The notes beneath the pieces were generated by a model that was given only the letters and a program-made list of their open reading frames with translations, did no database searches and was not told the origin of the DNA. This document shows positions 1 through 62,546 of a stretch of DNA of 62,546 bases, piece after piece. This DNA comes from Lentzea tibetensis (GTDB lineage Bacteria; Actinomycetota; Actinomycetes; Mycobacteriales; Pseudonocardiaceae), in contig NZ_VOBR01000040.1 in NCBI RefSeq assembly GCF_007845675.1, positions 1 to 62,546 on the forward strand, in the 5' to 3' direction. Both the position numbers and the translations under genes were made by a program. Every line of letters begins with the position of its first letter. The stretch's first letter is position 1.

Positions 1-287
1 GCCGGACGACAGATCTTGGGAAAGACACCAGGTCAGTCAAGCCACGAGTCAGACCCACCCAGCAAGGACCACCACACACATCCTCACTGTCAAGGCCCAA
101 TCGCTGCGCCGAAGGCGCGACCCAACCCACGACAGCGAAACACCGAAGCACAGCAAGCATCAGAACCCAGCCCACACGAAACCGGCAGCCAAGCAAAGAC
201 CCGAGCCCCGACGAGAACCGGCAGCCAAGCGAACCCCAACGGGCGGCGAGGCCCAGCCCCAGTGGGCAGCACCCCGCAACCAGGCGC
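1..287. other. Left-edge noncoding stretch
   Basis: I see no credible gene here. The plus-strand open frame crossing it runs antisense into the SARP gene and has no family resemblance. The only structure seen is a 14-bp direct repeat, ACCGGCAGCCAAGC, at 181-194 and 217-230, and a small GCGCC/GGCGC hairpin near 107-119. It is probably the region downstream of the leftward SARP operon. Confidence 0.5.
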
Positions 288-1838
288 CTATCGAGGCATC
301 GCGGACCCCGCCGCCTCACGCGGCGGTGCCAAGCCCAGGTGGATCTCGTCGAGCGGCGCCGAGTCGGCCCTGCGGAGTTGTGCGAGGCTGGCCGACGCGA
401 CTTTCTCGCGGTACCGGTTCCCGCCGAGCCGAGCCAGCCGGATGCTCCGCCGCAGGCAAGCCTCGCCGCGCGCGCGGTCGCCGAGCCCGGCGTGGGCGAC
501 TCCGAGCAGGTGCAGAGCGAAGCTCGCCAGCACCGAAGACCCGACCGACCGGTGGATGTCCAAGCTCTCGGTGCACAGGCGGACGGCGTCGTCGAACCGG
601 CCCCGGCGCACGGCGATCAGCGCGAGGTTGTCCAAGGCGACGCTGCGGTCGGCCAGCGAGACGCAGAGGCCCATGTGCGCATCGGCCAGTTCGGTGGCGG
701 ACGCGTGCATGCCTCGGTCGGCGCGGATCATGCTGAGGTTGTTCAAGGCGCGGGCGGTGCCTGAGGTGTCGCCCAGCATGCGGAACAGGGTCAGGCTGTG
801 GCTCACCTGTGCGTCGGCCTGCACCAGACGGCCGCGCAGGTAGTCGACGCCGCCCAGTTCCAGCAGGCCCTGGGCGGAGGCGTGGTCGTCGTCTCGGGCT
901 GCTGCTGCGGCGGCTAGTTTGCGCAGGTCGTCCCAGTAGCCGCGGCGGTGCATGAAGGCGCGCAGTGAGGTTGCCAAGGAGGCGGCGACGGTCGGGTCGT
1001 CGGAGGCCACGCCTGCGTCGACTATGGCGTGGCGGCGGTGTTCCAGCCAGGTCATCGCCTCGTGGTAGCTGCCGAAACGCCGGCCGGGGTCTCGGCCTGG
1101 GCGCAGTACGCGGTCGGCGTCTTGTACCGGGGCCACGTAGTGGCGGGCCAAGTCTGGTGCGGCCAGTGTGCGGCGGTATGCGCGGTGCAGTTCGGGGCCT
1201 GGCGAGACGCCCAGGTCGGTGGCCAGGGTGCACTTGGCGTCTTCGAAGACAGCCAAGGCCTCGGCCCATTGGCCGCGCTGGTGCAGGGCGGTCATCAGCA
1301 ACGCGCGCAAGCGTTCTCGATACGGGTGAGCGGCCACCAGGCGGGTCAGTTCGGACGTCCAGTCCTCGTCGCGGGACAGGCCGGCGCTCACGCGCTGTTC
1401 CAGCGCGGTCAGGTGCAGGTCGGTCAGGCGGCGGCGCTGGGCTGCCGCGAACGGGCCCGGCACGCCCTCGAGCGGGGTGCCCCGCCACAGTGCCAGCGCG
1501 CCGGTGAAGTCACACCGCGCCAACCGGTCCTCGAACACGGAGACGTCGACCGATGAGGACGGCAGGCGCAGTGAGTAGCCCGCCGGAGTGGAGACGAGCA
1601 CGGTGCCCGCGGTGCGGCGTGCGCGGCCGGGTTCGAGGAGGCGGCGCAGGCGGGCCACGTAGGTGGCGACCAGGTTCGCGGCCGTTGGCGGGACGGCCTC
1701 GCCCCACACGCCGTCGATGATCTCGTCTCTGGGGACGGGCTGGTTCAGGCGCAGTGCGAGCATCGCCAGCACCGCCTGTTGCTTGACGGGGCCCAGGTCC
1801 ACGTCGGCGGTGACCGGGCCCAGCAAGCGCACCCTCAC
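288..1838 (-). CDS. SARP-family transcriptional regulator with TPR tail, no ATPase domain
   Basis: 516-aa activator of the Streptomyces antibiotic regulatory protein type. The N-terminus (MRVRLLGPV, about residues 1-90) is an OmpR-like winged helix. A bacterial transcriptional activation (BTAD) domain follows at about 95-235, containing LGVSPGPELHRAYRRTL. The rest (about 300-490) is helical with TPR-like repeats such as ALNNLSMIRADRG. There is no P-loop, so it is shorter than full AfsR. The GTG start lies inside the stop region of the upstream glycosidase gene (GTGA, 4-nt overlap), so translation is probably coupled. The target is unknown. Such regulators often act on neighbouring genes, and the coupling suggests control of the GH85/CoA-transferase locus. 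Confidence 0.85.
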   Translation of the reverse strand: MRVRLLGPVTADVDLGPVKQQAVLAMLALRLNQPVPRDEIIDGVWGEAVPPTAANLVATYVARLRRLLEPGRARRTAGTVLVSTPAGYSLRLPSSSVDVSVFEDRLARCDFTGALALWRGTPLEGVPGPFAAAQRRRLTDLHLTALEQRVSAGLSRDEDWTSELTRLVAAHPYRERLRALLMTALHQRGQWAEALAVFEDAKCTLATDLGVSPGPELHRAYRRTLAAPDLARHYVAPVQDADRVLRPGRDPGRRFGSYHEAMTWLEHRRHAIVDAGVASDDPTVAASLATSLRAFMHRRGYWDDLRKLAAAAAARDDDHASAQGLLELGGVDYLRGRLVQADAQVSHSLTLFRMLGDTSGTARALNNLSMIRADRGMHASATELADAHMGLCVSLADRSVALDNLALIAVRRGRFDDAVRLCTESLDIHRSVGSSVLASFALHLLGVAHAGLGDRARGEACLRRSIRLARLGGNRYREKVASASLAQLRRADSAPLDEIHLGLAPPREAAGSAMPR

Positions 1839-3745
1839 GTCACGGTGACCGTGGCCGGGCCTGCCGGTACGAACGCCTCGCTGATCGCGACTACTTCCAA
1901 GGTCACGCTCTCACCGGCGGTCTTGGCAACCGCGGGCACGAAGTACGCGTCGTTGGGAGTGCCGCCGAGGAACGTGCGGGAGTTGTCCGCGTTGCGGCGG
2001 TACACGCGGTACTGGCGCGGGCGGATCACGGCGTGGGTCCAGGTCAGGCGGACGGACGCGGTCGAGGCGTTGGTCTGGCTCACCTGCTCGACCCGCACGG
2101 CCGACGCGGGGGCCAGCGGCCGGGGTGCGGTCTCGTGCACGCCGATGCGGCCCACGTAGGTGTTGACGACGCCGCCGGGCAGGACGCGCAGGGAGATCTC
2201 GGTCAGCTCGCGGCCGAAGAACTCCGACAGCGAGAACAGCTTGCGCTGCCAGCCGCCGGTCGACGTGCCCACGTCGAGGATCTGTTGCTGCGTGCCGTAC
2301 TTCACGACCACCTGCAGGCGCGACGGGCCCACCAGGCCGGTGCGGAACACGAGCTCCAGCTGGCTGTAGTGGCCGAGGCGCAACGATGTCGCGTACAGCC
2401 GGATGTCGTTGGCGGCACTGGGGGTTCCGGTGATGCGCAACGAGGTGCCGCCGTCGTAGGGCGTGTCGAAGTCGAGTGACGGGGTGACCTTCGTGCCGGT
2501 CGACGTGACGGTCCAGCGCCACGTCGGCAGCACGTCCTGCAGGCTCAGGTTGTTCCACGCCGACGGTGACAGCACCTGGCCGTCCACCGCGAACTTCCTG
2601 CCGTGGCCGGTGTTGAAGTTCGTGACGAACGGCAGCGTGGTGACCGGGGTCAGCTCGGTGACGTAGTGCGCGATGCCCTTCCACGACGCCGTCGAGTCCG
2701 TGTTGGCCGGGTCGCCGTTGGGGCCGATCCAGAACCTGCTGTCGCGCGTGTAGAAATCGGCCACTCCGGACGACGACTTGAAGGTCCATTCCGGACGGTA
2801 GAAGCCGAGTGACGTCGTGTGCGGCTTGTTCTCCGGGAACACCGAACCCCAGCCGACGCTCGTGTTGTAGCCGTTGGCCTCCACGTCGACGCCGGCGGCC
2901 AGGTCGTACGGGCTGCGGCCCATCGAGCGGGCCAATGCCGCGGAGTTCGTGAGGCCGCCCGAGCTCCACCAGAAGTTCAGGAACATCTCGTGGCTCTGCT
3001 CGAAGAACATCTGGTTCTGCGCGGTCAACGCGTTCTGCCAGCTGACGCTCCCGGAGCGAGTCATCGCGTCGTACCAGATGACCCGCAAGCCGCTCGCCCG
3101 GAGATAGGTCAGGAAGTCGCGCATCTGCGCGGCGAGCGCGGTGTCGCCACCCGAGGTCTCCTGGTTCACGAACCAGCCGTCGAAGCCGTGGTGCTTCGCG
3201 ACCTCGATCATCTTGTCGGCCACGGGGAAGCGGTTGCCGGAGCGCTGCACGAACTCGCGGACCCACTCGATCCGGCCGCCGTACGCGACGGGCGGGAGGA
3301 AGACGTTGCCGATCACGCGCACGCCGTTGCGGTGCGCCGCGTCGGTGACGGTCGGGTTCGGCGCGAGGATCAGGCCCTCGGACGCCGAGCCGCCCCAGAA
3401 CACCAGCTCGTCGATGTACTGCCAGTAGTTCGTGGCGTAGTAGTTCACGTCCAGCGCGCCCTGCGCGGGGTTGCCGCTTGTCGGCGCGTACGCGACGAGC
3501 GCCTGCACGCGGGCCTCACCCGCGTGGGCGTGCGCGTTGGCCGGGCGCAGCGGCACCGCGCGGCGAGCCAGCGGCACCGACGCACGGTTGTAGCGCGCGT
3601 CGCGATCGGTGCTGGGATCCCAGCTGAGCAGGGTCTGGGGATGCCAGTAGGAGGCGTACGGCTGGGCCGTGGCGCTCGCCTCCGGGAGCAGTGACGCCAG
3701 GGCGGTCGTCGCGCCCAGTACCAGGAACTCTCGCCTCGTGGTCAC
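1835..3745 (-). CDS. Secreted GH85 endo-beta-N-acetylglucosaminidase (ENGase)
   Basis: 636-aa glycosidase expected to cleave the chitobiose core of N-glycans. The GTG start is chosen because it gives a twin-arginine signal, TTRREFLVLGATTALASLLP, at residues 2-21; the longer open frame upstream has no such logic. The GH85 barrel carries the diagnostic GWFVNQET at 190-197. Glu196 would be the acid/base, and Asn194 orients the substrate 2-acetamido group, as in family members such as Endo-A and Endo-M. The C-terminal ~200 residues look like beta-sandwich and Fn3-like modules. It follows the CoA-transferase gene by 26 nt and overlaps the SARP gene by 4 nt. The likely role is deglycosylating glycoproteins outside the cell. 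Confidence 0.88.
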   Translation of the reverse strand: MTTRREFLVLGATTALASLLPEASATAQPYASYWHPQTLLSWDPSTDRDARYNRASVPLARRAVPLRPANAHAHAGEARVQALVAYAPTSGNPAQGALDVNYYATNYWQYIDELVFWGGSASEGLILAPNPTVTDAAHRNGVRVIGNVFLPPVAYGGRIEWVREFVQRSGNRFPVADKMIEVAKHHGFDGWFVNQETSGGDTALAAQMRDFLTYLRASGLRVIWYDAMTRSGSVSWQNALTAQNQMFFEQSHEMFLNFWWSSGGLTNSAALARSMGRSPYDLAAGVDVEANGYNTSVGWGSVFPENKPHTTSLGFYRPEWTFKSSSGVADFYTRDSRFWIGPNGDPANTDSTASWKGIAHYVTELTPVTTLPFVTNFNTGHGRKFAVDGQVLSPSAWNNLSLQDVLPTWRWTVTSTGTKVTPSLDFDTPYDGGTSLRITGTPSAANDIRLYATSLRLGHYSQLELVFRTGLVGPSRLQVVVKYGTQQQILDVGTSTGGWQRKLFSLSEFFGRELTEISLRVLPGGVVNTYVGRIGVHETAPRPLAPASAVRVEQVSQTNASTASVRLTWTHAVIRPRQYRVYRRNADNSRTFLGGTPNDAYFVPAVAKTAGESVTLEVVAISEAFVPAGPATVTVT

Positions 3746-3771
3746 GGAGCAGAGCCTGATGTCTAGACCAA

Positions 3772-4938
3772 TCAGTCGGGTACCGCTACTGCGGTGACCC
3801 CGTCGGTCGACAGTTGACCGATCTGCTGCTCTGTGTAACCGAGCTCGGCCAGCACCTCCGCGTTGTGCTCGCCGACGGTCGGGGCGTGCCTCCGAACGGA
3901 CGCAGGGGTTTCGGAGAACTGGACGGGCGGTGGCACGACCCGGATCGTGCCCTCGGTCGGATGCTCCGCGGTGTCCAGTTGAGATGCCGCCTCCTCCAGC
4001 GACACGACCCGGCCGAACGGAATGCTGCGCGAGGAGCACAGCGCCTCCCACTCGTCGGTGGTGCGCTCGACGGTCAGCTTCTCGACGGCGTCGTAGAACT
4101 CCTCGAAGTGCTCGTACAGCACGTCGCTGGAGAGGAACCGCGGATCAGCGGCCAGGTCGGGGCGGCCGGCGACGTCGAAGAAGTCCGCGACGTTGAGCGG
4201 GCCGTACATGGCGATGCACGCCAGGCCGTCCTTCGTGCGCACCGCGCGGTGGTTGGGCGCCAGCGAGCGCGGGAAGCCGATCGGGCCGTGCTCCGGCGAG
4301 AACGTCGCGCCGCCCAGGTGCTCGACCAGGTTGAACGACAGCATCGTGTCCGTCATCGGCACCTCGACGTGCTGGCCGCGCCCGCTGCGAGACCGGTGCA
4401 TCAACGCCGCCAGCACGGAGTACGCGATGGTCAGCGAGCTGACCTTGTCCGCGAGCACGGTCGGCACGTAGTCGGGGGAGCCGGTGGCGCGGCGCATCAG
4501 GTCGACCGTGCCGGACGCGCCCTGCACGATCTCGTCGTACGCGGCGCGGTCGCGCAACGCGCCGCTGAACCCCTGCGCCGAGCAGTACACGAGCCGCGGC
4601 GCGTCGAGCTGGGAGTACGACAGGCCCAGTCGCGTCAACGCCTGCGGCCGCATGTTCGTGACCAGCACGTCCGCGCCGGCGATGAGCTTGAGCATCACCT
4701 CGAGGCCGCGCGGGTCCTTCAGGTCGAGCGCGACCGAGCGCTTGTTCCGGTTCAGCCCGAGCGTCAGCGAGCTCATGCCGGCGTTCCGGTACGGGGGAGG
4801 GACGCGCAGCGTGTCGCCGGTCGGCGGCTCGACCTTGATGACGTCGGCGCCGAGGTCGCCGAGTATCTGGGTCGCGTACGGCCCCATCACCACGGTCGAG
4901 AAGTCGATCACACGGATGTCGTCCAACGGTCCCGTCAT
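3772..4938 (-). CDS. CaiB/BaiF (family III) CoA-transferase
   Basis: 388-aa family III CoA-transferase that moves CoA between carboxylic acids; the substrate cannot be read from sequence. The N-terminal nucleotide-binding half shows [17 protein letters not shown] and [13 protein letters not shown] (about 30-42). The expected catalytic aspartate is Asp164 in VLADKVSS, and the family's [13 protein letters not shown] segment follows. The start is the ATG of MTGPLDD, which begins the conserved domain; upstream in-frame residues run into the promoter region. It is divergent from the cutinase gene across 94 bp, so it could handle an acid released outside the cell, but this is inference. Confidence 0.88.
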
Positions 4939-4967
4939 GTTCAAGAAACTTAGCTTCCCGATGGTAT

Positions 4968-4985
4968 CGAAACGCGCTAGTTTCG
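4968..4985. promoter_or_regulatory. Palindromic operator candidate between CoA-transferase and cutinase
   Basis: The sequence CGAAAC-N6-GTTTCG forms a perfect 6-bp inverted repeat in the 94-bp divergent intergenic region. Size and symmetry resemble TetR-family operators, but no TetR gene is in the window, so the regulator is unknown. Confidence 0.4.
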
Positions 4986-5032
4986 CCTTGCCGCCGAACT
5001 TGGTTCCCCTGCAACCAATAGAGGTGTACATC

Positions 5033-5884
5033 GTGGTGCACAAGAAGGCGCTTGTACTCGCCCTTGCCCTGGCGTTGGCCCCGCTCCCGGCCAACGCGGC
5101 AGCCAACCCCTACGAACGCGGTCCGGCTCCCACGACCGCTGTGCTCGAAGCCGCACGCGGCCCGTTCGCGACCACGTCGGCCGCCATCGCCAGGACCAGC
5201 TCCTTCGGCGGCGGCACCGTCTACTACCCGACCGACACCAGCCAGGGCACCTTCGGCGCCGTGGCGATCTCCCCCGGCTTCTCGGCGACGCAGAGCAGTG
5301 TCGCCTGGTACGGCCCCCGGCTCGCCTCGCACGGGTTCGTGGTCGTCACCATCAACACCCTGTCCGGCTGGGACGACCCGGACAGCCGCGCCAGGCAGCT
5401 GCTCGCGGCGCTCGACTACCTCACCAACACCCACGCGGTCCGCACCCGGATCGACAAGACCCGCCTCGGCGTGATGGGGCACTCGATGGGCGGCGGTGGC
5501 GCGTTGCGCGCCTCGGTCAGCAGGCCGTCGCTGCAGGCGGCGATCCCCCTCGCACCGTGGCACAACACCAAGAACTGGTCGAGCGACGGCGTCCCGACGC
5601 TGATCGTCGGCGCGGAGAACGACACGGTCGCGCCGGTCAACCAGCACGCCGAACCGTTCTACACCTCGATCACCGGCGCGCCGGACAAGGCGTACCTGGA
5701 GCTCAACAACGCAGGCCACTCGGCGCCGAGCAGCGAGGGCCCGAACGTCACCGTCGGCAAGTTCAGCGTCGCGTGGCTGAAGCGGTTCATCGACAACGAC
5801 ACCCGCTACGAGCAGTTCCTCTGCCCGGCGCCACGCCCCGACACCCGCATCAACGAGTACCGCGACACCTGCCCGCACTCCTGA
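5033..5884 (+). CDS. Secreted cutinase / polyester hydrolase (PETase-like alpha/beta hydrolase)
   Basis: 283-aa secreted esterase closely resembling actinomycete cutinases (TfCut2, LCC) and IsPETase. A signal peptide ends near ANA (20-22) and the mature protein begins ANPYERGP. Catalytic residues are Ser151 in GHSMGGGG, Asp197 in ENDTVAP and His229 in AGHSAP. The oxyanion loop is PGFSA (81-85) and the subsite Trp is Trp176. A conserved C-terminal cysteine pair flanks INEYRDT. GAGG at 5021-5024 favours the GTG start at 5033; GTG at 5036 is possible. Unlike most cutinases, the catalytic His is followed by Ser, not Phe, as in IsPETase Ser238. The second IsPETase disulfide is absent. Natural substrates are probably cutin or other polyesters and triglycerides. 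Confidence 0.93.
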
Positions 5885-5893
5885 CGGCCATGA

Positions 5894-5924
5894 CCGGGAA
5901 CGCACGCGTGTCGTGCGTTCCCGG
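5894..5924 (+). terminator. Strong hairpin terminator after the cutinase gene
   Basis: A perfect 13-bp inverted repeat (CCGGGAACGCACG and its complement) encloses a 5-nt loop, 10 nt after the stop codon. There is no U-tract, as is usual in actinobacteria. Confidence 0.75.
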
Positions 5925-5960
5925 CCCATGAATGGGACGTTCGGGCGCAGACTGTGAGGC

Positions 5961-8399
5961 GTGCGCGAGCGGTTTGTGGGCAGAACGCGGGAGCTCGAGA
6001 CGTTGCGGGCGGCCCGCAACCGGGTCGTGCTCGTCGTCGGCGAGGCGGGGATCGGCAAGTCGACGCTGGTCGGGCAGGTGCCCGGCATCGTCGGCAGGGC
6101 CGTCGCGGACGAGGGAGCGCCGGACTTCTGGCCGTGGCTGCGCGTGCTCGACGGCGCGGGACTGAGCCGCGAGCTGCTCGACGTCGACCCGCTGCCCGGC
6201 GAGTCACGGGCCTCCGCCCGGTTCCGCGCGATCGCCCGGTGCGCGGACGAGCTGCGCCGCACCGAGACCACCATCGTCCTCGAGGACCTGCACTGGGCCG
6301 ACGAGGCGTCGACCAGGCTGCTGCGGCACCTGTCCGCCGAGGACAGTCCGACGATCATCGCCACCAGCCGCGAGGTCATCGACCTCCCGAACGCCGACGT
6401 CATCCGGCTCGGCCCGCTCAGCCTCACCGATGTCGCCGAGTACGCCGGACCCGCGAAGGCCGAGGAACTCCTGCGCCGCAGCGGTGGCAACCCCCTGTAC
6501 CTGCGGCTGCTGTCCACAACGGACGCCGGTGACGCCGAGCTGGCGCACCTCGTGCAGGCGCGGCTCGCCCCGCTCAGCACGCCGTGCCGGAACCTCCTCG
6601 AACGCGCATCCGTCGTCGGTGAAGACGTCGACCTCGGCCTCGTCGACGCCGAAGGGCTCGACGAGGCGATCGCCGCCGGCCTGCTCGCCGACGATCCCGA
6701 CGCACCGCACAGCGTCCGCTGGTCGCACGCGCTGCTGCGCGAAGCCGTCTACGACGCGCTGCCCAGGCGGCAGCGGATCGACACCCACCGGGACCTCGCG
6801 GCGAAGACCAGCGGCACCGACCGCGCCCGGCACCTGCTGCGCGGCGGCGGCCGGCAGGAAGCTCTCCGCGCGTGCCAGGACGTCGGCTGGTTCGAACGCG
6901 CACTGCCGCTCGCCGAGACCGACGCCGACCGCGCCGAGCTGCACCTCGCCATCGCCGACCAGGCGTACCAGGAAGGCCTGGCGAAGAAGGCGCTCGACCA
7001 CTGCGCCCAAGCCGCCGACCTCGGCGACACGGACGCCATCGCGCGCGCCGCGGTCGTCGTGCGCGGCGTGCAGGGTGACGCGGTCGGACCGATCGCGAAC
7101 CTGTGCGCCCGCGCCCGCGAGCGGCTGGGGGACGAGGACAGCGCGCGGCACGCCAAGGTGCTGGCGCAGCACGCGACCGTGCTCGCGGAGCAACGCGGCC
7201 GCGCGCACATCACGCCGCTGAGCGCGCGAGCGCTGGCCATGGCCGAACGGTCGGGCGACACCGAGGCGCTCATGCTCGCCATGCAGGCCAGGCAGCTGCT
7301 CGCGGACGTCCCGGAACAGCTCGCGCTGGGCACCCGCATGGTCGCCACCGGCAGGCCGGAGGCCGCGCTGTGGGGCCACACCTGGCGCATCGACGCGGCG
7401 TACCGGCTGGGCGCGATCGACCAGGTCGACGTCGAGATCACCGAGGTGGCCGGGCTCGCAGACCGCATGCGCTGGCCGCTGGCCCGCTGGCACGTGCTGC
7501 GCGCCAAGGCGTCGCGCGCGGAGCTCATCGGTCGCTTCGCGGAGTCGGAACGGCTGATGGCCGAGTGCTTCGAGATCGCCAAGACGCTCGAGGACGTCTC
7601 GACGGTCGGCCTCTACTACTCGTTCATGCAGCAGCTCACCCGGTTCACCGGCAGGCTCGACGAGTACCCGATCCCGGACTGGATCCTGACGCTCGCCGTG
7701 GACCACCCGATCTTCCTCTCGGCGACGGCGCAGATCCGCGCCTCGACCGGCGACCGCGACGGCGCGCTGATCCTGTACGAGCGGCTGCTCCCGATGATCC
7801 CCGGCATGCCGGACGAGCTGCGCTGGCCGTCGACCGGGGTGTTCACCGCGCAGACCGCGGTGCTGCTGGGGGACCTGGAGAACGCGGCGGTCCTCTACGA
7901 CATGCTGCTGCCGCTCGGCGCGTACTACGCGAACCAGGCGCCGGGCTGCGACGGTGCGATCAACCGCACGCTCGGCGTGGTCGCGGCCGCGCTCGGCAGG
8001 CACGACGTCGCGGAGCGGCACCTCACGGACGCGATCGCGATGGAGAAGCGCATCGGTGCCCTGCCCTACCTCGCGCTCGCCCAGTTCGAGCTGGCCAAGA
8101 TCAGCCAACGGCCCGATGAGCTGTTGGAGTCGGCACTGCACCTCGCCCGCCGCCTCGGCATGAAGCCGCTCGTGGCCCAGATCGAGGCGCGGACGGCGAT
8201 CCCGCTCACCGCGCGCGAGAAGGAGATCGCGCTGTTCGTCGCCGACGGCCTCGCGAACAGGACCATCGCCGAACGCCTCGTGCTCTCCGAGCGCACGGTC
8301 GAGACGCACGTGCGGAACCTGCTGCTCAAGCTGGGGCTGGAGAACCGCACCCAGGTCGCGGGCTGGGTAGTACGTAGTGGACTTACGTGGTCGCACTGA
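5961..8399 (+). CDS. LuxR-family regulator with AAA-type ATPase domain (LAL-like)
   Basis: 812-aa signal-transduction regulator. It begins RERFVGRTRELE and has a Walker A GEAGIGKST at 27-35 and a Walker B-like VLEDLHWADE near 110. A long helical TPR-like middle follows. The C-terminal ~65 residues are a LuxR helix-turn-helix (LTAREKEIALFVADGLANRT, then ERTVETHVRNLL). This is the LAL/MalT-like layout in compact form. The GTG start is the first codon of the ATPase family signature; the GAGG next to it is too close to be an ideal ribosome site. The gene is isolated between a terminator and a small unknown gene, so the target is not evident. Confidence 0.88.
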   Translation: MRERFVGRTRELETLRAARNRVVLVVGEAGIGKSTLVGQVPGIVGRAVADEGAPDFWPWLRVLDGAGLSRELLDVDPLPGESRASARFRAIARCADELRRTETTIVLEDLHWADEASTRLLRHLSAEDSPTIIATSREVIDLPNADVIRLGPLSLTDVAEYAGPAKAEELLRRSGGNPLYLRLLSTTDAGDAELAHLVQARLAPLSTPCRNLLERASVVGEDVDLGLVDAEGLDEAIAAGLLADDPDAPHSVRWSHALLREAVYDALPRRQRIDTHRDLAAKTSGTDRARHLLRGGGRQEALRACQDVGWFERALPLAETDADRAELHLAIADQAYQEGLAKKALDHCAQAADLGDTDAIARAAVVVRGVQGDAVGPIANLCARARERLGDEDSARHAKVLAQHATVLAEQRGRAHITPLSARALAMAERSGDTEALMLAMQARQLLADVPEQLALGTRMVATGRPEAALWGHTWRIDAAYRLGAIDQVDVEITEVAGLADRMRWPLARWHVLRAKASRAELIGRFAESERLMAECFEIAKTLEDVSTVGLYYSFMQQLTRFTGRLDEYPIPDWILTLAVDHPIFLSATAQIRASTGDRDGALILYERLLPMIPGMPDELRWPSTGVFTAQTAVLLGDLENAAVLYDMLLPLGAYYANQAPGCDGAINRTLGVVAAALGRHDVAERHLTDAIAMEKRIGALPYLALAQFELAKISQRPDELLESALHLARRLGMKPLVAQIEARTAIPLTAREKEIALFVADGLANRTIAERLVLSERTVETHVRNLLLKLGLENRTQVAGWVVRSGLTWSH

Positions 8400-8434
8400 C
8401 GTCCAGGTGCCGCGAAAACCAGAGCATTCTCGGC

Positions 8435-8911
8435 ATGTACGCAACCATCGCAGACATCGCGCAGATTCCGGACGGTGCCCACCGCCTCGAGCAGGTGGGT
8501 ACGGGAACCAAGGCGGTACTCGCCTTCTGGGAAACCGAGCAGGACGCCAAGGAGGCGAGCGACCAGGTCTACGAGGTCGAGGACTCCTGGACCGGGCCGT
8601 CGGTCGACGACGCCCCCGTCACGTGCGTGCTGCTGCACTTCGACGGACCGGTGAGCCAGGCTCGCTGGGACGCCGGGAAGTACGCGCACGAGCACCGCAT
8701 CAAGCCGCTGCTCCGCGGCTTCGACGGGTACGTGCGGGGATACACCCTGGTGGACGCCGTGAAGCGGTCGCTCGTCGTCGTCGGCCTCGGCACCTCGTTC
8801 GAGAAGACCGAGGAGATCGGCAAGGCCGTCAACTCCATGGAGCTGCTGCCGGAGGAGGACCCGGCCACGCTCCAGGGCTGCGACCGCATGGAGCTCTACC
8901 GCGTCAACTGA
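8435..8911 (+). CDS. Small protein of unknown function
   Basis: 158-aa cytoplasmic protein I do not recognise. The start is set at the ATG of MYATIADIAQ; a GTG at 8387, overlapping the LuxR gene, would add 16 residues of poorer character. Two similar halves, each with a short strand-rich segment (KAVLAFWETEQDAKE and RSLVVVGLGTSFEKTEE), suggest a ferredoxin-like or antibiotic-monooxygenase/EthD-like alpha+beta fold. That is inference only. It follows the regulator directly and may be co-transcribed with it. Confidence 0.6.
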   Translation: MYATIADIAQIPDGAHRLEQVGTGTKAVLAFWETEQDAKEASDQVYEVEDSWTGPSVDDAPVTCVLLHFDGPVSQARWDAGKYAHEHRIKPLLRGFDGYVRGYTLVDAVKRSLVVVGLGTSFEKTEEIGKAVNSMELLPEEDPATLQGCDRMELYRVN

Positions 8912-8917
8912 GCGGGT

Positions 8918-8951
8918 CGTCGGGGGCACCCCGGTGAGGGCGCCCCCGACG
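8918..8951. terminator. Bidirectional terminator between convergent genes
   Basis: Perfect 10-bp stem CGTCGGGGGC / GCCCCCGACG with a 14-nt G/C-rich loop, lying in the 44 bp between two converging genes. Confidence 0.7.
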
Positions 8952-8955
8952 GCTT

Positions 8956-11472
8956 TCACTCGTACGCGATCGCGTCCAGGACGTTCAGTCGCGCGGCGCG
9001 GATCGCGGGCAGGATCGCCGCGATCACCCCGACCACGGCCGCGACGACCAGGTACTGGCCCATCTGCAGCCACGGGAACGCGAACTCCGTGATGCCCTGG
9101 TCCTTCAGGGCGGCCACGGTCGCGACACCCAGCGCCGACCCGACCGCGAGGCCGAGCACCGCGCCGAACACCGAGATCACGATCGACTCGACGGTGATCA
9201 TCCGCATCACCTGCGCGCGCTTCATGCCGATCGCCCGCAGCAGGCCCAGCTCACGCGTCCGCTCGATCACCGACAGCGCGAGCGTGTTGATCACGCCCAG
9301 CACCGCGATGAGGATCGCCAGCGCCAGCAGGATCTGGATCATCAGCAGGACCGTGTCGAACTGCGAGGTCTGCTGCTTGGTGAACGCGCTGCGGTCCTGC
9401 ACCGAGATCTCCGGGTTGTCCGCGAAGAGCGGCTCGATGCGCTTCTGCACGTCCACGACCGACTGACCCGGCACGACCTGGACGAACGCGTTGCCCAGCT
9501 GCGGGATCCGCAGGTTCTTGATCGCGTCCGACGGCAGCACCACGCCCTGCATCACCGGCGTCTTCGCCCAGATGAACGCGACCGTGTAGGTCTTGGGCTC
9601 GCCGCGGCTGAGCTGGACCTTCATCGTGCTGCTGACCGACAGGTTCTTCTCGGTCGCCCGCTCCTCGGACACGCCGACCTGGTCCTCGCGCAGCGGCGCG
9701 ATCGTGCCCGACTTGGTCTGCAGGCCGAACTGCTCGCGCATCGCGTCGACGTCCGTGACCGCCGCGACCCAGTACTGCTCGTCGTTGATGAGCGCGCCGT
9801 CGTTGGCCCAGCCGACCACGGACTTCACGCCGGACGTCGACTTCATCCTGTCCAGCACGTCCGTGGTGAACGTCGCGGACCCGCCGTCGTTCGCCTGCTC
9901 GCCCGCGATGATCAGGTCGGACTTGATCTGGGTGTCCGACAGCTTCGTGATCGACGCGGTCGCGGACGTGAGCACCACGCTCACCCCGGTGATCAGCGCG
10001 ATGCCGACCATCAGCGCGGCCGCCGTGATGGCCGTGCGACGCGGGTTGCGCGCCGAGTTGCGCCTGCCGAGCACGCCCGGCATCGACCACGACAACAGGC
10101 GCCCGATCAGCGACACCATCGGCTTGCTGACCAACGGGGTCAGCAGAGCGACACCGACGAACGCGGCCATCACGCCACCGAAGATCAGCGCCAGCGACTG
10201 GTTCGTGAAGCCGAACGCCATCGCCGCGCCGCCCGCCGCGAGGATCACCGCACCGGCCACGGTCGGCCGAGTCAGCGGACGGTCCGGCGTGGCCGCCTCG
10301 CGCATCGCCGCGACCGGCGCGATCCGCGACGCCCGCAGCGCGGGCATGACCGCCGCCACCATCGTGACGACGAGGCCGACGGAGAACGACGAGATGACCG
10401 CGGACAGCGGCAGCTGCACGCTCGCGAGCTGCAGGCTGCCGCCGCCGAACGTGGCGAAGAAGTTCGCCAGCAGCGCGCCCACGCCGTACCCGGCCCCGAG
10501 CCCGACGACGGACGCGATGAGGCCGATGACGAACGCCTCCAGCACGACCGAGCCCATGACCTGGCCGCGACTCGCACCCATCGACCGCAGCAGCGCCAGC
10601 TCCCGCGTCCGCTGCGCGACGATGATGGAGAACGTGTTGAGGATGATGAAGATGCCGACGAACAGCGCGATCCCGGCGAACGCCAGCAGGATGTAGTTGA
10701 AGAACTTCAGGCCTTCGGCGATCTGGTCCGCCTGGTCCTTCGCCAGCTGCGCGCCCGTCTTCGCCTCGTAGTCGGAGCCCAGCTTCGCCGACACCCGGTC
10801 GCGCAGCTGGTCCTGCGCGACGCCGCCCGCGGCGGTGACGTTGATGTCGGTGTAGACGCCCTTCTCGCCGAGCATCAGCTGCTGCGCCACCGGCTCGGTG
10901 AAGCTGGTGATCAGCTCGCCACCCAACGAGTCCCGGCCTCCCGGGAAGCCGTAGATGCCGACGACTTTGAACTTCTGCTTGGGCTGCAAGGTGATGAGCT
11001 CGATGTCGTCACCGACTTTGAACCCACCGGTGGACGCGAGGAAGGCGCCGATCGCGACCTCGTTGTCCGCCTTGGGTCCGGTGCCGTCGCGCATCTCGAG
11101 CTGCGAGTCACCGTCCACCCAGGACGCACCGAGACGCGGCGCACCCGCGGTGGTCATCACCTTGCCGTTCTTGCCGATCGGCCGCGCCGACCCGTTGACC
11201 TGGCCCTGCGCCTTGGCCACGCCGTCCACGCCGCGCACCTCGTCCACGACGGACGCGGGCACCGTGCCGGCCGCGTTCGCCTTGGCCTTGGCGGTCACCG
11301 ACACGTCCGTGCCGGAGTAGATGTTCGAGAACAGGTTCGAGAACGACCTGTCGAGCGTGTCGGTGAGGACGAAAGAGCCGGCCACGAACATCACGCCGAG
11401 CACCACCGCGAGCGCGGACAGCACGAGGCGGATCTTCCGCGACAGCAGGCTCTTCAGCGTCGCGCGCAGCAT
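8956..11472 (-). CDS. MacB/FtsX-type ABC transporter permease
   Basis: 838-aa membrane permease. An N-terminal membrane anchor (RLVLSALAVVLGVMFVAGS) is followed by a ~230-residue extracytoplasmic MacB-like domain, a three-helix FtsX block (about 260-400), extra central helices, a second extracytoplasmic domain and a C-terminal FtsX block. Both blocks show the coupling motif ERTRELGLLRAIG / QRTRELALLRSMG, so one polypeptide carries two permease units. The ATG sits in TGATG, sharing a base with the stop of the ATPase gene. This class (type VII ABC systems) usually exports peptides, lipids or drugs, or works by mechanotransmission. The substrate is unknown. Confidence 0.9.
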   Translation of the reverse strand: MLRATLKSLLSRKIRLVLSALAVVLGVMFVAGSFVLTDTLDRSFSNLFSNIYSGTDVSVTAKAKANAAGTVPASVVDEVRGVDGVAKAQGQVNGSARPIGKNGKVMTTAGAPRLGASWVDGDSQLEMRDGTGPKADNEVAIGAFLASTGGFKVGDDIELITLQPKQKFKVVGIYGFPGGRDSLGGELITSFTEPVAQQLMLGEKGVYTDINVTAAGGVAQDQLRDRVSAKLGSDYEAKTGAQLAKDQADQIAEGLKFFNYILLAFAGIALFVGIFIILNTFSIIVAQRTRELALLRSMGASRGQVMGSVVLEAFVIGLIASVVGLGAGYGVGALLANFFATFGGGSLQLASVQLPLSAVISSFSVGLVVTMVAAVMPALRASRIAPVAAMREAATPDRPLTRPTVAGAVILAAGGAAMAFGFTNQSLALIFGGVMAAFVGVALLTPLVSKPMVSLIGRLLSWSMPGVLGRRNSARNPRRTAITAAALMVGIALITGVSVVLTSATASITKLSDTQIKSDLIIAGEQANDGGSATFTTDVLDRMKSTSGVKSVVGWANDGALINDEQYWVAAVTDVDAMREQFGLQTKSGTIAPLREDQVGVSEERATEKNLSVSSTMKVQLSRGEPKTYTVAFIWAKTPVMQGVVLPSDAIKNLRIPQLGNAFVQVVPGQSVVDVQKRIEPLFADNPEISVQDRSAFTKQQTSQFDTVLLMIQILLALAILIAVLGVINTLALSVIERTRELGLLRAIGMKRAQVMRMITVESIVISVFGAVLGLAVGSALGVATVAALKDQGITEFAFPWLQMGQYLVVAAVVGVIAAILPAIRAARLNVLDAIAYE

Positions 11473-12239
11473 CAGGACACTCCGACCGCGGTGTCGAGGT
11501 GCTTCATCGTCTCGAGAACGGCGTCCGCGGTCGGGTCGAGGATCTCGTTCACGATCTTGCCGTCGGCCAGGAATATGACGCGGTCCGCGTAGGACGCGGC
11601 GTTCGGGTCGTGCGTGACCATGACGATCGTCTGGCCGAACTCCCGCGCGGACTTCTGCAGGAACCCCAGCACCTCGGCGCCGGACTTCGAGTCCAGGTTG
11701 CCGGTCGGCTCGTCGGCGAACACGACCTCGGGCCGCGACACGAGCGCGCGAGCGCACGCCACGCGTTGCTGCTGGCCACCGGACAGCTGCGTCGGGCGGT
11801 GCGTCAACCGGTCGCGCAGGCCGACCGTGTCGATGACGGTGTCGAACCACGCCCGGTCCACCTTGCGGCCGCCGATGGCGAGCGGCAGCGTGATGTTCTC
11901 CTCGGCCGTCAGCGTCGGCAGGAGGTTGAACTGCTGGAACACGAACCCGACCTGGTCGCGGCGGAGCTCGGTGAGGCCCTTGTCGTTCAGGCCGGTCACC
12001 TTGGTGTCGCCGATCCACACCTCGCCGTCGGTGACGTCGTCGAGGCCGGCCAGGCAGTGCATCAGGGTCGACTTGCCCGACCCGGACGGTCCCATGATCG
12101 CGGTGAAGTGCTCCCGCTCGAACTCGACGCTCACCCCCGCGAGCGCGGTGACGGCGGCGTCACCGGAACCGTACGACTTCCACACGTCGACGGCTCTGGC
12201 CGCGACTCCCCGTGTTGTATCGGGAATGGATGTTCCCAC
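11472..12239 (-). CDS. MacB/LolD-type ABC transporter ATPase
   Basis: 255-aa nucleotide-binding subunit paired with the following permease. It shows Walker A GPSGSGKST, Q-loop FVFQQFNLLP, signature LSGGQQQR, Walker B VVFADEPTGNLDS and H-loop VTHDP, which together define the LolD/MacB subfamily. The GTG start is preceded by GAGGGG in the leader. Its stop overlaps the permease start by one base, giving translational coupling. A long inverted repeat sits directly upstream of the ribosome site. Confidence 0.93.
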   Translation of the reverse strand: MGTSIPDTTRGVAARAVDVWKSYGSGDAAVTALAGVSVEFEREHFTAIMGPSGSGKSTLMHCLAGLDDVTDGEVWIGDTKVTGLNDKGLTELRRDQVGFVFQQFNLLPTLTAEENITLPLAIGGRKVDRAWFDTVIDTVGLRDRLTHRPTQLSGGQQQRVACARALVSRPEVVFADEPTGNLDSKSGAEVLGFLQKSAREFGQTIVMVTHDPNAASYADRVIFLADGKIVNEILDPTADAVLETMKHLDTAVGVS

Positions 12240-12251
12240 CTGCTTGCCCCT

Positions 12252-12295
12252 CTCGCTTCGTTTCCCGCCACATCTAACGCGGGAAACGAAGCGAG
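12252..12295. repeat. 17-bp perfect inverted repeat upstream of the ABC operon
   Basis: The arms (12252-12268 and 12279-12295, core TTCGTTTCCCGC) are perfectly complementary around a 10-nt loop. The left arm ends 13 nt before the ABC ATPase start and touches its ribosome-binding region. It could terminate the upstream protease transcript, act as an operator, or fold in the ABC mRNA leader. Confidence 0.7.
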
Positions 12296-12350
12296 TGCGT
12301 CGGGAACCTCCCGGATGCCTACCCTGAGTTCCCGATCCGGCATGAAGAGG

Positions 12351-13454
12351 TCAGGCGGTCACCAGGGACAGTCCCCACTGCCCGAGGATCGGGTTGACCG
12401 GCTGGAACCACGTGGCGCCACCGGACGTGCAGTTCCCGTAACCGCCGGACGTGACGCCCTGAGCCTGGTTCGCGGACAGCCACGAGCCGCCGGAGTCGCC
12501 ACCCTCGGCGCAGACGTTGGTCCCGGTGAGCCCGAACACCTGGCCCTGCGGGTAGTTCACCGTCTGGTTCTTGCCCTGCACGACGCCGCAGCGCATGCCG
12601 GTGGTGGAGCCGGACCGGCAGATGCTCGCGCCGACCGGCATCTCGTTGGATCCGTAGACGTAGTAGTAAAGGCCGTCGTAGCCGTACATCAGCGGGTGCA
12701 GGTTCACGCCACCGACGGTCGCGACGAAGCCCATGTCCCGTCCGGGGAAGATGGACTGGTTGACGTAGCCGAGCAACTCGTTGTTGTGACTGGTCGTCCG
12801 GGCGCCCGGACCGCCGCAGTGGCCGGCGGTGACGAACCCGTTGCGCACGGCGAAACCGATCGAGCAGCGAGCGGCGTTGTTGATGTAGTACGGCCAGGCG
12901 CCGACCACGTCCGCGAACGTCCGCGGCTGCTCGGTGGTCTCCACGACGCGGACGGCCGGGTCGAGCGCCTTCGCCTGGGCGACGAAAGCGTTGGTGTCCT
13001 TGGCGTTCTCGAGCACGGTCACCACGACGTCGTTGGATCGCACGTCGACGTACCAGCCGGTGACGCCCTTCGGTGCGGTGCCGAGCCGGTCGATGCCGGC
13101 CTTGACCGCGTCGAGCGCCTTCAGGCTCCGCGACGCCGTGCGGACGTCAGCGCCCGGTAAGTCCAGTTTCTTGCCGGTGGTGCGGACGACGAGTCTGCCC
13201 ACCGCGGGGTCGAACCACGCGCCTGCGAAGCTCTCGCCGAGCGCTTTGCGGGCCGCGGTCTCGGTGTTCGCCGCACTGGCCTCTTGCGCCAGCCGGAGGT
13301 TCATCTCAGCCTGGGTGACGCCCAGGTCGCGTTGCAGGGCTCGGGACATGTCCGGGGACACGATGGTCGTCTCGAGGTCGGCTGCCTGGGCCGGGACGGT
13401 GAAGGACAACGTTGTCAGCGCAGCAAGCAGGGCAGGGATCAACTTGCGTTTCAT
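12351..13454 (-). CDS. Secreted S1 serine protease with alpha-lytic-type propeptide
   Basis: 367-aa preproprotease of the streptogrisin/alpha-lytic family. A signal peptide ends at AQA (22-24). A propeptide of about 155 residues follows, with an alpha-lytic pro-domain-like segment (GVTGWYVDVRSNDVVVTVL). The mature protease then carries His212 in TAGHCG, Asp240 in GRDMGFV and Ser321 in GGDSGGSW. Cysteines near 197/213, 279/289 and 315/342 fit the usual three disulfides. It is a single gene, and a long inverted repeat lies 56 bp beyond its stop. The role is extracellular protein digestion. Confidence 0.92.
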   Translation of the reverse strand: MKRKLIPALLAALTTLSFTVPAQAADLETTIVSPDMSRALQRDLGVTQAEMNLRLAQEASAANTETAARKALGESFAGAWFDPAVGRLVVRTTGKKLDLPGADVRTASRSLKALDAVKAGIDRLGTAPKGVTGWYVDVRSNDVVVTVLENAKDTNAFVAQAKALDPAVRVVETTEQPRTFADVVGAWPYYINNAARCSIGFAVRNGFVTAGHCGGPGARTTSHNNELLGYVNQSIFPGRDMGFVATVGGVNLHPLMYGYDGLYYYVYGSNEMPVGASICRSGSTTGMRCGVVQGKNQTVNYPQGQVFGLTGTNVCAEGGDSGGSWLSANQAQGVTSGGYGNCTSGGATWFQPVNPILGQWGLSLVTA

Positions 13455-13577
13455 GAGCCAACTCCTGTGGTCATGGCGGCAACAAAACGCTAACTCTCTG
13501 AGGTGTCGGTGAAACCGCTGATCGGTGTAGGCGTCTCAAGGTGAGATCATCGGTATTCCGTCCGAAGTGGAGTAGGC

Positions 13578-15809
13578 GTGCGCAGAACCCTTGCCGTGCT
13601 CGCGGTTGTCCTGCTCCTCATCGGGCTCGTCGTGGTCGACGTGCTCCGGTCGGAACGCAGGCCTGAGCCGCAGCCGACGGACTCGCCCACCGCGCGCGCC
13701 GCGATCGCGCGCCTGCTCGGTGGTGACGAGCGGCGCGCGGCGCAGTTCGAGCTGCGGCGGGTCCCGGCGCAGGACGGTCTCGCCGACTCGTTCACCATCG
13801 GCGGCACGACCGGGCACGTGGTGCTGTCCGGTTCGAGCGACGTCGCGCTCGTCTCCGGGTTCCACTGGTGGCTCAAGTACGTGGCGGGCAACCACATTTC
13901 GACGAACGGCGACCGGATCTCGTTGCCGGACGCGCTGCCCGCGCCGGGCAAGCCCATCAGCAGGCGCACCACGCTGACGGACCGCTACGCCTACAACTTC
14001 ACCGTGTTCGGCTACACGATGCCGTACTGGACGTGGACCGAGTGGGAGCGCGAGATCGACTACCTCGCGGCGAGCGGCGTGAACCGCGCGCTCGTGCTCG
14101 TCGGCCAGGAGGCCGTCTGGTACGACACCTTCCAGTCGTTCGGGATGTCCGAGTCCGAGGTGCGGGCGTGGATCGCGCAGCCATCGCTGCAGCCGTGGCA
14201 GTGGTACGGCTCGACGTCCGGCTACGACCCCGGCGGCGGCGTGCACGCAGGTCCCGTCAGCAAGGAGCTCATCGCACGCCGCGCCGAGCTGGGCAGGCGG
14301 ATCGCGGACCGGATGCGCGACCTCGGCATCACGCCGGTGTTCCCGGCGTTCATCGGCCACGTGCCGGACCAGGTGTTCGCCGAGCGCAACCCGGACGCGC
14401 ACCTGGTGCCGCAGGGCGGCTACTCGGGCCACCCCCGGCCGTACTGGCTCGACCCGACCGACGAGCTGTACGGCAAGGTCGCGGCGAGGTTCTACGCGGC
14501 GCAGAGCGCCCGCTTCGGCGACACCACGCACTACTCGAACGACCTGCTGCACGAGGGTGGCGAGCTGGGCGGCGTCGACCTCGGCGACGCGGGCCGCGCG
14601 GTGCAGGTCGCGCTGAGGGACGCGCACCGCAACGCGATCTGGGTGCTCCAGGCGTGGCAGGACAACCCGATGCGGGAGCTGATCGACGCGATCGACCGCA
14701 AGCGCGTGCTGGTGCTCGACCTGGACGCCGACGACGGCCCGTCGTGGAAGCGCAAGGACAAGTTCTGGGGCGCGCCGTGGGCGTGGGGGACGATCCAGAA
14801 CTTCGGCGGCAGGCTCGGCACGTTCGGCAACCTCCACGAGCCGGGCCGGACGCTGCCGGAGGTCCGCAAGGCGGGCAGCGGCACCCGCGGCAACCTCGTC
14901 GGCACCGCGATGGTGCTGGAGGGCACCCACCTCAACCCGGTGGTGCAGGACCTGTTCGGCGAGATGGTGTGGCGCGAGGAACCCGTCGACCTGAGGTCGT
15001 GGATCGCGGACTACGCGAAGCGGCGCTACGGCGTGGACGACCCGAACCTGCGTGACGCGTGGCAGACGCTGCTGAAGACCGCGTACTCGTTCCGCGCCAC
15101 GAACCACGAGAACGGCGAGGGCCCGCATGAGAGCCCGTTCGTCGCGCTGCCGTCGCTGAAGATGACGTCCGCGTCGAACTGGGGTCCGAAGGAGCCGCGC
15201 TACCCGGCGGAGGAGTTCGAGCCCGCCCTGCGGCAGCTGCTGAAGGCGCCCGCCTCGGTCCGCCAGCTGGAGACCTACAAGTACGACCTGGTCGACGTGG
15301 CTCGGCAGGTGCTCGCCGACCGCGGCCGGGCCAAGCTCACCGAGATCGCCGACGCCTACGGCGCGAAGGACCTCGCCGCGCTCGACACGACGACCGACGA
15401 GTACCTGGCCTACATGACGCGCACCGACGAACTGCTCGGCACCCAGCGCGACTGGCTGCTCGGCACGTGGCTCACGTCGGCACGCGCGTGGGGGAGCACC
15501 GACGCGGAGAAGGCGGTGCTGGAACGCGACGCGCGCGGCATCATCACCATCTGGTCGGAGCGGGCGTGCGGCGTGTTGCGCGACTACGCCAACCGCGACT
15601 GGGAGGGCATGATCGGCGGGTTCTACCAGCCTCGGTGGGAGCGCTTCTTCGCCGAGCTGGCCGGGACCGTGGAGAGCGGGAAGCCGCCGAACATCGACTG
15701 GTGCGCGTACGGCAAGGAGTGGACTTCGCAGACGACCGGGTACGCCACCGCGCCCGTCGGGTCGACCTACGAGGTGGCGGCGCGGATCGCGGAGGAGCTG
15801 GGCCTCTAG
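13578..15809 (+). CDS. GH89 alpha-N-acetylglucosaminidase (NAGLU-like)
   Basis: 743-aa glycosidase that removes terminal alpha-linked N-acetylglucosamine (heparan sulfate, or GlcNAc-alpha-Gal mucin caps). An N-terminal hydrophobic segment (LAVLAVVLLLIGLVVVDVL) is a signal or membrane anchor. The catalytic part has the family's FTVFGYTMPYWTWTEWEREI and two candidate glutamates: Glu326 in NDLLHEGGEL and Glu448 in VLEGTHLNPVV. A helical C-terminal domain follows. GTG start with GGAG 7-8 nt upstream. With the GH85 gene and S1 protease nearby, the region seems suited to attacking glycoproteins or proteoglycans. Confidence 0.92.
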   Translation: MRRTLAVLAVVLLLIGLVVVDVLRSERRPEPQPTDSPTARAAIARLLGGDERRAAQFELRRVPAQDGLADSFTIGGTTGHVVLSGSSDVALVSGFHWWLKYVAGNHISTNGDRISLPDALPAPGKPISRRTTLTDRYAYNFTVFGYTMPYWTWTEWEREIDYLAASGVNRALVLVGQEAVWYDTFQSFGMSESEVRAWIAQPSLQPWQWYGSTSGYDPGGGVHAGPVSKELIARRAELGRRIADRMRDLGITPVFPAFIGHVPDQVFAERNPDAHLVPQGGYSGHPRPYWLDPTDELYGKVAARFYAAQSARFGDTTHYSNDLLHEGGELGGVDLGDAGRAVQVALRDAHRNAIWVLQAWQDNPMRELIDAIDRKRVLVLDLDADDGPSWKRKDKFWGAPWAWGTIQNFGGRLGTFGNLHEPGRTLPEVRKAGSGTRGNLVGTAMVLEGTHLNPVVQDLFGEMVWREEPVDLRSWIADYAKRRYGVDDPNLRDAWQTLLKTAYSFRATNHENGEGPHESPFVALPSLKMTSASNWGPKEPRYPAEEFEPALRQLLKAPASVRQLETYKYDLVDVARQVLADRGRAKLTEIADAYGAKDLAALDTTTDEYLAYMTRTDELLGTQRDWLLGTWLTSARAWGSTDAEKAVLERDARGIITIWSERACGVLRDYANRDWEGMIGGFYQPRWERFFAELAGTVESGKPPNIDWCAYGKEWTSQTTGYATAPVGSTYEVAARIAEELGL

Positions 15810-15822
15810 GTCGCATCGGGCC

Positions 15823-17034
15823 CTAGGCGGCGTGCTCGTCGAGTGCGGCCCACAGGCCGGCGTCGAAGCCGCCCGTGTTGCACTGGTGGTCGAACGTGAT
15901 GGACCGGTACTTGACCGCGCGGACGGTGTCGGCGGCCTGCCGGTCGAGCAGCTCGTCGATCTCCGGACCGCTGAGCCCGTCGATCTCGTCCCAGAACGTC
16001 AGCACCCGGTTGACGTACAACGCCACCAGGTGGTCGCGGGCCGCCTCGAAGCAGCCGTCCGCGAGCGCTTCCACCGCGTCGGCGAGCAGGTGCGGCCAGT
16101 CGTCCGCGCCGACCCACAGGCCCCAGGGCGCCGGGCCGAGGATCCGCGCGGACGGCAGCAGTCGCTGGATGTCCGGCTGGTAGGCCTTGAGGTAGTGGTT
16201 CGTGGTGGTGGTGACCCTGGCGATGACGTCGGGGTCCTGCCGGACGAACTCGCCGTCGACGGCCTCCCGCTTCACCGGTGCCGCGCGGAACGCCGGGCGC
16301 ACCCGGTCGAGCTGCGACACGACGTGGAACAGCGAGTCCAGCACCTGCTGCGGCAGGTGCAGGATCTTGGGGAACGGCGAGTTGTGCACCTTGCGCCCCA
16401 GCGGGACCTCGGCCACCCGCAGGTGCTCGCGCAGGGCGTTGGCGGTCAGCCAGATGTCGATGCCGTACAGGTACGCGCTCGCCGGACGCGGCCAGCGGGT
16501 CATCCGCTCCAGGAACGCCGCGTTGAACGCGAACTCGCCGCCGATGGGCTGCTGCACGTGCACGCCGAAGATCGCGGCGAGCAGTGGGCTGGCCAGGTGG
16601 TTGGTGGTGTTGGCCTCGAACCTGTTGCGCCGGTAGGTCGGCAGCGCGAGCACGGGGGAGTCGTCGTCCACCGCGGTGGCCAGTCGTTCGATCCACTGCG
16701 GCTCGGTCGACCTCACGTCGGCGTCCAGCAGCAGGACCCGGTCCGCGCCCAGCTCGCGGGCCTTGTCCGCGATGGCGAACACGTTGGTGCCCTTGCCGGT
16801 GCCGGCCGCGGTGGACCGCACGACGATCTGGTGCGCGTGGAGGTCCGCGTCGAGGAACCGGTCCGCCGTGCCGTCGGTGCTGCCGTTGTCGGCGAGCACG
16901 ATCACGTTGGTGCGGTTGGGGAACGCCTGCCGCAGACCCTCGTCTGCGGCGCGTGCCACGGAGGCGACGGTGGTCGCCTCGTTGCGCGCCGGGATGCCCA
17001 CGACGGTGATTCCACTGTGCCTCACACCGCACAT
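15823..17034 (-). CDS. GT-A fold glycosyltransferase (GT2/GT78/GT81-like)
   Basis: 403-aa nucleotide-sugar transferase. A GT-A N-terminus with VVGIPARNEATTV (11-23) and ADNGSTDGTAD is followed by the metal-binding DAD motif at 104-106 (LLLDADVRS). The central GEFAFNAAFLERM and GIDIWLTANAL resemble retaining enzymes such as mannosylglycerate or glucosyl-3-phosphoglycerate synthases. No membrane segments are evident, so it is probably cytosolic. It lies 15 nt after the monooxygenase gene on the same strand. The ATG at 17034 is used; an internal GTG four codons on is an alternative. The acceptor is unknown, and compatible-solute synthesis is only a possibility. Confidence 0.8.
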   Translation of the reverse strand: MCGVRHSGITVVGIPARNEATTVASVARAADEGLRQAFPNRTNVIVLADNGSTDGTADRFLDADLHAHQIVVRSTAAGTGKGTNVFAIADKARELGADRVLLLDADVRSTEPQWIERLATAVDDDSPVLALPTYRRNRFEANTTNHLASPLLAAIFGVHVQQPIGGEFAFNAAFLERMTRWPRPASAYLYGIDIWLTANALREHLRVAEVPLGRKVHNSPFPKILHLPQQVLDSLFHVVSQLDRVRPAFRAAPVKREAVDGEFVRQDPDVIARVTTTTNHYLKAYQPDIQRLLPSARILGPAPWGLWVGADDWPHLLADAVEALADGCFEAARDHLVALYVNRVLTFWDEIDGLSGPEIDELLDRQAADTVRAVKYRSITFDHQCNTGGFDAGLWAALDEHAA

Positions 17035-17049
17035 GGTTCGCGGCGCGTG

Positions 17050-18051
17050 TTACCCCTCGGCTGCGTGCCCGTTAAGTCGGGGTAGGACTTCGGTGCCGAA
17101 CAGGCGGATCGTGTCCACGACGGACTCGTGCGGCATGCCGCCGATGTCGACCATCACGAGGTGCGTGTCGATGGTCAGCTCGGCGGCCAGCGCGTTGAGC
17201 CGGTCGGCGACCTCGCCGGGCGAACCGCAGATCGCCGCGCCCTCCATGATCTGGTCCAGGTCGATGTACCCGTCGCCGCGCCACGGGTCCGCGAACCGCG
17301 CGTACTCGCCGAGGTGCGGCCGCCAGCGTTCGCGGGCCTGTTCGGACGCGACGAACACGTGGCTGGGCACACCGACGCGGCCGTGCGGGTGCAGCTCCCG
17401 GTACCGGGCGACGACGTCGCGGTAGACCATCGGGTCGCGCAGCGTGCTGGGCAGCATCAGCGGCAGCTGCAGCTCGGCGCACAGGTCCGCGGAGACGGCG
17501 CTGCCGCTGCCCACCCACACCGTCGGGTGTGGCGTCTGCACCGGGCGGGGTGTCGTGGTCACGTTCGTCAGCTGGCCGCGGAACCGGCCGTCCCAGCTGA
17601 CCCGCGGCTCCTCCAGCAGCTTCAGGAGCAGGCGCAGGTGTTCCTCGAACCGGGCGCGCAGCTCGTCCGGCCGCACGCCGAAGGCCGCGTCGGTCTGCTG
17701 GTCGACACCGCGCGCCACGATCAGCTCGGCCCGGCCCCTGCTGAGCACGTCCAGCGTGGCCAGCGCCTCGGCGACCAGCACCGGGTCGCGGTGCGCCAGC
17801 AGCGTCACGCCGGTCGACAGCCGCAGCGTGGTGGTCCGCGCCGCGACCGCCGCGAGCAGCAGCTCGGGCGCGGACACGATGTAGCGGGTGAAGTGGTGCT
17901 CGCCGATCGCCACCCCGGTGAACCCGGCCTCCTCGGCCACGACGGCCTGCTCGACCATCGCCCGCAACCGGTCCGCCTCGGACACCTCTTCACCCGTGCA
18001 CGGGTTCGGCAGGTGATCGCCGAGGATCAGCAGGTAAACGTCGGGGGCCAT
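17050..18051 (-). CDS. Luciferase-like flavin-dependent monooxygenase
   Basis: 333-aa LLM-class (F420/FMN-dependent) oxidoreductase. Family segments include EAGFTGVAIGEHHFTRY near the N-terminus, LSTGVTLLAHRDPVLVAEAL and LSRGRAELIVARG, and the C-terminal GSPGEVADRLN that follows the barrel in LLM proteins. The start is the ATG of MAPDVYLLI; an ATG four codons upstream (MILTMAPDV) is also possible. It is the first gene of a probable two-gene unit with the glycosyltransferase and is divergent from the BtrH-like gene. The substrate cannot be inferred. Confidence 0.85.
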   Translation of the reverse strand: MAPDVYLLILGDHLPNPCTGEEVSEADRLRAMVEQAVVAEEAGFTGVAIGEHHFTRYIVSAPELLLAAVAARTTTLRLSTGVTLLAHRDPVLVAEALATLDVLSRGRAELIVARGVDQQTDAAFGVRPDELRARFEEHLRLLLKLLEEPRVSWDGRFRGQLTNVTTTPRPVQTPHPTVWVGSGSAVSADLCAELQLPLMLPSTLRDPMVYRDVVARYRELHPHGRVGVPSHVFVASEQARERWRPHLGEYARFADPWRGDGYIDLDQIMEGAAICGSPGEVADRLNALAAELTIDTHLVMVDIGGMPHESVVDTIRLFGTEVLPRLNGHAAEG

Positions 18052-18244
18052 GGTTAGAATCATTACAGGCGAATTCCACGCCCAACCTCCTGACCGGGTG
18101 CCCACGCCACCCGGCGTCGCGGAGGCAAAGGGGACTTCGAGTGCCTCGGAACGCGTCAACGTCGTCATGCCGGAGCACCAGGCTGTCGCGACATCGAGGT
18201 GCGTGGGCCCGAGGTGTCGCAGCGACGGCCGGAAGTGACAGGCG

Positions 18245-19321
18245 ATGACGTCTCGGAAGCAGCTCAAGACCCAGGTCCGCGCCCGCATGGCCAAGACCGG
18301 TGAGCGCTACACCACCGCACTCGCGCACGTCGAGGGAGCCGCGCCCGCCGCGGGCTGGACGTTGCGCGGCGGCACCGACCCGGACGCGGCCGGACTGCAC
18401 GCCATGCTGGAGGAGCGCGGCGTCACCGGGCTCACCGAGGCGCTGGTGTTCGGCATCGGCGGCGGGATCGGCGCCGGCTACATCCTGTGGGAGTTCAAGC
18501 GCGAGGCCAGTGCCACGCTGACCCTCGGGTTCGACAACAGCTGGCAGTACGTCGGCCGCCGCACCGAGAAGGTCCTCGCGCGGCTCGGCGTCGAGGCGCG
18601 CTGGCACCGGTCGGCGCCCAAGGCGGCGCAGGCGTACCTGACGGACCAGCTCGCCGCGGGCCACGCGGTCATGGTGTGGCCGGACCGCTACCACATCGGC
18701 TACTGGGACCTCCCGGACTGGCTCGACGGGCACGGCGGTCACCCCGTCGTCGCGTACGCGGCCAACGGCGACCGGGTCTACCTGGACGACCGCAACCTCG
18801 CCCCGCTGACGGTCGCGCGCGAGGACCTCGACCGCGCGTGCGCCCGCGTGGGCAGCTGGAAGAACATGTCGCTGGTGATCACCGGTGAAGGCGCTGAACC
18901 GGACGTCGGGGCCGCGGTCCTCGAAGGACTGCGGGACGTCGTCGAGCACCTGTCCGCCAAGTCGGACTCGTTCTCGCTGCCCGCGTGGCGCAAGTGGGCG
19001 CGGATGATGACGGACACCAAGGCTCCGAAGGGCTGGCCGCAGGTGTTCGCCGACGGACGCGGGCTGGAAGGTGCGTTGCAGGGCGTCCGCGAGGGGGTCG
19101 ACGGCCGCTTCGGCATCACCGGCGGCAACCTGCGGCCGTTGTTCGCGGACTTCCTGGAACAGGCGGGGCACGCGCCGCTCGCCCCGCGCTGGCGGGAGAT
19201 CGCCGAGATGTGGCACGAGCTGGGGGAGATGAGCTCGTTCCCCGAGATGAGTGCCCAGTTGTCCGCTTTGCACGATGCGGAGAAGGCCGCGATCGCCCGG
19301 CTCGGTGCCGCTCTGGTCTAG
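18245..19321 (+). CDS. BtrH-like / DUF4872 protein
   Basis: 358-aa cytosolic protein resembling the BtrH N-terminal domain followed by DUF4872. BtrH is the butirosin enzyme that transfers an acyl chain from carrier protein to an aminoglycoside. Here VFGIGGGIGAGYILWEF (about 69-85) is in the position of the family's N-terminal motif, and GHAVMVWPDRYH, GHPVVAYAA and DDRNLAPL resemble the papain/C39-like core. A Cys nucleophile is not obvious in the N-terminal motif, so activity is uncertain. No antibiotic genes are nearby. The ATG follows a 193-bp divergent spacer. Confidence 0.65.
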   Translation: MTSRKQLKTQVRARMAKTGERYTTALAHVEGAAPAAGWTLRGGTDPDAAGLHAMLEERGVTGLTEALVFGIGGGIGAGYILWEFKREASATLTLGFDNSWQYVGRRTEKVLARLGVEARWHRSAPKAAQAYLTDQLAAGHAVMVWPDRYHIGYWDLPDWLDGHGGHPVVAYAANGDRVYLDDRNLAPLTVAREDLDRACARVGSWKNMSLVITGEGAEPDVGAAVLEGLRDVVEHLSAKSDSFSLPAWRKWARMMTDTKAPKGWPQVFADGRGLEGALQGVREGVDGRFGITGGNLRPLFADFLEQAGHAPLAPRWREIAEMWHELGEMSSFPEMSAQLSALHDAEKAAIARLGAALV

Positions 19322-19349
19322 GGCTCTGCAAACGTCCGATCGGAGCATG

Positions 19350-19619
19350 ATGGGGTTCATGAGGATCACCAACAACGAGGCCGAAAGCCGCTACGAGGCC
19401 CACGAGGACGACGAGCTGGTCGGCTTCCTGGACTACCGCAGGGTTGGCGAGTCCGTCCTCCTGGTCCACACGGAGTCCCTGCGCGAAGGGCGGGGCATCG
19501 GCAGCAAGCTGGCCGAGTTCGCGCTGCACGACCTCGAGAACGACAAGGTGACCGTGACCTGTCCGTTCGTCAAAAGGTATCTGGAGAAGCACCCCGACCC
19601 CCGTGTTACCGTCCGGTAG
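19350..19619 (+). CDS. Small GNAT-family acetyltransferase (COG2388 type)
   Basis: 89-aa minimal GNAT of the YjdJ/NATD1 kind. It has a short strand pair (ELVGFLDYRRVGESVLLVHTE), the acetyl-CoA loop REGRGIGSKLAEFAL, and the terminal CPFVKRYLEKHP typical of this subfamily. Three in-frame ATGs lie at 19347, 19350 and 19359; GGAG at 19342-19345 fits the second. It is separated from the next gene by 32 nt and may be co-transcribed. The substrate is unknown. Confidence 0.8.
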   Translation: MGFMRITNNEAESRYEAHEDDELVGFLDYRRVGESVLLVHTESLREGRGIGSKLAEFALHDLENDKVTVTCPFVKRYLEKHPDPRVTVR

Positions 19620-19651
19620 ATAGTTGCTGACGCTAACGACGGGGTGGCGGA

Positions 19652-20647
19652 ATGCAGGACTGGACCGAACCGTGTGTCGAGGAAGTCGCCCCCGGTGTGC
19701 ACCGCATCCCGATGCCGCTGCCGAACGACGGACTGCACGCGGTCAACGTGTACGCGATCGAGGACGGCGACGGCATCGTCCTCATCGACTCCGGATGGGC
19801 GCTCGCCGAGGCTCAGCAACTGCTCGAGAAGTCGTTGAACCAGCTCAACCGCGGTTTCGAGGACGTGACGCGGTTCCTGGTGACGCACGTGCACCGCGAC
19901 CACTACACGCTCGCGGTGCACCTGCGCCGCATCTACGGGAGCCGCATCGCGCTCGGCATCGGTGAGCAGCCGTCGCTCGAGCGGATCCTCGCAGGCCAGG
20001 CCGACACCCAGATCGCCGAGCTGTACGTCTGGGGCGCACCGCACCTGGCGCGCGCCTGGGCCGGCGCCATGGAGGGCATCGACGAGGCGCAGCTGCTGCG
20101 CGACTACGCGCTGCCCGACGAGTGGCTGGGCGAGACCGAGGTGGAGCTGGAGAAGCGCGTGCTGCGGGTGATCCCGACGCCGGGTCACACCAGGGGCCAC
20201 GTGGTGTTCGCGGACCAGGCGGCGGGCCTGATGTTCGCGGGCGACCACGTGCTGCCGCACATCACGCCGTCGATCGGGTTCGAGCCGATGCGGCCCGAGA
20301 TGCCGCTCCTGGACTACATGAACTCGCTGCGCGTCACCCGCGCGCTGCCGGACATGATGCTGCTGCCCGCGCACGGGTCGGTCGGCGGCAGCGTGCACAC
20401 GCGGGTCGACGAGCTGCTGCTGCACCACGAGGAGCGGCTGACGTCGATGCTGGCCGCCGTCAGGGGCACGGCATATGAGACGGCGTGCAACGTCGGGTGG
20501 ACGCGCAGGCACCGCAGGTTCGACGAGCTGGACCTGTTCAACCAGGTCCTCGCGGTCGGTGAGACGGCGGCGCACCTCGACGTGCTGGTCCAGCGCGGCG
20601 AGTTGAGGGCGACCGAGCGGGACGGCGTGCTCGAATACCACCTGTGA
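19652..20647 (+). CDS. MBL-fold metallo-hydrolase
   Basis: 331-aa metallo-beta-lactamase-fold hydrolase with the zinc motif HVHRDH at 79-84, a third-His segment TPGHTRGH, the bridging Asp in FAGDHVLP and a C-terminal His in LPAHGSVGG. A helical C-terminal region of ~80 residues (RRHRRFDEL onward) resembles the winged-helix tail of LACTB2-like proteins. GGTGGCGG precedes the ATG. The gene overlaps the acyltransferase gene by 4 nt (GTGA), so the two are translationally coupled. A thioester or lipid-related substrate would fit the pairing but is unproven. Confidence 0.88.
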   Translation: MQDWTEPCVEEVAPGVHRIPMPLPNDGLHAVNVYAIEDGDGIVLIDSGWALAEAQQLLEKSLNQLNRGFEDVTRFLVTHVHRDHYTLAVHLRRIYGSRIALGIGEQPSLERILAGQADTQIAELYVWGAPHLARAWAGAMEGIDEAQLLRDYALPDEWLGETEVELEKRVLRVIPTPGHTRGHVVFADQAAGLMFAGDHVLPHITPSIGFEPMRPEMPLLDYMNSLRVTRALPDMMLLPAHGSVGGSVHTRVDELLLHHEERLTSMLAAVRGTAYETACNVGWTRRHRRFDELDLFNQVLAVGETAAHLDVLVQRGELRATERDGVLEYHL

Positions 20648-21354
20648 CGATGTTCGAGTTGGCGGCGCTCACGCCGCGGTTGCCGCGCCGGGGGCGTGGG
20701 TTCTGGTTCTCCCTCGCGATCGACGTGCTGTGGCCGGTCGTGGTGGTGTTCGTGCGGATGCGCATGGCGGGCAGGCAGCACGTGCCGTCCAACGGCGGGG
20801 TCATCCTCGCCGCGAACCACCTGTCGAACGCGGACACCGTGTCGACGACCGTGTTCACCCTCGCGTCCGGCCGGGTGCCCCGGTTCCTGGCGAAGGCGAG
20901 CCTGTGGCGGATGCCGGTGGTCGGCTGGATCATGCGGTCCGGCAAGCACATCCCGGTCGAACGCGAGACCGGCCGGGCGGCGGGCGCGGTGGACCCGGCC
21001 GTGCAGTCGTTGCTGTCCGGTGAGTGCGTCGGCGTCTTCCCCGAGGGCACGTTCACGCGCGACCCCGGCGGCTGGCCGATGAAGGCCAAGTCCGGGGTGG
21101 CGCGGATGGCGCTGCTGAGCCGCGTCCCGGTCATCCCGGTCGCCCAGTGGGGTACGCGGGACCTGCTGCCGCACCGCAAGGTGCTGCCCAGGCTGCTGCC
21201 GCGCAAGACCGTGCACGTCGTCGCGGGTGCGGCCGTCGACCTCTCGGACCTCTACGACCGGGAGCTGAGCCGCGAGGTGCTGGACGAGGCGACCGAGCGG
21301 ATCATGGCCGCGATCACCACCCTGCTGCGGGGCATCCGGTTGAACGAGGCCTGA
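20644..21354 (+). CDS. PlsC-family 1-acyl-glycerol-3-phosphate acyltransferase
   Basis: 236-aa membrane-associated acyltransferase. It shows the catalytic NHLSNAD motif with His59 and Asp64 (HX4D), a GKHIPVER block, FPEGT at 132-136 and VIPVAQWGT, the four conserved blocks of lysophospholipid acyltransferases. A hydrophobic segment at 22-38 probably anchors it. It starts at a GTG that shares four bases with the stop of the MBL gene. The likely role is phosphatidic acid or related lipid acylation. Confidence 0.9.
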   Translation: MTMFELAALTPRLPRRGRGFWFSLAIDVLWPVVVVFVRMRMAGRQHVPSNGGVILAANHLSNADTVSTTVFTLASGRVPRFLAKASLWRMPVVGWIMRSGKHIPVERETGRAAGAVDPAVQSLLSGECVGVFPEGTFTRDPGGWPMKAKSGVARMALLSRVPVIPVAQWGTRDLLPHRKVLPRLLPRKTVHVVAGAAVDLSDLYDRELSREVLDEATERIMAAITTLLRGIRLNEA

Positions 21355-21371
21355 GCGGGTAGCCAAGTGGC

Positions 21372-21509
21372 ATGACACGCAAGGAAAAGGTGAGGCCGGG
21401 CGGTACAGGTGTGTGGGCGCCGGTGGTTCCGGAGCCCCGTGAGCCCCAGAAGTGGGTCAGCCAGGAACCAGACGACGTCAACCCGCTGATCGTGCGGAGT
21501 GTGGACTGA
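21372..21509 (+). CDS. Possible 45-aa Pro-rich small protein
   Basis: An ATG frame of 45 codons (MTRKEKVRPGG... to IVRSVD) lies 17 nt after the acyltransferase stop and in the same direction. Codon use is G/C-biased at third positions and the product is polar and proline-rich. I recognise no family. Confidence 0.4.
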   Translation: MTRKEKVRPGGTGVWAPVVPEPREPQKWVSQEPDDVNPLIVRSVD

Positions 21510-21536
21510 GCACCACTGTCTAGCTACCCTAGACGC

Positions 21537-21977
21537 ATGACGCTCGACGACTCCCTGCTGCGGCAGGCCCGCGACGCCTCCACCCGCTGGGCTGCCGCGC
21601 AGGACCGGGCGGAGCTGGCGAAGGCCGAGTACCACCACGCCGTCCGCAGGCTGCACGCCGCAGGTGGCTCGATGCGCGAGATCGCCGAGGCGCTCGCGCT
21701 GAGCCACCAGCGCGTGCACCAGATCGTGGACGCCGTGCGGAGGGCCGGACCCTCATGTTCCTTCTGCGGCAAGGGCAAGGACGACGTCACGTGGCTCGTC
21801 ACCGGGCCGAACGTGTTCATCTGCGACGGCTGCGCGGCGAGAGCATCCGGTGGAGCCACCGGTGAGTGCTCGTTCTGCGGCAAGACCACCGCAGTGTTCG
21901 CCGGCCCGGAAGCGCGGATCTGCGACAGCTGCGCCGTGATCGCCAGGGAGGTCAGCGCGGCAGCTTCACCACGGTGA
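21537..21977 (+). CDS. HTH protein with two ClpX-type C4 zinc fingers
   Basis: 146-aa protein. The N-terminal half is helical and ends in an HTH ([20 protein letters not shown], 45-64). Two ClpX zinc-binding-domain-like fingers follow: Cys74/77/96/99 in CSFCGKGK...ICDGC and Cys111/114/129/132 in CSFCGKTT...ICDSC. In ClpX this finger dimerises and docks adaptors; here no AAA+ domain follows. It may bind DNA and recruit or mimic a ClpX partner. Its 3' end overlaps the convergent response-regulator gene by 26 nt. Confidence 0.8.
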
Positions 21978-22392
21978 CGAAGAAGTCGTCGATCTGCCTG
22001 ACCACCTCGATGAACCGCTCGAAGTCCACGGGCTTGGTGACGTAGGCGTTGGCGTGCAGGCTGTAGCTGCGCAGGATGTCTTCCTCCGCCTCGGACGTCG
22101 TGAGCACGACGACCGGGATCGACCGCAGCTCCGCGTCCTCCTTGATCTCGGCCAGCACCTCGCGGCCGTCCTTGCGGGGCAGGTTGAGGTCCAGCAGGAT
22201 CAGGCCCGGCCTCGGCGCGTTCGAGTGCTCACCCTGGCGCCGCAGGAACTCGAGCGCCTCGACCCCGTCGCGCACCACGTGCAGCGCGTTGCGGATCTTG
22301 TGGTGCTCGAAGGCCTCCTTGGTCATCAGCGCGTCGCCGGGGTCGTCCTCCACCAGCAGGACGTCGATCACGTTCAGGGCGGGATCAGTCAT
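21952..22392 (-). CDS. Single-domain response regulator (Rcp1/CheY-like)
   Basis: 146-aa receiver domain only. The acidic pocket is Glu15/Asp16/Asp17 in LLVEDDPGD, the phosphoacceptor is Asp68 in [11 protein letters not shown], and Thr/Lys switch residues occur in VVLTTSEAE and AYVTKPVDF. The FEHHKIRN segment is typical of Rcp1-type partners of phytochrome-like kinases. It is the last gene of a three-gene operon and overlaps the kinase gene by 8 nt, so it is most likely phosphorylated by that kinase. Confidence 0.92.
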
Positions 22393-23884
22393 CGGTCTCC
22401 TCGGTCTCCTCGACCACCGGCAAGGTGAACTCGAAGGTCGTGTGGTGCTCGTCGTCGGTCTTCAACCGGATCGTGCCGCCGTGGTACTCGATGATCTTCC
22501 GGCACATGGCGAGTCCGATGCCGGTACCCGGATAGGCGTCCTTCGGGTGCAACCGCTGGAAGATGACGAAGATCCGTTCAGCGTACTCGGAGTCGATACC
22601 GATGCCGTTGTCGCGGAACGTGAAGGTCCAGTAGTCGTCGGTGCGAGCAGCGTCGATGAAGATCTCCGGCCGCTCGCCGCGGAACTTGAGCGCGTTGCTC
22701 ACCAGGTTCTGGAACACCGCGCTGAGCAACGACGCCTCGCCGCGCACGGACGGCAGCTCGCCGACCGTGATGGTGGCACCGGTCTCCTCGATGCGCTCCG
22801 AGTAGCTGTCGAGCACCTGCGACACGAGTACGCCGGTGTCCACGATGGTGTGCTCACGGGTGATGCGGCCGACGCGGGAGAACGCGAGCAGGTCGTTGAT
22901 GAGGCCCTGCATGCGTTTCGCACCGTCCACAGCGAACTCGATGTACTGGTCGGCCCGCTCGTCGAGCTGGCCGCCGTACCGGCGCTGCAGCAGCTGGCAG
23001 AAGCTCGCGACCTTGCGCAGCGGCTCCTGGAGGTCGTGCGACGCGACGTAGGCGAACTGCTCCAGCTCGGCGTTCGACCGCTGGAGCTCGGCCGACTGCT
23101 CGTCGAGCTTGGACAGCTCCTGCACGATGCGGCGGCGCATGCCGTTGACGTCGGTGGCGAGCCGGACCACCTCGTGCGGGCCGCGCACGTCGATCTCGTG
23201 GTGGAACTCGCCGGACGCGACCTGGCGCACCTCCTCGGCGAGCTGCGCCAGCGGGGTCACCAGGATCCGGTGCAGCACCAGCGCGACGCCTCCGATGAGC
23301 AGCACCAGGAACGCGCCCATCACGATGGACAGCAGCAGCACGGTCTGCGCCGAGTCGTCGAGGTCCGACTTGGCCTGCTGCGAGGTCCGGCTCAGGTCCT
23401 CGGTCAGCGCGGTGAGCTCGGAGCGGATCCGGTCGAACGCCACCTTGGCCTGGTCCTGGTCGCCCGCCTGCACGAGTCCGGGACCGGTGCTGCGGATGCG
23501 CTCGATCGCGGGCTCGGCGTACTCGGCACGCCACCGCGCCGAGTACTCGGTGATGCGGGTGAGCGCGCCGCCGGAGTCGCCGATCAGCGAGCGGACGCCC
23601 GAGGTGGACGCCTCCTGCTGCTTCTGGCCGTCGAAGTAGGGCTGCAGGAAGTCCTGCTGACCGGTCAGCGCGAAGCCGCGGACACCGGTCTCCTGGTCGA
23701 GCAGCGCGCGGGTCAGGTCCTGCGCGTGCCTGCTCGCCGGCTCGATCTGGTCGATCGCGCGCACTCGGCTGTCGGCCAGCGTGCCCAGCGACACGACCAC
23801 CAGCGTCACAGCCGCGGTCGTCATCAGCAGCAGGACGGCGACGGTCGCGACGAGCAGTCTCTTGGCGGGCCAGCGGCCCCTCAC
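22385..23884 (-). CDS. CHASE3-HAMP sensor histidine kinase
   Basis: 499-aa membrane kinase. Helix 1 (about 9-32) and helix 2 (about 180-202) flank a CHASE3 sensor, whose [21 protein letters not shown] is the family signature. HAMP, a coiled coil, then the phosphoacceptor box [12 protein letters not shown] and the ATPase boxes [18 protein letters not shown] and GTGIGLAMC follow. The GTG start overlaps the stop of the phosphatase gene by 4 nt. The layout matches kinases that pair with Rcp1-type receivers. The stimulus is unknown. Confidence 0.93.
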
Positions 23885-25038
23885 GGGCGGTCCTGCAGCA
23901 GGAGCACGGCCATGTCGTCGTCCAGTTCCCCTCCGTTGAGCTCTTTGACCTCGGCGATCAGCGGGTCCAGCCAGTCCGGACCGCGCTGCGCCTGTCTGTT
24001 GATGAGCTCGCACAGCCGTTCCACTCCGAGGCGTTCGACGTCGTCGGGGACGCGGCCCTCGATGAGGCCGTCCGTGTAGCACAGCAACGACCAGCCGGGC
24101 GGCAGGTCGACGTCGTGTCCCTGCCACGTGTAACCGGGCAGCACGCCCAGCGGCACGCCGATCTTCGTCTTCGGCAGCTCGACGATCTTCGGGCCGAGCA
24201 CCAGCAGCGGTTCGGGGTGCCCGGCGAGGTAGTAGCGCGCCGTGCGGCGGTCCGATGAGATCGTGACCATGCAGGCCGTGGTGAACAGGCCCTCCGCGTG
24301 ACGCTCGGCCACCAGGACCTTGTGCAACGTCTGCAGCACCTTCTCGGCGGGCTGGCCGGCCAGCACGAGCGCGCGCCAGGCGATGCGCAGCGCGACGCCG
24401 AGCGCCGCCTCGTCCGGACCGTGCCCGCACACGTCGCCGATCACCACGTGGACCGTGCCGTCGTCGTCTGCGACCACGTCGTAGAAGTCGCCGCCGAGCA
24501 GCATCCGCATCCCGCCCGGCTGGTAGCGCACGGCGAGCTCGAGGTCGCCGTGCTGCAGCAGGGGAGGGGGCAGCAGGCCGCGTTCGAGCCGCGTCTTCTC
24601 CGCCGCCAGCAGCTTGGCCTCGCGCAGCTGGCGCTGCGCGTCCTCGGCCCGCTTGCGCTCGACGGCGTAGCGGATGCTGCGCAGCAGCAGCTCGCCGTCG
24701 ACCTGTCCCTTGACGAGGTAGTCCTCGGCGCCCGAGGTGACGGCGTCGATGCCGAGGCGTTCGTCGGTGAGCCCGGTGAGCACGAGGATCGCGGGCGGGT
24801 CCGGCTCGCCGAGCAGCCTGCGCAGGCTGTCGAGGCCGGTCGCGTCGGGCAGCCCGAGGTCGAGCAGCACGCACTCCGCGTCCGGCAGCAGCGCGGCGGC
24901 CTCCTGCACCGTCCGCGCACGGGACAGGATCACCGGCGCTGCGGCTTCGTCGAGCAGCGACTCGACCAGCACCGCATCACCCTCGTCGTCTTCGACGAGC
25001 AACACCCGCACGGTCTTCGTTCTCATCGCGGTGGACAT
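23881..25038 (-). CDS. Response regulator fused to PP2C-type (SpoIIE/RsbU) phosphatase
   Basis: 385-aa protein. A receiver domain (LLVEDDEGD; phosphoacceptor Asp in VLLDLGLPDATG; YLVKGQVD) is followed by a coiled-coil linker and a SpoIIE/RsbU phosphatase domain (GGDFYDV, VCGHGPDEAAL, CYTDGLIE, LDDDMAVLLL). Such proteins dephosphorylate anti-anti-sigma (STAS) proteins in partner-switching cascades. It is first in the operon with the kinase and single receiver. The start is the ATG at 25038, and a second ATG at 25026 is possible. No STAS gene is adjacent; one lies at 49.4 kb. Confidence 0.92.
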   Translation of the reverse strand: MSTAMRTKTVRVLLVEDDEGDAVLVESLLDEAAAPVILSRARTVQEAAALLPDAECVLLDLGLPDATGLDSLRRLLGEPDPPAILVLTGLTDERLGIDAVTSGAEDYLVKGQVDGELLLRSIRYAVERKRAEDAQRQLREAKLLAAEKTRLERGLLPPPLLQHGDLELAVRYQPGGMRMLLGGDFYDVVADDDGTVHVVIGDVCGHGPDEAALGVALRIAWRALVLAGQPAEKVLQTLHKVLVAERHAEGLFTTACMVTISSDRRTARYYLAGHPEPLLVLGPKIVELPKTKIGVPLGVLPGYTWQGHDVDLPPGWSLLCYTDGLIEGRVPDDVERLGVERLCELINRQAQRGPDWLDPLIAEVKELNGGELDDDMAVLLLQDRP

Positions 25039-25083
25039 TAACTCAGTGGTATTCCTCGTGTGAGCGCGCCACGATATCGATTT

Positions 25084-25560
25084 GTGAAGATCCGCCACGC
25101 CTTTCCCGCCGAGTTCCGCCACCTGCAGCAGATCGAGGTCGCTTCGGGTGAGCCGTTCCGCTCCGTCGGCATGCCGGAGATCGCGGACGACGACCCGATG
25201 CCGCTGGCGGCGATGGCCGAATGCGACGTCCTCGTCGCGGTGAACGACGACGACGTGCCGGTCGCGTTCGCCGCCGTGTCCCCGGTGGACGACGCGCTGC
25301 ACATCCACCAGATCAGCGTGGATCCGAAGTGGGCGCGGCAGGGCATCGGCGCGCAGCTGATCGCGGCGCTCGGGGACCGCAGGCTGACGCTGACGACGTT
25401 CCGGGACGTGCCGTGGAACGCGCCTTACTACGCGCGCCTCGGTTTTGTTGAGCTGACCGAGCTCACGCCCGGACTCGCCGAGATCGTGGATGAGGAAGCC
25501 TCACGAGGGTTCACCGGGCGTGTCGCGATGCTTCTTCTCCCACAGCAGGTACCGGCCTGA
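25084..25560 (+). CDS. GNAT-family N-acetyltransferase
   Basis: 158-aa GNAT with HIHQISVDPKWARQGIGAQL, the beta4 and acetyl-CoA pyrophosphate-loop signature, and APYYARLGFVEL near the C-terminus. GTG at 25084 (KIRHAF) is chosen because the fold begins there; GTG at 25060 would add eight residues. Neither has a clear ribosome site, so a leaderless transcript is possible. It is divergent from the phosphatase operon and its 3' end overlaps the DUF1232 gene by 60 nt. The substrate is unknown. Confidence 0.85.
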   Translation: MKIRHAFPAEFRHLQQIEVASGEPFRSVGMPEIADDDPMPLAAMAECDVLVAVNDDDVPVAFAAVSPVDDALHIHQISVDPKWARQGIGAQLIAALGDRRLTLTTFRDVPWNAPYYARLGFVELTELTPGLAEIVDEEASRGFTGRVAMLLLPQQVPA

Positions 25561-25965
25561 CGCGCCGGACGCGGTGGTGAGCAGCCAGACGAGCACGCCC
25601 GCGTCGTCGGTGACGCCGATGATCGGCAGCAGCTCGGGGATGAAGTCGATCGGCGAGACGAGGTAGACGAGCGAGATCGCCCACAGCGCCAGCCTGCTCT
25701 TGGGCAGCTCGCTGTACTGGCCGTTGCGCATGGCGCGGATGAGCCGGGGGAGCGCCTTGATCCGCTGGATCGGGTTGCCGATCGGGTGCGGCTCGCCGCG
25801 CAGCTTCCGCCGCCGGTTGCGGTACAGCCCGATCGCCGCGGACACCGCGCCCAGTCCGAGCAGCACCCAGCCGACGAGCGCGGGGCTCATACCCGCCACG
25901 GCGGCGTCCCGCGCCAGGAGCGTCGTGAGCCCCAGTGCGGCGAGAACGGCGCCGAAGACGACCAC
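25501..25965 (-). CDS. DUF1232 (YkvA-like) membrane protein
   Basis: 154-aa membrane protein. Two N-terminal hydrophobic segments (about 2-20 and 28-46) and a basic linker precede the DUF1232 core YLVSPIDFIPELLPIIGVTDDAG, where the SPIDFIPD-like motif is diagnostic. Function of the family is unknown. It starts at a GTG that shares a base with the TAG stop of the upstream gene. Confidence 0.88.
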   Translation of the reverse strand: MVVFGAVLAALGLTTLLARDAAVAGMSPALVGWVLLGLGAVSAAIGLYRNRRRKLRGEPHPIGNPIQRIKALPRLIRAMRNGQYSELPKSRLALWAISLVYLVSPIDFIPELLPIIGVTDDAGVLVWLLTTASGASGRYLLWEKKHRDTPGEPS

Positions 25966-26399
25966 TAGCTCGGTTCCTGGAAGACCATGGCGGGGATGAC
26001 CGGCCGCGGCGCGCCGTTCGTCGGCTTCGGCGGCTCGACGAGCACCGGCACGGGCTCCTCCTCGGGCATCTCCTTGACCACCGGCTTCTTGGCGGCCAGC
26101 TTGGGCGCCTTCTTCTCCGGTGCGGGTTGCTGCTGGTCAAGTGCCGTGCGCGCGGTCGTGATCCACACCTTCTGCATGGCCTCGTCCTTGGAGCCGCCCG
26201 CTTCCGCGGTGAGTCCGGAAAGGATGCTCCTGATGCGCGCCACCAGAGCTGGATGACGTCGAACCGCCTGCCACACCGCGTGATCACCGGGTAGCCGTGC
26301 GGCGACCAACTGCTTGATCTGCACGCGCAGCTCCTGAGTGGACAGTTCGAGCCAGCGCTCGACGACAGCAGGGCCGATCGCCACGAACAAGCCTCCCAA
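25965..26399 (-). CDS. Hypothetical protein with Pro/Lys-rich tail
   Basis: 144-aa protein of no recognised family. A helical N-terminal part of ~85 residues (LSTQELRVQIKQLVAARL, HPALVARIRSIL) is followed by a low-complexity tail rich in Lys, Pro and Glu (KKAPKLAAKKPVVKEMPEEE). Its stop overlaps the start of the DUF1232 gene by one base, so the two are co-translated. The tail suggests a flexible linker or partner-binding segment. Confidence 0.75.
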   Translation of the reverse strand: MGGLFVAIGPAVVERWLELSTQELRVQIKQLVAARLPGDHAVWQAVRRHPALVARIRSILSGLTAEAGGSKDEAMQKVWITTARTALDQQQPAPEKKAPKLAAKKPVVKEMPEEEPVPVLVEPPKPTNGAPRPVIPAMVFQEPS

Positions 26400-26457
26400 A
26401 GCAGGTCTACTCCACCCAGGATCTCATGAATCGGCTCAGCCGTGGCACGAACGGGGT

Positions 26458-26510
26458 GTCGTTATGGCCACCTTAACCAACGTCACGTGGGTCGAGGTGG
26501 CCACAACGAC
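26458..26510 (-). terminator. Hairpin downstream of the DD-carboxypeptidase gene
   Basis: A 16-bp inverted repeat with one mismatch (GTCGTTATGGCCACCT against its complement at 26495-26510) and a 21-nt loop begins 12 nt past the carboxypeptidase stop. It is a likely terminator. Confidence 0.6.
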
Positions 26511-26521
26511 ATTCATCGCAT

Positions 26522-27247
26522 TCAGATTCCGCAGGAACTGGCCGACCAGAACCGGCTGCCGCGGTGGTCGACGTGCGTGTGGTCGCTGTGACCGGGGTAG
26601 CCCGGCCCGAGGATGCCGTTGAAACCGTGGTTGCGCGCCTGCTGCGCGAGCTTGCACAGCGAATGGGGACCGGCACCGAGGTCGACCGCGTCGCCGTAGA
26701 GGTGCCGCGAGTCCGCGGCACCGCCCGCCGAGTTGTTGCACGCGACGCTGCGGAACCCGCTGGTCACCCTGATCGCCTGGTCGCCGAGCGCGTGCCGCAT
26801 CGCCTGGAGCTTCCACATGGACACCAGCGCGTTCGCCTTCGCCTGCGCGGCCGAGACCTTGCCGCCCGCCCAGGTGGAGTTGCAGTGGTTGAGCTCGGCG
26901 TAGGTGAAGTTCACCGGCGTGCAGTCGTCGTCCTGCAACGCGTAGAGCTTGCTGAAGGTGGCCGTTCCCGCGACGCCGTCGGCCGCGAGCCCGTACGCCT
27001 GCTGGAACCGCGTCACCGCGGCCTTGGTCGCCGGGCCGTAGGACCCGTCGATGCCGATCACGGCGCCGTATCCGGGGTAGCCGGACACCCTGATCTGCAG
27101 CTGGCGCACGTCCTCGCCGGTCGCGCCCTGGGAGAGCGTGCGGTTCCAGGTGAAGCAGCCGTCGGCTTGGGCGGGAGCGGTGACGACCACGAGTCCGCCG
27201 AGCGCGAGCGCCAGCGGTAACAGGATTCTGACCATGCGCAGAAGCAT
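26522..27247 (-). CDS. Secreted zinc D-Ala-D-Ala carboxypeptidase (M15A) with PG-binding domain
   Basis: 241-aa secreted enzyme matching the layout of the Streptomyces albus G Zn DD-peptidase. The signal peptide ends near AQA (26-28). A peptidoglycan-binding domain spans about 35-105 (TLSQGATGEDVRQLQIRVSG, DGSYGPATKAAV). The catalytic domain carries His182 in SRHLYGD, Asp189 in AVDL and the HTH motif around His225 (SDHTHV), the zinc ligands of M15A. It trims or crosslink-edits the cell wall. The ATG at 27247 follows GGGGGT; upstream codons at 27259-27262 are alternatives. Confidence 0.94.
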   Translation of the reverse strand: MLLRMVRILLPLALALGGLVVVTAPAQADGCFTWNRTLSQGATGEDVRQLQIRVSGYPGYGAVIGIDGSYGPATKAAVTRFQQAYGLAADGVAGTATFSKLYALQDDDCTPVNFTYAELNHCNSTWAGGKVSAAQAKANALVSMWKLQAMRHALGDQAIRVTSGFRSVACNNSAGGAADSRHLYGDAVDLGAGPHSLCKLAQQARNHGFNGILGPGYPGHSDHTHVDHRGSRFWSASSCGI

Positions 27248-27340
27248 TGAGACCCCCATCACGGTGGATGCTGTCGCACCGCATGGTCAACGATTCACCA
27301 CATCGCCCAAAACCCCGAACATTTCACACTGTGAACGAAA

Positions 27341-27378
27341 CAGGGCTGCCACCTCGGAGAACCGAGGTGGCAGCCCTG
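27341..27378 (-). terminator. 17-bp perfect stem-loop terminator
   Basis: Arms 27341-27357 and 27362-27378 (core GCTGCCACCTCGG) pair perfectly around the loop AGAA. It lies between the oxidoreductase stop and the carboxypeptidase promoter and should end the redox operon transcript. Confidence 0.8.
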
Positions 27379-27561
27379 GAGCAAAGCCCGATGCGGCGGC
27401 CCGGGAGCCCGCCGAGCCGCAGCACCGGGGGAGGCGCGCGATGAAGTTGTCCGGACGGCGCGGGGCCGGAGTCCCACCGCCGCGTGGTACGAGGTCCGCC
27501 ACCTCACCACGACAGCGGCTGACGGGAGTCCGGGCCCGCTGCCCTTGCCGTCCGAGGCCCG
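27379..27561. other. Noncoding stretch after the redox operon
   Basis: Together with the hairpin and the carboxypeptidase upstream region this makes about 314 bp without a gene (27248-27561). Open frames here are arginine-rich and resemble no family. Nothing else is seen apart from general G/C richness. Confidence 0.5.
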
Positions 27562-28944
27562 TTAAGGCCTCGCGCGCCCTCCACCAGACCGCACGGTCTC
27601 CGGTCGCGACCGCGTGTGCCTGCGCCGTTGGGACGGCGGAGACATCGAGGAAGAGACCGACGGGGGAACAGACAGTGCGGTGGTGGGAACCTGTTCGCGA
27701 ACGGGAGCCGGCTCCGGTGCGGGGGCGGGTGCCGGTGCGGGCTCGGCGGGAGCCTGCTCCGGCTTCGTCCACGCGGGACGGTCCAGTTCGACGGTGTTCT
27801 GCCGGAAGAGCTCCGGCGTGTTGACGATGATCCGGCCGGGCGCTTCGAGCCCGACCAGCCCGACGAGCTTGCCGTCGGCGATGAAGCCGGTGAGGCCGTT
27901 CACGTCGGTCGTGTCCTTGCCGAGCACGGGAAGTCCCGCGCCCTGCACGCGCATGCCGTACATCTCGGTCCAGAACCGGGGAACCGGCGTGTACGGCTTG
28001 GCGGCCGACTTGCCGATCAGCAGGTTCTCGGCGGCCGCGCGGCCGCCCTCGACGGCGTTGAGCCAGTGCTCGACGCGCCGCAGTGCGCCGTTGAAGCGCA
28101 TGTTCGGCCAGCGCGCGACGTCACCGCAGGCGACGATGTTCTCCGCGCCGACGACGTGGTTGGTGGCATCGCACAGGATGCCGTCCTCGATGATCAAACC
28201 GCTGCCGCGCAGCCACTCCACGGCAGGCGACGCGCCGACCGCTAGCACGACGCACGAGGCGAAGAAGACCTGGCCGTCGGACAGGTGGATGCCGATGCCG
28301 CCCGGCTGGCGCACCCAGTGCCGGATGCCGACACCGGTCGCGAGCCGCACGCCGTGGTGCCGGTGCGCGTCGGTGATGGTCTTGCCGATGTCGTCGCCGA
28401 CCACACCACCGAGCAGCTGCGGGGAACGCGCGATGAGCGCGACGTCGCGGCCGAGGTGGCGCACCGAGCAGGCGATCTCGCAGCCGATGAAGCCACCGCC
28501 GATGACGGCGACGAGGCCCTGGCTGTCCCGGATGCTGTTCTTGATGGCGACGGCGTCGTCCAGCGTGCGCAGCACGTGCACCCGCGGGTCGTGGCGCGGT
28601 GCGCCGTTCATCGTCCTGGCGTCGACGCCGGTGGCGATGATCATGCCGTCGTACTTCATCTGCTCGCCGCCCGGCAGCCACACGGTCTGCCGGTCCGGTT
28701 CGAGGCTCAGCGCGGGGGTGCCCAGCCGCCATTCGGCGTCGAGGTCGGCGTCGAACGACAGGCGTGCGTCGTCGGGGTGCCATTCGCCGGTGATGACCTG
28801 CTTGGACAGCGCAGGCCGGTGGTAGGGGAGGTGGCGCTCGGCCGACAGGATGGTCACCTGTCCGTCGAAACCCATCTCCCGCAACCGTTCAGCGGCCCGG
28901 ACTCCACCAAGCCCACCGCCCACGATGACGATGCGTTCGGTCAT
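27562..28944 (-). CDS. FAD/NAD(P)H-dependent ferredoxin-reductase-like oxidoreductase
   Basis: 460-aa pyridine-nucleotide-disulfide-type flavoprotein resembling putidaredoxin/ferredoxin reductases. It has the FAD Rossmann VIVGGGLGGVRAAE at the N-terminus, an NAD(P) Rossmann AVIGGGFIGCEIA and the flavin motif NIVACGDVARW. The C-terminal ~75 residues form a Pro/Ala-rich tail (PAPAPAPAPEPAP) then an Arg-rich end, unusual for the family and possibly a flexible tether. Its ATG shares one base with the stop of the heme/ferredoxin gene (TAATG), so it is very likely that protein's electron donor. Confidence 0.9.
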   Translation of the reverse strand: MTERIVIVGGGLGGVRAAERLREMGFDGQVTILSAERHLPYHRPALSKQVITGEWHPDDARLSFDADLDAEWRLGTPALSLEPDRQTVWLPGGEQMKYDGMIIATGVDARTMNGAPRHDPRVHVLRTLDDAVAIKNSIRDSQGLVAVIGGGFIGCEIACSVRHLGRDVALIARSPQLLGGVVGDDIGKTITDAHRHHGVRLATGVGIRHWVRQPGGIGIHLSDGQVFFASCVVLAVGASPAVEWLRGSGLIIEDGILCDATNHVVGAENIVACGDVARWPNMRFNGALRRVEHWLNAVEGGRAAAENLLIGKSAAKPYTPVPRFWTEMYGMRVQGAGLPVLGKDTTDVNGLTGFIADGKLVGLVGLEAPGRIIVNTPELFRQNTVELDRPAWTKPEQAPAEPAPAPAPAPEPAPVREQVPTTALSVPPSVSSSMSPPSQRRRHTRSRPETVRSGGGRARP

Positions 28945-29861
28945 TACTTCACACGCTCCCTGATCTCGATCGCACGCATCGGACACGCACGCGCTGCCGC
29001 GCGGGCCTGTGCGAAGTGCTCTTCGTCCGGGCGCCGGTTGTACGTGAGCCGGTTGTCCTCGATGAGCTGGAAGACGTCCGGTGCCTCGGCCTGGCAGGTG
29101 CCGTACCGGTGGCACTTCTCGTTGTTCACGCTGACGTCCATCGCGTCGCCCTCGCCGACGGCGGCGGGCTCCGCTTCCAACATGCCGATCTTGGCGAGGA
29201 CCTCCGGTGGCATGAACCTGGCGATCGCGAGCGTCGCCGTCGGGACGAGGACGGTCAGTCCGCCCAGCCACAGGAGTGAGAGGTTGCCGTTGGCGATGGC
29301 GCCGAGCCAGGAGTGCACCACGGTGAGGGCGACCGCGGCATAAGCGACCTGGTGGAGGCGCAACCACTTGCGGTAGAAGACTTTGTGCCGGACCGACGCG
29401 GTGATGGCGATCGCCGCCATCAGCTCGAGTCCGATGATGCCCATGCTGTGCCGGACGAGGCCGCCGTCGATCAACGGGACGATCAGCCGGATCAGGTTGA
29501 AGGGCGAGTAGTCGGGTGGGTCGCTGCGCAACAAGGTGAAGGCGAAGGCGTGCAACGCCCCGAACGCGATGGCGAGCGTGGCGAGCACCATGTGCCCGTT
29601 CTTCAGACCTTCCCTGCCGGTGAGCCGCTGGGCCCACCCGGTAGCGATCAGCACGCCCCAGGACAGGGTCGCGCACATGAGAACGTAAGCCAGCCTGGCG
29701 GAGATCTGGGCCATCTTCTTGACACCTGAGTCGAAGTCAGACGCCTGAGCCACCAGGAGCGGAATCTGGCTGAACAATCGATCCTCCGGAAAGTACTGCT
29801 CTGCTGTCTCGTCTGCGGTTGTCGCGGAACCCGTCCGGCCCTGCCGTGCAGGAGTGGACAC
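28944..29861 (-). CDS. Ferric-reductase-like di-heme membrane protein fused to [3Fe-4S] ferredoxin
   Basis: 305-aa membrane redox protein. About six hydrophobic helices (53-215) carry two bis-histidine pairs with NOX/FRE spacing: His90/His104 (H-x13-H) and His170/His183 (H-x12-H), which would bind two hemes stacked across the membrane. A ferredoxin domain (about 240-305) follows, with Cys250-x5-Cys256 and Cys293-Pro, the three-cysteine pattern of [3Fe-4S] ferredoxins. The usual FAD/NADPH domain is missing; the adjacent coupled gene encodes a separate flavoprotein. Probable path: NAD(P)H to FAD to Fe-S to hemes to an external acceptor. The GTG start at 29861 lacks a ribosome site; an ATG at residue 50 is an alternative. 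Confidence 0.85.
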   Translation of the reverse strand: MSTPARQGRTGSATTADETAEQYFPEDRLFSQIPLLVAQASDFDSGVKKMAQISARLAYVLMCATLSWGVLIATGWAQRLTGREGLKNGHMVLATLAIAFGALHAFAFTLLRSDPPDYSPFNLIRLIVPLIDGGLVRHSMGIIGLELMAAIAITASVRHKVFYRKWLRLHQVAYAAVALTVVHSWLGAIANGNLSLLWLGGLTVLVPTATLAIARFMPPEVLAKIGMLEAEPAAVGEGDAMDVSVNNEKCHRYGTCQAEAPDVFQLIEDNRLTYNRRPDEEHFAQARAAARACPMRAIEIRERVK

Positions 29862-29877
29862 GTAAGACCGGACGGGT
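29829..29877 (-). promoter_or_regulatory. Inverted repeat spanning the start codon of the heme/ferredoxin gene
   Basis: Perfect 10-bp arms ACCCGTCCGG and CCGGACGGGT flank a 29-nt loop that contains the GTG start codon. It could regulate translation in the mRNA or be a protein-binding site; it may also be chance in G/C-rich DNA. Confidence 0.35.
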
Positions 29878-29954
29878 GGGAACAGGTCCGCGTTGGAGTG
29901 CCTTGGCTGCTAGGCGTCACCTCCTCGCTTGCTGCGTCGAAGGGGTCTAACGGA

Positions 29955-30683
29955 TCACCGCACCGGCTTTCGCGGGCGGAGAACTCGGAGGAGCGCGAGC
30001 GTGGTCACGATGCCCGCGGCGGCCACGACCAGGACGACGACCATGTTCGGTGCGCCCTGCGACGTGTCGAGTGATGCGTTGACGATGCCGAGCGTGCCGC
30101 CCGCGGGCACCGGCTGGGCGCGGCCCTCGTCACTGACGAGTCCCGTGCTCTCCAGCAGGGTCATGTGCTTCATCACGACCGCGTTGCCGATCTGCGCGAA
30201 CGGCCGGATCTCGTCGTTGGCCGTCTGGGTCCGCACCAGCGCGATGAAGGTGAACACCTGGCCGTGTGCGGCACGGAGACGGTCCGCGAACTTGCGGTCG
30301 AACTCGGCGCCCTTCAGACCCTGCAGCTCGGTCATCCAGGTCTGCTGCGCCGGTGTCGGCATGTCCGGGATCGGGATGCCGAACTTGGCCGCGAGCTCGT
30401 TGGAGGCCGTGTCGAGCTTCATGTGGTCGAGCATCAGCTGCTTGCCGACGACCTTCACGCGGTCGCTTTCGGCGTTGGTCTGAGCGAGCTCGCCCATCGG
30501 CATCTCCCACAGACCGGCCTGCTTGACCTTGATGATCAGGTCGCGGTCGTTCTGCGTGAGCGGTCCGGATGGGGTGTCGACGGTGGGGTTGTTCTCCGCC
30601 GGTTGCGCCAGAGCGGATGCGGAGCCGCTCAGCAGGAGGAAGAACAGGGCCAGGACGGTGACTAGGGCTCTTTTGATCATCAT
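29955..30683 (-). CDS. DUF4142 secreted, C-terminally membrane-anchored protein
   Basis: 242-aa exported protein. A signal peptide ends near ALA-QPA (about 24-27). The four-helix DUF4142 domain (LTQNDRDLIIKVKQAGLWEM, QLMLDHMKLDTASNELAAK, FTFIALVRTQTANDEIRPFA) is ferritin-like in outline. A C-terminal transmembrane helix (about 212-233) with a basic tail RVLRPRKPVR anchors it to the outer face. Family function is unknown. It lies 43 nt after the lipoprotein gene and 93 nt before the heme/ferredoxin gene, so it is probably part of the same export-side redox unit. Confidence 0.85.
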   Translation of the reverse strand: MMIKRALVTVLALFFLLLSGSASALAQPAENNPTVDTPSGPLTQNDRDLIIKVKQAGLWEMPMGELAQTNAESDRVKVVGKQLMLDHMKLDTASNELAAKFGIPIPDMPTPAQQTWMTELQGLKGAEFDRKFADRLRAAHGQVFTFIALVRTQTANDEIRPFAQIGNAVVMKHMTLLESTGLVSDEGRAQPVPAGGTLGIVNASLDTSQGAPNMVVVLVVAAAGIVTTLALLRVLRPRKPVR

Positions 30684-30726
30684 CGTCGTCAGTGTTCGTC
30701 CGTCAGTAGGAGGGGAGTCGGGGGAT

Positions 30727-31326
30727 TCAGTAGCCGGCGCCGCCGGACGGGGGAGCCGTCGGCGTCGAACCCTGTTGCTGCTTGGGCTTCGTCTGCTGTT
30801 GTTGCGGGGTCTGGCTCGTGCCGGGAACACCGGGCATGCCCTGTCCGGGAGCGGCCTTCGCCCCGGTCGGTGCGGTGGCGTACCACTTGCCGCCGCTGCC
30901 CTGTCCCTTCACGTCACCGGGCGCCTTGTCCTCGGCGAACGTGTACTGCGGAAAACCACCGATGGTCAGCTGCTTGGAGCCGTCCGCCCTGGTCACCACT
31001 CCGAGAACGAGCGGGTCCACACCGGCCGTCATGGGCATGACGTCGGCGGGAACGGGCGGCCACTTCCTCGCGCACTCACCTTCGCAAGTGGTCTTCGGCG
31101 GCTTGGAGCTGTCGGCGTCGAACCGGTACATCGTGCGTCCGTCGCCGTTGGTCAGGTACCAGCCGAGCTGTGGAGACTCCGAGATGGCGATCATCGCCTT
31201 CGGGTCGGAAGCCTTCGCTTCATTCCCCTGAGCTGCTTGTTTCGGAATCGCTGCCGCACCCGCGCTGCACGCGGACACGGCCAGCGCCAGTGCCGGAACC
31301 GCGAGGAGGGCCAGGGCACGTCGCAT
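30727..31326 (-). CDS. Lipoprotein with Yx(FWY)xxD repeats (COG4315 / lipoprotein_15)
   Basis: 199-aa exported lipoprotein. The lipobox AVSAC places the lipid on Cys20. Two copies of the family repeat follow: MYRFDADSSKPPKTTC with CEGECARKWPPVPA, then PQYTFAEDKAPGDVKGQG. The Yx(FWY)xxD signature and the CxxxC pair are diagnostic. A long Pro/Gln/Gly-rich C-terminal tail (TPQQQQTKPKQQQG) is presumably a wall-spanning spacer. Family function is unknown. It heads the leftward operon and is divergent from the ECF sigma gene across 115 bp, so it is a likely target of that sigma factor. Confidence 0.88.
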   Translation of the reverse strand: MRRALALLAVPALALAVSACSAGAAAIPKQAAQGNEAKASDPKAMIAISESPQLGWYLTNGDGRTMYRFDADSSKPPKTTCEGECARKWPPVPADVMPMTAGVDPLVLGVVTRADGSKQLTIGGFPQYTFAEDKAPGDVKGQGSGGKWYATAPTGAKAAPGQGMPGVPGTSQTPQQQQTKPKQQQGSTPTAPPSGGAGY

Positions 31327-31441
31327 CTTGGCTGTCCTTTCGCTGTTGGGGTACCGAGGAGTACGGACACCATCCGGTCACGGTTCACGAACAACGTGAC
31401 GAATATTTGCCTCTCGACTTGAGACGGTTGATGGGGCAAGG

Positions 31442-32005
31442 ATGTCCCCCGTGGCGCGGCATAGACGTCAACGCGAGTTAGCAGACACACCAAGACCGGG
31501 GAGCCTCGAAGAGGAGTTGATTCGCCGGCTGTACGAAGAGTTCGGCAGTGCACTGCTCGGCCACTGCATGCGGTTGACCGGCCATGATCGTCAATGGGCC
31601 GAGGACATCGTGCAGGAAACGCTGGTCAGGGCATGGCGCAATGCCGAGAAACTGGAGCGCGACCCCGTACTGCTGAGATCATGGTTGTTCACAGTGGCGC
31701 GGCGGTTGGTCATCGACGATCGGCGCAAGCGAAGCGTCCGTCCGCAGGAGTTCGAGTTGACTCCTTCGGACGAGTCTCCTCAGGCAAACGAGGAAGACAG
31801 GACGCTGGCGGCGATCGTGGTGGCGGAAGCCATGAACGGGCTGTCCGAGGAACATCGGGAGGCTATTCTCGAGACGTACCTGCGGGATCGCACCGTTGGT
31901 GAGGCCGCGGCGGCACTCGGTGTGCCTCCCGGCACGGTCAAGTCAAGGGTGTACTACGCGCTGCGTGCGCTCAGGCGCGCGCTGCACGATCGGGGAGAGC
32001 GGTGA
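31442..32005 (+). CDS. ECF-type RNA polymerase sigma factor (SigL-like)
   Basis: 187-aa extracytoplasmic-function sigma factor. Region 2 (LYEEFGSALLGHCMRL, then WAEDIVQETLVRAWRN and RSWLFTVARRLVIDDRR) and region 4 (LSEEHREAILETYLRD, then GVPPGTVKSRVYYALRAL) are complete. There is no extra C-terminal domain. It overlaps its anti-sigma gene by 4 nt (GTGA) and is divergent from the redox operon, the usual arrangement for a sigma factor controlling itself and its neighbours. Confidence 0.93.
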   Translation: MSPVARHRRQRELADTPRPGSLEEELIRRLYEEFGSALLGHCMRLTGHDRQWAEDIVQETLVRAWRNAEKLERDPVLLRSWLFTVARRLVIDDRRKRSVRPQEFELTPSDESPQANEEDRTLAAIVVAEAMNGLSEEHREAILETYLRDRTVGEAAAALGVPPGTVKSRVYYALRALRRALHDRGER

Positions 32006-32751
32006 CCACGGCACCTGACCACCTCGACGTAGCGGCCTACGTGCTCGGCATCCTCGATGCCGAGGAGGTCGATGCGTTCGAGAACCACCTGACCGAGTGT
32101 CGCCGGTGTGCTCTCGACCTGCGCGACTTCGCGGTGGTGCCGGACCTGATCGACGAGGCGGACGCGGGCGGCATGCTCAGGGGGACCGCCCCCGAACGGC
32201 CCGACGGCAAGTCGGTCCGCGTGATGCTGGACCAGGTCGCGGCACGACGACGTCGTCGCCGCTGGTTCGTGGCACAGGGTGTCGCGGCAGCAGCCGCGGG
32301 CATCATCGCGGTGACCGCGGTCGTCACGACGCTCGTCGTCAGAGGTGACAACGACTCGGCGAACACGGCGCAACCGGGTTCGACGACGTCGTCGACGGAG
32401 ACGTCGCAGACGAGGGTCGCCAACAACTCGACCGACGAGAGCAAGAAGGTGTCGGGCAACAACCAGGCGACCGGCGTCACGGCGAGCATCGAGGCCACGG
32501 ACGAACCGTGGGGTACCTCGATCAAGCTCGAGATCAGCGGTATGGCGGCTCCCGCCAAGGGATCCTTGGTCGCCGTGTCGCGGACCGGGCGCGTCGCCCA
32601 GATCGCCAGCTTCTTCGCGCCGGAGACGGTCGCGGGTGAGAAGAAGGCGTTCCACCCGATCGGAAGCGTTGCGATGCGGTGGCACGACATCGCCGTCTTC
32701 CGGGTCGCGGACGACAACGGAAAGGTGCTCGTGGAGGTTCTCGCCTCCTGA
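32002..32751 (+). CDS. Membrane anti-sigma factor with ZAS zinc motif (RslA-like)
   Basis: 249-aa partner of the ECF sigma factor. The N-terminal domain has the zinc-associated H-x3-C-x2-C motif (HLTECRRC, about 30-37) that binds the sigma factor and often senses redox change. One transmembrane helix follows (about 94-115), then a Ser/Thr-rich linker and an extracytoplasmic RskA-like C-terminal domain (SIEATDEPWGTSIKLEISG). The stop is followed by a strong terminator. Thiol oxidation or proteolysis would be the plausible release signal. Confidence 0.92.
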   Translation: MTTAPDHLDVAAYVLGILDAEEVDAFENHLTECRRCALDLRDFAVVPDLIDEADAGGMLRGTAPERPDGKSVRVMLDQVAARRRRRRWFVAQGVAAAAAGIIAVTAVVTTLVVRGDNDSANTAQPGSTTSSTETSQTRVANNSTDESKKVSGNNQATGVTASIEATDEPWGTSIKLEISGMAAPAKGSLVAVSRTGRVAQIASFFAPETVAGEKKAFHPIGSVAMRWHDIAVFRVADDNGKVLVEVLAS

Positions 32752-32765
32752 GCGAAACATGCTGA

Positions 32766-32799
32766 CGAGGGCCTTCACGGATGCGCGTGAAGGCCCTCG
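32766..32799. terminator. 14-bp stem terminator between convergent genes
   Basis: CGAGGGCCTTCACG and its exact complement enclose a 6-nt loop 14 nt after the anti-sigma stop and 18 nt before the end of the opposing gene. Confidence 0.8.
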
Positions 32800-32817
32800 A
32801 TCCATGTCCGGGTCAGG

Positions 32818-34455
32818 TCAGGCGGCCCACATCTGGGCCGGGTTGATGTAGGACCAGTCGTAGACCTGGTTGGCACCGTCGTAGCTGCCGTCCGTGCCCG
32901 CGCCGTAGGTGTCGTGCACGTAGAACTTGCCGTTGTCGAGGTAGCCGATGACCACCGACAGGTGGCCCGCGGTGTTGCCCCAGCGGCCGCTCATGATGAC
33001 GAACTTGCCCTGGTCGAGGTACGCCCTGACCTGGGCGGGCGTGAAGTTGCCCTGCATGACCGCCGCGCCGTTCTTGGCGAGGAAGTCCGTCTCGCCGGCC
33101 CACGAGGCGCACGGGTGGGTGCCGCCGCAGTAGAGGCCGGTGATCCAGCCGTGCGCGCCCTTCCAGGCACCCTGGCCCGCCCAGTCGGTCATGGTGCGGT
33201 TGAACGTGGTGCCGCGGTTGGTGAACTGGTCGGTGATGTACAGCCCCCACTTGGAGAAGTGGCTGAACGGCTGGCTGACCTGCACGCCGTACTGGTTGGG
33301 CAGCTGGTAGGTCACCAGGTCGATCACCGCGCTCGTCGGGCCGCACGAGGAGTTGCCGTTGAACTCGTTGCGGGTGTCCCACAGCTGGTGGATGTACTCG
33401 GCGCGGTTGAGCCGCGCCTGCGTGGTGACCTCGCCGGCCGGCGCCGCGGCGGCGTCCAGCTGGGCCGCCTTGGTCGACCCGGTCGTCTTCAGGTAGCCGT
33501 TGGCGGCCGAGCCGATGGTGACCTCGTCGCCGTTGATGCTGCTCAGCAGGTAGTTGAAGGACAGGCCGGTGACGACCTTGCGGTCGGTCTTGGCGGCGAG
33601 GTCCCGCACGTACACGCCGTGCACGGCGTCGAGCTGCTCCGGGCCGTTCTTCTTGTCCGTGACGCAGCCCATGAGCTCGTAGGCGACCTTGGTGCCGTCC
33701 TCGTTCCACACCGCTGAGCGGTAGTGGTTGTTGGTCTCACCGATCAGCTTGGTCACCCTGCCCGTCTCGGTGGCCAGCCCGAGCGCGTTGGGCGCGCTGC
33801 AGCGGTAGATCTCGTTCGCCTTGACGAAACTCACATGCCGCTCGCCCTTGATGTCGACGACCTTGAAGTTCCGGTAGAGGTTCTCGTCGTCGCTCGCGAT
33901 GAGCTTGGTCGTCGCGCCAGTGGCCAGGTCGAACCGGCTCAGCGTCTCGACGTAGGCGGAGTCGTTCTGCACGTCGGGGTGCTGCACGACGAGCAGACCG
34001 CCGCCGTCGCTCGTCCAGCCGATGATCTCCGGCGCGCGGCCGGCGACGTGGCCGACCGGCTTGCCGTCGACGTGCACCTCGCCCTTGCTCAGGTGCGCCA
34101 GCGCGCCCTTGCCGGAGAACTGGGCCGAGGTGATCTCGCCGGTCGCGACCTGGCGCGACCTGCCCGAACGGTCGACGGTCAGCAGTGCCGAGCCCTTGGT
34201 GCCGTCGAAGTCGGTGATGACGGCGGCGAGCTCACCGCCCTTCGACGCCGATGTTCTGAGCGCGTAGGCCGGGTCGCTGACCTGGATCGTCGCCCGCTTC
34301 ACGCCGCCGACGACCACGTCGTAGCCCGCCGCCGACTTCACCGCCTGGGCCTGTGACGGCTGCTCGGTGAACTGCTCCTGCGCCTGAACGGGGGACACGG
34401 TCGCCACGAGGGCGAGCAGTGCGAGTGCCCCAGCCGTCTTATGCGTTTTCGTCAT
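32818..34455 (-). CDS. Secreted papain-fold (C39-like) protein with N-terminal propeller-like region
   Basis: 545-aa exported protein. A signal peptide ends near VQAQ (about 24). About 300 residues of repeating short strands (GGELAAVITDFDGTKGSALL, GWTSDGGGLLVVQHPD) look like WD40/TolB-type propeller blades. The C-terminal ~200 residues resemble Peptidase_C39_2: a Cys nucleophile in GNSSCGPTSAVIDL, His in GHLSVVIGY and Asp in VHDTYG. It may be a cysteine protease or transglutaminase-like enzyme acting on the envelope. The ATG at 34455 is divergent from the large SARP gene across a 64-bp spacer that holds the SARP-type repeats. Confidence 0.75.
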   Translation of the reverse strand: MTKTHKTAGALALLALVATVSPVQAQEQFTEQPSQAQAVKSAAGYDVVVGGVKRATIQVSDPAYALRTSASKGGELAAVITDFDGTKGSALLTVDRSGRSRQVATGEITSAQFSGKGALAHLSKGEVHVDGKPVGHVAGRAPEIIGWTSDGGGLLVVQHPDVQNDSAYVETLSRFDLATGATTKLIASDDENLYRNFKVVDIKGERHVSFVKANEIYRCSAPNALGLATETGRVTKLIGETNNHYRSAVWNEDGTKVAYELMGCVTDKKNGPEQLDAVHGVYVRDLAAKTDRKVVTGLSFNYLLSSINGDEVTIGSAANGYLKTTGSTKAAQLDAAAAPAGEVTTQARLNRAEYIHQLWDTRNEFNGNSSCGPTSAVIDLVTYQLPNQYGVQVSQPFSHFSKWGLYITDQFTNRGTTFNRTMTDWAGQGAWKGAHGWITGLYCGGTHPCASWAGETDFLAKNGAAVMQGNFTPAQVRAYLDQGKFVIMSGRWGNTAGHLSVVIGYLDNGKFYVHDTYGAGTDGSYDGANQVYDWSYINPAQMWAA

Positions 34456-34481
34456 GGCGCCAAACGTCACCTGGATTGGCA

Positions 34482-34511
34482 TGTGTCCGGTATGCGTCCG
34501 GTAGTTACGAT
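34482..34511 (+). promoter_or_regulatory. SARP-type 11-bp tandem repeats plus -10 box of the AfsR-like gene
   Basis: TGTGTCCGGTA (34482-34492) and TGCGTCCGGTA (34493-34503) are contiguous, one helical turn each, and are followed by a -10-like TACGAT at 34506-34511. The GTG start at 34520 would be at or within two bases of the transcript start, implying a leaderless mRNA. Direct repeats with 11-bp period just upstream of -10 are the known SARP operator architecture. Confidence 0.6.
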
Positions 34512-34519
34512 CTGACCCT

Positions 34520-37081
34520 GTGGAGTTCCGCCTGCTCGGGCCCGTCGAGGTCTACGCCGACGACGGCTCACGCCTGTCCGTCGGACCCCCGAAGCAGCGC
34601 GCGGTGCTCGCGTTGCTGCTGGCGCAGGCGGGGCGGGTGCTGTCGGTCGACCGGCTGATCAGCGTCCTGTGGGACGACGCGCCGCCGAAGACCGCGTTGA
34701 AGAACCTCCAGGTCTACGTGTACCAGCTGCGCAAGATCGTGGGCAGGCGGCTGCTGTCCAGTCCGCCCGGCTATCTGATGTCGGTGCGGCCGGAGGAGCT
34801 CGATCTCGTCAGGTTCTCCGAGCTGCTGGACGTCGCCCGGCGAGAACGCACACCCGAGCGTTATCGCGCCGCCCTTTCGTTGTGGCGCGGGCCGGCATTG
34901 GCTGATCTCGCCGCGTCGGGATTGTTGCGGGGAGTCGTCGCGCAGCTCGACGAGTCGCGTCTCGCGGCACGCGTGGAATGCGCGGACGTCGAGCTGGAAC
35001 GCGGCAGGCACGTCGAGGTCGTCGCCGATCTCGGGGAATGGGTGCGCGATCATCCGTTGAACGAACGGCTGCGCGAACAGCAGATGATCGCATTGCACCG
35101 AGCCGGTCGATCAGCGGAGGCACTGGCCGCTTATCAGGAGTGCCGCAGGCTTTTCGACGACGAGCTCGGCGTCGAGCCCGGTGCGTCGCTGCGCCGGTTG
35201 CAGGCGGCGATTCTGCGGGCGAAACCCGTTGTGGGGGAACCGGTTCGCCAGCTGCCGCCGGACGTCGTGACGTTCGCGGGCCGGACCGCCGAGATGTCCG
35301 CGTTGTCCGATCAGCTCAGGGCCGACCGGGTGGCGGTGTGCGTGATCACCGGGCAGGCGGGCATCGGCAAGTCGGCTCTGGCCGTGCGGATGGCGCACTC
35401 GGTGGCGCGGGACTACCCGGACGGCCAGCTCTACGCCGACCTCGCCGAGGGTGACCCGATCGGCCGGTTCCTGCGCGCGCTGGGTGTCGCGGACGAGCAG
35501 GCGCCCGGTGACACCGCGGCCGAGTTCCGCTCGCTCACCGCCGACCGGCGGCTGCTCGTGGTGCTGGACAACGTGTCCAGCGCGGAACAGGTGCGCGCGC
35601 TGGTGCCGACCGGGCAGGGCTCGGCGGTGCTGGTGACCTCACGGCGTCCGCTCGCCGACCTCGCGGGTGCGTCGTTCCTGCGGCTCGGCGCGCTGCCGAT
35701 GCGGGAGGCGCTGCACCTGCTGGCCGGTGTCGCCGGGCGGCCGAGGGTGGAGGCGGACCGCGCCGCGGCCACGCAGCTCGTGCGCTGGTGCGGCGGCCTG
35801 CCGCTGGCGTTGCGGATCACCGGTGCGCGGCTCGTCGCCCGGCCGCAGTGGACCCTGCGGGCGCTGGTCGGGCGGCTCGCGGACGAGCGGCGGCGGCTGG
35901 ACGAGCTGCGGCTCGGCGACCTAGCGGTGCGCACGGCGTTCGCGGTGAGCTACGCCGAGCTGGAGAACTCCTTGGCGGCGCGGACGTTCCGGCTGCTCGG
36001 CCTGGTGAACGGCTCGGACTTCTCGGTCGCGTCGGCCGTCGCGCTGGTCGACGACCCGGACGTCGAGGACGTGCTGGTCGAGCTGGCCGACGCGCACCTC
36101 GTCGAGGAACCGGAGCCGGGCCGCTACCACCTGCACGACCTGCTGCGGCTGTTCGCCCGCGAGCGCTGCCGCGCCGAAGAGTCCTCTGTGGAGCGCACGA
36201 AGGCGTTGCGGCGCCTGCACGAGCACCTGCTGTCCGAACTGGACGACGGACCGGACGACGCGTGGCTCGAGGTCGAGCGGCTGAACCTGCTCGCGGCCGT
36301 GCGGCAGGCCGAACCGGCGACGGCCATCGCGTTCGCGCAGGCGCTGTCGTGGTACTTCCGGCGCCGCTCCGAGGTCGTGGAATGGGCTGCACTCAACGAG
36401 ATCGCGTTGTCCGCGGCGCGCGCGTCGGGCGACGTGCGCGCGGAGGTCCTGGCGCTGAAGGAGCTCGGCGCGGCGTGCGAACGCGGCAGGCGCGTCGACG
36501 AGGCGATGGAGCACTGGACGTCCGCGCTGGCGCTCAGCAGGGAGCTGGGCGACCGGTCGCTGGAGGCGTTCATGCTGAACAACCTCGGCATCGTGCACTG
36601 GCACCGGCGTGATCTGGCCGCCGCACTGGTCTGTCTGGAGGCGTCGCTCGCGCTGCGGGTCGACCTGGACGACGAGCCCGGTGCGGCGAAGGTGCTGACC
36701 AATCTCGGCCTGGTGCGCGCGACCGGTGGCGACCTGACCGGCGCTGTCGACTGCTACGAACGGGCGCTCAGCACGTTCCGCCAGGTGGGTGATCGCTCGG
36801 GCGAGCTGCACGCGCTGGCGAACATCGCCAACGCCCAGCGGGACGGGGGAGAGGCCGGCCTCGCGCAGGCGTCGGTCGAGGCCGCGCTGGTGCTGGCGCG
36901 CGAGCTCGGTGATCGTCAGACCGAGGCGAGTCTGCTCCTCGACCTGGGGAAAGTGCACGAGCTGGCCGGTCGCTCGCCGGTCGAGGCGTACTCGGCGAGC
37001 CTGGAACTGTGCCGTGGAATCGGCTTCCGCTGGGGCGAGCAACAAGCAGTTGACCACCTCAATAACTTCAGTGCTGACTGA
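34520..37081 (+). CDS. AfsR-type SARP regulator with NB-ARC ATPase and TPRs
   Basis: 853-aa regulator. It has a winged-helix SARP DNA-binding domain (MEFRLLGPVEVYADDG, 1-95), a BTAD domain (about 100-240, with ELGVEPGASLRRLQ) and an NB-ARC ATPase with P-loop GQAGIGKSA near 278-286 and LLVVLDNVSS near 345. TPR-like repeats (LNNLGIVHWHRRDLAAAL, LTNLGLVRATGG) complete it. This is the full AfsR layout. The start is supported by the promoter just 8 nt upstream. It probably regulates itself and the divergent secreted papain-fold gene. No antibiotic cluster is adjacent. Confidence 0.93.
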   Translation: MEFRLLGPVEVYADDGSRLSVGPPKQRAVLALLLAQAGRVLSVDRLISVLWDDAPPKTALKNLQVYVYQLRKIVGRRLLSSPPGYLMSVRPEELDLVRFSELLDVARRERTPERYRAALSLWRGPALADLAASGLLRGVVAQLDESRLAARVECADVELERGRHVEVVADLGEWVRDHPLNERLREQQMIALHRAGRSAEALAAYQECRRLFDDELGVEPGASLRRLQAAILRAKPVVGEPVRQLPPDVVTFAGRTAEMSALSDQLRADRVAVCVITGQAGIGKSALAVRMAHSVARDYPDGQLYADLAEGDPIGRFLRALGVADEQAPGDTAAEFRSLTADRRLLVVLDNVSSAEQVRALVPTGQGSAVLVTSRRPLADLAGASFLRLGALPMREALHLLAGVAGRPRVEADRAAATQLVRWCGGLPLALRITGARLVARPQWTLRALVGRLADERRRLDELRLGDLAVRTAFAVSYAELENSLAARTFRLLGLVNGSDFSVASAVALVDDPDVEDVLVELADAHLVEEPEPGRYHLHDLLRLFARERCRAEESSVERTKALRRLHEHLLSELDDGPDDAWLEVERLNLLAAVRQAEPATAIAFAQALSWYFRRRSEVVEWAALNEIALSAARASGDVRAEVLALKELGAACERGRRVDEAMEHWTSALALSRELGDRSLEAFMLNNLGIVHWHRRDLAAALVCLEASLALRVDLDDEPGAAKVLTNLGLVRATGGDLTGAVDCYERALSTFRQVGDRSGELHALANIANAQRDGGEAGLAQASVEAALVLARELGDRQTEASLLLDLGKVHELAGRSPVEAYSASLELCRGIGFRWGEQQAVDHLNNFSAD

Positions 37082-37181
37082 AGTGCATAGTTGTCGGGTG
37101 AACCCTACTTAACGGTGGCATCTCAACTGGTGATCATCGGCCCTCGCATCACCGCCGATGCCGACATTTGGAGTCACCAGC

Positions 37182-38363
37182 ATGCGAGCCAGGATCGCCA
37201 CCGCCGTTCTAGTCGCCGCGTCCGCCTTAGCGGGGTGCGGCTCGGAACCGGACAACGCAGCCAGCGGGGAGGCCATCAAGATCGGGTTCATCAACAACGA
37301 GCAGGGTGCTTTCGCCGCACCGGAGATGAAGGTCGGTTCCGAGGTCGCCGTCGAGTACCTCAACAAGAACGGTGGTGTCAAAGGACGTCCGTTCGACGTC
37401 GTCCGCTGCGCCACCGACGGGTCACCCGAGCAGTCCGTCCAGTGCGCCGAGATGTTCGTGCGCGAGAAGGTCGTCGTCTCGGTGGAGGGCGTGGACATCG
37501 GTGCCGACGCCGCCATCCCGGTGTACACCGCGGCGGGCATCCCGGTCGTCGGGCACGTCCACCTCGCGCCGGGCCAGATCATGGACACCAACTCGTTCTT
37601 CTTCGGCGCCGCCTCACTCGCTTACGGCACCGCCGCGTTGAAGTACTACGCCGACCAGGACGTGAAGTCCGTGACGTGGCTGCTCCCCGAGGCGCCGACG
37701 AGCCACGCGTTCACCGACGGCGTCCTGCGGCCCGCCGCCCAGAGATTCGGCATCAAGTACAAGAGCATCTACTACGACGCCGCGGCTCCGAACTGGACCG
37801 TCCTCGCCGAACAGGTGCTGCGTGAGGCGCCCGAGGCGAGCGGAAGCATTGCGGCCACTGAAGAACAGTGCGCGTCGATGGTGCGCGCGTTGCGCGAGGT
37901 GGACTACAACGGCCGCATCCTGGCCGCGTCCTGCACCGGCCTGCCGAAGGCCGTCGGCAAGCAGTCGATCGGCGTCGAGCTGTCGCAGGACCACTGGAAC
38001 CCGACCGACCCGCTGTCCGCGCCGCCCGCGAACCAGCAGGAGATCAAGATCTACGAGGACGCGATGAAGGCGGCGGGCCACAACGAGCCCGTGCCGGGCG
38101 CGGTGGTCTCGTTCGCGGACACCATGACGCTGTCCCGTGTGCTGTCCACGATGAACGGCACCATCACGGCCGCGAACGTCACGGAGGCACTGCGGTCGGT
38201 CAAGGACATGGACAGCTTCCTCGGCCCGCAGATCACCTGCGACCACGGGTGGAACGGCAACTCCGCGTGCCACACCGCGTTGCTGTACTACCGCTTCCAG
38301 CCCAACGGCGCTCTCAAGGCGCAGGTGCCGGACTACATCGAGGTCTCGAAGATGGCTTCCTGA
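37182..38363 (+). CDS. Branched-chain amino-acid-type ABC substrate-binding lipoprotein
   Basis: 393-aa periplasmic-binding-fold protein (Peripla_BP_6, type I). The lipobox ALAGC places the lipid on Cys18 of the form starting at 37182, which has GGAG 8 nt upstream; the ATG-less longer frame at 37158 is less likely. The N-domain opens EAIKIGFINNEQGAFAAPEM, and GVKGRPFDVV and GIPVVGHVH follow the family pattern. No permease or ATPase genes are adjacent, so it may be a stand-alone sensor or serve a distant transporter. The ligand is unknown. Confidence 0.88.
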   Translation: MRARIATAVLVAASALAGCGSEPDNAASGEAIKIGFINNEQGAFAAPEMKVGSEVAVEYLNKNGGVKGRPFDVVRCATDGSPEQSVQCAEMFVREKVVVSVEGVDIGADAAIPVYTAAGIPVVGHVHLAPGQIMDTNSFFFGAASLAYGTAALKYYADQDVKSVTWLLPEAPTSHAFTDGVLRPAAQRFGIKYKSIYYDAAAPNWTVLAEQVLREAPEASGSIAATEEQCASMVRALREVDYNGRILAASCTGLPKAVGKQSIGVELSQDHWNPTDPLSAPPANQQEIKIYEDAMKAAGHNEPVPGAVVSFADTMTLSRVLSTMNGTITAANVTEALRSVKDMDSFLGPQITCDHGWNGNSACHTALLYYRFQPNGALKAQVPDYIEVSKMAS

Positions 38364-38373
38364 CCGGAGGAAC

Positions 38374-38412
38374 GCGAAAGGGCCCCGTCCACGTGGGACG
38401 GGGCCCTTTCGC
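38374..38412. terminator. 17-bp perfect stem-loop terminator
   Basis: GCGAAAGGGCCCCGTCC and its exact complement (38396-38412) enclose ACGTG, 10 nt after the binding-protein stop, facing a convergent gene. Confidence 0.85.
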
Positions 38413-38432
38413 TTGCTGCGCCTTGTCAGCCT

Positions 38433-38466
38433 TCGATCCTGCGGATCACTCGATCCTGCGGATCAC
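38433..38466. repeat. 17-bp tandem duplication at the 3' end of an NlpC/P60 gene
   Basis: TCGATCCTGCGGATCAC occurs twice with no spacer (38433-38449, 38450-38466). Without one copy the gene would end IRRIEG-stop, like the paralogue's IRRVVG; with both, a TGA appears one codon early and Gly is lost. Confidence 0.9.
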
Positions 38467-39444
38467 GCTGATCGGGCCGATGGAGTTGATGTCGGCGATC
38501 AGCACCGGCTTGCCCTCGGTCGACGCGTGGACGGCGCGGACGTTGTCCACGGCCATCGCGACGTGCGACTGGGACGAGTAGTAGATGATCAGGTCGCCCG
38601 CCTTGACCTCGGCACGCGACACCGACCGCCCGACACCAGCCTGTGCGCCACTGGTGCGCGGGATGCTGACGCCGGCCGCGGCGTAGGCCTTCTGCATGAG
38701 GCTGGAGCAGTCCCACTGGTCCGGGCCGTTGGCGCCGTAGACATAGGCGTCGCCGCGCTGCGCGAGCGCGAACTCCAGCGCCTTGCCCGCGGTGCCCGGC
38801 GGAACCAGGATCTTGGACATGTCGCCACCGGCGCCGAGCTTGGCCCTGTCGGCCGCGCTGAGCTGGTTGTACTGGGTGCGCGCGTCGTTGACCTGGGTGT
38901 CGAGCGCCTTCTTCTTCTCGTCGATCTCACCGAGAAGCTTCTGCGCCGCGTCGGTGGCCTCCTTGGCCTTGCCGGACGCCTCGTCGGCCTTGTTCACGGC
39001 AGCGCTGAGCTTGCCCATGGCCTCGGAGTTGTCGGCAGCCAGCACGCCGAGCGCGGACATCCGGTTGAGGAAGTCCTGCTGGGAGTCGCTGACGAGCAGA
39101 GCGGAGAGCTGGTTGAAGCGGGCGCCCTCGAAGGACGCCTCGGTCAGCAGGTCGACGTGGCCGCGGAACGCGTCCTCGTCCTGCTTGGCCGTGTTCAGGT
39201 CACCGTTCGCCTTGTCGAGCTCGCCCTGCTTGGCCTTCAGGTCCTCCTGGGCCTTCAGGTGCTGCTCGTTGAGCTTCTCCGCCTCGTGGGACAGCTCTTC
39301 GTACTTCTTGAGCGCGTCGGAGGCGTTCGCGGGGGGTTGAGCACTTGCCTGGCCACCGGGAAGGCTCGACACCACGACCACAGCAGTCGCCAGCAGAGCT
39401 CCACGCACGGTGCGGCGTGAGGGGTGCGACAACACGTCGCGCAT
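38446..39444 (-). CDS. Secreted NlpC/P60 endopeptidase with coiled coil (RipA-like), copy 1
   Basis: 332-aa peptidoglycan hydrolase. A signal peptide ends near ASA (33-35). A long coiled coil (LSHEAEKLNEQHLKAQEDL, about 45-200) precedes the NlpC/P60 domain: Cys in WDCSSLMQKAY, His in SHVAMAVDN and a third polar residue in AVHAST. The likely role is cleaving stem peptides at septa. AGGAGG lies only 1 nt before the ATG at 39444, so the GTG three codons later (39435) may be the true start. It is a tandem paralogue of the next gene; a 17-bp duplication clips its last residue. Confidence 0.9.
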   Translation of the reverse strand: MRDVLSHPSRRTVRGALLATAVVVVSSLPGGQASAQPPANASDALKKYEELSHEAEKLNEQHLKAQEDLKAKQGELDKANGDLNTAKQDEDAFRGHVDLLTEASFEGARFNQLSALLVSDSQQDFLNRMSALGVLAADNSEAMGKLSAAVNKADEASGKAKEATDAAQKLLGEIDEKKKALDTQVNDARTQYNQLSAADRAKLGAGGDMSKILVPPGTAGKALEFALAQRGDAYVYGANGPDQWDCSSLMQKAYAAAGVSIPRTSGAQAGVGRSVSRAEVKAGDLIIYYSSQSHVAMAVDNVRAVHASTEGKPVLIADINSIGPISVIRRIE

Positions 39445-39739
39445 TCCTCCTTCGTCCTAACAGCCGCCCGCGCAGTACTACAGCGCGTGAGACGGCGACC
39501 TTGGCGGGTGCCCCGTTGGAGCTAACTACCGGCCCGAAGGTCTCGGACAGGTTACGGAACGGTGGTGTGTACGTCCACCACCGGGTCCTCCGCGTTCACC
39601 GTCCGGCAGCTGATCAGATGTGTTGGTCACGGATGGTACGACGGCGGTCTGGGGGCCGGAAGCGGGGCCCTCGCTGGTCAGGCGTGGTCGGCGCGAAAAC
39701 GTGATGCGTGCGTGACCACGTGACCGATGTCATCGTCGA
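39445..39739 (-). other. 295-bp leader region between two NlpC/P60 genes
   Basis: The stretch lies upstream of copy 1 and downstream of copy 2 on the same strand. I looked for the c-di-AMP (ydaO) riboswitch often found before actinobacterial wall hydrolases. Only scattered resemblance was found (AGCTAAC on the wrong strand), so I make no call. An inverted repeat GGTGGTG-N(10)-CACCACC lies near 39559-39582. Nothing else is evident. Confidence 0.4.
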
Positions 39740-40753
39740 TCACCCCACCACGCGGCGGATCACGCTGATCGGTCCGATGGAGTCGATGTTGGCGATCAGC
39801 ACCGGCACGCCCTCGGTCGACGCGTGGACGGCGCGGACGTTGTCCACGGCCATCGCCACGTGCGACTGGCCCGAGTAGTAGATGATCAGGTCACCGGGGG
39901 CGACCTGCGCACGGGTTACCGCGCGGCCGAGCTTCGCCTGGTCGTAGGTCACGCGCGGGATCGACACCCCGGCCGCGGCGTAGGCCTTCTGCATGAGGCT
40001 GGAGCAGTCCCACGCGTCGGGGCCGTTGGCGCCGAACACGTAGGTGTCACCGCGTTGCGCGAGCGCGAACTCCAGCGCCGCACCGGCGGCGCCCGCCGGG
40101 ACCTGGACGGGCGAGGTGTCGCCGGGGTTGGCCAGCTGCGCCTTCTGCGGCGAGGTCAGCGACTGGTACTGGTTGCGCGCGGCGCTGACCTGCTGGTCCA
40201 TCGCGGACTTCTTGGCCGCGATGTCGTTGACCAGCTTGGCGGCACCGTCGGTGGCCTCGCCCGCGCGCTTCTGGGCGTCCTGCGCGAACGCCTGCGCCTT
40301 GCGGGCGGCGTCCAGCGCGGCGGACAGCTTGCCCATCGCCTCGCTGTTGTCCTGGGCGATCATCGACATCGCGGACATCCGGTTGAGGAAGTCCTGCTGC
40401 GACTCGCTCACCAGCAGCGCGGACAGCTGCGTGAACCGGGCGCCCTCGAAGGACGCCTCGGTCAGCAGGTCGACGCGGCCGCGGAACAGGTCCTCGTCGG
40501 CCTTCGCCTTGTCCGCGACCTGCCCGGCTCTCTGCAGGTCCGCGTTGGCCTTGTCGAGGTCGCCCTGCTTGGCCTTGAGGTCCTCCTGCGCCTTGAGGTG
40601 GTCCTCGTGGAGCTTCTCGGCCTGGCGGGAGAGGTCGTTGTAGGTGTTCAGCGCATCAGAGCTCGGCTGCGCTGAGGCCTGCGACGGCATCAGGGCCGTC
40701 GCGGCGATGGCGACGGCGGCGGCTGTCGTCCTGGTCGTGCGCTTACCCGGCAT
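39740..40753 (-). CDS. Secreted NlpC/P60 endopeptidase with coiled coil, copy 2
   Basis: 337-aa paralogue of the preceding gene with the same order: signal peptide (cleavage near ASAQ, about 27-29), coiled coil (SRQAEKLHEDHLKAQEDLKA), then NlpC/P60 with the catalytic Cys in WDCSSLMQKAY and His in GQSHVAMAVDN. Identity is very high in the catalytic domain and in the TEASFEGARF coiled-coil block, and lower between them. It ends IRRVVG, which shows the expected C-terminus of the pair. It is probably a recent tandem duplication giving two septal or growth-phase hydrolases. Confidence 0.92.
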   Translation of the reverse strand: MPGKRTTRTTAAAVAIAATALMPSQASAQPSSDALNTYNDLSRQAEKLHEDHLKAQEDLKAKQGDLDKANADLQRAGQVADKAKADEDLFRGRVDLLTEASFEGARFTQLSALLVSESQQDFLNRMSAMSMIAQDNSEAMGKLSAALDAARKAQAFAQDAQKRAGEATDGAAKLVNDIAAKKSAMDQQVSAARNQYQSLTSPQKAQLANPGDTSPVQVPAGAAGAALEFALAQRGDTYVFGANGPDAWDCSSLMQKAYAAAGVSIPRVTYDQAKLGRAVTRAQVAPGDLIIYYSGQSHVAMAVDNVRAVHASTEGVPVLIANIDSIGPISVIRRVVG

Positions 40754-40785
40754 ACCCAGGCGTACGGCCGGTCAGCCCAACGGGT

Positions 40786-41736
40786 TCAGTTCTCGGCTTT
40801 CCGCAGCCGCATGCCGAGCCCGCTGGCGGCGAGCAGCACGACGCCGGCGACGAGCACCAGGCCGCCACCGCTGACCGTCCCGTCCGTCCAGTCCCACACC
40901 GCCTCCGGCACGACGAGCGTCGTGGCGACCACTCCGGCGACGAGCAGCACGAGCGAGTGTTCCCGCAGGTAGGTGGCGAAGCTGCCGACGGCCGCGATGG
41001 CCGTGAGCCCGTACGCCCACGCCGCGGTGTCGTTGTCCGTGATGGGCAGCTGAGCGCCGATGAGCGCGATGGTCGCCCCGACAGCGAGGCCCAGCTGCCG
41101 CTGCGGGACGAGTCCGGACAGCGTGATCCCGATCCACGCCGTGCCGAGCACGAAGAGGGCGAGCCCGACGGTGAGCGACGTCCCGTCCGCCTGCTCGCCC
41201 GCCGCGTCGCCGACGACCAGCGCGCTGAACAACCCGGTCGCCAGCAGTCCCGGTGCGGTGGGCAGCAGCAGGTAGGTGGCCGCCGCGACGACGAGCCCGG
41301 CGAGACTGCCGACGAACAGCTCGTCGCGGTCGACCGTCGCCCCGCCGAGGAACGCGGTCGTGCCGGACGCCAGCGCGAACAGCGTCCCGACGATGCGCCG
41401 CCGCACACCGGAGATGACGCGCACCGCGGTGGGCCCGCCCGCGATCAGCAGCCCGCCGACGAGCAGCACCAGTGTCGCCGCGGTCAGCAGCCCGATCCGG
41501 CTGCCCCGGCTGAGGTCGTCCCACGACGTCGAGACGAGCAGCGCGGCACCGCCGAGCAGCAGTCCTCCGCCGACGTACCCGATGACCTCGATCAGGCGTT
41601 CCGGTCTGGTGGCGGCAGCGGGCCGGTGCAGCGCGGCCACGACGGCGCGTTCCTGGTCCTCGTCGAGCACTCCGGTGCGGACGAGGTCACGCAGCGACGA
41701 GAGTTGTTCGGTGCTGAGCTCCACGGGAACCAGCAT
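40786..41736 (-). CDS. DUF2157-type multi-spanning membrane protein
   Basis: 316-aa membrane protein. A short cytosolic helical N-terminus (LSTEQLSSLRDLVRTGVLDE, then DQERAVVAAL) matches the DUF2157 start, and nine or ten hydrophobic helices follow (for example IGYVGGGLLLGGAALLVS and GLVLVAGVVLLAASGLGM). Family function is unknown. It sits 32 nt upstream of the NlpC/P60 copy 2 start on the same strand and may be co-transcribed with it. Confidence 0.8.
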   Translation of the reverse strand: MLVPVELSTEQLSSLRDLVRTGVLDEDQERAVVAALHRPAAATRPERLIEVIGYVGGGLLLGGAALLVSTSWDDLSRGSRIGLLTAATLVLLVGGLLIAGGPTAVRVISGVRRRIVGTLFALASGTTAFLGGATVDRDELFVGSLAGLVVAAATYLLLPTAPGLLATGLFSALVVGDAAGEQADGTSLTVGLALFVLGTAWIGITLSGLVPQRQLGLAVGATIALIGAQLPITDNDTAAWAYGLTAIAAVGSFATYLREHSLVLLVAGVVATTLVVPEAVWDWTDGTVSGGGLVLVAGVVLLAASGLGMRLRKAEN

Positions 41737-41919
41737 GCGGCACGCGCCCGCGCGCCGTCGCCGAACTCGCCCGGCAGGCCTGGATCAGCCTGCTCCTGGC
41801 CGCGCTGCCACCGCGGCCGCAGTGGCGGTACGACATGGCGACGTCGACAGGGCGGACCCCGGTCGAGCCGCGTCAGACCTCTGCCTGCCGTGCCGGCCCG
41901 GCCGACCGGATCGGGGCGA

Positions 41920-42372
41920 TCACGGAGCAGACCCACCAAGTACGCCGCGAGACCCAGACCCGCCGTGAGGAACCTCGGTAGCGCTCGGGGTCAGCAGCGC
42001 CAGCATCTCCGGCAAGTCGAAGAAGCGGGCCACGTCGAGCGCGGACCGCGGCCCGAGAGCTGGGTCCGCTCCCGCGTTCAGCAACAGGCCGACGATGCGC
42101 TCGGAGCGGCGGAAGACCGCTGCCCCGAGCGCTGTCTGTCCCCGGTCGTTGACTCGCCCTGTGTCCGCGCCTCGCTCCAGCAACGCCCGGACCGTCTCCG
42201 GGTGGTCGTGGTAGGCGGCCAGGATGAGCAGCGAGTCGCCTGACCCGTTGGTGAGGTTCACCGGTATCCCCGCGTCGACGGCCTCGATCAGCTGATCCGT
42301 GTCGCCGGCGCGGGCGAGGTCGAACATCGAGCCGAGGAACGCGAGCTCCTCCTCGGTGAGCGCGTCGGTCAC
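41920..42372 (-). CDS. Ankyrin-repeat protein paired with catalase
   Basis: 150-aa cytosolic protein with three to four ankyrin repeats (SGDSLLILAAYHDHPETVRA, RGQTALGAAVFRRSERIVGL, RSALDVARFFDLPEMLALL). The GTG start lies 11 nt after the catalase stop on the same strand. A catalase-ankyrin pair is known in Pseudomonas aeruginosa (KatB-AnkB), where the ankyrin protein is needed for full catalase activity. A similar helper role is likely here but is inferred from context. Confidence 0.88.
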   Translation of the reverse strand: MTDALTEEELAFLGSMFDLARAGDTDQLIEAVDAGIPVNLTNGSGDSLLILAAYHDHPETVRALLERGADTGRVNDRGQTALGAAVFRRSERIVGLLLNAGADPALGPRSALDVARFFDLPEMLALLTPSATEVPHGGSGSRGVLGGSAP

Positions 42373-42383
42373 GACCGGACTCC

Positions 42384-44648
42384 TCAGGAGATCGTCGCGG
42401 GGAAGCGTTCCCACACCCGGTGTGCTTCGAGCAGCATCGTCACTGCCTTGAGCACGTCCGACGGGTCGTCGTCGATCACGATTCCCGGCTCTGCGGCGTA
42501 CCCGGCGACCTCGATGGCGGTGCGTCCGTTGCCCCAGGCGCCGATGGCCTTGGCGTGGCGGAAGCACTCCTGGATCATCAGGATGACGCGCGGGTCGACG
42601 GTGTCACCCGGCGCACCGGCCTTCGCGTCCCTGGCAGGCGCCGCGTCCGCACCGGGCGGTGGGCTGCCCGCGAGCAACAGGGCGTCGAACTCGACCGACC
42701 GCGCCGTGAGGAACGTGCGCTGCGCGACCAGTCCGCCGTCCGCGGTGAGCGGCCCGCCCGTCGGGGCGATCAGCAGCGGCACCATCCCGCCGGCCAGGAC
42801 GACCTCGCGGACCGTGCGCACGCCATCGAGATCGGCCGGATCGACCACGATCCCGATGACGCGCCCGTCGGTCGGCCACGTCTGCCCGATCTGCGACAGG
42901 ACAGGACTCGGCGTGACCTTCTTCGGCCGCGTGGTGGGGGCCGGCACCGGCAGTCCGAGTCCCTTGGCCACCTCGGCGCACAGCGTCGGGTCGACGTTGG
43001 CCAGCACCAGCAGTTCGCGTTCCTTGATGGTCTGCTCGTAGCACTTGCCGAGCTCGAAGGTGAAGGCGCGCACGACGTGCTCCTTCTCGATCGGCGACAG
43101 ACTCAGCCAGAACAGCCTCGGCTGGGTGTAGTGGTCCGCGAACGACGTGGGCGACTGCCGGATCTTCACGGCCTTCGGCAACGGCTGCGCCACCTCGACG
43201 AACGGCCGTTCCTCGACTCCTGCCTCGAACGGGTTGCCGCCGTCGAGGCTGTTCGGCCGGTAGGGGGCGACGCCGGCGTGCACCGCGTGCTGGTGGAACC
43301 CGTCGCGGAGCATGTCGTTGACCGGCGCGTGCGGGCGGTTGATCGGGATCTGGTTGAAGTTCGGTCCCGCCAGCCTCGTCAGCTGGGTGTCCAGGTAGGA
43401 GAACAGCCGCGACTGCAGCAGCGGGTCGTCGGTGACGTCGATGCCGGGCACCAGGTTTCCGAGGTGGAACGCGACCTGCTCGGTCTCCGCGAAGTAGTTC
43501 AGCGGGTTGCGGTTGAGCGTGAGGATCCCGACCGGCTGCACCGGCGCGAGCTCCTCCGGCACGATCTTCGTCGGGTCGAGCAGGTCGATGCCCTCGAACG
43601 TCTGCCGAGGCGTGTCGGGAAGGACCTGCAGGCCGAGCTCCCACTGCGGGTACGCGCCGGACTCGATGGCGTCGGCCAGGTCGCGCCGGTGGAAGTCGGG
43701 GTCGATACCGCTGATCATCTGCGCCTCCTCCCACACCAGTGAGTGGACGCCGAGCTTCGGCTTCCAGTGGAACTTCGCGAGTGCGGTCTCTCCCTCGGCG
43801 TTGACCAGGCGGAACGTGTGGACGCCGAAGCCCTCCATCGTGCGGTAGGACCGGGGGATCCCGCGGTCGGACATGTTCCACATGACGTGGTGGGTGGCTT
43901 CGGTGTGGGTGGACACGAAGTCCCAGAAGGTGTCGTGCGCGCTCTGCGCCTGCGGGATCTCCCGGTCCGGGTGCGGCTTGCCCGCGTGGATGACGTCCGG
44001 GAACTTGATCCCGTCCTGGATGAAGAAGACCGGGATGTTGTTGCCGACCAGGTCGAAGTTGCCCTCCTGGGTGTAGAACTTCGTCGCGAACCCGCGGGTG
44101 TCGCGAACGGTGTCCGCTGATCCTCGCGAGCCCAGAACGGTCGAGAACCGCACGAATACCGGCGTCTCGACGCCGTCACCCAGAAAAGCCGACATGCAGA
44201 CGTTCGCCGCCGTGCCGTAGCCCACGAACACGCCGTGTGCGCCGTACCCGCGTGCGTGCACAACTCGCTCCGGAATGCGCTCGTGGTCGAAGTGCATGAC
44301 CTTCTCGCGCAGGTGGTGGTCCTGCAACAGCGTCGGACCGCGCTCCCCGGCCTTCAGCGAGTGGTCCGTGTCGTACAGCCGCGCGCCGGCCGACGTGGTG
44401 AGGAAGTCGCCCTGCTGCCCGTTGGCCACCTGCGGGGCGCCGGTGGGAGCGCCGGTCGGCGACACCGTCTCCGGCCCGGTCTGGTCCGGTTTCGGCGGCA
44501 GCGGCCCGCGCGGGTCGGTCGGCTCGTCGAGAGACGGCGGTTCACTGGCCGGGGCGCCGGGGATCGGCGGGTTCACCAGTTCGGTGACCTTGTCCACCGC
44601 CTTCTCCAGCGCTGCCTTCACGAGCTTGCCTGGCTTGCGAGCAGCCAC
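42384..44648 (-). CDS. katE: Clade-2 large-subunit monofunctional catalase (HPII/KatE type)
   Basis: 754-aa heme catalase. The N-terminal extension (about 1-90) is Pro-rich. The core has the distal His in RVVHARGYGAHG, Asn in DLVGNNIPVFF and the heme-ligand Tyr in RLFSYLDTQ. The C-terminal ~150 residues form the class I glutamine-amidotransferase/DJ-1-like domain (DGRVIGIVVDPADLDG) that marks clade 2. Length matches E. coli HPII (753). GTG start with GAGGAGG 5 nt upstream. The ankyrin gene follows immediately. Role: hydrogen peroxide disposal, typically in stationary phase. Confidence 0.95.
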   Translation of the reverse strand: MAARKPGKLVKAALEKAVDKVTELVNPPIPGAPASEPPSLDEPTDPRGPLPPKPDQTGPETVSPTGAPTGAPQVANGQQGDFLTTSAGARLYDTDHSLKAGERGPTLLQDHHLREKVMHFDHERIPERVVHARGYGAHGVFVGYGTAANVCMSAFLGDGVETPVFVRFSTVLGSRGSADTVRDTRGFATKFYTQEGNFDLVGNNIPVFFIQDGIKFPDVIHAGKPHPDREIPQAQSAHDTFWDFVSTHTEATHHVMWNMSDRGIPRSYRTMEGFGVHTFRLVNAEGETALAKFHWKPKLGVHSLVWEEAQMISGIDPDFHRRDLADAIESGAYPQWELGLQVLPDTPRQTFEGIDLLDPTKIVPEELAPVQPVGILTLNRNPLNYFAETEQVAFHLGNLVPGIDVTDDPLLQSRLFSYLDTQLTRLAGPNFNQIPINRPHAPVNDMLRDGFHQHAVHAGVAPYRPNSLDGGNPFEAGVEERPFVEVAQPLPKAVKIRQSPTSFADHYTQPRLFWLSLSPIEKEHVVRAFTFELGKCYEQTIKERELLVLANVDPTLCAEVAKGLGLPVPAPTTRPKKVTPSPVLSQIGQTWPTDGRVIGIVVDPADLDGVRTVREVVLAGGMVPLLIAPTGGPLTADGGLVAQRTFLTARSVEFDALLLAGSPPPGADAAPARDAKAGAPGDTVDPRVILMIQECFRHAKAIGAWGNGRTAIEVAGYAAEPGIVIDDDPSDVLKAVTMLLEAHRVWERFPATIS

Positions 44649-44873
44649 TGCATCCTCCTCGGTGCGGGAACGTATCCAGGCAGTACCCGTGCGGACGCGG
44701 TGTATGCACCGGCGAGCCGATTCGTCGAGGAGACGGAATGGCGGCGAGGACGCCCACCGGATCGACTGAAGCTGAAAGGTTCCTGAGAACCAGGCGCAAC
44801 CTCCACTCCCCGGTGGCGTCCTCGATGCAGGGGAAGCGCTCCGCATCGGGGCGCACAACACGGGGGATTCGCG
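44649..44873. promoter_or_regulatory. Divergent promoter region, catalase / subtilase
   Basis: A 225-bp spacer between two divergent genes must hold both promoters. I see no convincing FurR/OxyR-like palindrome or -10/-35 pair. Confidence 0.4.
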
Positions 44874-47800
44874 TTGAACAAACGAATGTTCGCCGCCGGG
44901 CTGGCGGCTGCCGCGGTCATGTCCACAGCAGCCGTGCCCGCCACGGCGACGGGGGAGCGGAACGAGGTTCGGGCCGACGGTCTCACGACCGCGGTCACGT
45001 TGATCACCGGCGACCAGGTCTCGGTGGTCGGTGGCGAGGTGCGGACCAGGCCCGGCACAGGCCGTGAGCGCATGGGTTTTCACCGGTACACCGAAGTGGG
45101 CGGCGACCTGCACGTCGTGCCCGCGGATGCCGAGCAGCAGGTCGCGTCCGGGGCACTCGACGAGCGGCTGTTCAACGTGTCGCTGCTCGCCAGGTCCGGC
45201 TACGACGACACCAGTCGCGACACGATTCCGCTGATCGTCCAGAGCGACCTCGGCGTGGCGAGTGGGCCGTCGCTGGCGAGCATCGGTGCCCGCGCGGCGA
45301 AGGCACCGAAGAACGGCGAGTTCTGGACGCAGGTCAGGGGGATGGGCACGACGAAGGTCTGGCTCGACGGCAAGGTCACGGCGACGCTGGACCGCAGCGC
45401 CGCCCAGATCGGCGCACCGAGCGCCTGGGAGAAGGGCCTCACCGGTGCGGGGGTGACGGTCGCGGTGCTCGACACCGGCATCGACGCCACCCACCCGGAC
45501 CTCGCGGGCGCGGTCGTCGAAGCGCAGAACTTCACCGACACCACGACCGCGGACGATCTGAGCGGGCACGGCACGCACGTAGCGTCCACGATCACCGGTG
45601 CCGGCAGGTACCAGGGCATCGCGCCCGACGCGAAGCTCGTCAGCGGCAAAGTGCTGGGCCCGCAAGGCGGCCAGGAGTCCTGGATCATCGCCGGGATGGA
45701 GTGGGCCGCCACCAAGGCGAAGGTCGTCAACATGAGCCTCGGCGGTGGCCGGCCGAGCTCCGGCGACGACCCGTTGTCGTTGGCGCTGAACCGGATTTCA
45801 GCGCAGACGGGCGCCCTGTTCGTGGTCTCGGCCGGCAACTCCGGCGGCCAGGTGGCCTCGCCGGCGGCCGCCGATGCCGCCCTGACCGTAGGAGCGGTGC
45901 TGCGCGACGACTCGCTCGCGAACTTCTCCAGCCGCGGCCCGCGGTTCAAGGACAACGCGATCAAGCCGGACATCACCGCACCCGGCGTCGGAATCGTGGC
46001 GGCCAAGGCGCGCAACGGCACCATCGGCACCCCGGTCGACGAGAACCACGTCGCCATGGACGGCACGTCGATGGCGACACCGCACGTCGCGGGCGCGGCC
46101 GCGATCCTGGCCGCGCAGCACCCGGCGTGGACGGGGCAGGACATCAAGGCGGCGTTGATGAACTCCGCCAAGCCCAACGCTGCCAACACCTTCTACGAGC
46201 AGGGTGCGGGACGCGTGGACGTCGCGAAGGCCGTGGCCGCCGCCGTCTCGGCGAACGCGGGCAGCCTGAGCCTCGGCCGGGCGGCGTGGCCGCACGGCGA
46301 CGACGAGCCGATCATCCGCAAGGTCACCTACCGCAACAGCGGCAGCGAACCGGTGACGCTGGATCTGAAGATCGACGAGCAGAAGCCGGGCGCGGGCGTG
46401 TTCAGCGTGTCACCGGCGAAGCTCACCGTGCCCGCGGGCGGCACGGCCGAAGCTGTTGTCACCGCGGACACGCGCGTGAACGTGCCGGACGGCTTCTACA
46501 CCGCGGTCGTGAAGTCTTCTGACGGCACCAGGATTCCGCTCACCGTCGAGAGGCAGATCGAGAGCTACCCGGTGAAGCTCTCGTTCGTCGATGGAGACGG
46601 CAAGCCGACGCCGCGCTACCAGTACCGGCTCGTGAACCTCGACGAGGGAAGCGAGTTCAGCAGCCGCGACCAGGACGGCTACGACGAGTCCGGCACGATC
46701 ACGAGGACGCTGCCGAAGGGGCGCTACCTCCTGGAGATGGCCTCTTTCCCGGCGTCGTCCGGGATCTCCTGGCTGATCGAGCCGAACGTCGAGGTGAAGG
46801 GTCCGCAGGAGTTCCTGCTGGACCACCGCACCGGCACCGTGCCGGACCTCGCCGTCGAACGGCAGGACGCGAGCGATGGCGGGGCCGAGGTCCAGTTCAC
46901 CACGAAGGCGAGCTGGGGCAGCTTCGGCAGTGGTTTCGGCTTGCCCGGTTTCGCCGATCTGTGCATGCACCCGTCGACGACCTCGGCGCCGGAGTTCGAG
47001 TGGTCCGCGGAGGTGCTGAAGGCCCGCAGGGACGCGGGCGGCACCTTCAACGGCAGCCCGTTCCAGTACAACCTGCGCATGGCGGAGAAGGGCAAGGTGC
47101 CCCGCAACCTGCGGCGCAAGGTGCTCGACTCCGAACTCGCTCGTGTCGACTCGGTGACGCACGTCCGTGTGCCGGGGTCGCTTGTCCGGCGCAATGGCGG
47201 TGCCTTCGGACCGGCTCCGCTGCGGTTGCGGGAGTACTACACGCCGGGCGTGCCGTGGAGAACGACGCTCGACGAGTTCGACCCGGTGGAGTCGTGGAAG
47301 CTCCTGGGCGTCCAGAACTCGCGGCCGCGCACGTTCAAACGAGGCCAGCACGTCGCCGAACGTTGGAACACCGCGGTGTTCGGCCCGTCGTTCCCGATGG
47401 ACAGCCTGAACGCGGACCGCTCGGACACCTTGCTGTTCCTGGGCGTGCCGATGTTCAGCCAGAACGGCGACTCCATCGGAAACGGCGTCGTCGGCCAGGA
47501 GACCAGGTCGGTGCTCTACCGGGGCGACCAGGTGATCTCGGAGAGTCGCAAGCCGGGGTACGCCGCCGTCGAAGTGCCTGACGCCAGGGACACCTACCGG
47601 TTCCACGTCACCGGCAGCCGGGAGAACTCGCTGACCTCGAAACTGGACACGACCTGGACGTTCACGTCGGAACGCACCAATGCGACGATCCCGTTGCTGG
47701 CACTGAGGTTCGCTCCGAAGCTCGACGAGCACAACAGCGCGGCTGCGGGTCGTCCGCTCACCATCCCCGTCAGCGTGCAGCGCAACGGCACGCCGGGGTA

Positions 47801-48008
47801 CGTCACCGACGTCAGGACTCCGGAGATCCAGGTGTCCTACGACGACGGCGTGACCTGGCAGCAGACGAAGGCGTTTCGGACCGCGGGCAGGTGGTCGGTC
47901 ACGCTGCACCACCCGAAGGACGCCAAGTCGGTGTCGTTCAAGGCGAAGACCGGTGACGTCGCCGGATCGGTGGAACAGACGATCATTCGGGCCTACGACC
48001 TGAAGTAG
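44874..48008 (+). CDS. Large secreted S8 subtilisin-like protease
   Basis: 1044-aa exported protease. A signal peptide ends near ATAT (about 25). A propeptide-like region (TTAVTLITGDQVSVVGGEV) precedes the catalytic domain with Asp200 in AVLDTGID, His232 in GHGTHVA and Ser399 in GTSMATPHVAG; Asn of the oxyanion hole is in VVSAGNSGG. About 600 residues of beta-rich C-terminal modules follow and may bind substrate or wall. The start is TTG at 44874 behind GGGGGA; ATG at 44886 is an alternative. It is a common actinomycete nutritional protease type. Confidence 0.93.
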   Translation: MNKRMFAAGLAAAAVMSTAAVPATATGERNEVRADGLTTAVTLITGDQVSVVGGEVRTRPGTGRERMGFHRYTEVGGDLHVVPADAEQQVASGALDERLFNVSLLARSGYDDTSRDTIPLIVQSDLGVASGPSLASIGARAAKAPKNGEFWTQVRGMGTTKVWLDGKVTATLDRSAAQIGAPSAWEKGLTGAGVTVAVLDTGIDATHPDLAGAVVEAQNFTDTTTADDLSGHGTHVASTITGAGRYQGIAPDAKLVSGKVLGPQGGQESWIIAGMEWAATKAKVVNMSLGGGRPSSGDDPLSLALNRISAQTGALFVVSAGNSGGQVASPAAADAALTVGAVLRDDSLANFSSRGPRFKDNAIKPDITAPGVGIVAAKARNGTIGTPVDENHVAMDGTSMATPHVAGAAAILAAQHPAWTGQDIKAALMNSAKPNAANTFYEQGAGRVDVAKAVAAAVSANAGSLSLGRAAWPHGDDEPIIRKVTYRNSGSEPVTLDLKIDEQKPGAGVFSVSPAKLTVPAGGTAEAVVTADTRVNVPDGFYTAVVKSSDGTRIPLTVERQIESYPVKLSFVDGDGKPTPRYQYRLVNLDEGSEFSSRDQDGYDESGTITRTLPKGRYLLEMASFPASSGISWLIEPNVEVKGPQEFLLDHRTGTVPDLAVERQDASDGGAEVQFTTKASWGSFGSGFGLPGFADLCMHPSTTSAPEFEWSAEVLKARRDAGGTFNGSPFQYNLRMAEKGKVPRNLRRKVLDSELARVDSVTHVRVPGSLVRRNGGAFGPAPLRLREYYTPGVPWRTTLDEFDPVESWKLLGVQNSRPRTFKRGQHVAERWNTAVFGPSFPMDSLNADRSDTLLFLGVPMFSQNGDSIGNGVVGQETRSVLYRGDQVISESRKPGYAAVEVPDARDTYRFHVTGSRENSLTSKLDTTWTFTSERTNATIPLLALRFAPKLDEHNSAAAGRPLTIPVSVQRNGTPGYVTDVRTPEIQVSYDDGVTWQQTKAFRTAGRWSVTLHHPKDAKSVSFKAKTGDVAGSVEQTIIRAYDLK

Positions 48009-48032
48009 GTGCAACACAGACAGCAGGGCTCG

Positions 48033-48063
48033 CGGCGGCCGTGGTTCACGTCCACGGCCGCCG
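48033..48063. terminator. 12-bp stem terminator after the subtilase
   Basis: CGGCGGCCGTGG and its complement enclose TTCACGT, followed by TTCT, 24 nt past the stop and facing the convergent corA gene. Confidence 0.75.
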
Positions 48064-48207
48064 TTCTGCGTTCCGCGTCAGATCAGGCGATCCGATAGCC
48101 GATTCCCGGTGTCGTCGCCACCCGTCGCGAACCTGGCGTCCGGTTCGTGCCGAGGCCGAGGGCTGGGCAGGTGAAATCGAGGGAAGCCGGAACTGCGCGA
48201 GCCGGTG

Positions 48208-49305
48208 TCAGAGCCAGCCCCGGCGTCTGAACACCAGGTACAGGCCGGTGCAGACCAGTGCCATGAGCAGCAGCGCGAACGGGTAGCCCCACAGCCAGCT
48301 CAGCTCGGGCATGTGGTGGAAGTTCATCCCGTAGATGGTGCCGATCAAGGTGGGGGCGAACAGGATCGCCGCCCACGAGGAGATCCTCTTGATCTGCTCG
48401 TTCTGCGCGTTGCTGGCCTTGGCCAGGCGTTGCATCTCCTCGTTCTGCGCCTGGGTGACCAGGGTGGTGTTGACGGTGAGGATGTCGGCGAGCATGCCGC
48501 GGAAGCTGTCGGCCTGCTCCACCGCGACGGTGGCGTGGTCGGCCACGTCCCGCAGGTGGCGCTGCAGTTCCTCGTCGATGCCGTACTTGGCGAAGCCGGC
48601 CGACAGGCTGTCGAGCATCGCGAGCAGCGGGCGGGTGGCGCGCTGGAACTCCATCACCTCGCGGGACAGCTCGTAGATCCGCCGGGAGGCGTTCGGGTCG
48701 CGGCTGAACACCTGGGTCTCGATCTCTTCGATGTCGTTGTGCAGGCCGGACACCACCGGTGTGCAGCCGTCGACGACCGCGTCCAGCACGGCGTACAGCA
48801 CCGCTTCGGGGCCCAGCCGCAGCAGGTGCGGCTGGGCCTCCAGCCGGTGGCGCACGGCGGTCAGGTCCGGTGTGGCGCTGTGCCGCACCGTGAGCACGAA
48901 GTTGGGGCCCACGAACAGGTGCAGCTCACCGAAGTCGACCCGTTCGGTGTCGTCGCGGTAGCTGGCCGAGCGCAGCACCACGAACAGGGTGTCGCCGTAG
49001 CGTTCCAGTTTCGGGCGCTGGCGGGCGGTGATTGCGTCCTCCACCGCCAGCCCGTGCAGCCCGAGCTGGATGGCCGCGGACATCAGCTGCGCCTCGGCCG
49101 GCCGGTACAGACCGATCCAGGCCATGCTGCCGGGCTGCCGCTCGAGCAGTTGGAAGGTGTCGGCCAGGGTGGCCGGGGACGCGATGGACTCCCCGTCCAC
49201 GTAGACGACGTTGTTGATGACGCTGCTGGTGTCCGCGGGCAGCCGCGGGTGCTCCTCGCCGGAGGAGCCGTTCGCGGTCGAGCGAGGTACCGCCACGCCG
49301 GTCAT
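48208..49305 (-). CDS. corA: CorA-family Mg2+/Co2+ transport protein
   Basis: 365-aa divalent-cation channel. A soluble alpha/beta N-domain and long helix lead to two C-terminal transmembrane helices, with the signature GMN in TIYGMNFHHMPE at the end of the first. The basic C-terminus is RRRGWL. The GMN and length fit the family. The ATG at 49305 is used. It is last in a leftward group after the STAS gene (71-nt gap), although its job has no obvious link to STAS signalling. Confidence 0.93.
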   Translation of the reverse strand: MTGVAVPRSTANGSSGEEHPRLPADTSSVINNVVYVDGESIASPATLADTFQLLERQPGSMAWIGLYRPAEAQLMSAAIQLGLHGLAVEDAITARQRPKLERYGDTLFVVLRSASYRDDTERVDFGELHLFVGPNFVLTVRHSATPDLTAVRHRLEAQPHLLRLGPEAVLYAVLDAVVDGCTPVVSGLHNDIEEIETQVFSRDPNASRRIYELSREVMEFQRATRPLLAMLDSLSAGFAKYGIDEELQRHLRDVADHATVAVEQADSFRGMLADILTVNTTLVTQAQNEEMQRLAKASNAQNEQIKRISSWAAILFAPTLIGTIYGMNFHHMPELSWLWGYPFALLLMALVCTGLYLVFRRRGWL

Positions 49306-49376
49306 GACGAGGGCGGTGCGCTGGGCCTTGCGATCGCCGAAAGGATCTCGGTGACCCTGGGATTGCGCATGGGGTG

Positions 49377-49817
49377 TTATCCGTCCGGGCCGTCGCCCAG
49401 CCGGAGCAGGGCGTGGGTGATGTCGGGGTGGATGTCGAACAGTTCGTCCAAGCCGGTGATCCTCAGCGGCAGCAGCACAGAGCGTGCGCACGCGACCACG
49501 CACAGTCCGACCCGCGCCGCTACCGCTGCCTCGCTGACGTTGACCAGGACGGTGAGGCCGGCCGCGCCCAGGAACGTCACGTCGGTGAGATCGATGACCA
49601 GTGGCGGGCCGGTGGGGCGCAAGTGGGCGAGGAGACCGTCCTGCAGTTGCTGGCTTGTGGACGAGTCCACCTCCCCGCGCACCGCCAGCACGATCGCTCC
49701 AGGTAGGACTGGGCGCGCTGTGACGGTCACCAGCTCCGCACAGGGGTGGAGTGCCGGCCGGACGGCGGTTGCGCCTGGGATCCGGTCGGTTGACAAGTGC
49801 TGGAGGACGGTGGTCAT
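49377..49817 (-). CDS. STAS-domain anti-anti-sigma factor
   Basis: 146-aa SpoIIAA/RsbV-like protein. The STAS core is AIVLAVRGEVDSSTSQQL, then VIDLTDVTFLGAAGLTVLV, where the Ser/Thr usually phosphorylated by an anti-sigma kinase is replaced by Gly-Ala (FLGAAGL). That would make classical partner-switch phosphorylation impossible. An N-terminal extension of ~30 residues precedes the fold. Its ATG overlaps the stop of the desaturase-fragment gene by 4 nt. Confidence 0.88.
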   Translation of the reverse strand: MTTVLQHLSTDRIPGATAVRPALHPCAELVTVTARPVLPGAIVLAVRGEVDSSTSQQLQDGLLAHLRPTGPPLVIDLTDVTFLGAAGLTVLVNVSEAAVAARVGLCVVACARSVLLPLRITGLDELFDIHPDITHALLRLGDGPDG

Positions 49818-50122
49818 GGGTCTTGCTCCTCGGGCGGGGCAACGTTGCGCCCTGTTCGGTCGTTGGCGGCGCCCGCGCGATGGGGGACGGATTGGTGGTA
49901 GCCGACCGTCACCCCGAGGCAGAACACCACGTACGAACCAGCGGCCAGGGCGATGTCCGTCCAGCTCTGCCCCCAGCCCCAGGCGAGTGGTACTGCCGCG
50001 AACAGGATGAGCACGAAGGCTTTGACCAGGATCTGGTTGCGCATCAACCGGGCGTGAGTGGGCGTCGGCTTCGGTTCGGGACCAGGTCGTGCCAGCGGGT
50101 GCGTGCTGCTGGACGCCGTCAT
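49814..50122 (-). pseudogene. Truncated acyl-CoA desaturase N-terminus (102 aa)
   Basis: The 102-aa product matches only the start of actinobacterial delta-9 desaturases: the helix AAVPLAWGWGQSWTDIALAA and the first histidine box region CLGVTVGYHQSVPHR, where HRxxxH has become HQSVPH. The remaining ~200 residues with the other His boxes are absent, and the tail (NDRTGRNVAPPEEQDP) is unrelated. It cannot be an active desaturase. It is nevertheless overlapped by 4 nt at both ends, so it is still translated in an operon and may persist as a small two-helix membrane protein. Confidence 0.65.
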
Positions 50123-50373
50123 GACACTGTCCTATCAGGACTCATGGGAAGGGGTGTCGCTGCGTGCCCGTTGCCCGCGGACGGGTAGCTGTCCCCGATC
50201 AAGGGCGGCAACCTGGTTGCGAGCGCGCGAACCCGGTCGATCATCAGGTCGGCGTCAGCCGCGGTGAACAGGCCCAGCCGGACACCGCGCAGGATGGCGG
50301 CGACCGTTGTCTCGTGAGGCTCCGCGATCCCCGTTTCAGGTGCGGTCATGGGACTCGGGTTGAGATGTGCCAT
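50119..50373 (-). CDS. Small hypothetical protein heading the desaturase-fragment/STAS operon
   Basis: 84-aa soluble protein without recognised family. The middle (TVAAILRGVRLGLFTAADAD) resembles a short helical hairpin. It overlaps the next gene by 4 nt (ATGA). ATG at 50373 or, eight codons later, 50349 could start it. Confidence 0.55.
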   Translation of the reverse strand: MAHLNPSPMTAPETGIAEPHETTVAAILRGVRLGLFTAADADLMIDRVRALATRLPPLIGDSYPSAGNGHAATPLPMSPDRTVS

Positions 50374-50430
50374 GGGAACAACCCCTCGGTCGGCAACGTC
50401 ACGCCGGGGTCCGGGGCACTTCCTGGAACA

Positions 50431-50730
50431 CTACGCGCGTCGCCGGAGGATGTTCCCAACTTCTTGGGAACTTTTGGTGCAGGCTCGTGATGTGGACCCG
50501 GAGTTTCCCGAGTTCCCGGAGTTGCCGCTGACGGCGGTGTTCGAGCCGTCGCCGTCGCCGCCGGAACCGCCCTGCGCGGCTGTGGAGGTGTCGCGCTCGA
50601 TTGCCGACTGCCCGGTAGATCTGCCGATCACAGAGCCAACTACCTGGCCGGCTTTCCTGCCAAACGGGACGCCCGCGTGACACGATCGGGCTCCTTCGAT
50701 GATGGGGGTCACCATGTCGGATCCAGGCAT
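50431..50730 (-). CDS. Possible Gly/Ser-rich 99-aa protein
   Basis: A weak candidate. The frame encodes FGRKAGQVVGSVIGRSTGQ followed by a Ser/Gly/Asn repeat-like segment (SGNSGNSGNSGS). Third-position G/C is moderate. No family is recognised, and the opposite strand is also open, so it may not be a gene. Confidence 0.22.
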   Translation of the reverse strand: MPGSDMVTPIIEGARSCHAGVPFGRKAGQVVGSVIGRSTGQSAIERDTSTAAQGGSGGDGDGSNTAVSGNSGNSGNSGSTSRACTKSSQEVGNILRRRA

Positions 50731-50905
50731 GAACCGAAGCGTCCTCCGCTGGCTGTCGATCATCGGCGTTCGTCTCGTCGCTGTGGTGGGCCTCTCCCAC
50801 TCGACCGACAGCGTCGGGCTCGCGTCAGCTCCGTCGGCATGGCTGGTGTTGGGATGTGTCCAGTGCCACGGGGACCCGCAGGGGAACCAGCAGCCACGGG
50901 CGTAG
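50714..50905 (+). CDS. Possible 63-aa membrane-anchored small protein
   Basis: The ATG follows GGGGGT by 4-5 nt. One hydrophobic segment (VLRWLSIIGVRLVAVVGL) is followed by a short polar region ending GCVQCHGDP. Third-position G/C is high. It overlaps the previous candidate on the other strand, and at most one of the two is likely real. The CxxCH is too weak in context to be called a heme site. Confidence 0.3.
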   Translation: MSDPGMNRSVLRWLSIIGVRLVAVVGLSHSTDSVGLASAPSAWLVLGCVQCHGDPQGNQQPRA

Positions 50906-51034
50906 GACCGCGCGAGGTCTGCGGGGCAGCCTGGTGCCCGCCGGCCTCGCTCTGCGCCATTCGGTGGCGCTTTGCGTTGCGACACAACGAAACCGGTCCG
51001 CGACACATCCTCGTTGTAGTAGTGATCATGGGTG

Positions 51035-51175
51035 ATGCGACTCGGATGCGTGCGTGCGGCGGTGGCCTTGGCGGCGTTCGCAACTCTCGCGGGCTGCTGC
51101 GCCACACCCGGATCGCCGCGCACGCGGGAGGCGGTTCCTACCTCACCGACGACGAACTCGACGCCGCCTACCTGA
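51035..51175 (+). CDS. 46-aa putative small lipoprotein
   Basis: The ATG frame gives MRLGCVRAAVALAAFATLAG followed by Cys21, a textbook lipoprotein signal with LAGC lipobox, then a short Thr/Pro-rich tail (PTSPTTNSTPPT). Codons are G/C-biased. A GTG one codon earlier is also possible. It lies just upstream of the HTH/Clp-N operon. Function unknown. Confidence 0.5.
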   Translation: MRLGCVRAAVALAAFATLAGCCATPGSPRTREAVPTSPTTNSTPPT

Positions 51176-51217
51176 ACTGCGGGCCCGCACCGCCACGTTC
51201 ACTCGAATGGCGAGGCC

Positions 51218-51262
51218 TGTCAGGGTTTCTTGACAACGTCACCTTGTCAGGACATCCTGACA
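51218..51262 (+). promoter_or_regulatory. Paired TGTCA-N8-TGACA operators with TTGACA -35 box
   Basis: Site 1 (51218-51235) and site 2 (51245-51262) are both 18 bp with TGTCA/TGACA ends; site 2 is a perfect 8-bp palindrome with a 2-bp centre. Centres are 27 bp apart. TTGACA at 51230-51235 would be the -35 element. Site 2 ends 2 bp before the HTH gene start. The HTH protein is the obvious candidate autorepressor. Confidence 0.55.
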
Positions 51263-51264
51263 GG

Positions 51265-51507
51265 GTGGACGTTGAAGACACCCCGGCCGTGCTGGCGGGA
51301 CAGATCACTGACGAGGATCCCGCGGTGGGTCTGCGGGCGGTGGTCGCGTTGCGGCAGCTGCTGGAGGAGCTCGAACGGTTGCACGTGGACAACGCGCGTG
51401 ACCGGAATTGGTCGTGGCAGGAGATCGCGACGGCGCTGCGGGTCAGTCGCCAGACGGTGCACGAGAAGCACGCCCGCAGACGCAAGACGCAGGGCAAGGA
51501 GGGGTGA
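51265..51507 (+). CDS. Small HTH regulator heading the Clp-N locus
   Basis: 80-aa protein. Helices about 20-45 (AVVALRQLLEELERLHVDNA) are followed by an HTH at about 50-72 (WSWQEIATALRVSRQTVHEK). GTG at 51265 is chosen because operator sites lie directly upstream and the longer frame upstream is unlike protein. Small HTH proteins like this precede ClpC-N-terminal-domain genes in many actinobacteria. It is 1 nt from the next gene and surely co-transcribed. Confidence 0.8.
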   Translation: MDVEDTPAVLAGQITDEDPAVGLRAVVALRQLLEELERLHVDNARDRNWSWQEIATALRVSRQTVHEKHARRRKTQGKEG

Positions 51508-51508
51508 G

Positions 51509-51769
51509 GTGTTCAAGCGCAAGGCGAAGAAGACCGAACTGTTCGAGAGGCTCACCGATCCGGCGAGGCATGCCATCTCCTCGGCGCAGGACGAGGCGAT
51601 CGCGCTCGGACACCGTTGGATCGGCACCGAGCACCTCCTGCTCGGCTTGATCAACGTTCGGGACGGCATGGCCGGCGCGGTGCTCGACGAGTGGGGCGTG
51701 AAGGTGGCCGCGGCCCGCGAACAGAAGTCCGCCGGCGCGCGGACGAGTCCTTCGGGCCGGGCCGGGTGA
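51509..51769 (+). CDS. Clp N-terminal-domain protein, first repeat (frameshift-split)
   Basis: 86-aa product holding one Clp-N repeat (FERLTDPARHAISSAQDEAI, then IGTEHLLLGLI) after a basic start. GTG with GGAGGGG upstream. The domain normally occurs twice in tandem and binds adaptors or substrates for Clp AAA+ proteins. Here the frame changes after AAREQ; the natural continuation (VRRRADESFGPG) lies in the other frame and leads into the next ORF, and this frame ends with an unrelated SAGARTSPSGRAG. Confidence 0.8.
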   Translation: MFKRKAKKTELFERLTDPARHAISSAQDEAIALGHRWIGTEHLLLGLINVRDGMAGAVLDEWGVKVAAAREQKSAGARTSPSGRAG

Positions 51770-51978
51770 TGGTCCCGCGCTTGCCCTTCACCCCGAGGGT
51801 CAAGGAGGTTCTCGAGCGGGGTCTGCGCGAGTCGGTGTCCCGAAAGCACAGTTGTGTTGGTACGGAGAATCTTCTGCTGGGACTGCTGGCCGGGGGCGAG
51901 GGCACGGCGAACCGGGTGCTGGCCACCCTGTCGGTCACCGGCCTGCGGCAGGCGCTGCTCGAGCGGATGGCGTCCTAA
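51769..51978 (+). CDS. Clp N-terminal-domain protein, second repeat (frameshift-split)
   Basis: 69-aa product holding the second Clp-N repeat (LPFTPRVKEVLERGLRESVS, then VGTENLLLGLLAGGEG). Its ATG shares one base with the preceding stop (TGATG), so re-initiation could keep both halves expressed. A -1 shift in 51726-51767 would fuse the ORFs into a normal ~155-aa double Clp-N protein. No AAA+ domain follows in either frame. Confidence 0.75.
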   Translation: MVPRLPFTPRVKEVLERGLRESVSRKHSCVGTENLLLGLLAGGEGTANRVLATLSVTGLRQALLERMAS

Positions 51979-51997
51979 CGGGCCGAGCGGATGAGGC

Positions 51998-52022
51998 GGG
52001 CACGCTCGCAACCAACGTGCCC
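51998..52022. terminator. Weak hairpin between convergent genes
   Basis: GGGCACG and CGTGCCC form a 7-bp stem with an 11-nt loop, 20 nt past the Clp-N stop. Confidence 0.4.
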
Positions 52023-52034
52023 ACCAGTTCCGGA

Positions 52035-55000
52035 TCAGCCGATGGTGTAGGTGTAGGGGAGTGCTTTCAGTTCGTCGCCGGTCTGGGAGAACTCGTTGAA
52101 GTCGTCGAGGTACAGCACGCCGGAGACGACAGTTCCCCTGGGGCCACGTGGTGTGATCGTCACCGCGATGGTGCCGGTCTCACCGGGATCGAGTACCAGC
52201 GGTGTGAACTTCGGCGGGTCCGGCCGGACCGCCGCCAGCCACACGTTGCCGGTGGACGACGTCACCGCGTCGTCGAACAGCTGGGTGCGCGCCACGGCCC
52301 GGAAGTCCGAGGTGGCGGGTGGGGCGCCGCCCGGCGGGAACGGCCCGATCAGGCTGGTCGCTGCCGACCACGGTCCCGGCTGCACCTCGACGGCCGTCAC
52401 CGTTGCGGTGGCGAGGTTCTGGGCGTTCGGCCTCCCGAGGACCTCGGGTTGGCCGGTGATGCTGAACAACCCGACGTGCGCGGGTCTGGTGCTGGCCGCC
52501 GTGGCGGTGAGCCGGGTGGTCAGCGGCGGCACCTGGTAGTCGAGCGCGTCGTCCTGCGGGATCGGCACATCGGTCTCGTCGTCCTCGGTGACCAGCCGCA
52601 GATCGCCGGTGGTGGTTGAGCGGGCGTCGACGAAGAACGGCTGTGGTGCGATACCGGTGTTGCGCACGGTCACCCGCGCGAGCCTGGGCTGACCAGCGGG
52701 CAGCACCGTGCCCGGACTGGTCGGCAGGCCGGTCGCGGACGCCTCGACGAGGTTGAACCGGAGTGTGCCGGTGAAGTTCTGGCTGATCGCCGTGCCGGCC
52801 ACCGGGTTGAAGACCCACACGGTGAACGTCCACCTGCCGGGTGCGGGATCGCGGCGGAACTCCTGCAGTTCGCGGATGAAGATCGGGTTGCCCTCGGGGT
52901 CGATGGCGGTCACGTTGCTCTGCTGGCTGAGCAGTTGGCCGTCCGGGCTCTCCAGGAAGCCGAACACCTGCTGGTTCGGATCGCCGCTCAACTTGACGTT
53001 GATGCCGAAGTCACGCAGTCCCGGCGGCACGTCGAACCGGTAGCGGGTGGCTTGCGCCGGGCCTTCCTCCCTGCCGTTGCCGCCGGTGAGGGTGCCGCTG
53101 AAGGTGCCATTGCCGTCGCTGGTGGTGATCAAGCCGCGCAGCGTCAACGGGACAGCTAGCCGTCGCTGGGCCGAGTCCAGTTGCACCGCGGCGCTGAGGT
53201 CGCCCGCCCGGTCCGGAAGGTCGGCCGTGACGTGGAACGTGCCGCTCTCACCCGGTCGCAGGGTGAGCGCGGTCGGGGTGACCATGCCGATGGTGCCGTA
53301 GGCCGAGGTGCGGAACCCGAAGTCGACGGGGCCGCGGAAGCCGTCGGCGGCCGCGATGGCGTCGAAGATCGCCGTCCACCTGCCCGGTGCGGGGTTGTGC
53401 GCGTCGACGTGATCGAACCCGGTCGGACCCTGTGGCGACGAGTCGCCGACGATCCGGCCGTCGGGGTCGAGCAGGCGCAGCGTGACCGACCGCGGTTCGG
53501 GTGGCGCGAAGGCGATCGACGCGTCCAGGTGTGCGGCGCCGCGCGGCACGGTGAACGTTCTGGTGACGAAGGCACGCCGCACGCCGAACCCGTCGGTCCA
53601 GGTCGGCGTGCCGGGTGCACGCGCGTCCAGCGTCACGGTACCGCGTTCGTCGGAGACGGTGCGGTTGAGCACGCGGTTGCGTGCCGCCACGGTCTGGGTG
53701 TTCGCGCCGAGGTTGGTCACGCGCAGGGGCACGGTGCCCTGGGTGCCCTGCGGGGCGGTGACGGAGAGCTGGGTGCGGTCGACCAGGAGGTTGTCGCCAT
53801 GAGGCTGCGGCGTGCCATGACCGTCCTGAATGGACTGAGCAGCGAGCACGGCGCGCAGCGTGTTGAGCAGGCCCGCGCCCTGCCGGTCGGCCGGGTCGTT
53901 CTGGTCGGTGGCCGTGCTGGTGAGGATTTGCTTGATCAGCGCGGGACCCGGCTTCGCCCCGCGGTGCGTCGCCGCGTACGCCTCGATCACCAGTGCGGCC
54001 GCGGCCGCGGCGAACGGAGCGGACTGGCTGGTGCCACCGAACACCTGGATCGGGGACGGCTCGTCCTCGCGGTCGGTGCAGCCGGCGAACATCTCGACGT
54101 TGGGGGAGCACAACGCCCATCCGGTGTCACCCGGTGCCATGAGGTCGATCACCTCGGCGCGTTCGGTGATGCCGCCGGAGCTGATGGCCGAGACGTTGTC
54201 GCTGACCCAGCCGCCGCGGAAACCGGGCAGGTTGCGCTGCAGCTGCGCGTCGGTGCGCAGACTGGTCGACGCGCCGACACTGATGACCCGCGGGTCGCCA
54301 GCCGGTGCGCCGACCGTGCCGTTGATGCCGGCGTCGCCACTGGCCGCGGCCACTGTGATGCCCGCGGCCACCGCGGCGCGGTTGGCCAGTGCGATGGGGT
54401 CGTTCTGGTTGTCCGGCACCGGGTGGCTGCCCAGCGACTCGTTGATCACGTCGACCCTGGCGACGGTGATCGCGTACTCGATGCCCTGCACGATCTGCGA
54501 CGTCGTGGCGCCCTGGGCCGAGCTCACCTTCAGCGCGACCAGCGACGCACCGGGCGCGATCCCGCGGATGCGGATCGTGCAGCCCTTCGGCAGCGGCGAG
54601 GCCGGATGCGCGAAGTCGGCCAGGTCGTAGGTCTGGCGGCCCTGTGCGGCGACCGCGCCGGCGTCGCCGAACGCCTCGCGGCCGTCGGTGGGGGCGTCGA
54701 CGCCATCGCCGGTGAAGTCCTGGTAGTCCACCACGACCCGGCTGCCGTCCGGCCGCACGAGATCGGGGTTGTCGATGTCCAGGCCGTCGGCCAGGAACGC
54801 GACCTTGACGCCCTTGCCGGTAGCGAGGTTCTGCGCCTGCGGGACCGTGCGGTCCTCGAACGCGGTGTGCGTGAGCTGCAGCGCCTCCGGCTCCAGCAAC
54901 GGCCGGGCCGGATTGGCGGGACACACCCGCTGGTCCGGAGCCGCGGCGCCACGGGTGCGCGGCTCGACTGTTCCGGGCCGGGTGATCACGCGGTCCGGCA

Positions 55001-55349
55001 CCACGGCCAACACCCGTGGATCAGCGGCCAGCCGCTCCTGTGCCACCGGTGTCATCGACGCGGCGAAACCGTTGACCACACTGAATTTCTGGAGGTTCTG
55101 CGCGCCCGCCCGGCGAGCGATCTCCAGCACCGGCTGCTGATCGGCCTCGAGCAACGCCTTGCGCCGGGGAGCACCTGAGGGTGTCGCCGGAACCTCGTCG
55201 TGCTGGTCGCGCATCACCACGATCACCGACTGCGCGGACCCGTCGGATTCGTCGATCCCGCTGGCCGCCAACGCCGACGGCGGTGCGGCCAGTGAAGTGA
55301 TCAAGAGAGTAGCGGCTGCGAGTCTGACACCGAACTGTCTCACGCTCAT
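52035..55349 (-). CDS. Large secreted S8-like peptidase lacking the canonical His motif
   Basis: 1104-aa exported protein. A signal peptide ends near ALAAS (about 26-29). An I9-like propeptide (VIVVMRDQHDEVPATP, then FSVVNGFAASMTPVAQERLA) is followed by an S8-like domain. Asp188 is in FLADGLDIDNPD and Ser441 in GGTSQSAP, but no HGT-x-VA block is seen: the region reads YDLADFAHPASPLPKG. The oxyanion Asn is replaced by Asp (AAASGDAG), as in sedolisins. About 600 residues of PPC-like and beta-sandwich modules follow. It may use other residues or be inactive. Starts at 55349 and 55361 are both possible. Confidence 0.85.
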   Translation of the reverse strand: MSVRQFGVRLAAATLLITSLAAPPSALAASGIDESDGSAQSVIVVMRDQHDEVPATPSGAPRRKALLEADQQPVLEIARRAGAQNLQKFSVVNGFAASMTPVAQERLAADPRVLAVVPDRVITRPGTVEPRTRGAAAPDQRVCPANPARPLLEPEALQLTHTAFEDRTVPQAQNLATGKGVKVAFLADGLDIDNPDLVRPDGSRVVVDYQDFTGDGVDAPTDGREAFGDAGAVAAQGRQTYDLADFAHPASPLPKGCTIRIRGIAPGASLVALKVSSAQGATTSQIVQGIEYAITVARVDVINESLGSHPVPDNQNDPIALANRAAVAAGITVAAASGDAGINGTVGAPAGDPRVISVGASTSLRTDAQLQRNLPGFRGGWVSDNVSAISSGGITERAEVIDLMAPGDTGWALCSPNVEMFAGCTDREDEPSPIQVFGGTSQSAPFAAAAAALVIEAYAATHRGAKPGPALIKQILTSTATDQNDPADRQGAGLLNTLRAVLAAQSIQDGHGTPQPHGDNLLVDRTQLSVTAPQGTQGTVPLRVTNLGANTQTVAARNRVLNRTVSDERGTVTLDARAPGTPTWTDGFGVRRAFVTRTFTVPRGAAHLDASIAFAPPEPRSVTLRLLDPDGRIVGDSSPQGPTGFDHVDAHNPAPGRWTAIFDAIAAADGFRGPVDFGFRTSAYGTIGMVTPTALTLRPGESGTFHVTADLPDRAGDLSAAVQLDSAQRRLAVPLTLRGLITTSDGNGTFSGTLTGGNGREEGPAQATRYRFDVPPGLRDFGINVKLSGDPNQQVFGFLESPDGQLLSQQSNVTAIDPEGNPIFIRELQEFRRDPAPGRWTFTVWVFNPVAGTAISQNFTGTLRFNLVEASATGLPTSPGTVLPAGQPRLARVTVRNTGIAPQPFFVDARSTTTGDLRLVTEDDETDVPIPQDDALDYQVPPLTTRLTATAASTRPAHVGLFSITGQPEVLGRPNAQNLATATVTAVEVQPGPWSAATSLIGPFPPGGAPPATSDFRAVARTQLFDDAVTSSTGNVWLAAVRPDPPKFTPLVLDPGETGTIAVTITPRGPRGTVVSGVLYLDDFNEFSQTGDELKALPYTYTIG

Positions 55350-55502
55350 CCCGCCCCACATGGAATCTCGGCCTGTGTCAGGTAGCTGTGCGGGGGAACC
55401 CAGCGCGGCGGTGCCTTCGAACGTACTCGCCCTGTCCATCAACCTCGCCCGACCAATTCAGGACGACAGGGAACGCGCATGGTCTGCCTCAACTGGGGGC
55501 AG
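55350..55502 (-). other. 153-bp spacer between subtilase-like and MocR genes
   Basis: It holds the promoter of the S8-like gene. No clear -35/-10 pair or strong hairpin is seen. Confidence 0.4.
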
Positions 55503-56954
55503 CTAAGGCGTCTGGAGCGTCTGTCGGACGGCTTTGGCGAGTGTGCGGATGCCGCGGCGGATCTGGAGCTCGCTGACGTTGCCGAAGCCGAGTACGAGAG
55601 CGGGCGGGCGCGGCTCGGTTTCCGCACCTGCGGGCGCGAACCGGTAGTGGGCGAGTCCGTTGACTCGGACGCCCATGGTCGCCGCGGTCGCCACGACGGC
55701 GCTCTCGGATGTCCCGTCGGGGAGGCGCAGCAGCGCGTGGCAGCCGGCCGCCAGCCCGTGCAACCGGCCCGCCCCGAAGGCGAGCTCGGCCTCGGCCGCC
55801 AGCACGTCCCGGCGTGCGCGGTAGATCTCCCGCACGCGCCGCAAGTGGCGATCGAACCGGCCCGACTCCATGAGCAACGCCAGTGCTTCCTGGTCCAGCC
55901 CTGGGGCGCCGCGACTGCTGAGCCGTTTCTCCTCGATGATCCCCGCCACGAAGCGCGGTGGTGCGAGCACCCAACCCAGCCGGATCGCGGGTGCGAGCGT
56001 CTTGCTGACCGATCCCAGAGCGATCACGCGGGCAGGATCGAGGCCCTGCAGCGACCCGACCGGCTGACGGTCGTATCGGAATTCGGCGTCGTAGTCGTCC
56101 TCGAGGATCACCCCGTCGACCTCGTCCGCCCAGGCAACCAGGTCGCGTCGCCGCGACGGGCCGAGCGCGACACCGGTGGGACATTGGTGGGCCGGTGTCA
56201 ACAACACCGCCCGTGCCCTGGTTTCGCGCAGGCGGTCCACGTCGAGGCCGTGGTCGTCAACGGGGACCGGCACGGGGTCCAGGCCGGCGCGGCGGGCGAT
56301 GACGTCGTGCTCGCGGGGTCCGGGATCCTCCAGCGCGATGCGCTGGAGGCCGTGCTGTGCCAGCGTCGCGAGGGCGAAAGCCAGTCCCTGCCGGAAACCC
56401 GAAACGACGACGGCGTCCTCGGCGACCGCGCAGCCCGACCGAACGCGACGGTGGTAGGCGGTGACAACCTCTCGCAGGCGCCGCCAACCGGCCGGGTCCT
56501 CGTCGCCCAACTCGGCGGTCGGCAGGGTCCGCGTCGCCTCCGACACCGCCCAACTCCAGTCGCTCAACGGCACCGAGCCGAGATCGGGGATGCCGTACTC
56601 GAAGTCGGCCTCGACCGGTCGGGACGGCGAGGCCGAGTACGAGGGCGCAGCGACGCCGGTCGCCTGCCGGACCGGCCCACCAACCGGCAGGGTCGCCACC
56701 CGTGTCCCGGAGCCGACCGCGGACTCGACGTACCCCTCGGCCAGCAGCTGCTCGTAGACGTCGACGACCGTGCCGCGGGAGACGCCGAGCCGCTCGGCCA
56801 GGCGTCGAGTCGACGGCAAGCGCTCCCCGGCGCCGAGCCGTTGATCGCGGATCGCCGCCCGCAACTGGTCCTGGATCTGAATCCCGAGCGGACCAGCGCC
56901 GCGGTCCAGCGTCACCAGGAGGTCGGGGCCACCGCGCGCCCATTCCACCGTCAT
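55503..56954 (-). CDS. MocR/PdxR-type GntR regulator with aminotransferase-like domain
   Basis: 483-aa regulator. A GntR winged helix at about 10-75 (LPSTRRLAERLGVSRGTVVD) is joined to a fold-type I aminotransferase domain with the PLP-binding Lys in LGSVSKTLAPAIRLGW and the cofactor Asp region LEDDYDAEFRY. MocR proteins sense PLP and amino-compound ligands. It is divergent from an EamA transporter across 83 bp carrying GGACC half-sites, so it most likely controls that transporter and itself. The ATG of MTVEW is used. Confidence 0.93.
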   Translation of the reverse strand: MTVEWARGGPDLLVTLDRGAGPLGIQIQDQLRAAIRDQRLGAGERLPSTRRLAERLGVSRGTVVDVYEQLLAEGYVESAVGSGTRVATLPVGGPVRQATGVAAPSYSASPSRPVEADFEYGIPDLGSVPLSDWSWAVSEATRTLPTAELGDEDPAGWRRLREVVTAYHRRVRSGCAVAEDAVVVSGFRQGLAFALATLAQHGLQRIALEDPGPREHDVIARRAGLDPVPVPVDDHGLDVDRLRETRARAVLLTPAHQCPTGVALGPSRRRDLVAWADEVDGVILEDDYDAEFRYDRQPVGSLQGLDPARVIALGSVSKTLAPAIRLGWVLAPPRFVAGIIEEKRLSSRGAPGLDQEALALLMESGRFDRHLRRVREIYRARRDVLAAEAELAFGAGRLHGLAAGCHALLRLPDGTSESAVVATAATMGVRVNGLAHYRFAPAGAETEPRPPALVLGFGNVSELQIRRGIRTLAKAVRQTLQTP

Positions 56955-56970
56955 GCCATCAGTACACCAA

Positions 56971-57014
56971 ATGGTCCGCTCCACAGGTCCGCGAGTGGAC
57001 CTTCAGACTGGACC
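56971..57014. promoter_or_regulatory. MocR operator cluster of GGACC half-sites
   Basis: Two half-sites on one strand (ATGGTCC 56971-56977; AGGTCC 56985-56990) and two on the other (AGTGGACC 56994-57001; ACTGGACC 57007-57014, 13 bp apart) lie between the divergent genes. AGGTCC-N6-GGACCT is a perfect inverted repeat. Confidence 0.55.
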
Positions 57015-57037
57015 GCATCAGCCCCAGGCTCGATGCC

Positions 57038-57889
57038 GTGAACATCGGAATCCTGCTGGCGCTCTCGTCGGCTTTCGCGTACGGCGCAGCGGACTTCATC
57101 GGCGGTGTCGGCTCGCGTCGGTACTCCTCGTGGCAGGTCGTTCTGGTCGGGCAGGCCACTGGCGCGCTCGTCATGCTCGTGGCCGGGCTGATGCTGCCGG
57201 GTAGCCCGGCCACATCGGACTTCAGCTGGGCACTCTTGGCGGGAGTCGGCTCGGCGACCGGCAGCATCTTCCTGTTCCGCGGGCTCGCCCGCGGGCGGAT
57301 GGGTCTCGTGGCGCCGATCTCGGCGGTCGGGGCCGCGGTCCTGCCCGTGCTGGTAGGTGTGGTCCTCGGTGAGCGTCCTGGTTGGCTGGTGTGGGTCGGC
57401 GTGCTCGCCGCACTTCCGGGGATCTGGTTGGTCTCGCGCGAGACCACGTCGGATCGCCCGGCGCGGGCGCGGGGAGCGCTCGTCGACGGTGCCATCGCGG
57501 GCGTCGGCTTCGGGGTCCTCTTCATCGCACTCGCCCAGATCTCGGCTGACGCCGGCCTGCTGCCGCTCGCCGCCAACCAACTGATCGGCGCGATCCTGAC
57601 CATCGTTGCCGCCACGAGCCTCGGACAGCCTTGGCGGCCCCGCCGCGGTGTGGGCGCAGGCGTCGTCGGCTGGGGCAGTGCCTCCGGCGTGCTCGGCGCC
57701 TCGGGCACCCTCGCGTTCGTGGTCGCTACCGGAGCGACGAGTCTCGGCATCGCCGGAGTCCTCGCCTCGCTCTACCCGGTCGTTACCGTGCTGCTCGCGG
57801 CCGGCGTGCTCGGAGAGCGGATCAGCGCCAGGCAGCGAACGGGCATCGGTATCTGCACCCTTGCCGTTGCCACCTTGGCTCTCGGCTGA
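57038..57889 (+). CDS. EamA (DMT superfamily) transporter
   Basis: 283-aa transporter with ten predicted helices in two EamA repeats, each with the E-[RK] signature after helix four: LVGVVLGERPGWLVWVGVLA and LLAAGVLGERISARQRTGIG. GTG at 57038 begins the first helix (NIGILLALSSAFAYGAADF). Its divergent MocR neighbour suggests export or uptake of an amine, amino acid or pyridoxal-related compound. Confidence 0.92.
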   Translation: MNIGILLALSSAFAYGAADFIGGVGSRRYSSWQVVLVGQATGALVMLVAGLMLPGSPATSDFSWALLAGVGSATGSIFLFRGLARGRMGLVAPISAVGAAVLPVLVGVVLGERPGWLVWVGVLAALPGIWLVSRETTSDRPARARGALVDGAIAGVGFGVLFIALAQISADAGLLPLAANQLIGAILTIVAATSLGQPWRPRRGVGAGVVGWGSASGVLGASGTLAFVVATGATSLGIAGVLASLYPVVTVLLAAGVLGERISARQRTGIGICTLAVATLALG

Positions 57890-57946
57890 GCCAGGACACC
57901 ACTCACGTCTCGGACGGCGGTTGCGAACTACAAGCGGAGGAATCCC

Positions 57947-58783
57947 ATGCTGATTCAGGTTGCTGAGGGTGTGCTGATCCACCAGAGCGAGTTGATCCAG
58001 AACAACACGGTTGTCGTGCAGGGCCGGGCCGGCGTGTTGCTCATCGACCCCGGGACAACGCGCTCAGAAATGGCCTGTCTGGCGAACGACCTGTCCGAGT
58101 TGGGCCAGCCCGTTGTGGCAGGCTTCTCGACGCATCCTGATTGGGATCACGTGCTCTGGCACGCCGAACTCGGCGAAGCACCTCGTTACGGTACGGCCCG
58201 CTGTGCGGCCGAAATGCGAGATCTGCTGTCAACCACGGGCTGGAGGGCCCGCGTCGCCGAGGGGTTGCCGCCGGAGATCGCCGAGGAGGTACCGCTGGAC
58301 CTGTTCGGCCTCATCACCGGTCTGCCTGCCGGAACTGCGTGGATCCCTTGGGATGGCCCTCAAATCCGGATTGTTGAGCATCCGGCTCATGCCCAGGGCC
58401 ATGCGGCGCTGTTGATCGAGGAACGCGGCGTTCTCGTCGCTGGCGACATGCTTTCCGATGTCTTGATTCCGATGCTCGACGACTTGAACAGCACCAATGA
58501 CCCGATCGAGGACTATCTCGTCGGGCTGCGACTGCTCGAAGACGTGACGGACGACGTCGATGTCATCATCCCGGGTCACGGATCCGTCGGCAGAGCTGAT
58601 CAGGTAGGCGCAAGGATCGAACAGGACCGCGCGTACGTACTTGCCCTGCGTGACGGGGATGTTCCCGACGACCCGCGGATCGGCTCATCGGCCAAACCTG
58701 GCTGGGAATGGGTGAGCGACATACACGCAGGGCAACGCCAGCGATTCGCCCAGAGAAGCGAGCGCGACGGGACGCCCGGCTAG
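57947..58783 (+). CDS. MBL-fold metallo-hydrolase
   Basis: 278-aa hydrolase of the metallo-beta-lactamase fold. The zinc motif is HPDWDH (69-74), the third His is in HAQGHAAL, the bridging Asp in VAGDMLSD and the last His in IIPGHGSVG. GGAGG lies 6-7 nt before the ATG. It follows the EamA gene by 57 nt and could be co-transcribed. Base composition is slightly less G/C-biased at third positions than its neighbours. The substrate is unknown. Confidence 0.9.
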   Translation: MLIQVAEGVLIHQSELIQNNTVVVQGRAGVLLIDPGTTRSEMACLANDLSELGQPVVAGFSTHPDWDHVLWHAELGEAPRYGTARCAAEMRDLLSTTGWRARVAEGLPPEIAEEVPLDLFGLITGLPAGTAWIPWDGPQIRIVEHPAHAQGHAALLIEERGVLVAGDMLSDVLIPMLDDLNSTNDPIEDYLVGLRLLEDVTDDVDVIIPGHGSVGRADQVGARIEQDRAYVLALRDGDVPDDPRIGSSAKPGWEWVSDIHAGQRQRFAQRSERDGTPG

Positions 58784-58813
58784 CGATCCCTTGTGGCGTG
58801 ATGCGGTCGAGCC

Positions 58814-58842
58814 GGCCGTCGGTCGCGACCGACGCGACGGCC
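58814..58842. terminator. Palindromic hairpin between convergent MBL and HPr genes
   Basis: CGTCGGTCG-CGACCGACG at 58817-58834 is an 18-bp perfect palindrome embedded in a larger GGCCGTCG...CGACGGCC pairing. It is likely a shared terminator for the convergent genes. Confidence 0.5.
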
Positions 58843-58866
58843 TGGCTGCCGCGGACGCGTGAACGG

Positions 58867-59133
58867 CTATTCCGCGGTGGTGAGGATTTCGGCCAGGGTG
58901 TCCACTGCGGCTTGGGCGTCGGGTCCGTCTGCGGTGATGGTGACGGTGGTGCCCGCGGTGGCGCCGAGGCTCATCAGTGCGAGCACGCCTGTGGGGTTGA
59001 CGGTTCGGCCGTTGTGTCCGATGTGGATGGTCGCCGTGAAGCGCGCGGCGCTCTGGGCGAGTTTGCCCGCCGGCCGGGCGTGCAGGTGCGCGGGCAGCAC
59101 CACGGAGGCCTGGGCGCTAGAACTTGGGGACAT
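58867..59133 (-). CDS. HPr-family phosphocarrier protein (dihydroxyacetone-kinase associated)
   Basis: 88-aa HPr. The active-site His lies in the canonical HARPA (HLHARPAGKLAQSAARF), and VNPTGVLALMSLGA matches the second conserved segment, though the regulatory-Ser region is altered. It accepts phosphate from enzyme I and should pass it to DhaM, whose gene it overlaps by 17 nt. Enzyme I is not in the window. Confidence 0.92.
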   Translation of the reverse strand: MSPSSSAQASVVLPAHLHARPAGKLAQSAARFTATIHIGHNGRTVNPTGVLALMSLGATAGTTVTITADGPDAQAAVDTLAEILTTAE

Positions 59134-59509
59134 CACGGGCCTCCTTGGCAGCGGTGACGATGGCCTGCAGGTCTCCGCCCGAGGCGGCGGTGACCGCGGC
59201 GGCGACGGCTCCTTCGACGAAGGGTGCGTCGACGAGCGCGACGTCGGGGCGGGGGTGGTCGTCCAGGACCGTGCGGGTGGTGAGCACCGCGCTGCCCAGG
59301 TCGGGGAGTACGACCACCCCGTTGCCGTGGTCGGCCTGCGCGATGGCGTTGGCGATGACGTCGTAGCTGGTGCCGATGCCACCGTCGGTGGTTCCGCCCG
59401 CGGCGACCACCGGTACCTCGCCGGAGCCGATCTGGGCCAGCAACTCGCCGAGTCCGGCGGCGAGTCCGCGGCTGTGCGAGACGAGTACGATCCCGACTGG
59501 TCGATTCAT
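59117..59509 (-). CDS. dhaM: PTS-dependent dihydroxyacetone kinase phosphotransferase subunit DhaM
   Basis: 130-aa mannose-type EIIA domain. The phospho-accepting His is in VLVSHSRGLAAG near the N-terminus, and GGIGTSYDVI, VVVLPDLGSA and LVDAPFVEGA match DhaM. It rephosphorylates ADP bound to DhaL. It has only the EIIA domain; the HPr domain fused in E. coli DhaM is a separate, overlapping downstream gene. It is divergent from the IclR gene across 58 bp that hold the 26-bp operator. Confidence 0.95.
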   Translation of the reverse strand: MNRPVGIVLVSHSRGLAAGLGELLAQIGSGEVPVVAAGGTTDGGIGTSYDVIANAIAQADHGNGVVVLPDLGSAVLTTRTVLDDHPRPDVALVDAPFVEGAVAAAVTAASGGDLQAIVTAAKEARDVPKF

Positions 59510-59529
59510 GAACGCAGATGTTAGATATC

Positions 59530-59555
59530 GGAACGCAGTTCAGCAATACCGAACA
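59530..59555. promoter_or_regulatory. IclR-type operator, copy 1 (dhaM/iclR intergenic)
   Basis: A 26-bp element beginning GGAACGCAGTTCAG and ending CCGAACA matches copy 2 at 60393-60418 in 21 of 26 positions. It lies between the divergent dhaM and regulator genes, so one bound repressor could control both. Confidence 0.7.
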
Positions 59556-59567
59556 GGGGGGTGGCCG

Positions 59568-60344
59568 ATGCTGGTTCAGTCGGTACGTCGCGCGGCGTCG
59601 ATCCTGCGCGAGCTGGCGGCGGCGGGTCCGCGGCTCGGGGTGACCGAGCTCGCCGAGCGGGTCGGCGTGGCCAAGCCGACGGTCCACGCGCTGCTGCGCA
59701 CGCTGGAGGCCGAGGGCATGGTCGAGCAGGACGCGGAGACCGGGAAGTACCGGCTCGGGTCGTCGTTGCTGCTGCTGGGCAACGCCTACCTGGACACTCA
59801 CGAGCTGCGCACGCGTTCGGTGACCTGGGCGGATGGCCTGGCGACCCGGACCGGGGAAGCGGTGTGGGTCGCCGTGCTCACCGGAGATCACGTGCTGGTG
59901 GTGCACCACGCGTTCCGGCCGGAAGGCGCCGTGCAGATCCTCGAGGTCGGCGCGAGCATCCCGTGGAGCACCTGCGCGCTGGGCAAGGCGCTCGTCGCGG
60001 CCGGGCCGATCGCGGACCAGGAACGGTTGCTGGCCGGCGAGCTGCCGGTGTTGACGGGGGCGAGCGTGACCGACCGGGCGGAGCTCACGGCTCAGCTGGA
60101 GCAGGTTCGCCGGGTCGGCTACGCGGTGGAGGACCAGGAGTCGACGTTGGGCGACGCGGGGATCGCGGCCCCGGTTTTCGACCGGTCCGGGCACGTCGTC
60201 GGTGCGATCGGCATCGTGGGGCCGGTGGAACGACTGCTGGTCGAACCCGTCCGTCAGGATCATGCCGTCACGGTGCGCGAGACGGCGCGCAACCTTTCGC
60301 GAGACCTCGGGGCCACCCGGACCTCGCATCGTCGCGGAGCCTGA
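59568..60344 (+). CDS. IclR-family regulator of the glycerol/dihydroxyacetone genes
   Basis: 258-aa IclR protein. The winged helix (VTELAERVGVAKPTVHALLR, about 24-43) is followed by the IclR ligand domain (IPWSTCALGKALVAAG, then AAPVFDRSGHVVGAIGIVGP). The ATG follows GGGGGGTGGCC. Its position amid dhaM, the channel and dhaK, and the shared operator, make it the local repressor, comparable to GylR of streptomycetes. The inducer is probably glycerol, glycerol-3-phosphate or dihydroxyacetone (inferred). Confidence 0.92.
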   Translation: MLVQSVRRAASILRELAAAGPRLGVTELAERVGVAKPTVHALLRTLEAEGMVEQDAETGKYRLGSSLLLLGNAYLDTHELRTRSVTWADGLATRTGEAVWVAVLTGDHVLVVHHAFRPEGAVQILEVGASIPWSTCALGKALVAAGPIADQERLLAGELPVLTGASVTDRAELTAQLEQVRRVGYAVEDQESTLGDAGIAAPVFDRSGHVVGAIGIVGPVERLLVEPVRQDHAVTVRETARNLSRDLGATRTSHRRGA

Positions 60345-60360
60345 CGGGTCGTCCCGACCG

Positions 60361-60389
60361 TTGACACACCTCGGCCTCAGGCCTATCTT
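60361..60389 (+). promoter_or_regulatory. Promoter of the channel-dhaK-dhaL operon
   Basis: TTGACA (60361-60366), a 17-bp spacer and TATCTT (60384-60389) form a near-consensus housekeeping promoter 97 bp before the channel start codon. Confidence 0.75.
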
Positions 60390-60392
60390 TCC

Positions 60393-60418
60393 GGAACGCT
60401 GTTCAGTGATGCTGAACA
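60393..60418 (+). promoter_or_regulatory. IclR-type operator, copy 2, over the transcription start
   Basis: A 26-bp element beginning GGAACGCTGTTCAG and ending GCTGAACA. It contains the perfect palindrome GTTCAG-N5-CTGAAC and begins 3 bp after the -10 box, so bound repressor would block transcription start. Confidence 0.75.
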
Positions 60419-60485
60419 CAACCCCGGACCCCGCACTGATGCGGAGGAGGTGAGACGCCCGGCCGGCCGCCGGCCTGGGCGCGTC

Positions 60486-61238
60486 ATGGATGACAACTCT
60501 TACCCACAGAAGCTGCTCGCCGAGGTAATCGGCACGGCCACGCTGGTCTTCATCGGCGTGGGTTCGGTGCCCGCGACGCTGATCATCGGCGGCACCGCGC
60601 CGTTCACGATGGCGCAGCTGGGCATCATCTCGTTCGCCTTCGCGATGGCCGTGGTGGCGATGATCTACGCGATCGGGCACATCTCCGGATGCCAGATCAA
60701 CCCCGCGATCACCTTGGCGCTGGCCGCCACCAAGCAGATGCCCTGGCGTCAGGTCCCCGGATACCTGGGCGCGCAGGTGCTCGGTGCGGTGATCGGTGCA
60801 CTGGCCATCATCGCCGTGCTGGGCAAGCAAGCCGTCACCGTCGGGCTGGGCATCGCCAGCTACGCCGCGCCGGTCGGTGCCGGGCAGGCGTTCGCCGCCG
60901 AGGCCATCGGCACGTTCCTGCTGGCGTTCGTGGTGTTCGGTGCGATCGACCGGCGAGCGCCGTCCGGGTTCGCCGGGCTGGCGATCGGCCTGGCCGTCTT
61001 CGCGATCATCATCCCGGTCGCACCGGCGACCGGAGCGTCGATCAACCCCGCCCGCACCTTCGGTCCGATGCTCGTGGGCGAGCTCTTCGGCGGAACGGTG
61101 CACTGGGAGCAGTTGCCGGTCTACCTGATCGCGGAGGTCGCGGGCGCGGTCCTGGCGGGCTTCGCCTACGCCGCACTCAACACCCGCCGACAGAGCCCGG
61201 AAGTCCTCACGCCCGAACCCGCTGGGAGGGCCGCCTGA
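60486..61238 (+). CDS. MIP-family channel (aquaporin / glycerol facilitator)
   Basis: 250-aa six-helix channel. Both half-helices are present: GCQINPAITLAL and GASINPARTFGP. After the second NPAR the residue is Thr, whereas glycerol facilitators usually have Asp, so sequence leans to aquaporin. Operon context with dhaK suggests it admits glycerol or dihydroxyacetone. The ATG of MDDNSYPQ is used; the promoter and operator lie in the 141-bp upstream gap. Its TGA shares one base with the dhaK ATG. Confidence 0.93.
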   Translation: MDDNSYPQKLLAEVIGTATLVFIGVGSVPATLIIGGTAPFTMAQLGIISFAFAMAVVAMIYAIGHISGCQINPAITLALAATKQMPWRQVPGYLGAQVLGAVIGALAIIAVLGKQAVTVGLGIASYAAPVGAGQAFAAEAIGTFLLAFVVFGAIDRRAPSGFAGLAIGLAVFAIIIPVAPATGASINPARTFGPMLVGELFGGTVHWEQLPVYLIAEVAGAVLAGFAYAALNTRRQSPEVLTPEPAGRAA

Positions 61239-62230
61239 TGAAGAAGTTCATCAACAACCCCGAGAACGTCCTCCCGGACGCGTTGCGCGGTCTGGCCGCG
61301 GCGCACCCCGAGCTGAGGGTCGATCTGGAACAGAAGATCATCACCCGCGCCGGGAAGCCGGCCGCGGGCAAGGTGGGACTGGTGTCGGGCGGTGGCTCCG
61401 GGCACGAGCCCCTGCACGGAGGGTTCGTCGGCGTCGGCATGCTGGACGCGGCCTGTCCCGGTGAGGTGTTCACCTCGCCCGTGCCGGACCAGATCCTCGC
61501 CGCCACCGTCGCGGCCGACAACGGCACGGGTGTGGTGCACGTGGTGAAGAACTACACCGGTGACGTCATGAACTTCCAGCTGGCCGCGGAACTCGCCGCC
61601 GCGGAGGGCATCGTGGTGGAGACCGTGCTGGTCGACGACGACGTGGCCGTGCAGGACTCGACGTGGACCGCGGGCAGACGCGGTACCGGAGCGACCGTGT
61701 TCGTGGAGAAGATCGCGGGTGCGCTGGCGGAGGGCGGTGCCGGTGTCGCGGAGGTCGCCGAGCTGGGACGGCGGGTCAACGCCGCGTCGCGCTCGTTCGC
61801 CGTCGCTCTCACCTCCTGCACCACGCCGGCGGCGGGACGGCCGGGGTTCGACCTGCCCGACGACGAGATGGAGATCGGCGTCGGCATCCACGGCGAACCC
61901 GGCAGGCGACGCGAGAAACTGGCCTCCGCCAACGAGGTGGTCGCCACCGCGTTGGACGCGATCCTGTCCGACCACCCGCTCGCGCCGGCTGACCGCACCA
62001 TCGTCATGGTCAACGGCCTGGGCGGCACCCCGCTGATCGAGCTCTACCTGCTGTTCGGCGAGGTCGCGTCCACACTGGACGGCAAGGGCATCACGATCGC
62101 TCGCTCGTTGGTGGGCAACTACGTCACCAGTCTGGACATGGCTGGCGTGTCCATCACCATCTGCCAGGCCGATGAGCAGATGCTCACCCTGTGGGACGCG
62201 CCCGTGCGGACCCCCGCGCTGCGCTGGTAG
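61238..62230 (+). CDS. dhaK: Dihydroxyacetone kinase substrate-binding subunit DhaK
   Basis: 330-aa DhaK. It shows GGGSGHEPLHGGFVG near 52-66, KNYTGDVMNF and the His that binds dihydroxyacetone covalently in VGIHGEPG near 217-224. Length and order match the PTS-dependent enzyme rather than the ATP-dependent fused kinase, in line with dhaM. It starts in TGATG overlapping the channel gene. The product, dihydroxyacetone phosphate, enters glycolysis. Confidence 0.97.
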   Translation: MKKFINNPENVLPDALRGLAAAHPELRVDLEQKIITRAGKPAAGKVGLVSGGGSGHEPLHGGFVGVGMLDAACPGEVFTSPVPDQILAATVAADNGTGVVHVVKNYTGDVMNFQLAAELAAAEGIVVETVLVDDDVAVQDSTWTAGRRGTGATVFVEKIAGALAEGGAGVAEVAELGRRVNAASRSFAVALTSCTTPAAGRPGFDLPDDEMEIGVGIHGEPGRRREKLASANEVVATALDAILSDHPLAPADRTIVMVNGLGGTPLIELYLLFGEVASTLDGKGITIARSLVGNYVTSLDMAGVSITICQADEQMLTLWDAPVRTPALRW

Positions 62231-62242
62231 CCACCACCGACC

Positions 62243-62284
62243 GGGCGTGCCCGCTCCTGCCGTGTCAGCGGTGCGGGCACGCCC
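62243..62284 (+). terminator. 12-bp hairpin between dhaK and dhaL
   Basis: GGGCGTGCCCGC and its complement at 62273-62284 enclose an 18-nt loop, 12 nt after the dhaK stop and 50 nt before dhaL. It may attenuate transcription or protect the dhaK mRNA end. Confidence 0.55.
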
Positions 62285-62334
62285 ACCCACGTACCCAGTC
62301 CCAGAGCACAGCCTCCGAGCCGAAGGAGATCCCG

Positions 62335-62546
62335 GTGGACGTAGCCCTCGCCCGAGCCTGGGTGCAGGCCATCGCCGCAGCCATCGCCGAGCACGCCGAC
62401 CAGCTGACCCAGCTCGACTCGGCGATCGGCGACGCCGATCACGGCGTCAACATGCGGCGCGGGTTCACCGCCGTGCTCGCCAAGCTGGCAGAGCTCGACG
62501 CGAAGACGGTCGGCGAGGTCTTCCTCACCACCGGCAACACCTTGAT
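62335..62546 (+). CDS. dhaL: Dihydroxyacetone kinase nucleotide-binding subunit DhaL (5' part, cut by window end)
   Basis: The first 70 codons of DhaL are visible. A GTG start with AGGAG 6 nt upstream leads to LTQLDSAIGDADHGVNMRRG, where the conserved IGDADHG carries the Mg-ADP-binding aspartates. The frame is open to the window edge. DhaL holds ADP as cofactor and passes phosphate from DhaM to DhaK-bound dihydroxyacetone. Confidence 0.95.
   Translation, partial: MDVALARAWVQAIAAAIAEHADQLTQLDSAIGDADHGVNMRRGFTAVLAKLAELDAKTVGEVFLTTGNTL

Follow-up and report, generated by a model that had tools for sequence, protein, structure and literature searches.

Actinobacterial P450 redox chains consist of an FAD ferredoxin reductase and a [3Fe-4S] ferredoxin. 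NADPH oxidases and ferric reductases (NOX/FRE), including bacterial SpNOX, take electrons from NAD(P)H at the inner side of the membrane and move them through a ferric reductase domain with two bis-His b hemes (PMC5676040, PMC11564096 and PMC3591440), and MsrQ/YedZ and the actinobacterial MsrQ-like flavinylated systems likewise combine a PF01794 heme protein with an extracytoplasmic partner (passages of PMC8238504). In M. tuberculosis, the SigL regulon reportedly comprises about 20 genes for envelope and secreted proteins (a passage of PMC10449499). The window analysed here, the whole 62,546-nucleotide stretch of Lentzea tibetensis DNA, holds a gene cluster that resembles each of these systems in part:

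27562..28944, minus strand: FAD/NAD(P)H ferredoxin reductase of the TodA/BphA4/putidaredoxin-reductase class, 460 aa; Pyr_redox_2, 6.8e-52
28944..29861, minus strand: ferric-reductase-domain membrane protein with a C-terminal three-Cys ferredoxin, 305 aa from GTG; PF01794 and Fer4_13 matches
29955..30683, minus strand: DUF4142 protein; PF13628, 1.7e-21
30727..31326, minus strand: SCO0930-like YxFxxD lipoprotein; PF03640 (Lipoprotein_15), 8.8e-25
31362..31387, minus strand: ECF-promoter-like TGAACC-N16-CGTA, 35 nt upstream of the lipoprotein ATG
31442..32005, plus strand: ECF sigma factor, sigmaL-like; PRK09645, 201.4 bits; best PDB match SigL 6dv9
32002..32751, plus strand: membrane anti-sigma factor; HxxxCxxC (HLTECRRC); zf-HC2, 1.1e-5

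The predicted membrane heme-ferredoxin protein and its reductase

The initial annotation had described a split NOX-like module whose membrane protein carries the two bis-His pairs of ferric reductase/NADPH oxidase heme domains, with a three-Cys ferredoxin in place of the flavin domain, and the domain matches bear this out. Translation of 28944-29861 on the minus strand gives H90, H104, H170, H183, C250, C256 and C293, the histidines forming the pairs H90-x13-H104 and H170-x12-H183. PF01794 matches at 58-180 with 32.5 bits against a cut-off of 28 (35.1 bits in the other search), and this match together with the two pairs in two helices places the protein in the PF01794 superfamily. Past the membrane part only Fer4-type matches were found (Fer4_13 at 245-299, 34.4 bits, cut-off 24.5), and the chain has no FAD/NAD(P)H domains, which sets it apart from NOX/FRE proteins proper. 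The same genome encodes three other PF01794 proteins of 446-454 aa that by eye are of the fused FAD/NAD(P)H type. The four His are identical in 64/64 aligned rows, the distant relatives L040 and L041 (28 and 26% identity) keeping them too, while the three Cys are kept in 45/45 fused rows and were read by eye in each of the 19 split ferredoxins. As judged from these alignments, the invariance of His and Cys in relatives makes the listed features more than chance.

The ferredoxin motif is C-x5-C...CP; where a fourth ligand would usually sit there is neither Cys nor Asp, and all nine aligned rows have Tyr or Phe three residues after C250. The predicted cluster is most likely [3Fe-4S]. The hydropathy profile shows five to six segments, and we read them as NOX TM2-TM6. 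Each of the loops 79-89 and 161-169 has three positive charges, the first with one negative charge and the second with none, and by the positive-inside rule the ferredoxin would lie in the cytosol; against this topology, the outer loop 112-138 likewise carries three positive charges, together with three negative ones. The protein is annotated from GTG 29861, and its true start may instead be TTG 29777, which has GGAGG just upstream.

The heme-protein stop (TAA 28946-28944) overlaps the reductase ATG (28944-28942) by one base, as had been noted. The reductase matches 6tuk (2.4e-50), TodA 3ef6 (4.3e-47), biphenyl dioxygenase ferredoxin reductase 4h4x (1.9e-44) and putidaredoxin reductase 3lb8 (6.4e-33) in the PDB. 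Its C-terminal tail, already described as Pro/Ala-rich, spans about 78 residues, Pro/Ala-rich and then basic, and tails also occur on the reductases of relatives. It carries A172-R173 at a place where NADH enzymes usually have an acidic residue, so that the donor may be NADH or NADPH.

Putative exported partners and gene order

The DUF4142 and lipoprotein genes lie upstream in the same direction, and both family assignments of the initial annotation hold. The DUF4142 protein has a hydrophobic N-terminus (segment 7-25, by reading a signal peptide), a C-terminal membrane anchor helix at 214-232 by hydropathy, and three conserved histidines (H87 in 51/52 rows, H140 in 51/52, H173 in 52/52). The lipoprotein has a lipobox cysteine, C20, and a C81-x3-C85 pair, all three cysteines being kept in 46/46 rows; it scores 174.6 bits against the NCBIfam SCO0930 family NF040526, below the cut-off of 275. 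Neither protein has a convincing relative in the PDB. SCO0930 itself is named within the SigU regulon of S. coelicolor (PMC6295645), and the passages of PMC6295645 and PMC2267785 that mention it are lists or tables; literature listings for the names of the lipoprotein family were mostly on other subjects.

Conservation was followed in 63 named loci collected by the membrane protein, one of which (L064) is cut upstream. Ferredoxin and reductase lie downstream of the membrane domain in 63/63 loci, with a gap of at most 60 nt to the aligned reductase start in 60/63. DUF4142 occurs in 51/63 loci, the lipoprotein in 45/63, the sigma factor in 53/63 and the anti-sigma factor in 46/63, all of these standing together in 43/63. 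The co-occurrence check proposed with the initial annotation thus found the gene set conserved in related genomes. The module is present in 25/25 genomes of the genus and, family-wide, in 70/200 genomes and 16/46 genera. A phylum-wide profile search matched 109/396 genomes at 1e-8, none of the listed matches except that of the own genome spanning both heme helices and ferredoxin; these matches were excluded from the conservation counts.

Membrane domain and ferredoxin are fused in 44/63 loci and are separate neighbouring genes in 19/63, which argues that the two work together. A recent accident is a less likely origin of the fusion: on a tree whose bootstrap support is not settled, the label needs two changes, which may have run in either direction, and the distant L040 and L041 are fused too. 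No lipoprotein was matched in 18 loci and no DUF4142 protein in 12 (each count including L064), indicating that neither is a universal acceptor; DUF1996 genes occur in seven loci, five of them without the lipoprotein and four without DUF4142.

The sigma/anti-sigma pair and a promoter-like motif

Divergent from the lipoprotein operon lies a sigma/anti-sigma pair (31442-32751) that the initial annotation did not contain. The sigma factor is 0.6 bits under the PRK09645 cut-off of 202, and its best PDB match, SigL 6dv9 (1e-31), is followed by one of 6.5e-15. The anti-sigma factor has one hydrophobic helix (94-112), an outer domain and a weak best PDB match, 3hug_B (E 0.0056). With SigL as the nearest solved sigma factor and an HxxxCxxC membrane anti-sigma factor, the pair is of the sigmaL/RslA type.

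TGAACC-N16-CGTA faces the lipoprotein gene in 45/45 divergent loci; among spacers of 12-20 it appears in these loci only at 16, and it is found in 0/9000 mononucleotide-shuffled regions. Given the 45/45 divergent placement, the sigmaL-like factor probably reads this motif. None of the 45 regions has the motif pointing at the sigma gene, and the motif test therefore gives no sign of sigma autoregulation. The own genome has 19 sites genome-wide vs 3 for the reversed pattern, and five relatives have 117 vs 15. Several genome-wide sites fall in open coding frames, and the motif may serve further ECF sigma factors as well. Downstream genes were read at 83 of the 136 sites in the six genomes (all 65 of three genomes and 6 in each of three others), sites without a sensible downstream gene being left as singles. 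DUF305 (CopM-like) lipoprotein orthologues have the motif upstream in 25/25 genomes, compared with 0/5 paralogues, and a secreted Cys protein likewise stands behind it in 25/25. Among the genes that recur behind the motif are those for a thioredoxin-like lipoprotein with WCPSC, another PF03640 protein, DUF3455, DUF2231 and NlpC/P60.

The 17 uncut loci without the lipoprotein divide, by reading, into six where a copy of TGAACC-N16-CGTA may serve the module, four where the only copy lies within the beginning of a reductase-like coding frame, and seven without any. The TGAACC matches at 8370-9345 in L099, L104, L106 and L117 were rejected as promoters, as by reading they occupy the opening codons of reductase-like frames.

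Proposed electron path, alternatives and known systems

Together, the data make it rather likely that the cluster is a transmembrane electron exporter with surface partners, and control of the sigmaL/RslA type is probable. Here the domains, split logic and conservation of the initial interpretation stand, while the sigma/anti-sigma regulator and promoter had been missed; their discovery is the reason for framing the system in terms of envelope stress. The sequences show the gene content and its contiguity, the motifs, the invariant ligand residues, fusion as well as splitting, and the conserved promoter-like motif; from these we infer the cofactors, the direction of flow, the acceptor, the sigma-promoter assignment and the inducing signal as follows. 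Under redox stress in the envelope, the zinc-type anti-sigma factor would let go of the sigma factor, which would then read TGAACC-N16-CGTA at the lipoprotein gene and at scattered genes for exported proteins. Electrons would pass from NAD(P)H to the FAD reductase, to the ferredoxin domain (most likely [3Fe-4S]) at the inner face, to the inner heme (H90/H170), to the outer heme (H104/H183) and on to a metal or disulfide centre outside the cytoplasm, the first candidate acceptors being the three-His site of the anchored DUF4142 protein and the lipoprotein C-x3-C. In a fuller version, to which we give slightly less than an even chance, two carriers of the P450 type have been coupled to a heme domain of the NOX type and feed DUF4142, YxFxxD, DUF305 or DUF1996 proteins, while the sigmaL-like factor co-ordinates an envelope regulon.

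FRE and STEAP are precedents for heme membrane proteins that reduce metals, and a ferric or cupric reductase, its outer heme reducing free or protein-bound Fe(III)/Cu(II) and the DUF4142, DUF305 and DUF1996 proteins holding the putative metal, is a possible, if tentative, reading of the cluster. The PHH in the DUF305 lipoprotein that shares the promoter-like motif is consistent with it, as are the copper binding of CopM, a DUF305 protein whose domain has an HH motif (a passage of PMC4335983), and the poor growth of an M. tuberculosis sigL mutant at low iron (a passage of PMC10449499). Similarly tentative, and slightly less probable, is a pathway like that of MsrQ or DsbD that repairs thiols or methionines outside the cytoplasm, with electrons ending on the lipoprotein C-x3-C or on a thioredoxin-like lipoprotein: the invariance of C81 and C85, the presence of the shared motif ahead of a WCPSC lipoprotein gene in four genomes (G000, G002, G010, G024) and the redox sensitivity of RslA (a passage of PMC2877774) point to it, but at motif level WCxxC ORFs occur at only 11/63 loci. 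Both are narrower versions of the exporter reading and overlap with it.

The heme motif and the bis-His spacing of the 28944-29861 protein match those of NOX, and reduction of O2 by the outer heme would make the protein a superoxide-generating analogue; conserved exported partners and motif-sharing exported proteins are, as an argument, unexpected for a simple superoxide source, and we consider this improbable. More improbable still is a role of the two carriers with a cytochrome P450 in the cytosol, the membrane part acting as a mere tether. Actinobacterial P450s use a reductase and a three-Cys ferredoxin of this kind, and in the PDB the ferredoxin part is matched best by a segment of a P450 chain (6mcw, Cytochrome P450 51, 6.5e-9), but a P450 heme-loop motif is found at only 3/63 loci, so that a nearby P450 partner gene is not the rule, and a mere tether would not be expected to keep four invariant heme His.

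Consistent with the earlier statement that no characterised system has this set, listings of the open-access PMC literature gave no published system with a ferric reductase domain, a three-Cys ferredoxin and an FAD reductase, and the exporter would join two well-known electron-transfer kits in a way absent from the literature searched. If true, the fuller version would give the surface families DUF4142, YxFxxD, DUF305 and DUF1996 their first redox role. These exported families of unexplained function (PF03640 for YxFxxD) gain testable partners, the conserved motif points straight to a set of envelope genes as candidates for co-regulation, and what a sigmaL-like regulon does can be tested directly in a harmless soil actinomycete.

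In NOX/FRE, FAD/NAD(P)H domains are fused to the heme domain; here a three-Cys ferredoxin stands in their place and would receive its electrons from a separate flavoprotein, one of another class. Unlike the MsrQ-like flavinylated systems, the donor is a ferredoxin with an FAD reductase, and the exported proteins differ. At motif level no partner with an FMN-binding motif was recognised; an SGAT-like flavinylation motif, the one motif searched, occurs at 4/63 loci (a C39-peptidase in L061, anti-sigma genes in L084 and L093, a 117-aa ORF in L114). We know of no control of a heme/ferredoxin module by sigmaL-RslA of M. tuberculosis. That pair is nevertheless the closest regulator, in the sigma factor as the nearest solved structure, more weakly in the anti-sigma factor, and in the HxxxCxxC of the latter (passages of PMC2877774 and PMC10449499). 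With actinobacterial P450 redox chains the cluster shares the same two kinds of electron carrier in adjacent genes, but here the carriers go with a membrane heme domain, to which the ferredoxin is fused in most loci, and not with a P450.

Gene layout and distribution of the module

The window is contig C45 of a 9.36 Mb genome, and the four genes that the initial annotation had placed in one direction are all found on its minus strand. Beside them lies a sigma/anti-sigma pair (31442-32751) absent from that annotation.

31326-30727, minus strand: YxFxxD lipoprotein gene, first in transcription order
30683-29955, minus strand: DUF4142 gene, second
29861-28944, minus strand: heme-ferredoxin gene, third
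28944-27562, minus strand: FAD/NAD(P)H reductase gene, fourth
31442-32005, plus strand: ECF sigma gene, divergent from the lipoprotein gene
32002-32751, plus strand: membrane anti-sigma gene, overlapping the ECF sigma gene

Scanning of named genomes (alignment A2, five rows) yielded 63 loci, in which neighbours were scored by tblastn with the window proteins; one locus, L064, is cut off upstream. The reductase lies downstream of the membrane protein in 63/63 loci, DUF4142 within 6 kb in 51/63, the lipoprotein in 45/63, sigma in 53/63 and anti-sigma in 46/63, and all five neighbours occur together in 43/63; because the scan used the membrane protein, these proportions hold among loci that bear it. 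The proposed four-gene association recurs in relatives. All loci but one (62/63) carry the Pseudonocardiaceae label, and the remaining record, titled Nocardia sp., groups with Lentzea. Among named genomes, Lentzea sp. NBRC 105346 is closest to the window (82% in the membrane domain), which would place the window's genome in or near Lentzea. Near full-length matches were found in 25/25 genomes of the genus. Within the family, 70/200 genomes (16/46 genera) matched at 1e-20 and 130/200 had no match at this threshold, indicating that the module is patchy. Among the matches listed for 396 phylum genomes, a list showing no other genome of the window's family, only the window's own spans heme helices and ferredoxin. 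One far-off phylum genome (G377, contig C17:100544-101232) carries separate membrane-part and ferredoxin matches side by side and may hold a remote form of this pair.

The heme-ferredoxin protein and its reductase

The heme-ferredoxin protein has a PF01794 match (32.5 bits, cut-off 28; residues 58-180) followed by a Fer4_13 match (residues 245-299). Its histidine pairs, H90-x13-H104 and H170-x12-H183, are spaced as in NOX. The four histidines are identical in 64/64 aligned rows and C250, C256 and C293 in 45/45 fused rows, bearing out the two bis-His pairs and the three-Cys ferredoxin read initially from the sequence; all are also retained in L040 (28% identity) and L041 (26%), relatives from other families of the order. 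Tyr or Phe occupies the usual fourth-ligand (Cys/Asp) place in nine aligned rows, which makes [3Fe-4S] the likelier predicted cluster over [4Fe-4S]. Hydropathy analysis revealed segments at 57-75, 92-110, 135-153 and 172-190, then overlapping ones up to 217. Loops 79-89 and 161-169 hold three positive charges apiece, and in outer loop 112-138 three positive charges are offset by three negative. The positive-inside rule would put the ferredoxin in the cytosol, with H90/H170 as ligands of the inner heme. Judged by eye, the three other PF01794 proteins of the genome (446-454 aa) end in the usual flavin/NAD part, making the heme-ferredoxin protein the odd one out.

Membrane domain and ferredoxin form a single chain in 44/63 loci and are neighbouring genes in 19/63, L103 included, and the membrane-domain tree requires two changes of this label. 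Such joining of the same parts in some loci and separation in others is a classic sign of partnership. As listed, the membrane gene of L092, L093 and L100 begins inside the DUF4142 frame, pointing to joint expression of the two. In Kutzneria, 3/4 loci (L099, L106, L117) carry another reductase on the opposite side.

In the PDB the reductase matches 6tuk, TodA, biphenyl dioxygenase ferredoxin reductase and putidaredoxin reductase, the class that supplies P450 and dioxygenase ferredoxins; it differs from the FNR-type domain of NOX/FRE. The tail (window 27562-27800) ends in SSSMSPP[LS]QRRRH[ST]RSRPE, nearly constant in the window and 23/23 loci L055-L077 and almost invariant inside Lentzea. Tail length ranges from 23 to 996 residues (62/63 loci). 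Because tails were counted by aligning each protein with that of the window, those of Lentzea read 78 by construction. Actinophytocola tails carry tandem repeats, e.g. DSF..MPPV and SS.GMPPARR (DSxxxMPPV and SSxGMPPARR; loci of note L093, L110, L116). A docking or scaffold role of the tail is a guess. In the anti-sigma factors at L110:5420-6964 and L112:5994-7235, a long repeat of low complexity separates the zinc motif from the membrane helix; the L110 repeat includes an SMPAV-like motif that occurs in the reductase tail too.

Candidate surface partners, putative regulator and promoter-like motif

DUF4142 has a hydrophobic N-terminus, a C-terminal anchor (hydropathy) and near-invariant histidines (H87 and H140 in 51/52 rows, H173 in 52/52), and the lipoprotein keeps lipobox C20 and C81-x3-C85 in 46/46 rows. 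The secreted family DUF1996 is encoded upstream of the module in 7 loci, and by reading L040 and L041 show it as well (Pfam matches computed for L041 and L088). In two Actinophytocola loci, sigma and module are directly preceded by a protein that carries a pair of Rieske-type [2Fe-2S] motifs (L093:6339-7154, L095:6175-7353) and looks exported. Four Amycolatopsis, Prauserella and Qaidamihabitans loci (L096, L098, L102, L103) have another ECF sigma gene, accompanied by two YxFxxD lipoprotein matches, within a few kb of the module (locus positions around 3.4-5.5 kb).

The nearest solved relative of the sigma factor is SigL, well ahead of any other (1e-31; next 6.5e-15). The best PDB match of the anti-sigma factor is the RslA structure 3hug_B, a weak one (0.0056). 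The window anti-sigma factor contains HxxxCxxC, a motif described as redox-sensitive in RslA (PMC2877774).

TGAACC-N16-CGTA lies between sigma and lipoprotein genes, directed at the lipoprotein, in 45/45 loci; in these regions it was directed at sigma in 0/45, and spacers of 12-15 and 17-20 gave zero matches, as did the motif in 9000 mononucleotide-shuffled regions. Among the 17 uncut loci without the lipoprotein, the motif may serve the module in 6 and occurs only inside a coding start in 4, both placed by reading; the other 7 lack it. The site stands ~90 nt before the DUF1996 gene in L041 and is absent from L040. The motif occurs 19 times in the own genome, against 3 for the reversed control, and 117 times in five relatives, against 15. 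It precedes a DUF305 lipoprotein in 25/25 genomes (paralogues, 0/5) and a secreted Cys protein in 25/25. Reading of downstream genes at 83/136 sites revealed recurring PF03640 (a second such protein), DUF3455, DUF2231, NlpC/P60 and WCPSC thioredoxin-like lipoprotein genes (Pfam) and, by reading, further ECF sigma genes. Some sites fall inside open coding frames; certain clusters may be due to chance or to other sigma factors. The window's second site (40763-40788) lies just before an NlpC/P60 gene (39743-40753), a pairing seen again in two other Lentzea genomes.

Proposed electron path and known systems

Envelope redox or metal stress would release the sigma factor, which would increase the operon and exported proteins. 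A surface acceptor would then receive NAD(P)H electrons by way of FAD, [3Fe-4S], the inner heme and the outer heme, a chemistry that we infer throughout from the observed sequence, synteny and motif conservation. We somewhat favour an electron exporter whose acceptor would be either a metal centre or a disulfide.

FRD proteins with Fer2 or other added domains are already described (PMC3591440), and MsrQ-like systems with FMN-binding partners are known from actinobacteria (PMC8238504). Searches of the open-access literature listed no heme domain that receives its electrons from a three-Cys ferredoxin together with an AIF/BphA4-class reductase. The fused dehydrogenase by which NOX/FRE membership is judged is lacking, and by analogy the module appears to be a variant outside FRE/NOX proper that would work like a split FRE/NOX.
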